Shown here: positions 1 through 57,104 of the stretch, one piece after another
Layout: the number at the start of each line of letters is the position of its first letter
Position numbering within the stretch: the stretch's first letter is position 1
NCBI RefSeq assembly: GCF_000006405.1
Contig: NW_003215497.1
Location: 1-57,104 of the forward strand
DNA from: Perkinsus marinus ATCC 50983
Lineage: Eukaryota > Perkinsozoa > Perkinsida > Perkinsidae
Reading direction: 5' to 3'
DNA: 57,104 nucleotides
Notes under the pieces: model-generated
What the model was told of the DNA's origin: nothing
The model's database searches: none
Seen by the model: only the letters and a program-made list of their open reading frames with translations
Translations under genes and position numbers: made by a program

Positions 1-68
1 CTATCGTCTAGTGGTTAGGACCTCACGTTGTAGCCGTGACCACCCCGGTTCAAATTCGGGTAGAGACT
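1..68 (+). tRNA. Array unit 1, anticodon GTA, cut by window edge
   Basis: The first bases of the acceptor stem lie outside the window. The anticodon loop reads TTGTAGC, so the anticodon is GTA (would decode Tyr) on a His-type body. The 3' acceptor strand is TAGAGAC, giving a mismatch at pair 4-69. Confidence 0.6.
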
Positions 69-153
69 TTGATATGCATCGAGTTGTACGCTTCTCGAAG
101 GGGTTTAGTGATAGGTGATCCACGTCGACCGACAGCGGCTCATATTTCTTTGA

Positions 154-225
154 GTCGCTATCGTCTAGTGGTTAGGACGTCACGTTGTGGCCGTGACAAC
201 CCCGGTTCAAATCCGGGTAGTGACT
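154..225 (+). tRNA. Array unit 2, tRNA-His(GTG), consensus
   Basis: Full consensus copy with all four stems intact and loop TTGTGGC. The base after the acceptor stem (position 73) is T. Confidence 0.8.
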
Positions 226-310
226 TTGACATGTATCAAATTGTACGCTTCTTAAAGAGGTTTAGTTATAGGTGATCCACGTCGACGGACAGCAGCTCAT
301 ATTTCTTTGA

Positions 311-382
311 GTCGCTATCGTCTAGTGGTTAAGACGTCACATTGTTGCCGTGACAACCCCGGTTCGAATCCGGGTAATGACT
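311..382 (+). tRNA. Array unit 3, anticodon GTT
   Basis: The loop reads TTGTTGC, so the anticodon is GTT (would decode Asn). The anticodon stem TCACA/CGTGA has an A-C mismatch and TAATGAC breaks one acceptor pair. The T-loop is TTCGAAT. Confidence 0.6.
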
Positions 383-467
383 TTGATATGTATCAAATCG
401 TACGCTTCTTGAAGAGGTTTAGTGATAGGTGATCTACGTCGACCGACAACGGCTCATGCTTATTTGA

Positions 468-539
468 GTCGCTATCGTCTAGTGGTTAGGACCTCACGTT
501 GCAGCCGTGACAACCCCGGTTCAAATTCGGGTAGAGACT
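468..539 (+). tRNA. Array unit 4, anticodon GCA
   Basis: The loop reads TTGCAGC, so the anticodon is GCA (would decode Cys). This is two substitutions from GTG. The acceptor 3' strand is TAGAGAC. Confidence 0.6.
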
Positions 540-624
540 TTGATATGCATCGAGTTGTACGCTTCTCGAAGGGGTTTAGTGATAGGTGATCCACGTCGAC
601 CGACAGCGACTCATATTTCTTTGA

Positions 625-696
625 GTCGCTATCGTCTAGTGGTTAGGACGTCACGTTGTGGCCGTGACATCCCCGGTTCAAATCCGGCTAGTGACT
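625..696 (+). tRNA. Array unit 5, tRNA-His(GTG), T-stem mismatch
   Basis: GTG anticodon. The T-stem ends CCGGC instead of CCGGG, leaving its outer pair open. Confidence 0.65.
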
Positions 697-781
697 TTGA
701 TATGTATCAAATCGTACGCTTCTTGAAGAGGCTTAGTGATAGGTGATCCACGTCGACCGACAACGGCTCATACTTGTTTGA

Positions 782-853
782 GTCGCTATCGTCTAGTGGT
801 TAGGACGTCACGTTGTGGCCGTGACAACCCCGGTTCAAATCCGGGTAGTGACT
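782..853 (+). tRNA. Array unit 6, tRNA-His(GTG), consensus
   Basis: Full consensus copy. Confidence 0.8.
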
Positions 854-938
854 TTGACATGTATCAAATTGTACGCTTCTTGAAGAGGTTTAGTTATAGG
901 TGATCCACGTCGACGGACAGCAGCTTATGCTTGTTTGA

Positions 939-1010
939 GTCGCTATCGTCTGGTGGTTAGGACGTTACGTCGTGGCCGTGACAACCCCGGTTCAAATCCG
1001 GGTAGTGACT
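939..1010 (+). tRNA. Array unit 7, tRNA-His(GTG) with C33
   Basis: The loop reads TCGTGGC. The GTG anticodon is kept, but the near-universal U33 is replaced by C. The D-loop reads TGGTGG. Confidence 0.6.
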
Positions 1011-1093
1011 TTGACATGTATCAAATTGTACGCTTCTTGAAGAGGTTTAGCGATAGGTGATCCATGTGGACCGACAACGGCCCACATTTTTGA

Positions 1094-1165
1094 GTCGCTA
1101 TCGTCTAGTGGTTAGGACGTCACGTTGTGGCCGTGACAACCCCGGTTCAAATCCGGGTAGTGACT
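1094..1165 (+). tRNA. Array unit 8, tRNA-His(GTG), consensus
   Basis: Full consensus copy. The spacer before it is two bases shorter than usual. Confidence 0.8.
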
Positions 1166-1248
1166 TTGATATGTATCAAATTGTACGCTTCTTGAAGAGA
1201 TTTGGCGATAGGTGATCCATGTGGACCGACAACGGCTCACATTTTTGG

Positions 1249-1320
1249 GTCGCTATCGTCTAGTGGTTAGGACGTCACGTTGTGGCCGTGACAACCCCGG
1301 TTCAAATCCGGGTAGAGACT
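1249..1320 (+). tRNA. Array unit 9, tRNA-His(GTG)
   Basis: GTG anticodon with the TAGAGAC acceptor variant. It has the short-spacer form before it. Confidence 0.7.
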
Positions 1321-1405
1321 TTGATATGCATTGAGTTGTACGCTTCTCGAAGGGGTTTAGTGATAGGTGATCCACGTCGACCGACAGCGGCTCATATTTC
1401 TTTGA

Positions 1406-1477
1406 GTCGCTATCGTCTAGTGGTTAGGACGTCACGTTGTGGCCGTGACATCTCCGATTCAAATCCGGGTAGTGACT
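1406..1477 (+). tRNA. Array unit 10, tRNA-His(GTG), T-arm variant
   Basis: GTG anticodon. The T-stem 5' strand reads TCCGA, so one pair is lost, and the B box is altered. Confidence 0.6.
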
Positions 1478-1507
1478 TTGATATGTATCAAATCGTACGC
1501 TTCTTGA

Positions 1508-1579
1508 GTCGCTATCGTCTAGTGGTTAGGACGTCACGTTGTGGCCGTGACAACCCCGGTTCAAATCCGGGTAGTGACT
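1508..1579 (+). tRNA. Array unit 11, tRNA-His(GTG), after shortened spacer
   Basis: Consensus copy starting only 102 bases after the previous one. The spacer 1478-1507 lacks about 55 bases of the normal unit. Confidence 0.8.
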
Positions 1580-1662
1580 TTGACGTGTATCAAATTGTAC
1601 GCTTCTTGAAGAGATTTGGCGATAGGTGATCCATGTGGACCGACAACGGCTCACATTTTTGG

Positions 1663-1734
1663 GTCGCTATCGTCTAGTGGTTAGGACATCACGTTGTGGC
1701 CGTGACATCTCCGGTTCAAATCCGGGTAGTGACT
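1663..1734 (+). tRNA. Array unit 12, tRNA-His(GTG)
   Basis: GTG anticodon. It has base 26 A instead of G, and a T-stem starting TCCGG that still pairs by wobble. Confidence 0.7.
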
Positions 1735-1819
1735 TTGATATGTATCAAATCGTACGCTTCTTGAAGAGGCTTAGTGATAGGTGATCCACGTCGGCCGACA
1801 GCGGCTCATGCTTGTTTGA

Positions 1820-1891
1820 GTCGTTATCGTCTAGTGGTTAGGACGTCACGTTGTGGCCTTGACAACCCCAGTTCAAATCCGGGTAGTGACT
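1820..1891 (+). tRNA. Array unit 13, tRNA-His(GTG), degraded stems
   Basis: The acceptor is GTCGTTA, the anticodon stem 3' strand CTTGA has a mismatch, and the T-stem reads CCCAG. Confidence 0.55.
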
Positions 1892-1976
1892 TTGACATGT
1901 ATCAAATTGTACGCTTCTTGAAGAGGTTTAGTTATAGGTGATCCACGTCGACGGACAGCAGCTCATATTTCTTTGA

Positions 1977-2048
1977 GTCGCTATCGTCTAGTGGTTAGGA
2001 CGTAACGTTGAGGTCGCGACAACCCCGGTTCAAATCCGGGTAGTGACT
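1977..2048 (+). tRNA. Array unit 14, anticodon GAG
   Basis: The loop reads TTGAGGT, so the anticodon is GAG (would decode Leu). The anticodon stem TAACG/CGCGA has two mismatches. Confidence 0.5.
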
Positions 2049-2133
2049 TTGATATGCATCGAGTTGTACACTTCTCGAAGGGGTTTAGTGATAGGTGATC
2101 CACATCGACCGACAGCGGCTCATTCTTCTTCGA

Positions 2134-2205
2134 GTCGCTATCGTGTAGTGGTTAGGACGTCACGTTGTGGTCGTGACAACCTCGGTTCAAATCCGGGTAG
2201 TGACT
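2134..2205 (+). tRNA. Array unit 15, tRNA-His(GTG), D-stem variant
   Basis: GTG anticodon with loop TTGTGGT. GTGTAG in the D-arm breaks one D-stem pair, and the T-stem starts CTCGG. Units 15 and 16 are near-identical, which suggests a local duplication. Confidence 0.6.
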
Positions 2206-2290
2206 TTGATATGCATCGAGTTGTACACTTCTCGAAGGGGTTTAGTGATAGGTGATCCACATCGACCGACAGCGGCTCATTCTTCTTCGA

Positions 2291-2362
2291 GTCGCTATCG
2301 TGTAGTGGTTAGGACGTCACGTTGTGGTCGTGACAACCTCGGTTCAAATCCGGGTAGTGACT
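2291..2362 (+). tRNA. Array unit 16, tRNA-His(GTG), D-stem variant
   Basis: Shares every change of unit 15, including GTGTAG and loop TTGTGGT. Confidence 0.6.
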
Positions 2363-2447
2363 TTGATATGTATCAAATCGTACGCTTCTTGAAAAGGTTT
2401 AGTGATAGGTGATCCACGTCGACCGACAACGGCTGATGCTTATTTGA

Positions 2448-2519
2448 GTCGCTATCGTCTAGTGGTTAGGACGTCACGTTGTGGCCGTGACAACCCCGGT
2501 TCAAATCCGGGTAGTGACT
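2448..2519 (+). tRNA. Array unit 17, tRNA-His(GTG), consensus
   Basis: Full consensus copy. Confidence 0.8.
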
Positions 2520-2604
2520 TTGATATGTATCGAGTTGTACGCTTCTTGAAGAGGTTTAGTGATAGGTGATCCACGTCGACCGACAGCGGCTCATACTTCT
2601 TCGA

Positions 2605-2676
2605 GTCGCTATCGTCTAGTGGTTAAGACGTCACATTGTGGCCGTGACAACCCCGGTTCAAATTCGGGTGGTGACT
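2605..2676 (+). tRNA. Array unit 18, tRNA-His(GTG)
   Basis: GTG anticodon. The anticodon stem TCACA has an A-C mismatch, and the acceptor 3' strand is TGGTGAC. Confidence 0.65.
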
Positions 2677-2761
2677 TTGACATGTATCAAATTGTACGCT
2701 TCTTGAAGAGGTTTAGTTATAGGTGATCCACGTCGACGGACAGCAGCTCATCTTTCTTTGA

Positions 2762-2833
2762 GTCGCTATCGTCTAGTGGTTAGGACGTCACGTTGTGGCC
2801 GTGACAACCCCGGTTCAAATACGGGTAGTGACT
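2762..2833 (+). tRNA. Array unit 19, tRNA-His(GTG), T-stem mismatch
   Basis: GTG anticodon. The T-stem 3' strand is ACGGG, which also changes the B box. Confidence 0.65.
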
Positions 2834-2918
2834 TTGATATGTATCGAGTTGTACGCTTCTTGAAGAGGTTTAGTGATAGGTGATCCACGTCGACCGACAG
2901 CGGCTCATATTTCTTTGA

Positions 2919-2990
2919 GTCGCTATCGTCTAGTGGTTAGGACGTCACATTGCGGCCGTGACAACCCCGGTTCAAATCCGGGTAATGACT
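2919..2990 (+). tRNA. Array unit 20, anticodon GCG
   Basis: The loop reads TTGCGGC, so the anticodon is GCG (would decode Arg). It has anticodon stem TCACA and acceptor TAATGAC. Confidence 0.55.
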
Positions 2991-3075
2991 TTGATATGTA
3001 TCAAATCGTACGCTTCTTGAAGAGGTTTAGTGATAGGTGATCTACTTCGACCGACAACGGCTCATGCTTCTTTGA

Positions 3076-3147
3076 GTCGCTATCGTCTAGTGGTTAGGAC
3101 CTCACGTTGTAGCCGTGACAACCCCGGTTCAAATCCGGGTGGAGACT
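3076..3147 (+). tRNA. Array unit 21, anticodon GTA
   Basis: The loop reads TTGTAGC (GTA, would decode Tyr). The acceptor 3' strand is TGGAGAC. Confidence 0.6.
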
Positions 3148-3232
3148 TTGATATGCATCGAGTTGTACGCTTCTCGAAGGGGTTTAGTGATAGGTGATCC
3201 ACGTCGACCGACAGCGGCTCATATTTCTTTGA

Positions 3233-3304
3233 GTCGCTATCGTCTAGTGGTTAGGACGTCACGTTGTGGCCGTGACATCCCCGGATCAAATTCGGCTAGT
3301 GACT
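3233..3304 (+). tRNA. Array unit 22, tRNA-His(GTG), altered T-arm
   Basis: GTG anticodon. GGATCAAATTCGG replaces the normal T-arm, so the B box and T-stem are damaged. Confidence 0.55.
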
Positions 3305-3389
3305 TTGATGTGTATCAAATCGTACGCTTCTTGAAGAGGCTTAGTGATAGGTGATCCACGTCGACCGACAACGGCTCATGCTTGTTTGA

Positions 3390-3461
3390 GTCGCTATCGT
3401 CTAGTGGTTAGGACGTCACATTGTGGCCGTGACAACCCCGGTTCAAATCCGGGTAATGACT
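3390..3461 (+). tRNA. Array unit 23, tRNA-His(GTG)
   Basis: GTG anticodon with the TCACA anticodon-stem and TAATGAC acceptor variants. Confidence 0.65.
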
Positions 3462-3546
3462 TGGATATGTATCAAATCGTACGCTTCTTGAAGAGGTTTA
3501 GTGATAGGTGATCTACGTCGACCGACAACGGCTCATGCTTCTTTGA

Positions 3547-3618
3547 GTCGCTATCGTCTAGTGGTTAGGACCTCACGTTGTAGCCGTGACAACCCCGGTT
3601 CAAATTCGGGTAGAGACT
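3547..3618 (+). tRNA. Array unit 24, anticodon GTA
   Basis: The loop reads TTGTAGC (GTA, would decode Tyr). It carries the TAGAGAC acceptor, as in units 1 and 4. Confidence 0.6.
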
Positions 3619-3703
3619 TTGATATGCATCGAGTTGTACGCTTCTCGAAGGGGTTTAGTGATAGGTGATCCACGTCGACCGACAACGGATCATGTTTATT
3701 TGA

Positions 3704-3775
3704 GTCGTTATCGTCTAGTGGTTAGGACGTCTCGTTGTGGCCGTGACAACCCCGGTTCAAATCCGGGTAGTGACT
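3704..3775 (+). tRNA. Array unit 25, tRNA-His(GTG)
   Basis: GTG anticodon with acceptor GTCGTTA. The anticodon stem TCTCG has one mismatch. Confidence 0.6.
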
Positions 3776-3860
3776 TTGATATGTATCGAGTTGTACGCTT
3801 CTTGAAGAGGTTTAGTTATAAGTGATCCACGTCGACGGACAGCAGCTCATATTTTTTTGA

Positions 3861-3932
3861 GTCGCTATCGTCTAGTGGTTAGGACGTAACGTTGAGGTCG
3901 TGACAACCCCGGTTCAAATCCGGGTAGTGACT
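3861..3932 (+). tRNA. Array unit 26, anticodon GAG
   Basis: The loop reads TTGAGGT (GAG, would decode Leu). The anticodon stem TAACG/CGTGA has one mismatch. It is related to unit 14. Confidence 0.55.
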
Positions 3933-4017
3933 TTGATATGCATCGAGTTGTACGCTTCTCGAAGGGGTTTAGTGATAGGTGATCCACGTCGACCGACAAC
4001 GGCTCATGCTTATTCGA

Positions 4018-4089
4018 GTCGCTATCGTCTAGTGGTTAGGACGTCACGTTGTGGCCGTGACAACCCCGGTTCAAATCCGGGTAGTGACT
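4018..4089 (+). tRNA. Array unit 27, tRNA-His(GTG), consensus
   Basis: Full consensus copy. Confidence 0.8.
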
Positions 4090-4174
4090 TTGACATGTAT
4101 CAAATTGTACGCTTCTTGAAGAGTTTTAGTTATAGGTGATCCACGTCGACGGACAGCAGCTCATATTTCTTTGA

Positions 4175-4246
4175 GTCGCTATCGTCTAGTGGTTAGGACG
4201 TCACGTTGTGGCCGTGACAACCCCGGTTCAAATCCGGGTAGTGACT
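4175..4246 (+). tRNA. Array unit 28, tRNA-His(GTG), consensus
   Basis: Full consensus copy. Confidence 0.8.
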
Positions 4247-4331
4247 TTGATATGTATCGAGTTGTACGCTTCTTGAAGAGGTTTAGTGATAGGTGATCCA
4301 CGTCGACCGACAGCGGCTCATACTTCTTTGA

Positions 4332-4387
4332 GTCGCTATCGTCTAGTGGTTAGGACGTCACATTGTGGCCGTGACAACCCCGGTTCA
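4332..4387 (+). pseudogene. Array unit 29, truncated tRNA-His(GTG)
   Basis: The copy runs through the anticodon arm and breaks inside the T-arm after GGTTCA. The B box and the 3' acceptor strand are missing, so it cannot give a tRNA. This is the right end of the array. The CEP19 gene's stop codon lies 45 bases further on, converging from the other strand. Confidence 0.85.
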
Positions 4388-4431
4388 GGCTATCCCAAAA
4401 TGCCAACGCCAGTTCTCACAGTTTGGATTTG

Positions 4432-5045
4432 CTAAAGCATCACTTTCTCATGCTCACTCCACTCATCCCAGTCATTCGTCTTGTCGATACCAGCACCTCC
4501 ATCAAACGACACTTCGAGGTCGTAGATGAAGCCAGGGTCATCGGGACGCACCTCACGTACAAATCACCACCAGTTGCAACTCTCGATGACTCCTCACCTG
4601 GTTTCCTCTAAAAGTTTGATCCATTTTAGCCTTCACTTCAGCGAGTTCGTCATTGTCTAGTTTGTTGAAGTCTGTCGTCTCGAACGTGCTCACAGCTACG
4701 ATTCTCTGATTAATTGGGCGAGGGGCTCGATCTTTGAGTTTCTCTATAAGTCTGTGCAACTGCGACCAAGCTCAGGAAAAAGAGCACTGACTTTCTGACC
4801 TGTTCGTTCGACACCAAATGATGCGGCAGATGAGCTTTAAATCTAAGCCTGAGTTTCTGAACTACTTCAGCCGAGTCAGACGTGGTGGTAAGCCGCGGCA
4901 AAGGCACACGCCTGTGGTATAGTCTGCCGTTCAGTTTAACAAACTCAAGCACCAAGGTAGGCGTTGGGGAATAGATCAACCCGATTCGTCTAGGCCGCAT
5001 ACTGGACTCCTCTGCATCGAAGGCAACCATAACAGGCTTCACCAA
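4432..5045 (-). CDS. CEP19: CEP19-like centriolar/ciliary protein
   Basis: CEP19 sits at the base of centrioles and cilia; in animals it helps recruit the RABL2/IFT machinery that starts ciliogenesis. Three exons are read: 5045-4800, 4759-4598 and 4551-4432, with 40- and 46-base GT-AG introns, giving 175 residues (family about 165). The N-terminal part has RRIGLIYSP and GRLYHRRVPLPRL, matching the family's ILIY...K.R.R..PVR block. The middle has FNKLDNDELAEVKAKMDQ.F..NQ, matching the hallmark LNKLDD.EL...K..MD..F..NQ. The end has DDPGFIYDLEVSFD, matching DPNFVYDIEVEF. All three blocks are in the family order. The gene converges on the tRNA array. The organism therefore very likely makes flagella. 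Identity is from remembered family motifs; the splice sites are inferred. Confidence 0.87.
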
Positions 5046-5218
5046 ATATTACCGAATGAGGACTATTTCAGAGTAAATTGAGGAACCCAAGATTCGAGCT
5101 TCACTGTTACTGATAAAGTTTCCGTTCGCGTATAGAAGCAAGTATAGATTTCTCCACACCAGAAACCTGTGATCCTGAGGGGACGGCTAGAGCGGCCCGT
5201 ATTTGGGATGAAGACAGC

Positions 5219-8200
5219 CTAGGATGTGGATCGGAGTACCCTTCCGCTACGGATACCTGATGGCGAACTGAGCATGATGAAACTCAAAGTACTCCATACC
5301 CTCCGGCGTATCCTCGGTGGGACTTCCTTCACCGCGTCATTCAGGGCATCTGCCCTCGGCGACCTCGGGAAGACTATAATGTTTGTGTCAAGCTCGGCGA
5401 GGCCGATGAAATGGCGAGTAGTTTTGTCTCGAGTACTTCCCCTCAAAGCTTTCATGAAAGAATCCTCGCCACACATTATAACTGGCACCAAAACGTCGGT
5501 TGTTGAGGCAGCCAAGTCGCCGACGAGGGCATGCGCTAGAGCTTCTCGGTCCGCCCACCGCTGGCTGTTCCCCGAATACCCCGTCGCAACTTCAACTCTT
5601 CCTTCCATGCCCGACGCTCTGACACGTTCCCGTAGCAAGCATTGCCTAGTCTCTAGGTCAGTCGCTTTCGGCTTTGATGGATTGTTCTCAGTATTGGCGA
5701 CCAATAGGACGGAAGTGACCAGGTTGTTGGAGAGAGCATACTCTACGATAGCCCAGTGATTCTCATGGATCGGGTCGAATGTACCAAAGAAGACCCCAAC
5801 ACTCTTCGTTATGTTTCCCTCGAACGTGTAGTGCTTGATGCCCTCATCCGCTAGATACTTTAACGCTACCATCCTCGAGTCGGCCTCTATCGGTGAAGCC
5901 AGCCAGTACCTACCATAACTGAGGCCTCCACCGGCAATGCACTCTCTACTATACTCACCTAACTTGACCTCGGATGAGTGTCTCATTGACATCCCCAAGC
6001 CATTGATGGAACGGACTGAACCTGGCCAGGAGGATAGATATCAGCAAGTAGTATAGCGAGCCGTGCCCTTACAATGTGCACGTCATAGGAGCCATGGGGG
6101 TGGACACATCCCTCGATGCAATAGCATCCCGGATGGTTCTTAGACTGGATTTGGCCCTTCCTCCACTGAGCCGCCCCATGCAGACAACCCAACTGCTGCA
6201 TCTCAGTACAGAGTCATCTAAATCACAAACAAGAGTAGCAACGGGTGGTCGTAAGTTCATACCTGAACACGGCTGTACGAGCTTGATCTTGTTGAATAGT
6301 TGGGCCAGTCGGAAGAGTAAGCTGCCGAGCCAGACTGCTACCACAGGAGCGGCCCCCAGCTCTAACAGCAGGACGCTAGAGCCCGCGATCGTCAGAGCCT
6401 CCACGCCATCTATGGTTGATTTGATGAGCTCTTCTCTTGTTGCCGGATCGAATTGCCGAGAGAACGGGTCGACCAGTAGACTGTGGTCAGCAAGCATTTT
6501 CACGCTCACGTCAGCTTTGCCTTTGATCGCGGCGGCTTTATGGAGGGGGGAATCCCATGTAGACACGTGATCAGGGTCAACGCTGGCATGCTCTTTCAGA
6601 AGCTCCGCAATGACTGCTCGATTACGCTCATCACCGGTGAGCGAACACGCCACTGCATCGCCGGGCGATCGAGGCTGAACTGTCGGGCATTTTTCGAATC
6701 GGAGTAGCCTCTTGCGAACAAGGGCCTTGAGCTCAGTAGCATTGCGAACCAAAGGGCTGTAGACGACAGACCCAGAGTTAGGGATCTTAACATTATTGGC
6801 TTGAGTGAAGGAGGTAATCCTCCTATAGGCTCCGGGGCACTCAGAAAGCTGCTGGGTCGTTAGCGTGAACGTCAACCATTCGGTGAGGGATGGAATCCGT
6901 GGGATGCGACTCGTCGGATTTGTAACGGCTTGCATAGAGAAGGAAGCGCCTTCTGCCAGGTTCTCGCGTAGGCCTCCAAGTGCTGTATCATCCTCATGGT
7001 CATGACGCCTGTCCTCTACTGTCCCTCGACTAGCACGCCTACTGTCAACCCCTCCGAGCCGTCCGGCAGTATCAGCCGGTAAGAGCGGCTTCACCAAGGC
7101 CAAGTCAAGTTCAGGTGGTATCAACATGCGTACATAGTCGCCACTGAGACTGTTGATGGTTCTCTGCTTCTTAGGATAGGGCTGTGGATCTGAGTCGCCC
7201 ATTTCCCGCCATCGGCTGAGCTTTCCTTTGATAGCTTCTGTTTGCTTTTCAGCCAATGTCACTGCGACCTGTCGAGCAGCACGCACAAACTCTCGTAAAG
7301 ACTGGCTCGCATTCGTAGGTATCCTTAGCTCGACACGTGGATCTGCCGGAACCGTCGAGGAGCAGTTGATGCTTCGTAGATCGCATGAACTCACCTCGCA
7401 CAGCAAGTGCCTTCCTCAGCCATGCGCCGTCCTCCTTTGCAAGGCCTCGGAATCCAAGGCAAACCCAGTACCTTGAATACAGCACATCTGATGGTGGTCT
7501 TAATGCAATCCATCAAAACGGATAGACATGGTTTCGAGAGAAGTGGAGAGGATAGCCTTACGTTTCGCTGTTGGCCTCCTTGCTGGCCACAGGTTTCACG
7601 ACCTCTATCGTATCGAACATGAATGCTGCCAGAGACAGGGCAGCTACAGTGGCGTCATCCAGCAGGGAGTAAGCCTTCATCACAAAGGTACCGCCGGGGT
7701 GCAGTAAGCCGATGGCCAATAGGAGCTCTCGGAATATTATCGGCAAGCATAGGCTCTCTTGTCTGCACACATTGACTCGGATCACCCATTAACCTATCAG
7801 GAGTGTTACTTGTTTGGATCGTATTGAACATCCATACTCCCATCTGCAGTCACGACGTGACACTTCTCTCCAGTGGCTCGAGATCCGAACCTGGACCATC
7901 GACGACTTACCTGGGCTAAATACTCAGCCTCTCACCATCTCCACATATCCTGAGCAGCGCTCGGCTGAAGGATGTTCCCTGAACCATCCGGACCAGTCCA
8001 CCTGTCGAGACTCGATGGATGAGCTGATCTAGGCACTCGTAACCCACCAACGATCCCGAGTCCGTCTATACAGGGCATCGTCATCCACCATTTGATTGAG
8101 GTCATTTGCCTCATAGTAGGGATTCAGTGAAGCTCCCAGCCACTGCCACTTCTCCACCCAATCTGGGTGAGTTATTGCTGAACAGGAAATTCGTGAACCT

Positions 8201-8713
8201 CCACCAAGAAGTCTCCATAACATCCGGAAAGTCGTTCGATGCTTACCCAAATATACGTTGAGGGCAGCCACGAATCCACCAGGGCATTCACAGAGGTGCA
8301 TGGTACGCAAAGACTTATCAACTCCAACGTTCTCGAACATCCTCGGGCCGTAAGCCACCAGCACCTCGTAGAACTTAGCCCAGGCGTTATTCACCAGAGG
8401 CAAGTCAAAGCCCACACGGGCTCGTATCTAGACCACCAGTGATTCGCCAGTTACCGAATCCAATCTCTCTCACATCCTTAGTAAGGCCGTCTAGTGCGTT
8501 GAGTTTCTTGGAAAAAGATCGCCACTCAGCGATATCAACTGAATCTATCTCGTCCCTTGCCTTGTTCAACTCTGCACGCGCATTCACCACATTTCCGTCA
8601 TCAGCGCTCACAGTGGGCCCTGAGGCTTCACGAAAAAGTACCCCCATCATCGACGAATCGTGAGGAAGTGTAGGCAGCGGCAACCGCAGCATCTGAAGGC
8701 CAGCCTCAGTCAT
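5219..8713 (-). CDS. Cap-2 mRNA 2'-O-methyltransferase (CMTR2-like) fused to NMNAT-like nucleotidyltransferase
   Basis: The N-terminal half resembles CMTR2, which uses SAM to methylate the 2'-O of the second transcribed nucleotide of capped mRNA. Seen in order are IAEWRSFSKKLNAL, NNAWAKFYEVL, the SAM motif HLCECPGGF, SLNPYYEAND, WWTGPDGSGNI, VVTADGSMD, GGTFVMKAYS and KP.ASKEANSETYWVCL. The exon that begins DPRVELRI carries the end of this domain (EKQTEAIKGKL) and continues with no stop through a low-complexity stretch, an ankyrin-like segment (DSPLHKAAAIKGKADVSVKML), a hydrophobic helix (SSVLLLELGAAPVVAVWLGS), and, after short introns, a HIGH-type nucleotidyltransferase with GVFFGTFDPIHENH and SSPSGIR, as in NMN/NaMN adenylyltransferases. 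The start ATG is at 8713. The total is roughly 950-1,000 residues. Introns are about 34-70 bases. The alternative of two genes would need a hidden stop or promoter inside the 7342-6266 exon. Confidence 0.78.
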
Positions 8714-8966
8714 GAGAGAAAAGCAAGCACTACATCCGATTCCATACCATACCTCCTGCTACACACAGTGTGGATGCCTATTCGCTAACTGCGTAACTGT
8801 GTCAGATCCTGTCGCTTAGATTAACGCAACACCTACTCCTGTGATGTTAGAAAACATGCTAGGATTAATACAAGTAAGGCTACAGAATAATCAGAATTGT
8901 GGTATAGAAATCATTACAACATGGGCAACAGCGAAAATGCTATATCATGATCCAAGGCACAGAGAT

Positions 8967-11900
8967 CTATTGAGATTGGGGCTCATAGCCAAGGGTCGAC
9001 GAGCCCAGCCAACGTTCGGAGTCCTCCACTGTGCACCCACGACGAGCCGAATAGTCTGCAACTTGGTCCTTATTGATTTGTCCGACTGCAAAGTACTTAG
9101 CCTGAGAGAGCCAATATGGTCGACAGGAGCCCATGGTGATTCGACGACCTTTTCATGCGCGAAGCACAGGGCGCATACACTGGCTGCTGGCATCATCATC
9201 AGGGATTCCGTCAGGACCATCTTACCCTAGAAGCAAGAACGCTGCCACCTGTCATGGAGTCACGTCTCACCCCTGACAGCTTTTCAGCATCGAGCAAACG
9301 CCAAAGCGTATCCTTCTCTCGATGATCCGGTTGCGTAGGGTAACCAGGGGCCGGCCGTATTCCCACATATTTCACCTAAAACCAACCCTTCATAGTCCAC
9401 CACACTGACAGGCTCGACGTAGATTCACCTTGAGCATATCAGAGAGGGTCAGCTTCTCCTCGGGCACATAGCCCCAGAAGTCAGGATCCGTCCTAATCTT
9501 GTGGTGAATAAGCTCAGCGAACGCTCTGCCAGTCGATCTGCCAAGGCTCCAGCATAATGGACTTGTCGATATCATGAGTGGCATTGTACATCTACGGAGT
9601 GACAGCGGCTTCTACAGCAACAACAACTGAGCGAACAAAGTATCACTTTCTTTCGCTCTTCAACACCGATCCCGGCTTGGCAGCAGAAGAGGGCGATATG
9701 ATCTGGGAGGCCAGAAGCCTCAGGAGCGATGAAGTCACCTGACCCAGGGGGTGTTTCAAGGCGTAATGTAATGGAACTACCCAACGCGAAGGTTTGGTCT
9801 TGTTCTGTGTCCAGCTGTTGTCGAATGCCATAGAAGGTCTCGAGAACCTCTCCAGAACCGTCCAGGGACAGCACCTGTCACAAAGGAGGTACCAACTCCA
9901 CCACCCTGATATGATCCTCACATTGATATCATCACCAGAGCTACACGCACGGTAGACTCCAACCACAGCCGTCGCGGTAATCCACCTGTCTTGGACAACC
10001 TTTGCTAACAGTTCCTGTATTAACACACTCAACGACACGTATCCTCGCCGTTCTTGCCTGGGCGTCATCAAACAGCTTCTTGGCCTCCTCTCCAACTCTC
10101 TTGTCGTTGAATATCTTGGGGTAGTCCTTATTCGGGTATCTTCCCCTCAACTGATACACCTGAAATCAGCATGCAGCGACGTATCCACTGATTCAGTGGC
10201 ACTGAAGAGTCCAACATGACAAATCTGACGAGGCTACTCAAGTCAATCCCCTTGGCTAGCGACCCTAGTAAATAGGTAATGCATAACAGAGCAAATGCTA
10301 CTCGCTGTAGGAGCACCCTTCATAACAGTGTATTGTCTCTACCCCCTGGCCTGTTAGTAGCTGATGTCCGATAGACGGTACAGAAGGACCCTCCATCAGC
10401 CCTTCACATCGCGGTCCCCACCTGGAAGAATGGTGTCCAATCGATATATTCGACAAGCTCCTCCAAAGGGTACTCGTCCAGATACTTGTTGCCCAACCTC
10501 CTAGGTGCAGGAGGTGGAGGGTACTTCTCAAAGTCAATGGTATATCTATACAATTCGTCCCGTCAAATCACCCCTACCAAAACTGGTGAACATACCTCAT
10601 TTTCCGAGCCTCATCCAAGGACAACCACCTCTTGTCAACTAGTGTGCTGTAGTAGTCCTCTCTTAGTCCGTCGTACTCCTCTTTGATGTCTTCCATATAT
10701 TCAATCTACCACACGAACATTCAGTGTTAGAGTATATGTTCGCTATCCTCAACTGAGCTTAGGAGCTTCCCCACCAGTTGGCGTTCATATACGAAATGGT
10801 TAGAAGTGTTTAGAAACCAATAGAAATTTCAAAAATTTCCCTCAGAATTCTCATTTTGTCAATGACAAATGTAGTTGGGCATGAGCATATTTTCCAACAC
10901 TGCGAACATCCCTCCTCTCCAGCATAGTACCACTCGACTCACCCGTCTCTCTGGGTTCTGGATGAGACTGTTCACAACTACCACACTCCGGCTCGCATCC
11001 AATACGTGAACAACACCTCCCACCGGCACTGAGCCTAAGGTACAACCACTGATGCGGGATAGCATGAACTCTCTGCGACACACCTGATCGCCAATCCTCT
11101 CACTGGCCTCATATTGCGGCCATATTTTCACTGCTGTGTGTTTTCGGCTGGTCGTGGCGCCTCCGATCAGCAGTGGGACGTCCATGCTCTCCTTACGCAT
11201 CTGTTGTGCGACAAACCTACACGCACATGATACGGACTAAGTCGTTCCAAGTCCGACCTACACCATCTCGTCGAGGCTGGGTGTGATCAGACCGCTGAGG
11301 CCAATGACATCTGCCTTCTCCTCCCTAGCCCTCTTGAGTATTTGATCACAGGGTACCATAACACCAAGATCGATGACCTGCAGCAGGCGCCATTCAGCCT
11401 CTCTTGCTGCTTCAAATACAGTGCCACAGGCTTGCTATCATATATACCTACCCTGAAGTTATTGCATCCCAGAACTACACCCACGATGTTCTTGCCAATA
11501 TCATGAACATCACCTGAACTGGCTAAGGTGAGTCGAGTCGTGGCGATAGGAAATCCTCGTTGCTAGAATATTCCGCCATAAGCGTTACTGCCCACGAATT
11601 GAGACTACCGATCCACGAGTACAAATCAGCAGCTCTAGCAGGAATCAGTATACGGGAGAGAGTACGATCTACCTTTGACGGTTGCCAAGAGGACTGTGCC
11701 GGCCCAGTTGGGACGGTCAGGATCTAGCCCCTCCTCCAGGGCTTTCCGCCTGTTCTCCGTCTCCATGATGGGCACCAAGTGTGCTACAGCCTTCTTCATC
11801 ACCCTAGCCGACTTGATAACCTGAGCATTGACCGGTCTGAACGATAACAGGGCAGATGCCTACTTGTGGTAAAAACATTTTCCCGGACCCGAACAAGTCT

Positions 11901-14900
11901 CCCACTACGGACATACCCGCCATCAGCGGTCCTTCGATCACCTGAGCTCGACAACATGACTACGCCTTTCTGCAGCACAGAAAGGAAGATATGACCTCCA
12001 AGGGCCTCAGCTGCAACCCATCCAAACATTCCTGTACGTCATCAACGATGAACTTATCGATGCCCTTCACAAGGCTGTGCTCAAGTCGTTTCTCGACTCC
12101 TTCCGTCCTCCATTCTTCGACCGCTTTGACCACTAATCGACAAAGGCACTCCTTGAAAGACCAAACCACTCTCCCTCTACTGCTACCTCCACTGGCGCCA
12201 CCCTTCTGAGCCTTCTTCTCTTTCAATTCACTGGCGAACTCCAATAACTTCTCTGTGGCCTCAGGACTCACGTTCATTACCACATCTTCCAAGAGCTGTC
12301 GCATATCCTCAGGTATGTCAGTGTAAATCGGCAGAGCCCCTGCATTTACCTGATGCCCGCATGTACCGGTATTTGGAGACGCCTAACCTACTATAGCCAT
12401 GCTTAGGCCCTTCGGGATAGCATGATACAAGAACACGGAATGCATGGCTTCGCGGAGCTCGTTGAGGCCTCGGAATGAGAATGATAGATTCGACAAACCT
12501 ACGGCCACGACTCCACCTGGGACGACGGCGCCCATAAAGAGTACCGCCGCTAGTATAGCACCCCGGGCATTTCTGCCGTACTATCTCCACAGCATCGATG
12601 AAATCCTTGCCGTAATTGTTATGCTCTTCCATCCCTAAGAACAACTCCTAGAGGAAACTATCGTGGATGGTAAAACCTCACCAGTGGCAATGGTCAGAAT
12701 GTTGCAGTCGAAAATTATATCGTGGCCTTCATACCCGCACTTGGTAGTCAGGATCTTGTATGTCCGCTCACATATACGAATCTGGAGATTCAAAGACGAT
12801 ACCACTCCGACCGGAAACTGCCTGGGATTGCAAGTACAGGCAGCATAGCTGAAGTTTCAAGTCGCAAGCTGACTTCAAAACTACCTTGTCGTCGAAAGTC
12901 GCTGCCTGTCCTTCCTCATCGAAGGCCATGCACACGAGAGCTGCACCATACTTCCGTACCTTACAAGAAGTACGCTGAAGACCAGAGGCAGAAAAGTCTC
13001 ACCAGCCTGGCATGGTAGATGAAGTCTTCCTCGCCGACCTTGAGGGAAAGCGAGTTGACTATACATCTCCCTTGGACTGCTTGAAGACCCTCCTCGATCA
13101 CCTGGCCAAGGAGGAATAACAGAGAGCTGCAAAAACGGGATATTTGGCTGTAATTTTTGTCTAGAACGCAGAGTGAGAGTTCGACGGCCACTGAGCATCA
13201 GGTCCCACCAAACTCCTCAAAAAAGCCTCACACAACCATCATTATAGCCGATAATTCTGATCATACCACACCTCCACCATTTCCTCATCCCAATTACCTT
13301 GAACTTCGAGCTATCAATCATGAACGGAACACGTGCTATCGCGGGCTCAGTAACACATGACCTCATGAACCTGCCCATGGCCAGCTGCCCATCGATGAGG
13401 TCCGCATCAAAATTGAAGTCCAAGACCTGGGCGCCATTCTCGACCTGATGGCACCCGAAATCATTGTAAAGGAGCTGGCAACGAGAGCTAACCTGTTCCT
13501 TGGCAACTTCCAAGGCATCATCCCATCGACTTTGCTCGACCATCTTCTTGAACCGCAGACTCCCCATCAAATTGCATCTCTCCCCTACGTTGACAAATCC
13601 CAACTCAGGCGTGAGGTACAGCGGCTCCAGCCCAGAGAGCCTCATCACAGGGTCGCGCCGGACATGCAGCGGCCTCGGAGGAAAACTCTGAAATCACCTC
13701 TTGTGACTAGAGACCGGACACTTCGCCCGCTCTACTTTGAGACGCTCATGAACGGCCTGAATGTGGGCCGGGAAGGTACCGCAGCAGCCGCCAACCATAT
13801 TAATGAGATGATCTTGCGCGTAGAGGACCAAGGACTCTCCGAATGACTCAGGTGTTTCGTCATAACCACCCATGGCATTTGGTAGGCCCGCATTAGGGTA
13901 TCTGCAAGTACTAACTATCAAGCTGGAGCGCAATCCTTATTACACATGAACGTATACTGGAGCCAGCTTGGCCAGGGTCTCGAAAAAAGGCCGCATCTGA
14001 GCTGCTCCCAAGGCACAGTTGATGCCAACGCAGAGTGGTCGAGCATGCTGAATAGGAAAGAGTGACCCTAGAAGAGAGAGCAAACCATCCTACTACCATG
14101 ACAGAAACTAAGAAGGCGTCAATAGTCTGCCCGGACAAAGTACGTCCACTCTGAGAGCACAGTAAGCTGAACCCATCGTTGCCATGGCGTCCCTACTTGG
14201 TCCACAATAGTCGCCGATATAATGGTAGGGAGGCGCGACTCTCGAGGATGGTCCTCGTAGTAGCAATCAATAGCGAACAGTGCTGCCTTCGCGTTGAGTG
14301 TATCGAATATGGTCTCTACCAGCAGAACATCAGACCCGCCTGCTACCAACGCATCAACCTGAACGGCTAACCGCTCGGCTCTATCCCCATCTCCTGTAGC
14401 CTACTACCACTACCTGTTCGTAATAAGCCTTCACAAGTTCATTCCAAGTCACATTCCTATAACTGGAATCCTCCACACTTGGTGACACACTCAGAGTCCT
14501 GCTAGTAGGCCCGATCGCTCCCGCCACTAGTCGTCGTCGACCCGTCTCGGCCTCCACCTATCATCACTCAGCTCTACCGCTACCCATCTCCTGCCGCTCA
14601 CTTCCCGACACGCCTGCTTGGCCAACATGGCTGCCTGGAAATTGAGATCCCGAACCAGGCTCTCGCATTGGTACTCCGCCTGGGATATGGTAGTTCCGTT
14701 GAAGGTATTCGTTTCTATCAGATCCGCACCCGCATGAAGATACCTTAAAGACTCAAAACCATCACCTTCCCCTAAGTTTCCAACTACTACTCTTTATGGA
14801 TCTTGACTACGAGATCCGGCCGCGTCAAACAGAGAAGATCGTTGTCGCCCTTCAGCTCCTTGGGGTGATCCTTCAATATCTCACCACGGAAATCCTCCTC

Positions 14901-15149
14901 CTGCAGCCGATCCGCTTGTATCCTAAAGACGCAGCCTACTACAACGCCCACAATCATGGACATCTACCTTGTGCCCATACCGCCATCGAGCAAAACAATC
15001 CTCTCAGAAAACAGCTGCCGGAGATATTCCGTCGATTCGGACTCTCCGCCCGGATGCTAAAACCAGGCATACATGCGCTAACCACGGTAGAGCTTCCAGA
15101 ACCTTACATCATCATGGGATCCTATTTTGGGTGCTGTAGAGTGCCCCAT
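8967..15149 (-). CDS. metH: Cobalamin-dependent methionine synthase
   Basis: This enzyme transfers a methyl group from 5-methyl-tetrahydrofolate to homocysteine through cobalamin, linking folate and methionine cycles in the cytosol. Domains appear in family order, split by many short introns. The homocysteine domain has [51 protein letters not shown] and GGCCGT, with the zinc cysteines kept. The pterin domain has [53 protein letters not shown] and [10 protein letters not shown]. The cobalamin module has [24 protein letters not shown] (DxHxxG) and [17 protein letters not shown]. The activation domain has [37 protein letters not shown], and [17 protein letters not shown] near the stop. The start ATG at 15149 gives [14 protein letters not shown], and a 51-base intron then leads into the first domain. 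The next gene (CMTR2 fusion) starts 254 bases downstream on the same strand. Confidence 0.95.
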
Positions 15150-15434
15150 ACTGGACAGGTGAACTACCTGCAACTAGTACCTCTACCACGGGTTCGATAT
15201 TGATAGCATTGACTCGAAACACAAAGCAGACCGAAAGTGATTAACATACTGTTGGCGTCGATACTCATAAAGATACTTCTCAAATGATGCTACTCAAACG
15301 ACCACCTTCGCCTATGTGCTCTTCTTCAGAAGGCATCCTACTGGCTTCTATCATAACGTTAATAAGGGATAGATCAAAAACAGACAGCATATAGAGCAGA
15401 GTTTCGTTCACATGCCATCGCTTCGAACAGCTCA

Positions 15435-18400
15435 TTATCTGCTGCCGCGGTCTCCTCTCGAATCGCTCCTATCCCTCCTCGAACGACGAGACCGCTCACG
15501 AGATGAAGAACGAGGACGACGATAGCGGCCTTCACGGCTGCGCGAACGGTCGTCCCTGAGAGTGAATCCACAGTGAGGTACTCTCCCTCACGATATAACC
15601 ATGAAGACCAGTATTACCTCCCACGACGGTCCTTAGGGCTCGAGCCTCTCCTCCTACTAGACCTGCGCTCGGACTCGGATCTCGAGCGACTACGCCTTCT
15701 GTCACCACTCCTAGACGCACTCCTACGGCGACCGGAACTACGGCCTTCCCCAACAGGGCTGTCTGATCTCTCTAGAGCCTTTTTTGGCGGGGACATTGGC
15801 TCGACGTCATCTCCATCAGGACCAGGAGAGGGAGGTGCCTTCCCATTCTTGATAGCTGCATCTTGACTCCTGGGTGACCTATCCTTCGGGCCCTCCCTAT
15901 CCACCGACATCGGACTGCGCCTTCCCCTAGGGGATCTACGACGTGACAGAGACCTGTCACTCCTCCCTCCACTGCGGGATACCGATCGCCTGCCACTCCT
16001 CGACCTAGAACGCCTACCGCTTCCTGACCTAGAACGCCTCCTCTTGCGTTCCCTTGGAGATCTATCATCATCGGGCGAGCGAGATCGACGTCTAGATCCG
16101 CTTCTAGATCTGCGGGCCGCCGCCTCGGCTGCCGCCGCCTCACGGTCCGCTCTAGCTTCCTTTCTTTCGCGTTCTTTAGCCTCCTGCTCAGCCTTCTGTT
16201 TGGCCAACATCGCATCCTCTTCTTCGATCGATGGCAAACCCAGACGCTCGCGACGCTTCGTCTCAATCTCGGGGTTGCTATGGCGATTCAGGAAAGGCCG
16301 ATGTAGACCACCTTTACCTAATACCAAGAACTACACCATAAGACCGCAGCACTCATAGTACCACTACCTCTTTCCTTATCCTGTTCGACCTTCCTATGGA
16401 TTCTATCCCTCACCATCTCCTCGGCATCATCCCTCCTCCTCGCATCGTAACAGAATATCAATAGTCTTGGTGGTGGCCCATCCCTCGGACGCCGACGGGC
16501 CCTATCTCTATCATCGCGCCAGCTCGAATAGCCTTTCCCCTTTCCTTTACCCCAGCCACCCTTCCCCTTACCCCACCACGGGCCATCATCCCGTACAAAG
16601 CTCTGGTCACAGCCATCCACAAAGCAGAAGGTTCCAGTACGCTCCTCGATAGATCGAAGCTCGCTGCCCTTATGCCCAGTGATAAAGCCGATATACTCCT
16701 CAGGGGTCTCGACTGTAGTGACATCCTCACGACCGTCCAACTTCACATTCACCTGAACAGGGAGTGAATATTTCCCCAGAGTGTTCGTAGAGCATGTCAC
16801 GAATCGATGTGGGCCGAAGGTTTATATTTCCAAAGTTGACATGATGATGATGATGATCCAAAAACCACTTTCTAGCTTGCGACACTGTACCTCTCCTTCT
16901 CTCTGATCCAATAAAAAGTTGAGGTAATCCCTGCCACGACGCCTCTCTGCCTTGGTACCGGATATGAAAGCCGTGTAACCGATATACCTGATGACTACGC
17001 CTGAACGCTATCACACAGTAATCACCATTCGTGAGCAACAAATTCTCCCGCGTCGCTCCGCCAGAAAAAGATGAATTTTACAGTAGCACCTCCTGTGAAA
17101 GCATCTTTCCCTATTTTCGATCAGGACAAGCATCGATGTTCATTTCATTAGCCCCTCCTCATTCGTCCGACTATCCATGCTTGACACTTCTTCAGGACCA
17201 CGAGGATGACGCAGAGGCGATAGACTTCGACGGTTCAGCTTTTCGGTTTGATCAGGTTCTTTTCACGAGAGGGCATCTCCTCCAATCTCAGCTCCCAGAG
17301 CTCCCGTCGGCTTCGGCCACCCTCCGCATCGCCAGCTCTCGATTTAATTCTTTCTCTTCAATTCTCATTGCGTGTTTTACATCACGAACGACTCAGACTC
17401 CACTGACAGGCTAATCGATCAGGATGGCGCGCGCGATAACACCCAAAGGAGAAACAACTCTCATTGCCTTGATTTCTCCCCTATCAACGTGTCTATACCC
17501 CAACCTACTCAATTATGGCTCCACTAGCTCTCTCAAGCTTCTTCCGTGTGGCGCCGCGCCTCCCCAAAGCATAGGTGAATTGAGCCTCGGTCCTACATAG
17601 GACAAAGCTGATGACACCGGAACAGGGGCGTCGTTCACTCTACATCTTCACCGTCGTCAGGCCAAGCTTGCCTTCATGAGTATCATCCAGATTCCATCTA
17701 TCACGATGATCGAGAAAGAAGCCCGGGGACTTCGACTCAATAGCCGACATCAACTATAAAAAAAATCACATCAAACTCAACGTAAACGATGTGTGCATAT
17801 CCAAAAATGATCACTGCCACTCACCTTCAACTGAGCAATACGCCTCCCACGAGTAGGTCCAAGAATAATGAGTTTCTCAATTTCATCCTGTTGGCCTCTC
17901 ACTCGAGGTCCCGATCCTCCAACATCCTTATCTAGCGAATAACACCAGTCCACCACTCCCTACTACTATTACTACCTTGGAAGAACATAAGAGTCTCAGT
18001 CTCCTCCTCTAAGGCATGGAGAGTCGACCTCTCTCGACCCGTGACATACCCTATGGTGTCTTGAGGCACCTGATTGTGGCTTCAACAGAGCGATGGCTAA
18101 AGCCATCGTGCCCTACATCGATCCAGCTGCAGTCCTCACGATCCTCAGGATCCAACTCGAGAGGTTCATTCTTCTTATTAAGAAGTAGGAAACAGATATA
18201 GTCACGACCAAGCTCTCTATTGCGAGCCGGACCACGAAGTTCCACATTGGAATCACCATTTTCTGAGAAACATATCGATGCAGCAGGCCACAAATACGAT
18301 GAAAAAAAGGCGGAGCGAAGCAAGAGCACTATAGCCTACCTGTGTTCACAAGCTCAATGTCGCAGTCAGCAGCATTCTCCAGTTTGCGTTTAGTACTCCC

Positions 18401-18620
18401 TCCTCTACCCAACACCAACGCCGCTTCCTCAGACCTAACCTTGATAACAGAGAGCCCCTCAGCTTCAGGCTCCGAGGCCGCAGACAATACTGAACTAGAC
18501 CTAAACCAGACCAGCATTAACAAGGACGAACCGATGGGCATCTCACCTCGACCTAGACGACGAGGACCTAGATGCCGATCTACCACTGCTACCGGGAGTA
18601 CGAGAGCGAGAACGAGCCAT
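15435..18620 (-). CDS. Multi-KH-domain RNA-binding protein with RS-rich ends
   Basis: This is a probable nuclear RNA-binding or splicing-related protein. Its first exon encodes MARSRSRTPGSSGRSASRSS, and a 46-base intron follows. KH-type GxxG helices follow: EEAALVLGRGGSTKRKLE, DTIGYVTGRERSTLHALEEE, GYTAFISGTKAERRRG, and YIGFITGHKGSELRSIEE. A further basic segment reads ILGPTRGRRIAQLK. Next comes a glycine/lysine stretch (GKGKGGWGKGKGKG). The last third is a long RS domain (16100-15620) with an EAKERERKEARADREAAAAE coil before it. A final exon (about 15550-15435) continues RS/RD residues to a TAA. Frames join across introns throughout 18620-15435. No exact orthologue is recognised. It could be an alveolate-specific SR-like factor. 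Confidence 0.75.
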
Positions 18621-18962
18621 GATACTCAAGAGGTGAGACTACGACGTTGATGCCAATGAAAAAATCATTGGAGGTCTCTCCCAACACAACCCAGCTGTGG
18701 TGGTGAATTAAGCACTGATGACAACATTGTAAAGACAAGGACGCTGGGTCCGAACAAGTATAACGTGGGGCCAGCCGTCGAGACCCCAGTACACTATGAC
18801 TCTATCACTAGTATTAGATGTATATGCTGTCTCTAATGAATAGTGTTGAGCCTCGAGGTCGTTGTGATGATATGAACAATTGATATTAAGAAGGCGTCCT
18901 GACGTTAGAGCTACGGAACAGATCAGACCGGAAAACTTCAATAAATCAATGATATGCGCAGG
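18621..18962 (-). other. Intergenic region between PKA regulatory subunit and KH/RS gene
   Basis: There are 342 bases with no convincing coding signal on either strand. It should contain the 3' end of the PKA-R transcript and the promoter or trans-splice acceptor of the KH/RS gene. Confidence 0.5.
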
Positions 18963-20643
18963 TCAGTTTCTGCGATCAACCGGATCGTTAGAAGGACAAC
19001 CATCATCTGTGATAGTGAGGAAGTCCTTGTAAGACGGGTACTTGCTCGCATTCTTCCTCAGCACGTCCGTGATAGGGCCCAAAACACGGTTGAACTCTTC
19101 TCGACCAACCGAGAGTACCTAGCGACCCAAGAATACTCCACCTATCATCTCGGCCTTCCCATACCCGACAGCCCTTCTTATCATCAGCCGCCTTGACAGT
19201 TGCCTTGCGGGGTTCACCATGCTTGAGTAGAGCTATTTCCCCAAAGTAGTCCCCAGGTTTGGTATACCTCTTGACCTGGCATAAGATACCACAACCATCG
19301 AGAATCAGCCAGTGCTCACCTCCACTTCACCTTCCTGTCCCGATATAGACGCAATGCACTCGCCACTCTCCAAAATATAAAACCTATTACCCCTCACTCC
19401 ATCACCCGACAGCATCACGTCGACTTACTTGTCTCCTGAGACATCTCCTTGTTTAACGATGACCTCCCCACTGCTGAAGACTTCGGAGGTGAGCATATCC
19501 GATAACTGTGCTAGCTCATACCTACAGAGAACCACAGTGTGACACGACTCCGAGAACCATATGTTGTAATACTTGTTCAAGTCGGCCAAGATAGGGACCT
19601 TCTCCAAGAAGGACTCATATTTCTTCTTCTTCGTATTCTCACTGGTCACGACCATCAGCTGGAAGCACTCACGATCGAGACTCCTACGGACAACACGAGT
19701 GAGCCCCTCCCTCTAGAAGACTCCTCCCTTACCACAGCTTGGCATCAGACGTCGCAGTCACAGTAGCTGCCCGTGGCGCGTTATACATCAGCGCTAGTTC
19801 ACCAAAGGAAGCCCCTGGCCCGCACTCCATTACCTAGGGGGAAAACTGACTAAAAAGATGCTGAACAGTAGACAAAGACCACCTTCAAAGGCTCCTTATT
19901 GCCTCGCTTAACGAAGATATCAAATGTGCCTCGTTCCACTATATAGAAGGCATCACCAAAATCGCCCTAAACAGCTATGGACCGCGCCGACACCTGTTTC
20001 CCACCAACCTGTCGGATAATGCTCTCTCCTTGATTAACGTCCTTCCTACGCATTGCCAGTGCAATCTTCTCCAAATCAGAGTCGCGCATGTGACCAAATA
20101 GGATCTACCATACGTCTCGTCCCAACCAACAATCTCCAATCAACCTTACCTTTCGGCTGTCACCCTGGTCCGAGGACAACATGCTCTTGATAGTACTGAT
20201 CTCCTCGGGTGTCTTGGGATACACAGGAGCCTGGTAGGTGTCCATCCGTTCGACCGTATAGGCCTCCGCCGATACTCCAGGTCGACGACCAGCCGATTTC
20301 TGCTCCGTAATTTTCTGTTCTTCTGCCTAAAATTCACTACCTTCATACCATACCAAGACGAACTACCTCTTCATCGTCATAATCATCAGCCAATCCCTTC
20401 CCAGAAGGAGAAGAGTCGCGTTCACTTATCGGACTACCAACGTCAATGGTCACCGGTGCTGGCGGCAACGAAGTCCCAGCAGTTGCCACTACTGTATCGG
20501 AGAACGTCGACAATACGCCTACCTGCAATGGGATGAGTCGCCAAACCAGGAGGCTGTAGTACATGTTGGCTGCCGTCGGCTGGAAGAGGGGTACCAACCT
20601 CTGAATCGGCGGCCTTATTTTTGCTGCAGAAGTGATTGCCCAT
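18963..20643 (-). CDS. cAMP-dependent protein kinase regulatory subunit
   Basis: This subunit inhibits the PKA catalytic subunit until cyclic AMP binds. The N-terminus MGNHFC has the glycine-2 and cysteine of a myristoylation/palmitoylation signal, the form used by apicomplexan PKA-R to reach membranes. The inhibitor segment reads [17 protein letters not shown], matching the RR-x-x-V/I site and the following SAE.Y; the P-site residue is glycine, so it is a pseudosubstrate. Two cyclic-nucleotide domains follow. The first has [16 protein letters not shown] and the phosphate-binding cassette [16 protein letters not shown]. The second has [19 protein letters not shown] and [18 protein letters not shown]. 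It ends [20 protein letters not shown], typical of PKA-R, and there is no kinase domain, which rules out PKG. No mammalian-type dimerisation domain is obvious. Introns are short, with one apparent intron of 31 bases. Confidence 0.9.
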
Positions 20644-20793
20644 GGAAAATAACTACATGCCTACCGTATCGACTTACAGTGCTCCATGGGCTCCTAGACG
20701 ACCAGAGTTCGTAGAGGAACTCTCCCCCCAACACAAAGTCTCGATCAATGCCATAGTACAATGTCGAAACATTCAATGATATCCACAATAACG

Positions 20794-21693
20794 TTATCGT
20801 TGGGACTTAGTAGCAGGAGCACGAGCCTTCACCACTATCTCAGAGGCCCCACTCTCTTGTGCTATCCGAGAGATCGAGTGCCGTTCCAGCAAAGCCTTGG
20901 CTCGCTCGGAGACCAATGGATTCGATTTCGCTGGCAGATTGGGAGGAGGTGCCGCCGATAGCCGAGAAGGAGCCTTCACATGCCGCCATCGACAGCTACT
21001 TCCTGCCCGGCAACTACCGTGCCAGAAGAACCTGAGGGAACATCTATAGTACCCCGCGCCATGAAACCTCAACGACCCACTTGCAGACATCAGGTGGCGG
21101 TCCATCGACGCCCTCTTCAACGGCAGGCTGCTGTGTGTCGGGCAACTCGTGGGAGAAGCGGCATGAGATTCCATTACGGCAATTACCGTGAAGGTAGTAC
21201 GTACATATAATGCTCTTAGGATCATGTCGGAACGGGCAGGAGGTGCCGTTACGGCACATACCTAACAACAACGGAGTTGCCTTAGTCCGACAACTTAACA
21301 TCGTTTCTGACCTCGTGCGAAGAAGTGACACGCCGAAATCTCTTCGTGTGCTGTCACCGTGTGGTCATCGGGAGGGGACGGTTGTGAAGGCGCTGCTGGA
21401 TCCCTCTGGCATTGAGAGGAGCCTTCGTCGGCATCCGTCTCTACCGCACCTTCTCCATCTTCCACAAATAAGGCGCCGATGGGATCTAACAGTAGTGGAG
21501 CTAACCCTCGTCAACAATCCCATCATCAACACAATCAGCGAGCCTTTGTACCGCGACAGAGTGGTTCAAAGGTTCCTGAGTCGCCCTTGGACGTACTACC
21601 AGGTACTGCATTGCTGTCAACAGCTGCTTCTTCTCGTGCTTTCTTCTCCGGTGAGATCAGCTCGGTACTGACAGGGTCCGAAGAACGCTTCAT
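20794..21693 (-). CDS. Triple CCCH zinc-finger protein
   Basis: This is a likely RNA-binding protein. The start ATG at 21693 gives MKRSSDPVSTELISPEKKAR, an acidic, serine-rich leader. After splicing, three fingers are visible: CHFFARGMCRNGTSCPFRH (C-x7-C-x5-C-x3-H), CTYYLHGNCRNGISCRFSH and CSLRFFWHGSCRAGSSCRWRH (both C-x8-C-x5-C-x3-H). The first and third fingers are each completed only by removing a 50- or 40-odd-base GT-AG intron, which supports the exon model. The C-terminus continues with a basic, proline-rich tail ending ARAPATKSQR. No specific orthologue is claimed. It is divergently arranged with the phospholipase B-like gene. Confidence 0.8.
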
Positions 21694-22189
21694 TGAGGAG
21701 ACAGCGATGAACTAGACTAACGGGAGACAAGGGCCCTGCCTGGTCCAACATAGTATTCTCCATAGACTTGTCTGAGTCCTGCTAGGGTAAACCATGGGAT
21801 TCAACGACCAGTGCGATGAACATCATCAACACTTTCGTAGAAACTATCAATAGTGACTTCTACAAGGAACAGTACTGAAAGGTCATTTGTAGGTAGGTAA
21901 GCAATAGGAGTATCCACTGTATACTCCTATTGCTTGCCTGTATACTATACAACCCCAGTTTCGACGTTGCAAGATTTGCGCCACGAAATAACGCGCGCGC
22001 CCGCCGATGAATGAGTGAACATTGTAAATTACGTAAGGTCATATGCTTTGTGGGTAGACTTGTACGTCACATGGACTAGCGTCCTAGAAATGATCTATAT
22101 TGCATCGTATCACGCAGTACTATAGCTTTGGCTTTACGTTTAAGTACTACCACTCCTTGAGCAATTCGTGTTACAACATCGGCTCACTA
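21694..22189. promoter_or_regulatory. Divergent intergenic region with hairpin
   Basis: There are 496 bases between the start codons of the CCCH gene (minus) and the phospholipase B-like gene (plus), so it must hold both promoters. It contains the 19-base inverted repeat described separately and a CG-alternating run (ACGCGCGCGCCCGCCG) near 21990. Confidence 0.5.
21895..21939. repeat. Inverted repeat, 19-base arms
   Basis: The arms 21895-21913 and 21921-21939 are complementary over 19 positions with one G-T wobble, around a 7-base loop (CCACTGT). The core is AAGCAATAGGAGTAT paired with ATACTCCTATTGCTT. The function is unknown; it could be a transcript hairpin or a cruciform. Confidence 0.8.
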
Positions 22190-24472
22190 ATGCGACTCTG
22201 TCATTCACTGGCGCCACTACTTCTTCTCTTACCACCAAGTGGAACGACGATTGTTCCCGTCGAGGACTCCTCTATAGCCGTGGTCTCGTTGAGGACCAAC
22301 CATCGGCCAGGAACGGGGGATCATCATGAATCCGACCTATTCGTGGTTACACGGTGGGGTCTGGCAGAGCCCAATGGACCACCTCAGTCTGATGGGTTGG
22401 TCAATGCCACTTGGATGGACACGCAAGTAAACAGGCTCGAGGTCTTCTCCTATTCCACAGTGTAGACCTTTAGGAAACGACAGGAACTGGACGTCTACTC
22501 ATTGATACTAGCTATCATCAAGGAGCAACGGATCGGGATTACTTCTATGCCATGGGCCTCGCTGAAGGGTTGGTGATAACGTAGAGCTTAGGTGGGTGAA
22601 GGGAAAACTTAGGTATCTCACTTCTCGACGGGTGATACAGCATATGTACAATTTGATGTGGTCCAAGCCACGGAGGGATCCCAGGGTTTACACTTTTTTG
22701 AATTCGCAGTACATATTCATGCGAGAGCAGGTGAGGCACCGTCCATTGGTGGTAACTGGTGTTGTTAACTGCAGCTTTCTCAGGCCTCTGAGAAGCAATC
22801 AGATGATCCCTTCTGGTTTAATGTATGGATGCAGTTGGCTAGGTTGGATGGCATGATGGAAGGTCTAGTGCTTCGACAGGAGCATGCTATACGAGACAAG
22901 GAACCTGGCTATGAGTAATCAAGACTCTGCAAGGGAAGACGGCCACTGATATGACAGGTCATGGGCCTATATGCCGGTTACTTTTTTATCGCTCTATGAG
23001 CTCAATTCCAACTCGGAGATAGGGGAGATCGAGTCCGCTGTGACTACCACAGAGGTACCCGAGCAGGACCCGCTGAGGATCTCGAGACACCCTATGGCTG
23101 AGGAGACTAAATGCAGTGCATTAATTAAACTAACGCACGACGATCTTATCGTAATGCAAACAGGTTAACCATGCATGGATTAGTGGTGATAGTAGTGGTA
23201 GGTATCACACAACACGTGGACTACCTATACGGAGATGCTACGGGTCTACAAGTCATTCTCCTTCCCTCACATACAGCATTCCTCTATCAGAAGTCAACAG
23301 CTCTCTATGAGCAGCTACCCGGGGTACATCAGTTCAACGGACGACTGGGTTATTGTAATAGGAGTCTCTACTATCCCTTCCCGCTACTCGTTCGTGCTCA
23401 GACCCATGACACTCAGCTGGCTATAACAGAGACGACAACTGAGTCGATGTCCGTGAAGCTCCTAGTAGATAAAGTCCGACCATTGAGTGTGACTACTGTC
23501 ATTCGGAGTGTTGTTGCTACCCTCATGGCTACCGGTGGTCGAGATTGGTAGGCGGGTGAACAATGTCGGGAGGGTGTGGTACTATCATCGTCCTCCTCAG
23601 GTACAGTACATTCTCGCGTCACAATAGTGGTACGTATAATAACCAATGGATGGTGGTGGATTTCAAGCCATTCCGTCGATGGAACCACAAGGGTAGAGTG
23701 GGGCCGATGGCAAGTGGTACCTTCTGGCTCATCGAGCAAATGCCTGGTCTTATCGTGGCCAAGGACATGACAGCTAAGCTCGAAAATAAGGGGTATTGGG
23801 CTAGTTACAATAGGCCCTACTTCAAGGACATACAGGATGTAATAATAGAGGCACTTCTTTGAGTACTTAGACTTCACTCAAGGCTGGTGGTTACACGCGA
23901 GCGGCAGCAAAACATGGCCAATGGTACAAGTACAACGATTGTCCTAGGGCTAGACTATTCCGAGAATGGCAAGGGATGGTTAATGATACTGATAGTATGA
24001 TGAGGATTATGACCTCTAATTACTGGAAGACCGACCCTCTCTCTGAGAACTGTCCCAAGAACGCTATCGCTGGCAGGTAGGTGGCTAGTGAGGGGGACTT
24101 GGGTAATCTGTGCATGACCAGCTCGTCAGGTATGATATACCATATGAGCCTCGGAATGATAGTGACTACCAAGCATGTGGTCCAGTGAAGGCATATGGAT
24201 GTATTGACTGCAAGGTCACTAGTTCCTCTCTACTCTTAGAGGATAGGGTCCTCATGGTCAGCGCTCCTGCCTTTGGTCAAGGGACTGACCCCTTCCAATG
24301 GAGCAAGTATATCGGAAAGCCTGTTGCCCACTGGGGCATGCCAGACCGCTGGCAATTTCCCTGGCTTGTGTATTCGGGTAATCAAGCCGCTGGGCTCGAG
24401 TATAGCATAGGGAAGACTGCTGCTAGCCCTGAAGAGGTATTGGCGAGTGATGACAATCCTATAGGAATGTGA
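22190..24472 (+). CDS. Phospholipase B-like (PLBD/lamina ancestor) protein
   Basis: This is a secreted or lysosomal hydrolase of the N-terminal-nucleophile fold. The start at 22190 gives a clear signal peptide (MRLCHSLAPLLLLLPPSG). Family blocks in order, separated by short introns, are DYFYAMGLAEG, MYNLMWSKPR, DDPFWFNVWMQLARLDGMM, CSALIKLTHDDLIVM, SSYPGYISSTDDW, NSGTYNNQWMVVDFKPF, SGTFWLIEQMPGLIVAKDMT, GYWASYNRPYF, GCIDCKVTSS and PFQWSKYIG...HWGMPDRWQF. These match PLBD1/2 along the whole length. It is divergent from the CCCH gene. Such proteins are lysosomal in animals and amoebae; a role in degrading host lipid here would be speculation. Confidence 0.92.
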
Positions 24473-24859
24473 GAGAAGTTTTTTCAAGATCTGATAATAT
24501 TACAATTCTGGAATATGAACCGCAAGCTTTTGCTCGCTTCGAGCATACACCGGTATTCCGTCAGTGAGCTACCATAATGTGGTACGCGGCATAACAGTAT
24601 TGATAGAGGAAACGTTGAACTGTCTCGTAGACTACTGCTTGTATAGCAGTCAATTGATTGGCTTCTCCTCATTGTGACTAGTAGTAGTGTTGCCTCTCCG
24701 TGATATCCCTCCTGTGGAGCTCTATTAACTACAGCATTGAGTGATAGTGAGGTTGACATTTAATGAATTGGGAATGGGTGCATGTATTAGCATTCTAGTT
24801 TTGTTGTTCCTTACTACGAACTGGAAGCACACCGGCATTGCTCCTCTGGGACGCCGATA
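24473..24859. other. Intergenic region or missing first exon
   Basis: There are 387 bases after the phospholipase B-like stop. The next open frame has no ATG at its left edge, so a short first exon of the F-box-like gene may lie here (an ATG near 24763 is a candidate). A minus-strand frame 24484-24759 has no recognisable content. Confidence 0.4.
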
Positions 24860-25909
24860 GTGCGCTGCCGGCATTACAAGCTGTTGGAATTGGCCCTTTT
24901 AGCAGACACATGCCGTGATATCAATGAGATCCCTGCTGAGCTTCTCAACTCCATATGGACGTACCTGAGTAAGCCTCGGCTTCCCATGGGTCTTCGACTG
25001 AAGACGTACGCTTCGGACGCGTATGGCGTTTGGGCCTTTGGAGGTTTGCTTCATCTCAAAGGCGAGGGCAAGATGTCGTTGGTCGGACGCTGTAATAGCA
25101 GTGTGGTGACGGTTAACTCTACGAATTTACAGCTCTCGAGAGTCCTATGCGATTTTGGGTATTTTGGACCGGTCACGAGTCAGACATTGACAACTTCTAT
25201 TGGCGTCTGCACGGACGGCAAAGGAATTGCTTTCTTCAACTCCGCAGAGGCTATTTATTGGACTAATGGACTGGGCGATTCTGGTATTGTTCCAGTGACT
25301 TTGTCGTCGTCGTTGAACGGAAGGTCATCGCAAGCGTGCTTTTCGACTCGGAAACGGCGTTGGGGGTGCTTACGGTATTCCCAGGGGTTTCTATTTGCTA
25401 TTGACGAGGGATCTGCCTCGGGAGGTGTAGGTGATACTATCTTCAGAATCAACAGTTATACGGGCGAATGTGACGAGATATTGCAGACTCGTTGGCGAGT
25501 GTGGTCTTTCGACGTCTACCAGTCCCCGAAATCTGGCCGTCGGCTCAGAGTAGTATATAGTTGTTTGTATCAGGATGATGGTGTCTGTGTGCGGACCCTG
25601 ACGCCTGGTAGGGGCCAAGGAAGGGCTCGCATGCTACCCGTGAAATGTGTAATGGAATGTCGGTTGTTTTCTGAAGGACACCTTGCTTGTTTGGGAGGTA
25701 ACTATGGCCGTACTATATCCGTAGCAGATCTCTGCACTGGAGAGGTACTATGCTCATGCGATCTGGGAATCTGGCGAGGGGTGTTGTCCATTGAAGTGGA
25801 CGAGGTGTGGTATGGCAGAATATATGTCGTGAGATCGTGGGGCTCTGATGTGGACGGTGAGAAGCACTTGAAGCGCGACTTGCTCCAGCTCCAAATGGAC
25901 TACCGCTGA
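24860..25909 (+). CDS. F-box-like protein of unknown function
   Basis: The frame is open for 349 codons to a stop at 25909 without introns. Near the start, NEIPAELLNSIWTYL resembles the core helix of an F-box (.LP.ELL..I..YL), which links substrates to SCF ubiquitin ligases. The remainder is rich in short beta-strand-like repeats with G, W and C (YGVWAFGGLLHL, GDTIFRINSYTGE, VYSCLYQDDGVCVRTL), which would suit a propeller-like fold. The frame begins with GTG at 24860 and the first in-frame ATG (24986) lies after the F-box-like segment, so the true start is probably in an upstream exon. No family is recognised beyond the weak F-box match. Confidence 0.55.
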   Translation: MRCRHYKLLELALLADTCRDINEIPAELLNSIWTYLSKPRLPMGLRLKTYASDAYGVWAFGGLLHLKGEGKMSLVGRCNSSVVTVNSTNLQLSRVLCDFGYFGPVTSQTLTTSIGVCTDGKGIAFFNSAEAIYWTNGLGDSGIVPVTLSSSLNGRSSQACFSTRKRRWGCLRYSQGFLFAIDEGSASGGVGDTIFRINSYTGECDEILQTRWRVWSFDVYQSPKSGRRLRVVYSCLYQDDGVCVRTLTPGRGQGRARMLPVKCVMECRLFSEGHLACLGGNYGRTISVADLCTGEVLCSCDLGIWRGVLSIEVDEVWYGRIYVVRSWGSDVDGEKHLKRDLLQLQMDYR

Positions 25910-26094
25910 CTGGTTTCATCACGGCAGTGAGCTCATATAATAGAAGTTCTGCAACGACCTATATCATACTATCATCTCTTCGGTGTTCCTATCGAGCATC
26001 CGGCCAGGCGCTAGAGAGCATTACTTTCGTTTTGTCCATTGGGGTTTTTTGTTGATACTACCTATGAGGAAGTGTCGTTCAGTGGCTTTAGGCA

Positions 26095-29000
26095 ATGTGC
26101 ACTTCAGCAGAGCGGACCTCGTCCAGTGAGGTCGATGTGATCCTCGATGCAGTGCTCAAGAATGAGGTTACTAGGTCGGTGCAGAAGACTGGTCGTAGAT
26201 GGTCACCAGTGATGGAGAAAGCGGTAGGTGTCAGTGGGCCGCTCGGTGTCGAGTTTGACTTGCTCAGATTCTGGCACTCATCTGTACGGTCTGCTTCTTC
26301 ATCCGTCTATTTGCTGTTATCCGGTGAGTGTGTCCGAGAAGACTCGCTCGGTGTATTCATTCGTAGTTACGAATCCGTCATTCACGAGTTCGATCCTTAC
26401 TTCAATTACCGTACTACTGAGTACCTTAGCCGTGAAGGGTTTTATGAGTTTTGGAATTGGTTCGATAACGGCAGCTGGTGAGGCTGCTGTCCACTGCCAC
26501 CCCTGCCGTTGCCATTTTCCATAAAGGTACCCGCTGGGCCGTGTGATTGGTCAGACACTATACCCGGGCCTGATGACCACATCTGCGGTGTTTCACGGGG
26601 TGAGGCTGTCGACATGCCCATAGAAATTTACGCGTTCCACTTGCCAGGTTCTCAACTTTTTCGGTATATGCGTGAACGTACGTAACGTGTGCGTGTTCAT
26701 GGCTCCTGTTTTCTCGGCATTCACGGCTATCGCTGCCTACCTGTTAACCAAGGAGGTCACTGGTAGGCTACCCAGGGCCGTCGATGCTGTTTGTCAGCAG
26801 TGCGGCCCCTTCCAGGACGTCCAGAGGCAGGACTATTCAGCGCCCTGTTCCTGGGTATCTGTCCGTCGTATCTGTCCCGTTCCGTGGCGGGATCGTACGA
26901 TAACGAGGCGGTGGCTATCTTTGCTCTGACTAACACATTCTACGTGAGCTCTCCTTGGTGTGGTAGTGGGGACTTGGCCATTCCATCAGGTTTTTGTGAA
27001 AGCTGTCAATACTGGGAGCATGCTGTGGTCGATGTTCGCGGCAGTTGCGTAAGCTGGGATGATCATGAGTTTGCTATATGCTACTTGCCGCAGGTACTTT
27101 TATATGGTAGCCTCTTGGGGAGGGTATGTGTTTATCACCAACACTGTATCCATTTACATCTTCGCACTCTTGGTCCTCGGCAAATTCAACAAGAGGCATT
27201 ATGTCGCGTAAGGATGGGAAAGATAATAGTCAACTCTAGTGCAATCGGCAATTTCGCGATTTCCATGTGTTGGCAATAGGAGTGTTAAAACTGCGTCTTC
27301 ATGGTTGCCGTTATGAAGTCGTATTGGCACGATCAGGTACACCGTGTTTTATATAATTGGCACGATGTTTTGTCTGAACATTCCCTTCGTGAACTTCCAA
27401 GCTGTCACTTCCAGCGAGCACATGGCCTCCCACGGCATGTTCCTCATCAGCTCAGTGTACTGTCCCCCTTGCTACTGCCTTCCCCTAGGCCGTACTGGTA
27501 CTCAGGTACATGCTAGTAGGATATCTCAGGAATATACTGCCAGAGGGAGCCTTTGCTGTAGTCTCAGCTCCTCTTGGTGTCTGCCATATAGACCACCTTT
27601 ATCGTGCTGTTAGGTGATGGGCAAGCTGATGGTGGCAGCTACGGCTTTTGGCTTTTTGGGGCTCTTCATTTACCTAACCTTGACTGGGAGTAAGTCATTT
27701 GTTCTCTACTACTTGAATTGTACGTGTATACCCTCAGAGACTGCCTGGTCTGGTAGGAGTATGACTCTGTTGGATCCCACATATGCGTCGAAGTAAACGG
27801 TTACTGCTACCATCACAACATGGGGAGTAGTTTGGGTGTAGGTATATTCCTATTATAGCCTCAGTATCGGAACATCAACCAACGTCCTGGTCAAACTATA
27901 TTATGGATCTTCATTATTTGCCATTCTTGGCCCCCATTGGCATGTACGGCAACAACACCAACTATAGTGTCTGGTTATTATAGTTCTTTGTTGCAAGGTA
28001 CTACTGCATGAGACGTTTGTCTGATGGTTCCCTCTTCCTGGGTGTATACGGCATCCTAGCAGTCTACTTCTCGGGTGTCATGATCCGTCTCCTACTGGTG
28101 AGTTACTAATACCATCCTTCTGATACTTCCTAGCCCATTCGCTGTTCCCCAGGTTCTAGCCCCAGCAGCATCATGCCTCGCTGGTGTTGGCGCCTCGGTC
28201 GTGGCCTCCTCAGTGATGCCGTACTACGTGACCGATCCCTGCTTCATCTGAACTTCATCTTACAGGTACCTACGTGCATTCAATGATCATGTCGATGGTC
28301 CGAAGGCTAAGAAAGGAAGCAAGCTACCCTATGTGAGGAAGGTCACCGACTGCCGTAATGTTTTTATCCCATCTCAGATGCCCCGGTTCTTAGCTCTGGC
28401 GATTTTGGGGGTCCTCGGTTATCAATGTACCAACTACATCAAGCACTGTGTGTTCACCTCCTCCATGGCCTACAGCTCTCCAAGCATTGTTATGTCATGT
28501 GAGTCTACAGGTGTTGGTCCATGCTCTACAGTGCTAATGTATCAGATCAACTACGTGATGGTAGTCGTTTGATCCAGGATGACTTCAGAGAGGCTTACTA
28601 TTGGTTACGCATGAATACCCCACAGGACAGCAAGATCCTTAGTTGGTGGGATTATGGATATCAGATTACCGTTATGGGCAATCGTACAGTAGGTCTTAAC
28701 GTTGTGGATCTGCAATAGTAGGGTCGACCCTTGCAGGTATTGGTTGACAACAATACATGGAACAACACGCATATCGCCACTGTTGGCCTGGTATTGGCCT
28801 CGACTGAGGAGAACGCCGTGCCCATCCTCAGACGTCTTGATGTGGATTATGTCTTGGTACGACGATAACAACTGTTGCCTGGTCTTATTTTCGAGCCTAG
28901 GTGCTCTATGGTGGAGTTTCCCAATACTCGGGTGATGACATCAACAAGTTCCTTTGGCCGATTCGCATCGGTGCCGGGGTCTATCCCAACCTAATCCAAG

Positions 29001-29418
29001 AGTCAGACTTCATCGGGCCTCAAGGGTAGCTAGGCATGTTAAGTGGTTGTATGCATTCCCCTCATCTTCGTAGGTACCGGGTAGATCAAGCAGCAACTCC
29101 TAGAATGAGGAACTCGGTTATGTACAAGTTGTGTTATCATCGTGCTGCTGAGGTCTCGAGGGGTTATGACTCTGTTAGACAACAACAGATAGGTACTAGT
29201 TAGTGGATGCCGTCTTGAGATCAATGCTGATGATGTTCTCAGGCGTTCCCAATGTCAAGCCGAAGTACTTTGACGAGGTCTTCACATCAGAGAATTGGAT
29301 CGTTCGTATATACAAGGTGAAGGAGCCTGCCAATAGAGGCGCTAAGGCCAAGACAAAGCGCAGTGTTGACCGCAAACATGAGTCGAGATTTGCTGACGAT
29401 ATGGATACTCTATTGTGA
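26095..29418 (+). CDS. STT3: Oligosaccharyltransferase catalytic subunit STT3
   Basis: STT3 transfers the lipid-linked glycan to Asn-X-Ser/Thr sites in the ER lumen. The start ATG is at 26095. After two short introns come the first membrane helix ([19 protein letters not shown]) and the conserved [20 protein letters not shown]. Further blocks are [63 protein letters not shown]-type ([11 protein letters not shown]), [19 protein letters not shown], and the catalytic signature WWDYGYQI near 28640. [18 protein letters not shown] and [13 protein letters not shown] follow, and the C-terminal exon is 29203-29418 with [20 protein letters not shown] and a basic tail. It has many exons with introns of about 40-55 bases. 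Exact splice sites were not all resolved. Confidence 0.95.
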
Positions 29419-29951
29419 ATGAGTACATCCAAAGATGTTCTATGTAGATGAGTAATGAACATAGAACAGCATATAGCCTTTAGTTGTTGTGATCGGCTAT
29501 TACTTTTTTCTCGCTGGAAGTCCACCGAGCTTTTGTGTTAGTAAGAGTCAGTGGTGTTGAATAACACCGTGGTATTGTATTTGCCACTTGCAGATGGATA
29601 TCTCTAACCTCTAAAGCAGTGGAGAGTCTTGCGAGAGCTCCTCTCGAAACCTTAATTGTACCACAGCGCAACATGATGATTCTGATCTGTTGAGAGGGCG
29701 AGCGCTTGAATTAGCGAATTAGGCCAAAATCGATCAAAATGGCGCAGCGCGATCGGCTCTCTACATGGAGAACTGATTTTACGCAACTCCCCTTCCTACT
29801 CAGTTGAGGTAATACGCGGGTCTTTAAGGGCGTCTCTGTTCACTCTCAGCTCTCGCGGTGTGTGTAGATGGGGTGTTGTTGTTGTCGGCGTTGACCGTCT
29901 CTCGTTGGAATCTACGTCTTCTGAGCCTCGTCGGACTGTTGTTCCCTCAGC
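29419..29951. other. Intergenic region STT3 to uS10
   Basis: There are 533 bases without a supported gene. Just after the STT3 stop is a hairpin with 10-base perfect arms (29436-29445 TGTTCTATGT and 29459-29468 ACATAGAACA). The rest should carry the promoter of the ribosomal protein gene. Confidence 0.5.
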
Positions 29952-30426
29952 ATGGCATCTCCCAAGAGCGCCCAGAAAGGTTACGAGGAGGTTCCCGTCG
30001 AGGAGCCCCTCCATCACATCCGTATCACTCTCACCTCCAGGAACGTTAAGGCTTTGGAGAAGGGTAATGCTAGGGTTCGCCCTCCACCGTAGTGCTGCTA
30101 TTGCAACTGCCATTTAGTGTGCTCCGAGTTGATGGCTGGTGCCCACGAGAACGAGCTTACTGTTGCTGGTCCCGTCCGCATGCCCACTAAGGTCCTCAAG
30201 ATCACCACTCGTAAGTCCCCTAATGGAGAGGGTACTAACACGTGGGACAGGTAATGATCTTACTGGGTACAAGATGAACTCGCCAACACACCTTCATGTC
30301 AGATTCGAGATGCGTATCCACAAGCGTTTCATCGATCTCCAGGCCACCCCTAAGGTTGTGAAGGACATCACTTCCATCTTCATTGAGCCCGGTGTAGATG
30401 TTGAGGTCACCATTGCTCAGAGCTAA
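29952..30426 (+). CDS. RPS20: 40S ribosomal protein S20 (uS10)
   Basis: This is a small-subunit head protein of the cytosolic ribosome. The exons 29952-30063, 30118-30250 and 30303-30426 are separated by 54- and 52-base GT-AG introns and give 122 residues, the usual length. After joining, the conserved order is clear: [73 protein letters not shown] and [19 protein letters not shown]. The start is [14 protein letters not shown]. The gene lies 192 bases before the histone deacetylase gene on the same strand. Confidence 0.97.
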
Positions 30427-30617
30427 GCAGTGTTTTCGTTACCATTGCGGTGCCACCAAAAGCCTGTGATGTGTGGTTTCGTCTCAAGAAGGAGAGCCGC
30501 CATCACCCGCCACTGTTTGGAAGGGTATAACCGTTGCGGTGAAGTGTAATGTATTTGTTGTGTTGTATTATGTCTTATATAGCGGGAGAGCAACAGTAGT
30601 GGTGGTCATAATTCGTG

Positions 30618-33600
30618 ATGACTGGGGACATTATAGCAGGGTCACAGGCTAAAATCCATAGTCTGGAGCACCCACGGAACACCTGGCTGAACGGTCGTCT
30701 TGGCCTCGTTGAGGAGGTAGGTCCTCCATGCGATGTAGCGATGGTACGGTAGGGATGTAGGTGCAGGAAGACGGCTTCGTTGTGTTCACTCTCAAGGAGC
30801 TGCATCCTCATCGAGGTGCTATAATACCATGCTCACTGACGTTATTGAGCTCACGAAATCAGGTAGCCTCCCGGAAGCCGAACCGCAACGTATTCGACTG
30901 CACTCTCGGAATTTGGAACCCTTCGCTGGTCCACAAACGGAGTTGGCGATGGAGGGCGATTTGGAAATCCATCAAGGTATGATCCGCCGCTATTGCTAGT
31001 ACTGAGGTGTCGGGTCTATCTAAGGATGCAAGGCGCGGATCACTGGTCTGGTGAAACACAGCGGATTCAATGGCGTAGAATGTATAGTGGATAAGTGGCA
31101 TATGGACAAGGAAAGGTACACTACTAGTCGAGTACCCCATGGGGCCGACAATAGATTGGAGCCCCTCTCATCTACTACTTCAATTGGTCAGGTGGATAGT
31201 ACGTCTGCAAGGGTCTCCTGACAAGCGAGTACTTGTACGTGAGCGCAATCTACAGCTTGTGGACGGTCTCAAGAACGAAGACAAAGTTGCCAGCGAGTAA
31301 TCCAACTCACTGCTGCTTTCCATATACCATCACTCGTGCCTCCCACAGGGTCCTGAAACCCCAGTTCTGGAAAGATGCAGTGCCAGACCCATCTGATCCA
31401 CGTTCTCTTATCGGTCGCTACGTTAAAAGGACCTTTAGTGGTACTCCCGTGTATGGGAAGATCCTCCGATGGTAGTGTGGGCGCGCTGGTGATTACAGTA
31501 TACCTCATTATAGGTATGGCCCTCGTCTGGGTTTCTTCATCCGATATGAAGACGGCGAAAGCGAGCACTGCTCGGTCAGTGCTGTGAGACGCATCATCAT
31601 CCGGAGTCAAACTCCGGATATCTCTCTGCAAGACCGACGGCTGGCTGATCGGAAAATTGGAGAATACCCATCGAGGTGGCGACATTGTCGTACACGATCT
31701 GATTTACGACTGTGCCGTTGTTACTCAGTCCGTCATCAAGCTCATCATCAGAATCAGGAGAGGGACACTCTAGTACGGCACGGAAACGACGGTTGAGGTC
31801 GCCTCCCATAGCGAGGCCTAAGGTGGGGTAGCCCCTATCGCCTCTGTAGAGCTCTATCTCAGTGGTGTAGGTGCTGCGAAAGCTCTCGACAACTGAGCGT
31901 GTCCCTAGAGCTGGGCAATGGGTGGACCGTGACGACCTCCCAGCCAAGTACAGAACTGTTCTTGATCAAAGTTGATGTCATCTCCGCTCAGGTCCGTGTA
32001 TGACTTGGTCAGTGATGGGCCGATCGATAGACCCTTGTTGTTGTATAATCCACTGTTCATTAAACATAATGGTGGGGCTCAGGACAAGCACGGCAGGTAG
32101 CGCTCGCCCCGGGTGTGCGATCAGCAACAATAACATTTGCGGTACTTCAGATGGGTACGCAGTATCAAACGAGTGTTGCAGACTCGAAAACGTTATATCG
32201 TGCCAGACTGTAAGGAATCTCTATGGGACTCCTGTGCATGGGCGGACAGTGTGTCCAGTCCTGTCACCATCCCTGATGTAGACAAGACGCACCGTCGTCG
32301 AGGTGTTATCACCTATACAGGTCCTCGTTACTAACATACACTCTAAACGCTACCTCCATGATTTGGTTTCTATTGATAATTATCTACAACAACAAGTGGA
32401 GCTCAAAGACAAGCCTCTAGAGGAAATAGCCGACAGTGAGCTCCCTGTAGGACGACAGGCTCATCTCCCTCTCCTCACCATCCATCCCAGGTCGTAGATT
32501 TGTGCTCTAAACGTTGCGCCAGACTTGTCGGAAGAGCACTCACATTATGGCCAGGGGAATGCTGTATGGATCCCTATACTCTAAAGGCCGCCCTCCTCCG
32601 TTGTGGTATGATGCGGGATGCCCTTGTGGCGGTGAGGCCCTTCTGTTAGCCCCAGTTGAAGACCCTACTCAGTTAGGTCCTCTCTGGTAGTGTCCCTACA
32701 GCGTTTGTCCTGGCTCGTCCGGCATGCCATCATGTACCATATCGTGTGAAATCGGAAGATATCCACATCGAAGATGTAAGGACCGTCTCTCACAGCTTTT
32801 CCTATAGGGCCGCTGCTTCTACCAGGACATGCCCGAATTGAACGTCGTCGTCGAGTCGCCCGCCATCAAGTTCATGAACTCGCCACAGAACAAGGGTGCT
32901 AGAACTGCAGAGGGTGTGTCCATCGCTGGGATGTACGGCGCTGATGTTGCGGGAGAGGCAGTCACATATAAGTTGCCAGATGTGAAGGGTGTCGAGAGCA
33001 AGCTGATAACGATTACATGCTCAATTGTGACCGGGAGGGCTGCAGTAAGAGTTGGCATGTATACTGCCTCCCCGACCCTCTGCCGAAATCCATCCTAAAG
33101 AGGCCGGAGTTCATGTCTAGAAATTGGTAAGCAATTGGTGTCGACGTGCTTCCCTCAGTTGTTCATGATGGTGTCCTGAGGTACTGTCCAGCTTGTCTGG
33201 AGGCTCCTGGGCTCATCAAGCCGCAGGAAGCTGATGAGATGAGAGCATTCGTGGCCTCGTTAGTGGAGAACTCTGTGGATGAATCGGGCAAGTTTTGGTA
33301 TGGCCACAGGATATGTTATTTCTCGGTGATAGTGATTCCCGGCATGAACCTAGCGAGCTCAGAACTGGATGATGATGCTGTGGATTCCGACATTGCTCAG
33401 TCGGACATGTCCGAGAACGCCCCCTTGATGGGTTCTGCCATGAACATCAAGCCTGGTGACGAGGTGATCCATACCCGTCGCCGTTATAGTCGAGACCTTC
33501 CTTTGCGTAGTTGTCTCTGGGCTTCTGTTTCGTCAACGCCGTTGCATACGCCATTAAGGTGGCGCAAGCGGCGGCGGTCCACGAGGGCCGTAGAATTAAA

Positions 33601-34632
33601 TTTGCGATACTAGACGTCGACGTAAGATGACGATCTGGATAGGAGGCCGATTGTTGAAGGCTGCCACGTTAGGTCCATCATGGTAACGGTAACGAGTCTG
33701 CTTTCTATCGAGATGCGGACGTCTTGCACATGTCAATCCATCGATGGGGTAAATCCCGAGATGGTGGTATCATCATGCCGGGCACGGGGGCCCATACGGA
33801 CCTTGGTGAGTGATAAACGATAACATCTCTCGAAGATTGGAAACAGGTCGGCAAGCATCTGGTGCCCGTGGGATGAACCTCAATTTCGAAATGCGAGAAG
33901 GCGATGGTGATAGGGAATACACTGATGTGGTGACCCAGATCACTCGCCCGGTCCTGGAGCAATGGAAGCCCGATATATTAGTAGGGTCCAGGTCTGCAAG
34001 GAGACTTTTGAACCTTCGTCGTGGCTCAGTTGTTGCTATGTGGTTTCGATGCGCTCGACCATTCACAGTCACAATTCAAGTTCCAGGGGCCGGGGATGGA
34101 CTGTCGCTTGTCACCCGATTGGTGAGTAGACCTTCCTACAATGGCGAGACGTTCCACTATCATCAGGTATGGATGGTTGTATCCATATGTGGCCTCCTGC
34201 CTCGACCACGGTAAAGTAATATGCTGCGCGGAAGGAGGGTGAGTTCCCCATGCCCAGTAGCCTCCACCAGCCACGTCTAGATATGATCCGAAGATGACCG
34301 GTCCGGCCGGGGGTAGTCTAGTCCGCAGCATTCTGGACTATACTGAAGCTACACGTAATGCGGAAGATCTAGATAAAGCTCGTCGAGCAGCGCTGGAGTC
34401 TCTACCGAAGTGTCTCAAGCCCATAACGGACTGGGTAAGATGCTCCTCCCTCGTCGGCGCTGATGCTGGACGTGCTGAATTCTGTGTGGTTTCGGGTGGG
34501 GAAGCCCCGGCGTCATATAGACCCTTCAGGGAATGTATTGTTTCGGCTTATGATGATTGCCTTTGCATCTCTGCAGGGACGACAGCAAGTTTGGCTACGA
34601 CATCTCCATACCAGAAAAGTGGTGTTCCATGA
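30618..34632 (+). CDS. Histone deacetylase with Tudor-like N-terminus and internal PHD finger
   Basis: This is a probable chromatin-modifying enzyme that removes acetyl groups from histone lysines. The ATG at 30618 begins MTGDIIAGSQAKIH. The N-terminal third has segments like chromatin-reader barrels (LIGRYVKRTFSGTPVYGKI; PRLGFFIRYEDGESEHCSV). Deacetylase blocks follow in family order: NIHSKRYLHDLVS, MDPYTLKAALLRCGMMRDAL, LARPACHHVPY, then GFCFVNAVAYAIKVAQAAA, FAILDVDVHHGNGNESAFYR (after a short intron), DADVLHMSIHRWG, MPGTGAHTDLG, MNLNFEMREGDGDREY, PDILLLCGFDALDHS and AEGGYDPK. The His-His pair, DVH zinc site and GGY tyrosine are kept. Between the HH motif and GFCF lies a PHD finger, CEGC...MLNCDREGCSKSWHVYCLPDP and CPAC (about 33000-33200). 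The C-terminal end is uncertain, and the stop used may not be the true one. Confidence 0.82.
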
Positions 34633-35719
34633 AGCTGGCTGGGCTGGCATTGACACCGAAGAGACTCTGCCTCCTCGTTCAACGGTGCCGAAAGCTTCCA
34701 ACGATCAACTGTAGAAATGTTTTCATACATATACTGTGTAGTGTTCCTGAGGGGGTCACCAAATCCATGATGTTGCCACTGTTGGGAGGACTCTCGAAGT
34801 GCACTTGTATGAGCAGCAACCCATGAAAAAAACATCGTACCGAAGAAGAAACATCTGTTATTTTTCAACGGCATGCTCGTATCACTTTAACAAATTCTCC
34901 TTGCTCAGAACCCTCTGATCCAAAATTCTATCTTACAATGATTTCTCCATTCCCACGTTTATTGATCCAGGGGGCACTAATAGAGCCGCTCTACCATAGC
35001 TGCAAAGTGAGGGTAAACAGGAGGCGTGACGCGAGCGGTCGAGCGACGATGACACGACTGAATCGTGTCATCGTCGCCTTAGCAGCTTAAGTAGCCTAGC
35101 AGCAATAGACCTTAGCGAGCTTCAGAGTAGGCAAACTGTGATCTGATCCGTATCTCGCGACAGAAGCTAATACTAGAAGACACATTACTAGGACACAACA
35201 TAGCATGTTTTTCGGGAAAGCGCAACACGGCAAACTGTTCCACGTATAAAACAGATGGAACTCCATTGCGGTTCAGCATATGGGATCTACTGCAATTCCA
35301 GCAGTCAGTACTGGCATTCCAATTCTTCAACGGTTAGGCAGTGCAACAGTGTCAATCTTCCATGACTCAAACGAAATACAAATGCCTCGAAATTTACTAA
35401 AGAACTACGAGGAACTCTTTCGCAGAGCAGTACAACGGACGAGGGGTGATAGGCTATAGCAACGGACCTCTGTCCAAACAAATCAGTGATCTCAACTCCC
35501 TATGTTAGAGGGAATGCTGAATACATATTAACTACACATACAGTCCGGAGTCGCCGAGTCGATAAAATCCCTGCTAGAGAACCAGTGCGCGTCACTGAGA
35601 AGCGTCAGGCTCGATCACGGGGCAACTCGGCGGAATTACGAGGAGCGATTCATGTGATTACCACAATGATCACAACATGATATACGAAATAAGATTAGAA
35701 GGAACAAGATGGGCGGCGA
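34633..35719. other. Intergenic region with strong hairpin
   Basis: This is about 1.1 kb between the end assigned to the deacetylase gene and the TauE gene stop. The first 200 bases may still hold the deacetylase C-terminal exon or 3' UTR. No other gene is supported. The only clear structure is the 15-base hairpin at 35043-35077. Confidence 0.5.
35043..35077. repeat. Perfect hairpin, 15-base arms
   Basis: The arms 35043-35057 (GCGACGATGACACGA) and 35063-35077 (TCGTGTCATCGTCGC) are perfect reverse complements around the 5-base loop CTGAA. It lies between convergent genes. Confidence 0.9.
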
Positions 35720-37193
35720 TCAGCAGAAGTTACCGAACTGAGCAACGTCTTCGCCGTTACGGGCATCGTTTACTGCAGAAATGATACCAGTAGAAATAGT
35801 GATGATCCCGCCTATAGCCACCATAGCTGCGAGCAGTAGGACAAGTATACTGAGGCGTCCTGTCTTTGCTATTAGTTTTGCTACTATGGTCTTGCCCAAT
35901 AGAGCACCAGCGAATGGTAAGACGACGATCCACAAATTCGAAGCGGGAGGAAAGTAACCACCCAATGCGAATGATAGAGCCGTTCCTGAGTGAGAACTAG
36001 TGAAGCTTGCGCTCGCATCAGAGGGTTCCTAATTACTGCTGCTCGTGGCAAATATGACAACTGTGGCAGTGGCAGTAGCCTGCTTGGGGTCGAGGCCAAG
36101 GGAGAGGACAACTCGGATGATGAAAAGTGCTCCAGCTGTCCCAATGATGGAGGAGAGCAGGCCGATGACTGACAGGAAAGGATACTGACCTCGCGAACTT
36201 AGGCGCTCGGGGAATGAATGCGATACTTGAATTTGAGAATAGGAGAAGGCCTGACAGTAGCTTGTTAGAACTAAATTCGACTCCTACCGATAGTGCTAGT
36301 CATCAGGACGAGGCCGATCTTGACAGCGCCTGGGGAGCGTTCTACGGCCACATAACAAGTAGGAATGAGAAGGAGTATGACCACTTGCAGCGCCGCGAGC
36401 CCCCAAAAAGCTACCTCACAGTATGGGATTCCAACCACACCTGAAGAGGCAACCTGTAGCCCTAGTTCGAAAGTTCTATAGGACTTTGAGCGATAGGAAC
36501 AACCGTCCAAGCGCCGCAGTCTATCGGAATACTACTCTGCGTGGCCGAGTTCCCTTTGAGAGGAGGGAAAATGAGGCACACTGCCCATATCAAAGCGACG
36601 ATACTTGTGTACGCTATGAGCTTCTTCCTGTTTGGCATCTCCAGAAGGGGTGGGATTTCTTGAGCCACTTCTGAGGATCTACTCGAATCAGTAGAGTCCC
36701 CCACAGGGATCTGTCTTTTAGCCCGCGTCTCTGCTTTCCACAGTTTGATGCCTTTCTTGCAGGCCATGAAGCTCCCCAGACACGCGTAACAGAAATATAA
36801 AATCAGTATGAACAGTGATGGGAGCCAGGAAAAGATGTAGACGCCGATGAGCGAGCCGATGACTGTGCATGGAATGATGAGGATTACAAAGGGCCACACT
36901 ATGAGGGCCTTGGACTCGTTCCTCGCACGGTATTGCTCGAAGAAGTTGAATAGAATCTGAGAGGATGGGCCTAACGATGATGCCAGGAGGTCCGCCCTTA
37001 CCGCAGCTAATGAAGCTGAGGCGATCAATGCCTGGCTCAAGGCGGTTGCCTCCTTTAGAGGAACTTTGCCGATGAGTCGAAGTACCGGGACGAATAAGAC
37101 GCCACCACCGATGCCCGAGGGCATGCAGAGGAGTGCGATGACGAATATGAGGGGAGCAACTGCTCCCATGTTCTCGATTGGAGGAGCCGCCAT
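35720..37193 (-). CDS. TauE/SafE family membrane transporter, copy A
   Basis: Members of this family move sulfite, sulfonates or other small anions across membranes; the substrate here cannot be told. The start MAAPPIENMGAVAPLIFVIA is at 37193. The first exon (to about 36500) carries the first TauE half: ALLCMPSGIGGGVLFVPVL, KEATALSQALIASASLAAV and a cluster of hydrophobic helices. A hydrophilic loop of about 45 residues (KAETRAKRQIPVGDSTDSS) comes before a further helix. The second half follows after short introns and ends with GGYFPPASNLWIVVLPFAGALLG, a last helix pair and AQFGNFC. The two-half layout with a Gly-rich first helix fits TauE. A paralogue lies upstream on the same strand. Confidence 0.85.
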
Positions 37194-38449
37194 ATTACTA
37201 ATTCATACACCTCCCTACAGCCAGCCTTGATGATTCCCCTAGATGATAAATGATGGCTTATGTGTGTTTCAAAACTCATCTTCGGCCGTAGATGAGGCCT
37301 GCGCCAAAATCATGATAGCAGGAGCACTGATGCACTAGATTCTCGACACAAGAGAGAGTCAATCCTTGTTAAGGCAGAAAGAAATATTTCTCCGACCAGA
37401 TGAACATGATGATACTCGGGCGTAGACTGCGAGGAATTGAAATGGAATAGCTTTATTCCACTATGAGCACGTACATATACTAGCAGGTTTAGGGTAGGTT
37501 CTGTGCCTCAGAATAACACCTTTGCTAACACGTTTTTTGACAAAGCTTTGGCATTAAACACTGTCTCACTGTTAAACGTCCTCTGCTCATGGAGCGTTCT
37601 TATCTTGGCAAATTATCGCCCTTGCGAGAGCACTGACTCTATCGAGGGGGTGAGCAGGGGATCATCCAGGAGCCTATAATGTTCCCGAGGGAACTCATTT
37701 TGATTTTTCCACGGATGGCTAGGAACACATCCTTCAATGTGAATACAATCACATTAGGAACATTTCGCCGTTGTTACGAAACTCTAGGGAACGTTAATCA
37801 CAAAGCTGCATGGATCCCTGGGGGTGAGTGTCACCATTATAGTGTTCACCTTGCGGTTGGATGTCTGTCAGGCAGGTCTGAATAGATTGACAAAGAGGAG
37901 AAAAGTCTCACGGGAAATCAACGGACATTATGCACGGACGAGCAAGTATATCTCATCACTCAACCCAATGCATGCATACCATGTCTTTTCCTAATCGCTG
38001 ACTACCAAAACTATTTGGTCATCCTACTCAAAACTGATCGCTATAAACGTATTGTATGTGGAGCAGACCTGCTCGGTCACTGTCGAGTTTCATCGTTGAT
38101 AATACCGCTCCAGTTTGGTGGATTCATGAATGACTCCCTCAAGTCGATACAAGGAACGGGGGAGTTGCGATGCGTTTCTTTCCACCCAACTGGTATATAT
38201 TCATAGCAGATCTTCTCATATCAGATCTATATACCGGATCTTCTAGTGACGTACAACGCAACATGCTGTATCCATTGCTAGTGAATGAAAAGACAGAGCG
38301 AACTGATGTCTTGAAGTTGATGTTCGGTGTATCAGCAGATGGATAAAGATATCACTAGACAACAGGCAATAGACCTCACGAAAAGTGATATAAAAACAAT
38401 CATCAGACTGAGGCCCTGTTTTGGTATATAATAGTCAATGAAGGGTAAC
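37194..38449. other. Intergenic region between TauE copies
   Basis: There are 1,256 bases between the two transporter genes with no supported coding sequence. The only small structure noted is a 7-base inverted repeat around 37737 (AATGTGA/TCACATT). Confidence 0.5.
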
Positions 38450-40011
38450 TTAGCATAAAGTACCGAAACTGAGCGGGCTCTCTCCGCGTCTATACTGCGA
38501 GATGACATTCACTATCCCCGTTGTGAAGATCACCATTGCGCCTGTCATGGCTAAAGCGGCCAAAAGGAGAGCGAGGAAACTCAGTCTGCGGCTCCATAAG
38601 AGCAATCTAGATAGGAGCAAGTCGCCGAGTAAGGCCCCGAAAAACGGCAGAACTGCGATCCACATATCAGAGGCAGCGGGCAGGAAGCCCCCGAGGCCAA
38701 AAGACAACGCCAAACCTGACATGCATCCATCCTTCGCAAGGAAATTTCTACACTCCACTTACTAGAGCTTGTGATGAGCATAACGACAGAGCCTGTCGCT
38801 GCAGCTTGTTGAGGGTTTAGCTCCATGTAAAGAAGCAACGGCGTTATCAAACTCCCACCACCCTGGCCAACCAAGGCTGCTATAAAACCGATACCTATGA
38901 TATTTCCAAGGACAAGTGCAGAGCTCTTGGCTGTTGCATTACAGAGCATAGCTCCTGAGAGCTTCACAGCCAATTTCAACATGGCTGCCGACTTGATAGC
39001 TACGACAAATAAACCGGGCACAGCCATCAGCATTATGCACACGATGACGGAGAGAGCCCAGTAGAGACCGGTGCAGTAAGGGATGCCAATGATACCTGAA
39101 ATGGGATATTATCTGAAGACTATCGTAATGGAGATGGTTGGATGGACACTTCCCTACGATATACACCAGATCAAATTCAATCCGCGTCAGCTATATACTA
39201 CAACATATGCGCTTAATTCTCCGCAGTAGTCGTCATGGTGACATCTGGCGGTCCGTTACGCAGCGAAAATGCGCGCCTCAATACACGATGAAAAGACTTG
39301 GAGAGACGAGCAGATGAAAAAGAATGTGACGTACTTGGCGTAGATGACGAGCCCAATAACAGGCGTGAGAGGATAACTGCTATCCACACAGCCAACAGAG
39401 TAGTGATGAGAATAGCCTTCTTATATTTCAGTGAAAGCGAGATGGACCGAGCTCTTGATGTCACGGACGGTAGCACTGTATCTTCAGTTACGCAGGGCGG
39501 TGGCACCACGCCTAGTTGGCCAGCACTAGACGCCCCTTCTGTCTCGGATTTCCACAAGCCTATGCCCTTCTTGAAGCCCATACATGATGCGAGAATAGCA
39601 GTGAATACATAGAGCACTAATTGGAATATTTCAGGAAGCCACGTGTAGAGATAGACCCCAAGCAAACCACCGACCACCATAGGAGGTAGCATTAATACTG
39701 CATACGGCAGATTAATAATAGACTCAACAGAACTGTTCCCATGCAATTGTATATAAACGGACGATAGAACCTGGAGAGAGCCACTGTTATCACCATCTAC
39801 CCAATGCATGAGCGCTTACTTTCGCAAGAGTCGCAGAAGCCACTAAAACCTGACTAGTGGCTGCGGCATCCCTAGCAGATAACATACCTATGATATGAAG
39901 AACGGGTACGAAGAGGGTGCCTCCTCCCATACCGGGAGGGGTACATAACAATGCGATGATGAACACGAGAGGAGCCACTGCTTCTATTGATACGATAGAC
40001 TCCGAACCCAT
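38450..40011 (-). CDS. TauE/SafE family membrane transporter, copy B
   Basis: This is a paralogue of the neighbouring transporter. The start MGSESIVSIEAVAPLVFIIA is at 40011, followed by ALLCTPPGMGGGTLFVPVLH, the same Gly-rich first helix as copy A. Next come VGGLLGVYLYTWLPEIFQLV, CMGFKKGIGLWKSE, a hydrophilic loop, then GIIGIPYC, NIIGIGFIAALVGQGGGSL, LLYMELNPQQAAATGSVVML, GGFLPAASDMWIAVLPFFGA and a final LSFGTLC. That end matches the AQFGNFC end of copy A. Several introns of about 50 bases split the frame. The family has about ten membrane helices. The two copies differ clearly in sequence, so the duplication is not recent. Confidence 0.85.
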
Positions 40012-40524
40012 TATATTAAATTGTCAAACTACAAAGCATCCATCTGTTCATGAAGAGGCGAGACCTATTTTGAACATCAATCCAATGCTCCTGGCACACT
40101 TTCTTTCTAACTTTCTATGTTGGAGCACGAGCATCTGTCTCCGAGAAGGAGGGCCTATAAGCTGCTATTCATGATTCCCCAACCGTCTACTCTCACCCCT
40201 ATTCTATATCGGAGGTACAGATGGACACAAATTGTCACTATCCGCGACCATCTAAGGTCCGGAACTCCCGGAGGCCAAGTTGAGAGATTATCGTGGGGAA
40301 ACGATCCTTCCCGAAAACTTCCGAGCCTCGGAATCCGAGTCAGTTGCGTATGACTTGGTCGTTCGGGCGCCCCGAGGATACAAGCCTAGGTTTAAACTTC
40401 AAGAATCGTCATTGTCAAGGAGTTGGTGGTCACCAAAGCGCAACAGACGGTATGAATCTGATCATCATCTAACACCTTGATTGCTCTGCAACACACAATG
40501 TCCCTTATGATCTCCAACACAAGC
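40012..40524. other. Intergenic region
   Basis: There are 513 bases upstream of TauE copy B and downstream of the histidine-rich gene. No gene is supported here. Confidence 0.45.
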
Positions 40525-41639
40525 TCACTTTATGCTAATAGTTAATACTGCATGATATCCATGATCTAACAACGTCCGCACAGAGAGAGTCATAGACAAT
40601 CGTAAACGTAGACAGCGAGCAAACGGATAGCTCACGCACCAAATTGGCGAGTCGTCTTCGGTGGTTGTGGGCAAGCCAAGGTTCTCCTGTACCACGACGA
40701 CCGGAAAGAAGGAGACGAAGCGGGTCTCAGTCGCTGCGGATGATCTGCTGTTGATGGTCTGAACAGATATCTGAACATCGAAAAACACTCCTCTAGGTGG
40801 AGTCGTGATCTAAACAGCTCACTGCTGAGCTCCAATGATCCCTCGGTGCCCGATTGGATGCTGGAGAACAACAGGCTGATGATCATGATGAATATGGCGA
40901 TGGCTAACGTGATGATGCACTGCAGTAGGATCATCTTGCGCGGTACCGGACTTGCTCGATTTCAACATCTGAAGAGAAGTGAAGCATTCGAGACATGAAG
41001 TTCATGTCATGAACGACAGAGGGCTCGGGAAAGGCGTCTCCCTCACCTTCATAGCGTCATCCATTGCCTTTTTTTCTGCCTCTCCTATTCTGGCATCTCC
41101 AGGGAGCCCATTGGAGTAGTGATGATGGTAATGATGATGATAATGGACAACTGTTGGTCCATCCTTCGGGGAGGACCGTGATTCTCCATGCACCACCAAC
41201 TCCCACGCAGGTGGCTCCCTGGCCGTTGCGTACATACCAACGGGGGCAGCGCGCGTCTTCACTACGAGGGCTCGATGTGCTGGACGTCGAACTCTCTTGA
41301 CCAGGTCTGACCCTGCGTGCCTTAGCCAGGGCGACGCTAGCCCGATCGAGCGCATCTTGAAGAGCCGAATCTTCCCCAACCAACCAGCCGCGAAAATTGC
41401 GCTGGATCGGAAGCTCGATATCGCTTGTGGGCGACTGGGGCCTCTCTTCTGACTCAACAGGGTGCCTGACAGCATTATTCAGATCCACGGATGGATTCCG
41501 TGAGAATTGCATGGGCATCTTAGTGACGCTTCGTATGTGATATGATATCATGGCTTTACCCTGCAGAGTTGAACTCAGGCGCCGCCTACCTATGTGCACT
41601 CGAGGTCTCGGTCTGGTCGACCTCACGGACGTCCTTCAT
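40525..41639 (-). CDS. Unknown protein with histidine-rich segment and one membrane helix
   Basis: No family is recognised. A likely ATG at 41639 gives MKDVREVDQTETSSAH before a short intron. The next exon is charged (NPSVDLNNAVRHPVE; VGEDSALQDALDRASVALAK), followed by VRRPAHRALVVKTRA and a cluster VVHYHHHYHHHYSNG that might bind metal. After another intron comes a single strong hydrophobic helix (LLQCIITLAIAIFIMIISLL), then a soluble tail with VFFDVQISVQTINSRSS. The splice site just before the helix is unclear, so the helix exon could belong to a separate short reading frame. The stop near 40525 is tentative. Confidence 0.45.
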
Positions 41640-41731
41640 TCCGACCTTCGATTGAGCTCCTTCACATCCTTCACTCCTGAAGATGGATAAAAACTCCTCT
41701 ATTCCAATGTCCAGGGACTGTCGCCCTACAC

Positions 41732-42883
41732 CTACCAAGAGCTCTCTCTCCAGGATGCGACACCAGAAGAAGACGATATCTTCATAGCAAGTAGAGCTGT
41801 TCCAGAAGGTATGATATCACATGCACTAGGATTGGCAGTGTCATCAGTAGTTCTTCCGATCTCTCGTAGGCTCGAGAGAGCATCACTCCTCGCACTGTCC
41901 ATTCTACTACTGACTACGGCAGAGCTGCTCGCGGATGGTGGGGACCGCCTCGGCGGCGATGTCATTAGCCGTTCAGAGCCGTCATTATGGATTGATCCCA
42001 CATCAGTGCAGCTGGATCTATCAAGGGAGCCATCACTAGCCGACTCGTCCGAGTCTGAATGCGAGCTATCAGACCGTTCGCTGATGATATGATTTTCCTC
42101 GACGCCATCTTTAAAGTCACCCGAGGAGGAGGAGAAGCAAGCCCACTTCCCCTTCGCAAACACGTCGTCCGCACGCAGACTATCCGTGGAAGTGCTCTCT
42201 CGTACACCGGAGTTGCTCCGTAAGGACGTGAAAATCACCGCAGTGTCATCCGTAGAACATCGTGAAGACTCGCTCCTGCCAATTCCAGGTGATTGATCGG
42301 GCTCGTCCTCATCTTCCAGGTCTATGCCTACTATTTCATGTTTCGGAGTCCCATCCGTAGACTTCTGTAACTGGCTCCGCTGCTGCCTTTTGGTACGTTC
42401 GAATGCTTCCTTCTGAGCATCTCGCTTCTGACGCCATGAGCCCGTTACCGCTCCTTTGCCAATTTCAGCGCTCATGTGTTGCCGTGTCACCACCTTCTGC
42501 TGTGGTGTCGATAGCTGTGACTTCCGACGTTCAGACTTCTCAAACTGTTGCCGACAAATCCCCTGGTGTCGCGCTATTCTATCACTAGAAAACGGTCGTT
42601 GGCAAATTGCACAAAGTGTGCGACCATTGGGAGAGGTCATCGTAAGGGAAGCCATGCTGAGACTCTTCCTAGGCCCAGCCGTCCTCTTTTTACAGTTCAT
42701 TTTATGTCTTTCTAGCTCCGACCGCTTCAATGGGGTGTCACAGAAAGGACACGGCAGCTCGATGTGCTGTTGCTTCACAAGGCACGACTTGAGATGAAAT
42801 CGAAGGCTTTGTGGGAAGAATTGCTGTCCGCAGCTAGGGCAGGGAACAGCCCTTGTGTGACGACCCTGAGCTATACCGGCCAT
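41732..42883 (-). CDS. C2HC zinc-finger protein (ZC2HC1-like)
   Basis: This is a single-exon gene of 383 residues with an ATG at 42883. The N-terminal third has three related zinc fingers: CPSCGQQFFPQSLRFHLKSC, CPFCDTPLKRSELERHKMNC and CAICQRPFSSDRIARHQGIC, each C-x2-C-x(11-12)-H-x(3-4)-C. This spacing and the Q.F/P.R.H pattern fit the zf-C2HC family found in ZC2HC1 proteins, several of which are centrosomal or ciliary, although that role is not shown here. A short basic coiled region follows (KRDAQKEAFERTKRQQRSQL). The last 200 residues are serine- and aspartate-rich and look disordered. It is divergently arranged with actin. Confidence 0.8.
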   Translation of the reverse strand: MAGIAQGRHTRAVPCPSCGQQFFPQSLRFHLKSCLVKQQHIELPCPFCDTPLKRSELERHKMNCKKRTAGPRKSLSMASLTMTSPNGRTLCAICQRPFSSDRIARHQGICRQQFEKSERRKSQLSTPQQKVVTRQHMSAEIGKGAVTGSWRQKRDAQKEAFERTKRQQRSQLQKSTDGTPKHEIVGIDLEDEDEPDQSPGIGRSESSRCSTDDTAVIFTSLRSNSGVRESTSTDSLRADDVFAKGKWACFSSSSGDFKDGVEENHIISERSDSSHSDSDESASDGSLDRSSCTDVGSIHNDGSERLMTSPPRRSPPSASSSAVVSSRMDSARSDALSSLREIGRTTDDTANPSACDIIPSGTALLAMKISSSSGVASWRESSW

Positions 42884-43402
42884 GGTGTGAAGCAGGACGC
42901 TTTAATAGACGACTGAATTTGATGCAGTGAGTAGTGGTATGAGCACTTACAAGCAAGAAATCTTGCTTACTTATAAGATCTCAACGGCATTCTTTATTGT
43001 GCCGTGCCGTGGTGATGGTTTTGAAGTCGCCGAAATAGCTTTCCAGAATTGATGGTTTCTGATGGATAGGTTGCACTGAGACTTCTACTCACCTGAGCTC
43101 TACTATGTATGCAGCTGAAGGCTGTTCTCTCATACAGCTACAGTGAAGCTCTATTGCTTCTTTTGAACAACCTTATGGTATTTTTGATTGCGGAAGAGGC
43201 TCGTCGAGTTACTTGATTAGAGCTTGAGACGTGTCATAGCGTGTTCTGTATTTTGATAGGGATAATATGATATCTCCACTATGTATATCAACACTGTTAG
43301 CCTAACAGTACTAGTCAAAGCCTTTGTGTCAGATGGAGCCCTTCTGCTGGCTCGTACAGGCACTGACCATCGCTAGTAGTTTTTCTGTCTTATTTGAGCA
43401 TT
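42884..43402. promoter_or_regulatory. Divergent intergenic region, C2HC gene and actin
   Basis: There are 519 bases between the two start codons. They must carry the promoters of both genes and the actin 5' UTR. No clear TATA box or repeat stands out. Confidence 0.55.
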
Positions 43403-44653
43403 ATGTCTGATACTGAGTCCCCTGAGGATACACCTGCTGTTGTGATTGATAACGGCAGCGGCCTTTGCAAGGCGGGTTTCGCAGGTGATGACGCCCCTCG
43501 TGCCATCTTCCCATCCATCGTTGGCAGACCTAAGATGTAAGGAAGTCTTCATCGTTGATTGTTATGATCTTTTGTTAGCGTCTCTTTCTTAGGCCTGGTA
43601 TCATGGTCGGAATGGACCAGAGGGAATGGTATGTTGGTGACGAGGCTCAGTCCAAGAGAGGAGTTCTAACTCTGAAGTATCCTATCGAGCATGGAATTGT
43701 CACTAACTGGGACGACATGGAGAAAATATGGCATCATACCTTCTACAACGAGCTCCGAGTTCAACCTGAGGATCACCCAGTAAGCTGTTACTCAAGCTAC
43801 TGTTAGTTTCGTGTTATTCACTGATTGTTAGGTGCTCCTCACAGAGGCGCCCCTGAATCCTAAGGCTAACAGGGAGCGTATGGTACAGATCATGTTCGAG
43901 GTCTTCAACGTCCCTGGTGTCCACGTCCAGATCCAAGCAGTCTTGTCTCTGTACGCCTCTGGCCGAACCACTGGTATCGTCCTCGATTCTGGTGATGGAG
44001 TCACTCACACGGTGCCTATATACGAGGGTTATGCTATGCCTCATGCTATCAAAAGGATGGACTTGGCCGGTAGGGACTTGACCGAGTACATGATGACCAT
44101 CCTCACTGGTCGTGGCTACACCTTCACCACTTCAGCCGAGCGGGAGATTGTTCGCGATATCAAGGAGAAGCTGTGCTATGTGGCGCTTGACTACGACGAG
44201 GAGATGAAGTCAGCTAGCAACAGTAGTGAGCTCGAGAAGACCTATGAGTTGCCTGATGGTAACATAATCACCCTCGGCAACGAGCGCTTCCGATGCCCAG
44301 AGGTCCTCTTCCAACCTGACTTGATGGGTAAGGAGGCTTGCGGTATTCACGAGACGTTATTCAACTCCATCATGAAGTGCGACTTGGATATTCGTAAGGA
44401 TCTTTACGCCAATGTGGTCCTCTCTGGTGGTACTACTATGTTTAGTGGCATCCGTGAGAGGATGGGCAAGGAGTTGACAGCTCTTGCTCCTTCTACTATG
44501 AAGATCAAGGTTGTGGCTCCTCCTGAACGGAAGTATTCAGTGTGGATCGGAGGCTCCACATTAGCGTCTTTATCGACCTTCCAACAGATGTGGATATCCA
44601 AGGAAGAGTATGATGAGGTTGGACCAACTATCGTCCATAGGAAATGCTTCTAA
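43403..44653 (+). CDS. Actin
   Basis: The exons 43403-43536, 43593-43779 and 43832-44653 are joined by 56- and 52-base GT-AG introns into about 380 residues, the normal length. Hallmarks are [63 protein letters not shown], the nucleotide loop [54 protein letters not shown] and IVHRKCF. The N-terminus [12 protein letters not shown] is longer and more acidic than usual. One odd stretch is [15 protein letters not shown], where conventional actins read [14 protein letters not shown]; this lies at the hinge between the two halves. All other core motifs are conventional. Confidence 0.98.
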
Positions 44654-45377
44654 GTAGAAGACCATTGATTATCACTGTGCTTCTTCTTACTGGATTGCTA
44701 TCGCTTGTGAGGCTTTTATACACTCGAATCGTTCTATCCGTTTCTCCTTCAACAACTTCCGTGTTGTCATAGCGTCCGTCGACGACGGGCGTTGAGGAAT
44801 CTCTCAAGTGTCCAAGATGTCTCTGCGTTCACGTTGTGCTCTTCTGTTGCTAGAGTTCTCAAGACAGCATGTAATGCCTGCAGCGACTATCGTCCGATCT
44901 TCAACACGAGGTGGGTTTGCTTTACACTGTATGCCTCAGTCGTCTGCCACTTGTACCTCCTTAGTGTTTGTTTGGTGGCGTCGTGTTTGTGTGGAATCCT
45001 TGTACAGTTTACCATGAGGTGTAGCTCGTGTGTAGCACACTATGTCTTCTCTGTGTTGTTGGATCCCATTTGGTTTGAGTGCGCCATGGCGTTGTGTGGA
45101 GGTAGGTCTTCCTCTTAGGTTTGTTGGAGCGATGCAGAAGCGATGATGCTGCTATGCATTTGGTAGTGGAGATGCCGAGTCTGCCAAGGACAGTTGATTC
45201 TCCGGCTGCGCGGCTCGCAACACATGGTACCTCTGTTGTGGTTTATCAGCCATTCATGCTTTTATGTGTTTGGTGTACCTTGGTTTTCTACACGTGCTCA
45301 ATGTGGCCCTTGAGTTCGCCTGTTGATTTGTTTCGTATCGATGTCTACCTCAGATTTCCATTAGAAGCAGCAAAACA
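44654..45377. other. Intergenic region actin to MLF gene
   Basis: There are 724 bases, T/G-rich on the plus strand, with small open frames that lack any recognisable feature. It likely holds the actin 3' UTR and the MLF promoter and leader. Confidence 0.5.
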
Positions 45378-46203
45378 ATGTCTAACAGACCCTCTCGTCG
45401 TCGTGATGATGATAACCACAAAGCCGATAGGCAGCAGCTGGCTCGGGCTGAGCAGGTTGATCCCTTCGGTGTCGGCACGATTGATAGGATGTTCCGCGAA
45501 CACGAACAGGTACTATCCTCGCTATTGGTAGTGTTGCCAACACCTTATCAGGCAATGGACAACATGATGGAGGGAATAGAAAGAGACATGTCTCTTGCCA
45601 CTCAAGCCGCCGCCGGTGATGACCTCATCGGAGGAATGCTCCCTACAGGTCAGCATCCACAACAAGGGCAGTACTCGAGTCAGGTAGGGAGCCAATTGGG
45701 ACTTGAGGTATATTGCATTTGCCAGGTCTATGTGTCCTCTAGTCGTCGTGGCCCCGATGGCAAGACCGTCACGGAGCAGTATCAAAGCTCGACTGTGGGA
45801 GATGCCGATAGGAAGCTACGAGAGCAGCAGGAGTTGTATGCCAACTCGGGTACTGGTATTGATAAGATGGCCTTGGAGAGGACCATGGGCGAACAAGGTC
45901 AGTGGGAAGGTCAGCTTAGTAATTGATCTCGATCGTCTACTTGCAGGCCGCAGAGTCGTCCGTAGCCGTAACCGCAACACTGGTGACCAAAACACCCAAG
46001 ACATGCTCAAGGGTGGGCTCACTGAAGAGAACGCTGCCGAGTTCGACCAACGTTGGCAAGAGGATGCCGTGCCTCACCTGCCTCCTCATGGAGCACCTGG
46101 GATGCCTGCCTTGGGTGGTGCTCATTATAGCGGCATCGAAGATGCTGGTGATAGGCAGTCAAGGAGAAGAAGCCACGAGCAGCGACAGCTGACTGGCATC
46201 TAA
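45378..46203 (+). CDS. Myeloid leukemia factor (MLF) family protein
   Basis: MLF proteins are small adaptor or chaperone-associated proteins found from protists to animals; in animals they affect cell-cycle and aggregate handling. There are four exons: 45378-45509, 45552-45683, 45726-45897 and 45947-46203, with introns of 42, 42 and 49 bases. The total is about 230 residues. The N-terminal part has DPFGVGTIDRMFREHEQ and MMEGIERDMSL. The core MLF domain reads VYVSSSRRGPDGKTVTEQYQ, KMALERTMGEQGRRVVRSRN, NTGDQNTQDML and EENAAEFDQRWQ, matching the family's E.....GLEKM..G....R...R.RN..TG....Q.. pattern and the final FD..W. The tail is basic (DRQSRRRSHEQRQ). Confidence 0.85.
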
Positions 46204-47187
46204 ACACCCCTTATTTCAAGATTATCATAAACCCTATCTAGAATGGGCTGTATAGTCCACCCTTAGAGTGTGCTGCTTTTTTCAACCATTGGAGCTATAT
46301 GAACTATGATCACTCCTCCATAGTGTCGAGTAGATGACAAACACCCCTGATATAAGCTATCATTTTGATACATTTCTTGTCGGGTTAGGAGCACTGGAGA
46401 CTTCTCCCTCTAGGTCCTTTAGTCTTGTATTATGACCATTCGCTCGAACACAGCTTCCAGTGGCCGCTCTGATGACGAGGAGTCCACTTCATCGTGATGA
46501 ATGTAAGAGGCCTGGTTCAACACTAAAGAGGTGATATCCAGAGGCGATATCGAGGTAAGAAAGCGGTATTTGGAAAGAAGGTCTTCACACTGTTTAACAT
46601 TCACATGTAGGTGATCGCTCTCTATCGGTACGGTGTTTTGTTATCCTTCATGTTTCAGAGACCCTTCGAGTAACTTCCCTTCAGCGACCCCCATCGAGAC
46701 AGCCCATGGCGACTGGTGTATGAAAGCTCAGTCCTCTATTGGGGATGGTGTTCGGCATATGAGTGTGAACCTGCCGATATGGATTTCCTTTCCAGTGCGG
46801 TTTAAGGGTCTCTTGATGTTCCTACACGGCCTATGCACTATGTGATGCCCCCAGCAGTGCAGGCGAGTCTAGCGTGTTCGTCTCGAGAGAGCTTATCGGA
46901 GGCTGATTAACGCTATGTGGACAGAAGAAGGAAGAGACGTGGTCGCACCATCTTAAAGGGGGAAGGCGCTTGTGAACCCAACCGGGTTCCAGCCGGTTGA
47001 GTTTTTTATTTGACTTCCCCCTCCCGGGCTTGTTGCCATCCTCGCACTACTGCATGCTGAAGCTGTACGACAGTGTTTATCGTCAGATCTGCGTCGTCCA
47101 CTCTCGAGTTGCTCTCTCTATTGCTCGAGGGGCTCGCTCTTTCTATGGACCGGCTCTCCTAGTGTCTGTTTTCCCTTTTTTATAAGC
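46204..47187. other. Intergenic region MLF to multi-KH gene
   Basis: There are 984 bases with no supported gene. A minus-strand frame at 46419-46604 and short plus-strand frames show no motif. A T-rich tract lies immediately before the ATG at 47188. Confidence 0.5.
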
Positions 47188-50100
47188 ATGCCTTACAGGA
47201 GGAGAAATAACAAATCATCTGCCACAGCTTCTACTACTGGTGTTAAGCCAGTGTCCACTGGTTCCATCCTGGCCAAGGAACCACCGGCTGCAGTAGCGAT
47301 GTCCCCGGTTCCGACCACAGTGGGAGCCGACTCCCCGCTCGAGCCCAAGTCCCCGATGGACCCTATCGAGTCCCCCCAGCCTGCTATGAGCAACGCGGCT
47401 CGTCGACGTAGGAGGCGCCGTAGAGCTCATAAGGAGGTGAGAGTTGTGAACCAAGCTGAATGGTAGTGACGTATTGGTGTATAGGTGGTCCAAGAAGAGC
47501 TCGAGGAACCTGAACCCGTGGAGCTTACCAAGAGCCAGCTGAAGAGGAAGAAGAGGCTCCAGAGGAAGGCAGAAGCTGAGCAGGATCAACCTAGGTCCAT
47601 CAAGGCGGTAAGGACAGCTCGATCTATGGAGCTTCTTAGTAGAGGATCCCTTGTTGCTGTTAGGACCCATCGCTCTTCCCTCCCGTTCCTGACTACCCGT
47701 CGAAGGCTAAGATGGACGCTATCATCAGCGCTACCACGAAGAACAAATTGCGAGATCTCGAATGGGCAGAGTTCCAGTCACTTGTTAACTCGCTTGACAA
47801 GCAGGTGGAGGAGATACGTGCTGAACTGCCTCCCAAGCCGAAGGATAAGAGGCAGACTACGATGCGTCTGCGGCAGCAGATCTATGAGCTGTCTCAGCTG
47901 CCGCCCTCGGACGAGGTCACTGGCATGTTGGAATCGGCTGAGGAGGAGCTCATCCCGACGGCGGCTCACGAGATGTTTAAGAATTTACAGCATCGTATGG
48001 TGTTGGTGAAGAAGGAGCTTAGTGAAGGGCAAGAGGAGCAGAGAGAGAAGAAGAGGCAACAGAGGGAGGAGGCTATCGAGAGTCGACGGGCTGCGAGGCT
48101 CGGCAAGATGCTCCGTCAAGAGGTTACTCATCTGCATGAGGCGGAGCTGCCGATGATATCCACAGGATTTGAGGATGGCGTTCAGGTGGGTTCTTGTCGT
48201 ACGCACTGGTCTTCACCTTCGCAGCTGCTCGTTGTCAGGCTCGTTTGATCGGCTTGCTCTTCCCTCCCGAAGGCCAGCCTTCGATCTTGCCTCGTCTGGA
48301 GAGGTTCACTACGGCCCTTCTCGAGCCTCTCTATGGCGAGACGGGTTTGGTGCGTGGGGTTCGTGTCTCTGCCAATTCGGAGGAGTCTCTGACTAGTGCG
48401 GTGCAGCAGTTGAAGCACATCGACGTCAACAATGTCGTACGCGTGCCCATCCCTAATGACGTCCCTGGTGCCCGTAGACGCGCTGGCGATGTGGTTCGGA
48501 AGCTGGAGGCCTCTGAGCAGTCTCTCTTCATCACCTTTGGTAACGCGGACATAGCCGTCCACGGTCCTGTCAATGGGACTGCGGTCAAGCAGGCAGGAGA
48601 TGATATTAAGGCGGCTATGCGGGCTGCTGCCGACAGAGCTCAGAATTCGGTTACTAGGGTGGTCACGGCCGACACGGAGACGCTACGATGCGTGATGGGC
48701 GATGGTGCGATGGGTCTGAGGAAGATACAGTCCCAGAGTGGGTGCTCTATACAGGCAAGGTTCAATGACCAGCATGCTACGGTCACGGTGAGGGGTCCGA
48801 CCGAGGCTAAGGTTAATGAGGCTTGCAAGGCCTTGAACGACGCCATTAAGGAGGTGGCTCGAGTGGAGGTACCGGTGAAGACAGATGAGCAACGAGAGAA
48901 GCTGTTCGCAGCCAATGGGCTATTGGCGCCCCGTCTGTCTGTTATCAAACGAGAGTATCGGGGCGGCTGTCGTTTTGTGAAGGAGGCGGATGGAAAGAAG
49001 ATAACCGTTATGTCACAAACACAGGAGGAAGCGGATCAGGCTGGCAAGGAGTTGCGCAAGTTGGTTGAGGAGGCGGCCATGACCTTCGAGACTATACCGG
49101 TTCCGAGTGACCACGTCAGCGTTTGGATGCGGCCTGCAAATGTCGAGCTATTGCGGTTGAAGAACCACCTCACTCGAGCCTTTTTCCAACGTGGTGGCAA
49201 AGGGGCTGGGAAGGGGAACTCTGGCCCGACACTGGAGCTAGTTGGTACCCCTGAAGCTGTTGCTAACGCCAAGAAGGACATACCCAAGGTGGTTACTGAT
49301 GCTGAGGTTACCGAGACATTTGCTGTGCTTGGGGCATGTAGTGGTGATGGTAAACTTGTTGATGCCGTTATCGGCACACTGATGAGAGATCGGGCAGCAC
49401 GGCTGAACCAGATTGGGAAAGAGACGGGCACCAACCTCACTCTGTTGGGAGGCAGTGGTAAAGGAAGCGGTCGATCGCCGGTTTCCCGCGGTCAGAACGG
49501 TATGCGTAGGGATATCCGACTCGTCGGCTCTAAGGCTGATGTCGTTCAGGCTAAGAGGGTAAGGACTGTCTAGGAGGCTCATTCGGACTGTATGCTCTGT
49601 GTGGCTGTAGATGCTCGGCCAACTCGTTAACGACTTGAAAGATGCCACGAGCTCGACGGAGACGATCGAGTTCACCATTCCTGAAGACACCGTTAGGTTG
49701 GTGATTGGAGCCAAGGGCAGGACGGTACGCCCGTGCATAGGCGAGTTCGTTGACACTATCGGGATTTTTGCTCAGATACAGCGTATCAAGGCGGTCTCTG
49801 GCGTTTCCTCGATCGATTTTGAGCACGCGGAAGAGGGTGTGTCCAAGTGTCGGATAAGTGGACAACTGGAATCGATTTCCCGAGCTGAGGAGATGGTCAA
49901 AGCCATTTCGGCGGGAGAGCGAGTTGACTTCACCAAGAAGGTTGAAGAACAGGGCAGTTCAGAAGCACCGGTAGAGTCAACTAATTTGGTACATTCGAAA
50001 AGAATTGAGGTTATGCGACGTTCAGGCGATTGAATCTGCCCAACCTGGTCCGCGGGTCCTCAAGGCGCAGGCCGGGTTCAAACCATCAAACAACGATAAA

Positions 50101-50261
50101 AGAACAGGAAAACGTGAGTGATCGGAATATCATTGGTTGTTGCGATCTGACTTTATTCAGGGAATCAGCAAAAAGCTGCCGCTAAAGCTGACTCTGGAGA
50201 CGACGAAGAGTTCCCTGCCCTCAGCGCTGTGGCAGTTCCGCTATCGCTTCGAAGCGGATAA
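47188..50261 (+). CDS. Multi-KH-domain protein (vigilin/Scp160-like)
   Basis: This is a probable cytoplasmic RNA-binding protein acting on mRNA or ribosomes. The start MPYRRRNNKSSATAS is at 47188. A basic run (NAARRRRRRRRAHK) and a charged coil (KSQLKRKKRLQRKAEAEQ) precede a long helical region (RDLEWAEFQSLVNSLDKQVE). Joined after a 35-base intron near 48190, a long exon carries degenerate KH repeats: CVMGDGAMGLRKIQSQSGCS, RLSVIKREYRGGCRFVKEAD and AVIGTLMRDRAARLNQIGKE. A final classical KH, RLVIGAKGRTIQRIKAVSGV, is completed by removing a 48-base intron after GRT. The last exons encode GPRVLKAQAGFKPSNN and QKAAAKADSGDDEEFPALSA before TAA. The EEFPAL end is common in mRNA-binding proteins. Confidence 0.8.
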
Positions 50262-52561
50262 TCACTGCTCGCAGATCGTCAGGAGTGGTCTAGCTGCAGC
50301 TGACTGACTGACTGACAGAGGTTGAGGCCAGAATAGAATCACAAATTACTACTTGTCACACAAAGTGTGGTGGATGATAATTCTACTTCGATTAGTTTTT
50401 TCACGTGTAGCCGATAGAACATATATTTAGTCGTCCTTCTGTATAGAACGGCAAGTGCTCTTTCTATTGTGTTCTGATTAGTGCATAAACATAGTCACTT
50501 GTTGTGTTGTCAAGTGAATGGCCTCGTATGGGTTCGAGTGGAAGGAAAATAGTATGCTCTCCCGGTTGAAAATCGGTGAATAAGAAACGAGTGGATGGAT
50601 CGCGAATGTTGATTGTCGCAATTTGTGATGATACCGCTGGAACACCACTGATGTATCACGCTTCACGTGCGGATCTGCTTTTCGTAAGGAACAGTCACCA
50701 CAGTGACGTGCCTATGATCGTACTTACGCAAAGAAATTTAGAACCCCCATGAGCATCGGTAGATTCTATCTCAAAGCAGAGACGGATTATACTACGTACC
50801 TCTAGTCGTACATCAGCCAACATTTGATCGTTTCATGCTGAACTCCAGTAACTTAGCAGTAAACGGAAACTTTTAATACAAACAATCATGCCCTTTGAAT
50901 CGGGATGCACTTCCCATTCACTTCTGTAGTTTTCAGTAACAACGTAATGGCTTGCTTGAAGTGCTTCAATAGGCAGCTCTCTAGTGTGTTCGCCCGGGCT
51001 TGACTCTGAGTGGCAGTCGAGGAATGGAGAAAGATTATATCGGTCATCTAGCTCCAACTGGGCTGGAACCGCTAGCATACCATCCGAAGGGTTATGCAGT
51101 TAGAGCCACTCAAAGGGTTCGAGGGGCGAAGACACTCACTATTGATGTTGACGCTGCTTGATACTCCTCCTTGCACCTTCGGTACTTCTGTGTTGCCATA
51201 CCAAAGCACAGGATCATACTTCTACGGTAGTTATCGTCCTTCTCATTCTCATAGTAATCGTCTACCTACAGATCAAGTCGACAATCAATAGTCTACTAGC
51301 ATTCGAACCTCGTTATGGCATCGTTGCGATAGGAGGGTCTGTACTTCCCATTGGAAGCACGAGTTCGGTCCACTGTGTTCACTCTGATATTTTGCCGAGT
51401 CGCGGCCTATCGACCAGAAGTCGCTCATCAAATCAACTGCGAGTAACAAGTAAATGATCAGCCCCGTTCCAGTACAATTTACATAACATCTATAGATTCA
51501 TGCCAGGACTGGCGGATAGGAGGTGCCCGATGCACTCACCCGCGGCGAAAGGCCCCACTACAGACCGTAGGATAAGAAGGAAGCTCTGATTCCATGCGGC
51601 ATAGACAATCACGACTCTTAAGAGAATGTCGCTCGAAATCTCCGCATCGGACAATCGAGTTGGCCGAGGCACCGCCTTGAGCGATTGTTACGGTCTACAA
51701 CTTGTAGACTACAAGAAAACAGAGATTAATCTGAACTGACTCAGTTGAGCCCGTCAGTAGTATCAGCTCTAGAAGAGGCCGTCTGTATGTGAGTGAGATC
51801 GTCTGGCTGTGCATTGAGAGCGTATTCCCTGGAGCCCGACAGCGAAGGAGTGGGTGCAGCGGATGTCATCAGAAATCGGACAAGTCGGAGAACTGATGTG
51901 GTAGATCGACCATAACGCAAGATGGTATGCCGTAGTAAACGTGTGTTGCTGTAGAGTTGTCATCAATCCTCGGCCCACCAGCTGGTTAGTCCCATACCAT
52001 CACCGGCAACACTACCTAATACCTGCATCGGGGGTAGGGGTGCACTAGGACCTGAGGATAGGACATCACTCTTATCACACGGATGAATAAGGATCTCGAG
52101 ACATCAATATTGTTACTACTACGAGCATCGAGGATGCTCCCCACCCAGCATATCCATTGCACGCGTGTACAAGACCGTACCACCAAAATCAATCCAACTG
52201 CTCCTCGTGCATATGTGAGAGTCGATGGGAAGCAAATGTCCTAATGCATCCTAATAAGAGTCGAGGGTTTTCTCTATATATCTTCGTGATGCCAAAACTG
52301 TTGTTTGTAGCTCTATAGGTGTATGTTTCCAACCACCATCACAGCAGCATCAATCATTCACTAAGGGCATCGTTCACTCCGCACCCAATGCGATTAACTT
52401 CACCAGACTACTCTAGCAGTAAGTCTATGACAGTCTCCTTTATATTCCACTACTATCCTCAACATTCCCGTTAAACCAGTTTCAACCATTCAAGATTCTC
52501 CCCAGTATTATATCTTTAAACTGCCTCAACAACCGAGCGAGGTCGTCGGCTGGTAAGCACT
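50262..52561. other. 2.3 kb region without a recognised gene
   Basis: This lies between convergent genes. Small frames exist but none shows a known motif: minus 51078-50833 begins with ATG (MLAVPAQLELDDRYNLS), and plus 51158-51457 contains a hydrophobic stretch (VVIVLLILIVIVYL). With introns this short, a lineage-specific gene cannot be excluded around 50830-51480. A TGAC tetranucleotide run (TGACTGACTGACTGACA) is at about 50302-50318. Confidence 0.4.
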
Positions 52562-53316
52562 TCAGCTACCCTTACTACCCTTCGAATCCTTCTCAGCCAC
52601 AGCTTGTGCTAACGTCGACTTGTTCTCCTGTCGTTGATTGAATACTATTGCCTTTACCGAGAAGCATATCTCCGCACCTACCACGACGACCATCTTACAA
52701 ACTACTCCGAGCAACCCATCCTACTACCCGGCCTGTAAAAGAAACTATCAGTGGCATCCTCCCGCTTATACTGCCATATCCACAGCTTAGTCTGTTCATC
52801 ATATAAGCACGGATCCCTAAAAGAACTCGTGGGAGATAGCGTAGACCCCCATCATCACTTCAGATCAGCATATGGTATATGCACATCCTTGAACCATGAC
52901 CCCAGCTTGACATAGAGCCCAGTGGCTGTGGACCTATCCACCGTGCCCACTATAGTCTCCCCAACCATTGGACGGAAGACACACAAGCGGAATGCCACCT
53001 TGCAGAAGGCTCCTCCCTAACCTCACACAACCATAAGGGAGGACTAGGCAGTCTTATGGCATACCTTTTGGTGGTGAAAGTCAGCAGGATGGATGTAAGC
53101 ATCAGTGATCCTGATGACGTCATATAGAGCCACCACCAGTCCAACGTCTGGTATAACTCGGTCCACGTACCTGGCGAGCATTCCATCCACCAGCTCAACC
53201 GACAGGAGGTATTACTTCTCCTGTATTCGCCGCCGTATATGTGGTATGTGCTTGCCCGGCTCGAACTCGTCAGGTGGTAGGACTATGGTGTCCGACACCA
53301 CAGTGATGATGAACAT
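52562..53316 (-). CDS. RPC8: DNA-directed RNA polymerase III subunit RPC8 (RPB7-like)
   Basis: This subunit is part of the stalk of RNA polymerase III, which transcribes tRNA and 5S genes. The start MFIITVVSDTIVLPPDEFEP is at 53316. After a 45-base intron the frame reads IQEKYVDRVIPDVGLVVALY and DVIRITDAYIHPADFHHQ, matching the Rpb7/RPC8 N-terminal domain (KY..K.IP.VGL...LYDI). The S1-like half has FCKVAFRLCVFRPMVGETIV, GTVDRSTATGLYVKLGSWF and DVHIPYADL, then LWIWQY and EICFSVKAIVF before a lysine/serine tail ending KGSKGS. The VFRPF/M.GE signature and the W.W box are diagnostic; RPC8 is favoured over RPB7 by the LGSWF.D..IP form, but RPB7 is not fully excluded. Confidence 0.82.
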
Positions 53317-53810
53317 CGACAACGACAAGTATCCCCAACCACTGCACTCAGGGAAGATCCCTCTAGCACTACTTCAGCAACACAAGTCGCAGGTGTAGTG
53401 TCCACAGAAAAGATACTGTGAATGCGATGGGTTCACTATCACACTCACACAGTTTGAAAAGAAGATTAGCTCGCTCCGCGATTAGAAATACGAGATACAC
53501 TATGACGGAGTGTCACCCGTGATATGAAGAACACTAGTGAAAAACATATTTCACGACTATTGCAAGGCGCAAACATCGCGTTTTTCACGGAGTTTTACGC
53601 CACTTCACGTAAAACGGGTGAAACTCCAATAATCATCGGCTACTCTATCACGCAGTGTGACTCATTTTAAAGCCATTACCAGTGTTATCGTCGATGAAGC
53701 TTATCACCTGCTTTATGGGCATAATCTCGCCGTCCACCTCCTGGGAACGGCCACTGAAGGGATGAAGGACCCGTCGACTCCGCCGGACACCACCGCTACT
53801 GCTGCTAATC
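53317..53810. other. Intergenic region with nested inverted repeat
   Basis: There are 494 bases between the PEP mutase stop and the RPC8 start. It is A/T-rich with repeated TTTCAC/GTGAAA words. The arms TTTCAC (53583-53588) and GTTTTACG (53592-53599) pair with CGTAAAAC (53608-53615) and GTGAAA (53618-53623), giving a 14-pair hairpin with a small internal loop. A smaller GTGAAA/TTTCAC pair lies just upstream, near 53540-53555. Confidence 0.6.
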
Positions 53811-54986
53811 TTACGCTGTCAGGATCTCAGTTGCCACTTTTTTCATGGCAGGATAAGCCGCCCTGATGAGCTGATTAGCATGAATAATAATATTCGCGCC
53901 ATGTTCGGCTAGCTCAGACTCGTGTACACTGTTGTAGCTGAGGAAGGACACAGCGTAACAAGGGGAGACCACGAGTAGCCTACTACCTAGTAGGCACTAG
54001 GATGATCGGCGTCTTGACTTTATCAGGATATTGCTCACGGAATACCTAACTCGAGTAATAGATAAATATCGCATTTATCACTACACTTACTTTAAGGAAC
54101 TCGTAAATTTCCTGAGGATCCTTATGCCTAGAGTGGATCATGATACCATCACAGCCTCCCTTCTCCAGGTATGCTGTGGCGCGGCGCATAGCCTAACCAT
54201 AGACCAATACGACCACCGTTGTTGTGATGATAGCAGCAGGAATAGTACCTCTTCCTGTCCTAGACCAGCAATCAATGCCTCAACTCTAGCGAAGATCATA
54301 AAGTCGTTGGTGACCTGAGCATCCTTACCAGCGGCCAACTTGTCACAGAACTCATCAACGTCAGCCAGTTGCTGCTTCCTATCACACAACAAGTACGACT
54401 ACTAGTAACAACTCCTCCGATGCCGCCTACCTCTCTGTGCCAAAGAGGGAGTTCTGCTTGAGTCCAGTCTTATCCTCAATCACACAAGCTCCAACACCAA
54501 GGCGCTCCAACTTCTTCACTGTGAAGCGGAAAATCTCGGCCTCTCCACCAGTATCACCATCGTAGATCATAGGCAGCGATGATACATCAAGACAGTCCTC
54601 GACAATCTGCAGTCTCTGGGTGGTATCAACCGTTTCGATATCAGGCATTCCCTTCAGCGTACTCGAGGTCAGTGAAGAGGACCATAAGCAATCAAACTTA
54701 GCCTCCGAACCTACACCACCAGAGATCAGTAACCAGCATCGAATGTGGGACTACTACCATCAGGCCTGTGAGCTCGAGTCTGTTCAACTATCATCGCGGA
54801 GAGGCCTGAGTGCGCCTCCATAGCGCGAATAACACCATCATTAGGCTGAATAGAAAACAACGTTATGAAGGGATCAAGTACGGCACAGTTCCCTACCGCT
54901 TTGGTATTGATGAGCTGCCTGAGGGCTGCGAGTCTCGCAGTTGCAGTTGTCGAGGCGAAACCACGGCGAGCAATATTACTCAACAT
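53811..54986 (-). CDS. Phosphoenolpyruvate mutase, probably mitochondrial
   Basis: PEP mutase isomerises phosphoenolpyruvate to phosphonopyruvate, making the carbon-phosphorus bond that begins phosphonate synthesis. The ATG at 54986 gives MLSNIARRGFASTTATARLA, basic and without acidic residues, like a mitochondrial presequence. The enzyme follows across short introns: ALRQLINTK, RAMEAHSGLSAMIVEQ, FDCLWSSSLTSSTLKGMPDI, YDGDTGGEAE and the diagnostic EDKTGLKQNS (EDK-x5-NS, at about 54450-54477), then SLFGTE, AGKDAQVTNDFMIFARVEAL, GGCDGIMIHSRHKDPQEIYE, and, after introns, SYNSVHESELAEHGANIIIH and AYPAMKKVATEIL before TAA. The EDK-x5-NS motif separates it from isocitrate lyase and other superfamily members. 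The usual partner, phosphonopyruvate decarboxylase, is not in the window. Confidence 0.93.
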
Positions 54987-55312
54987 TGTTGAAACGGAAG
55001 GATAACAAAAAACCTATACGCCTAGGCAGTGGAGGTAGGAAACAATATCATCACAACACAAACTGGAGAGGGACAGGGCGCCTAGATCTCGGAGTCAAAA
55101 TAGGAGCTATTCCAATCCAACGCCCCCACTAGGAGATCCTACGGGCGCAGCACACACCTGATACTCGCTGAAGGATATGCTCACAACACATGAAAACAGT
55201 ACTCAGCAAGACCAGACGACAGCCTATGTTTGCTCCAGCAGCAGTGTGTCGGGAAGCTAGAGAACACAAAAAACCTTCTAGTGGAGGGGAAAGTGAAACT
55301 GTATCAATCACG
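54987..55312. other. Intergenic region PEP mutase to U2AF
   Basis: There are 326 bases between the PEP mutase start codon and the U2AF stop. No gene is supported; it must hold the PEP mutase promoter. Confidence 0.5.
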
Positions 55313-57104
55313 TTAGTCGACAACCTCACAATCGTCGTTATTATCAACCTTATCTGGGGCTCCCTCCTTCACAAGAGCACCTGCCCAAAGCCAAAACTGC
55401 ACCAAGTTGCAACGGCATCACAGCCTACCACCAGACGCCGCCTCCGCTCCAGTCTTGTGTTCACTGCCACCTTCCTCTTCCTCCTCCTCTCCAATGGTCA
55501 TCGGACCCGACCCTACGAGTAAGACATCTATACTGGGAACTGTATAAGAAGATACATACCAGCAGTAGGTGGTGGAGGCTTAGGTGGTGGGGCCTGGACT
55601 GGTCTGACTGCCATTGTCATACTCTCTACGTTGTACAGGGTGTACTTACCCATTTTATACCTGATACGGGCGCTCTACGAAGGTCGTTACAGTTCCCGTA
55701 GCAGGCGCAGGTTCGATCCTATCACCTGTCAGTTGGGTAGAATGCTGCACACATGACTCGATCGTCAAACTTCCTCCCATTGTTCGTAGCTTGAAACTTC
55801 CTAGCTGCTGTGATATCCGCAAACTGCACGAAGATCTTCCCAACGCCATTGGCATATGGTGTTAGACTCGCCGATGGCTGAGGAACAGTACGCATGCCCT
55901 CACTACTCAACGCTAACGCTGACTCTCTTACCCGTGGAACTCGGACCTCCAACACAGTTCCGTGCCTCTGGGCCTCCTCACGTATCTCATCTTCAATTGA
56001 CTTTACCTCTGAGGACGGGCATTACAACGAACCAATCTGTGTCTCTGCATCATTACCAGTCTCCGACATCAGGTCCTCTATATAAACAGCATTAAGAAGT
56101 TGTACTACTGTGCTAGGAGTCGACCCTATCTCTCGCCCAGCCTTCAGCTGAGCCGCCAGAGCTGGGTTGGCCAGCACTCGAGCCGTCATAGACTGAACCT
56201 GCTTTCCGATGAATGCACTCTCTCTAGGAAGCCCTCACGACTGCTACCCCCGATGAGCCATCAGCCAGGTTGGTCGCCGGGCCTACACCAGCGCCTCCTA
56301 TCCCCGCAGCCTAACGACAGAGGAATATCAAACAACTTCTCAACCCCGCAGGCCTACTCCTCCTTGCTGTGCATCTGGAACGAGTCTGGTCACACTGAGG
56401 CTATAGTTACCCAAAACGAACTGGTCAAGGGCATATAGGCATCTATCCGCATCATTCGGATCTGAGGAAACAACAACCTGATCACCACAATAGACGCGAG
56501 TTATGACCTTCGAATTGACAGAAACCATAGCCCTTGCTTAAGCCCGTTGTCTTATCTCTGATGAGGCTGACCATAGTGAGAGCACCAAACTGTTCCAATA
56601 GGTCCCTCAAATAGGTCTCCGTCATCACCTACGATGAAATCAAGGCAAACGTCATCGTGGATGCATTACCGGTGGGAGATGGTATATCCCTAATTGTAGG
56701 TTAGACCCTGGAGCAGTCTTCTTAGTAGAGGACCCTCCTGAATACACCATCATTGCCTCCGTCATCTATGGCCTTTATACTACCACACAGTTCCTCGATA
56801 GTAACCTTTTGTATGTCCTCAGCGGTGATGCTCTTGGATGGGTCCTCCTTGTTGTAGCCGTGGGGCCTCGTTATCGCTAATTTACGACCATCTAAGTCGA
56901 TACCTAACACGATCTGTCATCACCATCAGTACTGTTTCTGGTAGTAGTACTACCATTGAGTCTCATAGCGACTGTGGCTGCAATAGGCGTTCGGAACTCC
57001 ACGAGAGCTGTACGACTGTGACCATCCGAGATGAGGAAGAACACAGACACTACCTGACGAAAGCCGTAATCAACAGCACGAGCATCACCGTAGTAGTAGT
57101 AGTA
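55313..57104 (-). CDS. U2AF2: U2AF large subunit (U2AF65-like), 5' end cut by window
   Basis: This splicing factor binds the polypyrimidine tract and recruits U2 snRNP. The start lies beyond 57104. RRM1 is seen as YGFRQVVSVFFLISDGHSR, LVEFRTPIAATVAMRLNG and DLDGRKLAITRPHGY, the last matching the U2AF65 ..L.I.RPHDY end. RRM2 has YLRDLLEQFGALTMVSLI and RDKTTGLSKGYGFCQFE. The third domain is a U2AF-homology motif: VVQLLNAVYIEDLM, EDEIREEAQRHGTVLEVRVP, KIFVQFADITAARKFQATNN and GRKFDDRVMCAAFYP. The tail has QAPPPKPPPPTA, then MTIGEEEEEEGG and, after an intron, NNDDCEVVD at the TAA (55313-55315). That proline-rich and acidic C-terminal extension is not in human U2AF65, which ends soon after the third domain. 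Confidence 0.9.

Follow-up and report, generated by a model that had tools for sequence, protein, structure and literature searches.

A PHD finger nested in the active-site loop of a predicted class-II-like deacetylase of Perkinsus marinus

The oyster parasite Perkinsus marinus encodes a predicted class-II-like zinc-dependent lysine deacetylase in which an entire PHD finger is inserted between two elements of the active site, the His-His pair and the GFCFVN motif. This architecture, its conservation and the intactness of the catalytic residues can be read from the sequences. We propose, with a probability of roughly 0.45, that the PHD finger of the active-site loop would serve such an enzyme as a built-in receptor for the histone H3 tail and as a ruler. 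The gene was found in a stretch of 57,104 nucleotides of contig NW_003215497.1 of strain ATCC 50983, hereafter the window.

Gene model

The deacetylase gene occupies 30618..34714 of the forward strand and comprises, in the spliced model, 25 exons encoding 947 aa. Splice sites were read by frame and homology, and the 24 introns are short (41-142 nt, median 47), 23 of them being GT-AG and one GC-AG (33288-33332). The original prediction had the gene extend from 30618 to 34632; its start stands, but its end is probably 34714, beyond an additional intron at 34435-34576. The first 670 of the 719 residues of the deposited protein P0001 ('histone deacetylase, putative', from the same strain) are identical to our model. 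P0001 lacks the C-terminal part of the deacetylase because the intron at 33464-33510 (forward strand) was read through, its retention shifting the frame. An earlier splice model of 968 aa, in which three introns were misplaced and the GC-AG intron was missed, was ruled out by comparison with P0001 and with P. olseni P0002. The alignment with HDAC6, the protein search with an eight-row alignment, the segment identities and the matches of the window protein to solved PHD fingers given below are based on that earlier model; the Pfam analysis was repeated with the revised one.

Upstream, on the same strand (29952-30426), lies a small gene of about three exons that by eye resembles ribosomal protein S20 (uS10), its stop being 191 bases from the deacetylase start. 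The genome searched amounts to 54.46 Mb in 347 contigs. Two probes from the window (5000-6500 and 50000-51500) had 100% matches in contigs 308 and 88, and positions 28000-37000 matched these contigs at 99.94% and 100%, respectively; much of the window seems to be present in triplicate in the assembly, as haplotypes or redundancy. At 33424 and at both borders of intron 31823-31870 (31823, 31824, 31870), the copy on contig 308 departs from the window sequence, and these differences may be part of the reason for an odd deposited prediction, P0003.

An insert between two active-site motifs

As originally predicted, the deacetylase motifs run in order and are interrupted by some 0.75 kb containing a C4HC3 PHD finger. 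LARPACHH, with its His-His pair at 32728-32733, is followed by CEGC (32981), HVYC, CPAC (33185) and finally GFCFVN (33520, residue 674), all of them where they had been predicted. The gap between His-His and GFCFVN measures 786 bp, of which 543 nt are coding and 243 nt belong to five introns, each 45-54 nt long, and the spliced insert in the active-site loop (32734..33519, forward strand) is 181 residues long. The PHD finger proper, identified with Pfam PF00628, covers residues 543-596 (32981..33196, forward strand) and is itself split by intron 33127-33180.

The two flanking motifs had been expected to lie close together, and at four other P. marinus loci they do. Of ten loci scanned, L014, L015, L016 and L017 have 7 residues between the motifs (the motif sequence being the same in L015 and L016) and L011 has 22, while the loop of L013 is apparently interrupted by an intron, as judged by eye. 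The remaining four are two near-identical copies of the window gene and its two paralogs. Judged by the Pfam E-values given below, the deacetylase and PHD matches of the window gene are not due to chance.

Deacetylase domain and N-terminal segments

Pfam detected PF00850 (Hist_deacetyl) in the window protein as two stretches (E 2.5e-43, 149 bits, cut-off 27.9). The N-terminal part, delimited by alignment (32032..32733, forward strand), ends at His491-His492; in P0001, Pfam scores this part alone (residues 377-492) at 23.4 bits, below the cut-off. The C-terminal part (33520..34300, forward strand; Pfam residues 673-857) extends from GFCFVN to just beyond EGGYD. Motifs aligned with HDAC6 place, on the same strand, zinc ligands Asp707 and His709 in DVDVHHG (33619..33678, split by intron 33622-33672), zinc ligand Asp803 in GFDALD (34048..34050) and catalytic Tyr852 in EGGYD (34282..34284). 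The full catalytic set (His491-492, Asp707, His709, Asp803 and Tyr852) is intact, and we take these residues to have the roles that are generally ascribed to the His-His pair, the Asp/His/Asp zinc ligands and the Tyr. In vertebrate class IIa HDACs the catalytic Tyr is replaced by His; this mark is absent from the window enzyme, which retains Tyr852. Structure predictions were made for two relatives, P0005 and P0008, in place of the window protein, and these models have the deacetylase fold, the fold-comparison rows shown being HDACs and their relatives; that these rows include no PHD structures carries no information. We predict a class-II-like zinc-dependent lysine deacetylase.

The N-terminus begins with two beta-rich 'NG' SH3-like segments (residues about 1-150; 30618..31296, forward strand), recognized by eye and by strands in the relatives' models; in the window protein they have no Pfam match. 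They are followed by a segment resembling the Tudor domain of PTM/DIR17 (residues 177-223; 31413..31595, forward strand), which Pfam detected and which intron 31472-31513 splits. Tudor-like character had been proposed for this end of the protein; the window segment scores 18.7 bits, below the PF21743 cut-off of 27.2, and that of relative P0050 scores 29.7 bits. Against PDB, the sole match of the Tudor segment was an unrelated chain (E 0.24).

Paralogs, relatives and origin of the insertion

The insert in the window gene looks both coding and conserved. An intron-poor paralog on contig 205 (L012:333-2036; contig 205:216000-219500) contains one open frame of 600 codons that aligns to P0005 residues 308-783 as a single stop-free match (277 bits); the window gene has 15 introns between residue 321 and its end. 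This paralog carries an intact PHD finger (36.2 bits) ahead of the C-terminal deacetylase stretch, the one deacetylase stretch that Pfam detects, its N-terminal part being seen by alignment. GHQ replaces the His-His motif and DFGLYHG replaces DVDVHHG, with the loss of two of the three zinc ligands; the third Asp, the Tyr and the PHD finger are kept. It is probably a pseudo-deacetylase. Inspection by eye suggests that the N-terminal end of this paralog could be encoded in a different frame (ORF 92-655) and be split by one or more introns. The other paralog, on contig 93, matches deposited P0005 exon by exon and has the same domain order as the window gene; P0005, which lies on another contig, may be a second copy.

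It had originally been suggested that the same insertion be sought in other Perkinsea and in dinoflagellates. The domain order of the window gene recurs in P. olseni P0002, P0004, P0006 and P0007 and in three further proteins, P0008, P0049 and P0050; P0002 is partial, and its deposited PHD finger lacks the last cysteines. P0009 has the same architecture without the PHD finger, its 49-residue loop (401-449) being a Gly/His-rich linker that keeps the LKPGDE flank ahead of GFCF. In P0051 and P0054, each with two deacetylase stretches, there was no PHD match at E 0.1. A search with an eight-row alignment (E <= 1e-20) returned three proteins and one with P0009 as query (E <= 1e-30) returned 15. About 8,000 candidates were scored in each of three protein searches, so that the distribution given here is a lower bound and does not argue against occurrence in dinoflagellates.

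A tree was built from 29 rows of deacetylase cores chosen from the matches and rooted for drawing only; it left out P0038 (motif not found), P0001, P0002, P0003, P0006, P0007, many class II matches and the class I and IV enzymes. The eight rows of the nested-PHD family form one clade (100/100) separate from the class II rows, with subclades grouping the window gene with P0005 and P0004 (99/97) and P0008, P0009, P0049 and P0050 together (96/96). End branches are long for the contig-205 paralog, whose placement is unsure, and for P0045 and P0010_d1. The common insertion point and the tree lead us to infer a single ancestral insertion of the PHD finger. Since P0009 sits among PHD-bearing relatives, loss of its finger is simpler than repeated gain, which presumes the class II rows as outgroup. 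The finger thus appears to have been dispensable at least once.

Conservation and likely ligand of the PHD finger

The PHD finger of the window model scores 23.5 bits (E 5.6e-5), slightly below the PF00628 cut-off of 24; it reaches 25.1 in P0001, 33-39 in P0008, P0049, P0050 and the contig-205 paralog, and 16-22 in four P. olseni proteins. In P0005 there was no PF00628 match at E 0.1, though the C4HC3 pattern is kept. This pattern, of a constant 54 residues, was matched in 10 of the 13 sequences examined (P0002, P0003 and P0009 being the exceptions). The 10 matched sequences represent about seven different genes, the window model and P0001 being the same gene and P0004, P0006 and P0007 being close P. 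olseni sequences. P0050 diverges slightly, its last PHD ligand being a His and its zinc motif reading DFDVHAG.

In PHD fingers that read H3K4me3, a Trp located two residues before the PHD His forms part of the aromatic cage. None of the 10 matched fingers, from about seven genes, has a Trp at this position, which is occupied by Ser, Gly or Ala. Among solved structures, the best matches of the window PHD include WSTF, EHD3, KDM5D and UHRF1; those of the P0008 PHD include DPF3, ubi-d4, ATXR5, PHF21A and UHRF1; and those of the P0050 PHD include Lid, KDM5D, PHF21A, KMT2D and KDM5A. We take several of these nearest solved fingers to be readers of the unmodified H3 end. ING2, a reader of H3K4me3, ranks low among the matches of the window PHD (E 0.67). 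The original idea that reading of methylation could steer deacetylation is therefore not borne out, the cage Trp being absent and the nearest relatives pointing elsewhere. Reading of unmodified H3 by the family's fingers is a lead provided by these relatives, and any coupling would more likely be to the absence of H3K4 methylation than to its presence.

Proposed mechanism and alternatives

The most familiar readers and deacetylases are distinct subunits of large complexes, and the simplest proposal is that the job suggested for the PHD subunit of the SIN3B complex would be performed here within one chain. The PHD finger would grip an H3 tail with unmethylated Lys4 by its N-terminal end, and this grip would decide which downstream acetyl-lysine meets the zinc. 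Methylation of H3K4 would weaken the grip, and the methylated tail would be spared. The N-terminal Tudor/SH3-like segments could supply further chromatin contacts, and the contig-205 paralog, having lost two zinc ligands and kept its finger, would be a binder only. What is supported of the original interpretation is a PHD finger nested between active-site elements, apparently coding, conserved and recurrent. A position next to the active site, likewise predicted, would agree with the insertion point between two active-site elements, but the models place the finger without confidence: PHD confidence is low in both P0005 and P0008 (pLDDT about 57-61 in P0008), as is that of the flanking linkers.

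Those low-confidence linkers, together with the Gly/His-rich linker at the PHD position of P0009, would suit a finger that serves docking or targeting alone and is accommodated by a surface loop, leaving catalysis unaffected and possibly binding a non-histone ligand. We consider this somewhat unlikely, since the constant length of the finger and the conservation of the G-D/N-E flank ahead of GFCF point to a position that is held. The insertion point is also what an autoinhibitory lid would require, a PHD finger covering the tunnel until binding of the H3 tail or of a partner swings it away, and the nested PHD1 of KDM5C inhibits catalysis (PMC10247153); with models that do not confidently place the finger, we regard such a lid as unlikely.

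Alternative splicing could in principle toggle the finger. P0003, seemingly the contig-308 copy, skips the PHD and displays the join HHVPYR-LSLGFCF, which restores the usual loop of 7 residues, the spacing of the four other loci. P0003 is also devoid of other conserved segments, however, and the prediction may be strained given the differences at the borders of intron 31823-31870. Moreover, the contig-205 paralog is open throughout the insert region, and on contig 93 HHVPFR is followed by a Leu, whose codons cannot give the same phase-0 GT donor; we find a splicing toggle quite improbable. Finally, that two genes were conflated, or that an intron-borne PHD is absent from the protein, as the deposited P0001 model without its C-terminal half might suggest, is very hard to reconcile with the single-frame paralog and with conservation across species. 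Of the two outcomes named at the outset as damaging, a separate PHD gene is argued against by the contig-205 paralog, and a skipped PHD segment is seen in one deposited prediction, P0003.

A bolder reading, somewhat less likely than not, is that the family constitutes a separate deacetylase subfamily, in which a single chain would sense H3K4 status and pick the lysine; the paralog that lost its zinc site would have been retained solely for reading or for competition. In a comparison with class II enzymes, this subfamily is known so far from Perkinsus and the three further proteins.

Comparison with known systems

Among the listed matches from the openly licensed PMC literature, we saw no description of a PHD finger lying within a deacetylase domain. 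It seems that an entire domain can be accommodated by the HDAC loop that joins His-His to GFCF. One protein could then check a histone tail while deacetylating it, and a single polypeptide would permit direct tests of the cross-talk between H3K4 methylation and deacetylation. Dinoflagellates, which are related to the Perkinsus lineage, have unusual chromatin. In most of them, HDACs and sirtuins are more numerous than in the majority of other eukaryotes (PMC4751559). In human, most chromatin domains were found to co-occur with one another or to have a partner in common; Hist_deacetyl is one of three that do not (PMC2993927).

The closest solved relatives of the enzyme, by sequence and by fold, are class II HDACs (HDAC6, HDAC4, HDAC7 and Hda1). 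HDAC6 has no comparable insert in the alignment, and the nested-PHD family forms its own clade beside the class II rows. Oomycete HDACs carry PHD, AP2 and Med27 domains and likewise combine a PHD finger and a deacetylase in one protein, but the finger is described as N-terminal, not nested (PMC5112689).

The family's fingers match solved PHD fingers of KDM5 proteins, presumably their PHD1. In these demethylases, the segment that separates JmjN from JmjC houses ARID and PHD1, and KDM5C is inhibited by its PHD1 (PMC10247153); KDM5A is enhanced by H3 binding to PHD1 (PMC6327041). As in Perkinsus, a single catalytic domain is divided by a PHD finger, although the enzyme and fold are different and the dividing point is the JmjN-JmjC junction rather than a short active-site loop. 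In the SIN3B complex, where PHF12 associates with HDAC1/2 (PMC10156912), and in Rpd3S (PMC10709384), a PHD finger lies over or against the deacetylase, and the role proposed for it in SIN3B is that of an H3-tail receptor (PMC10156912). There the finger belongs to a separate subunit, whereas in Perkinsus it is part of the same chain. The receptor and ruler that we propose would resemble PHF12-PHD1 over HDAC2, or the PHD1 of KDM5, built into the deacetylase itself.
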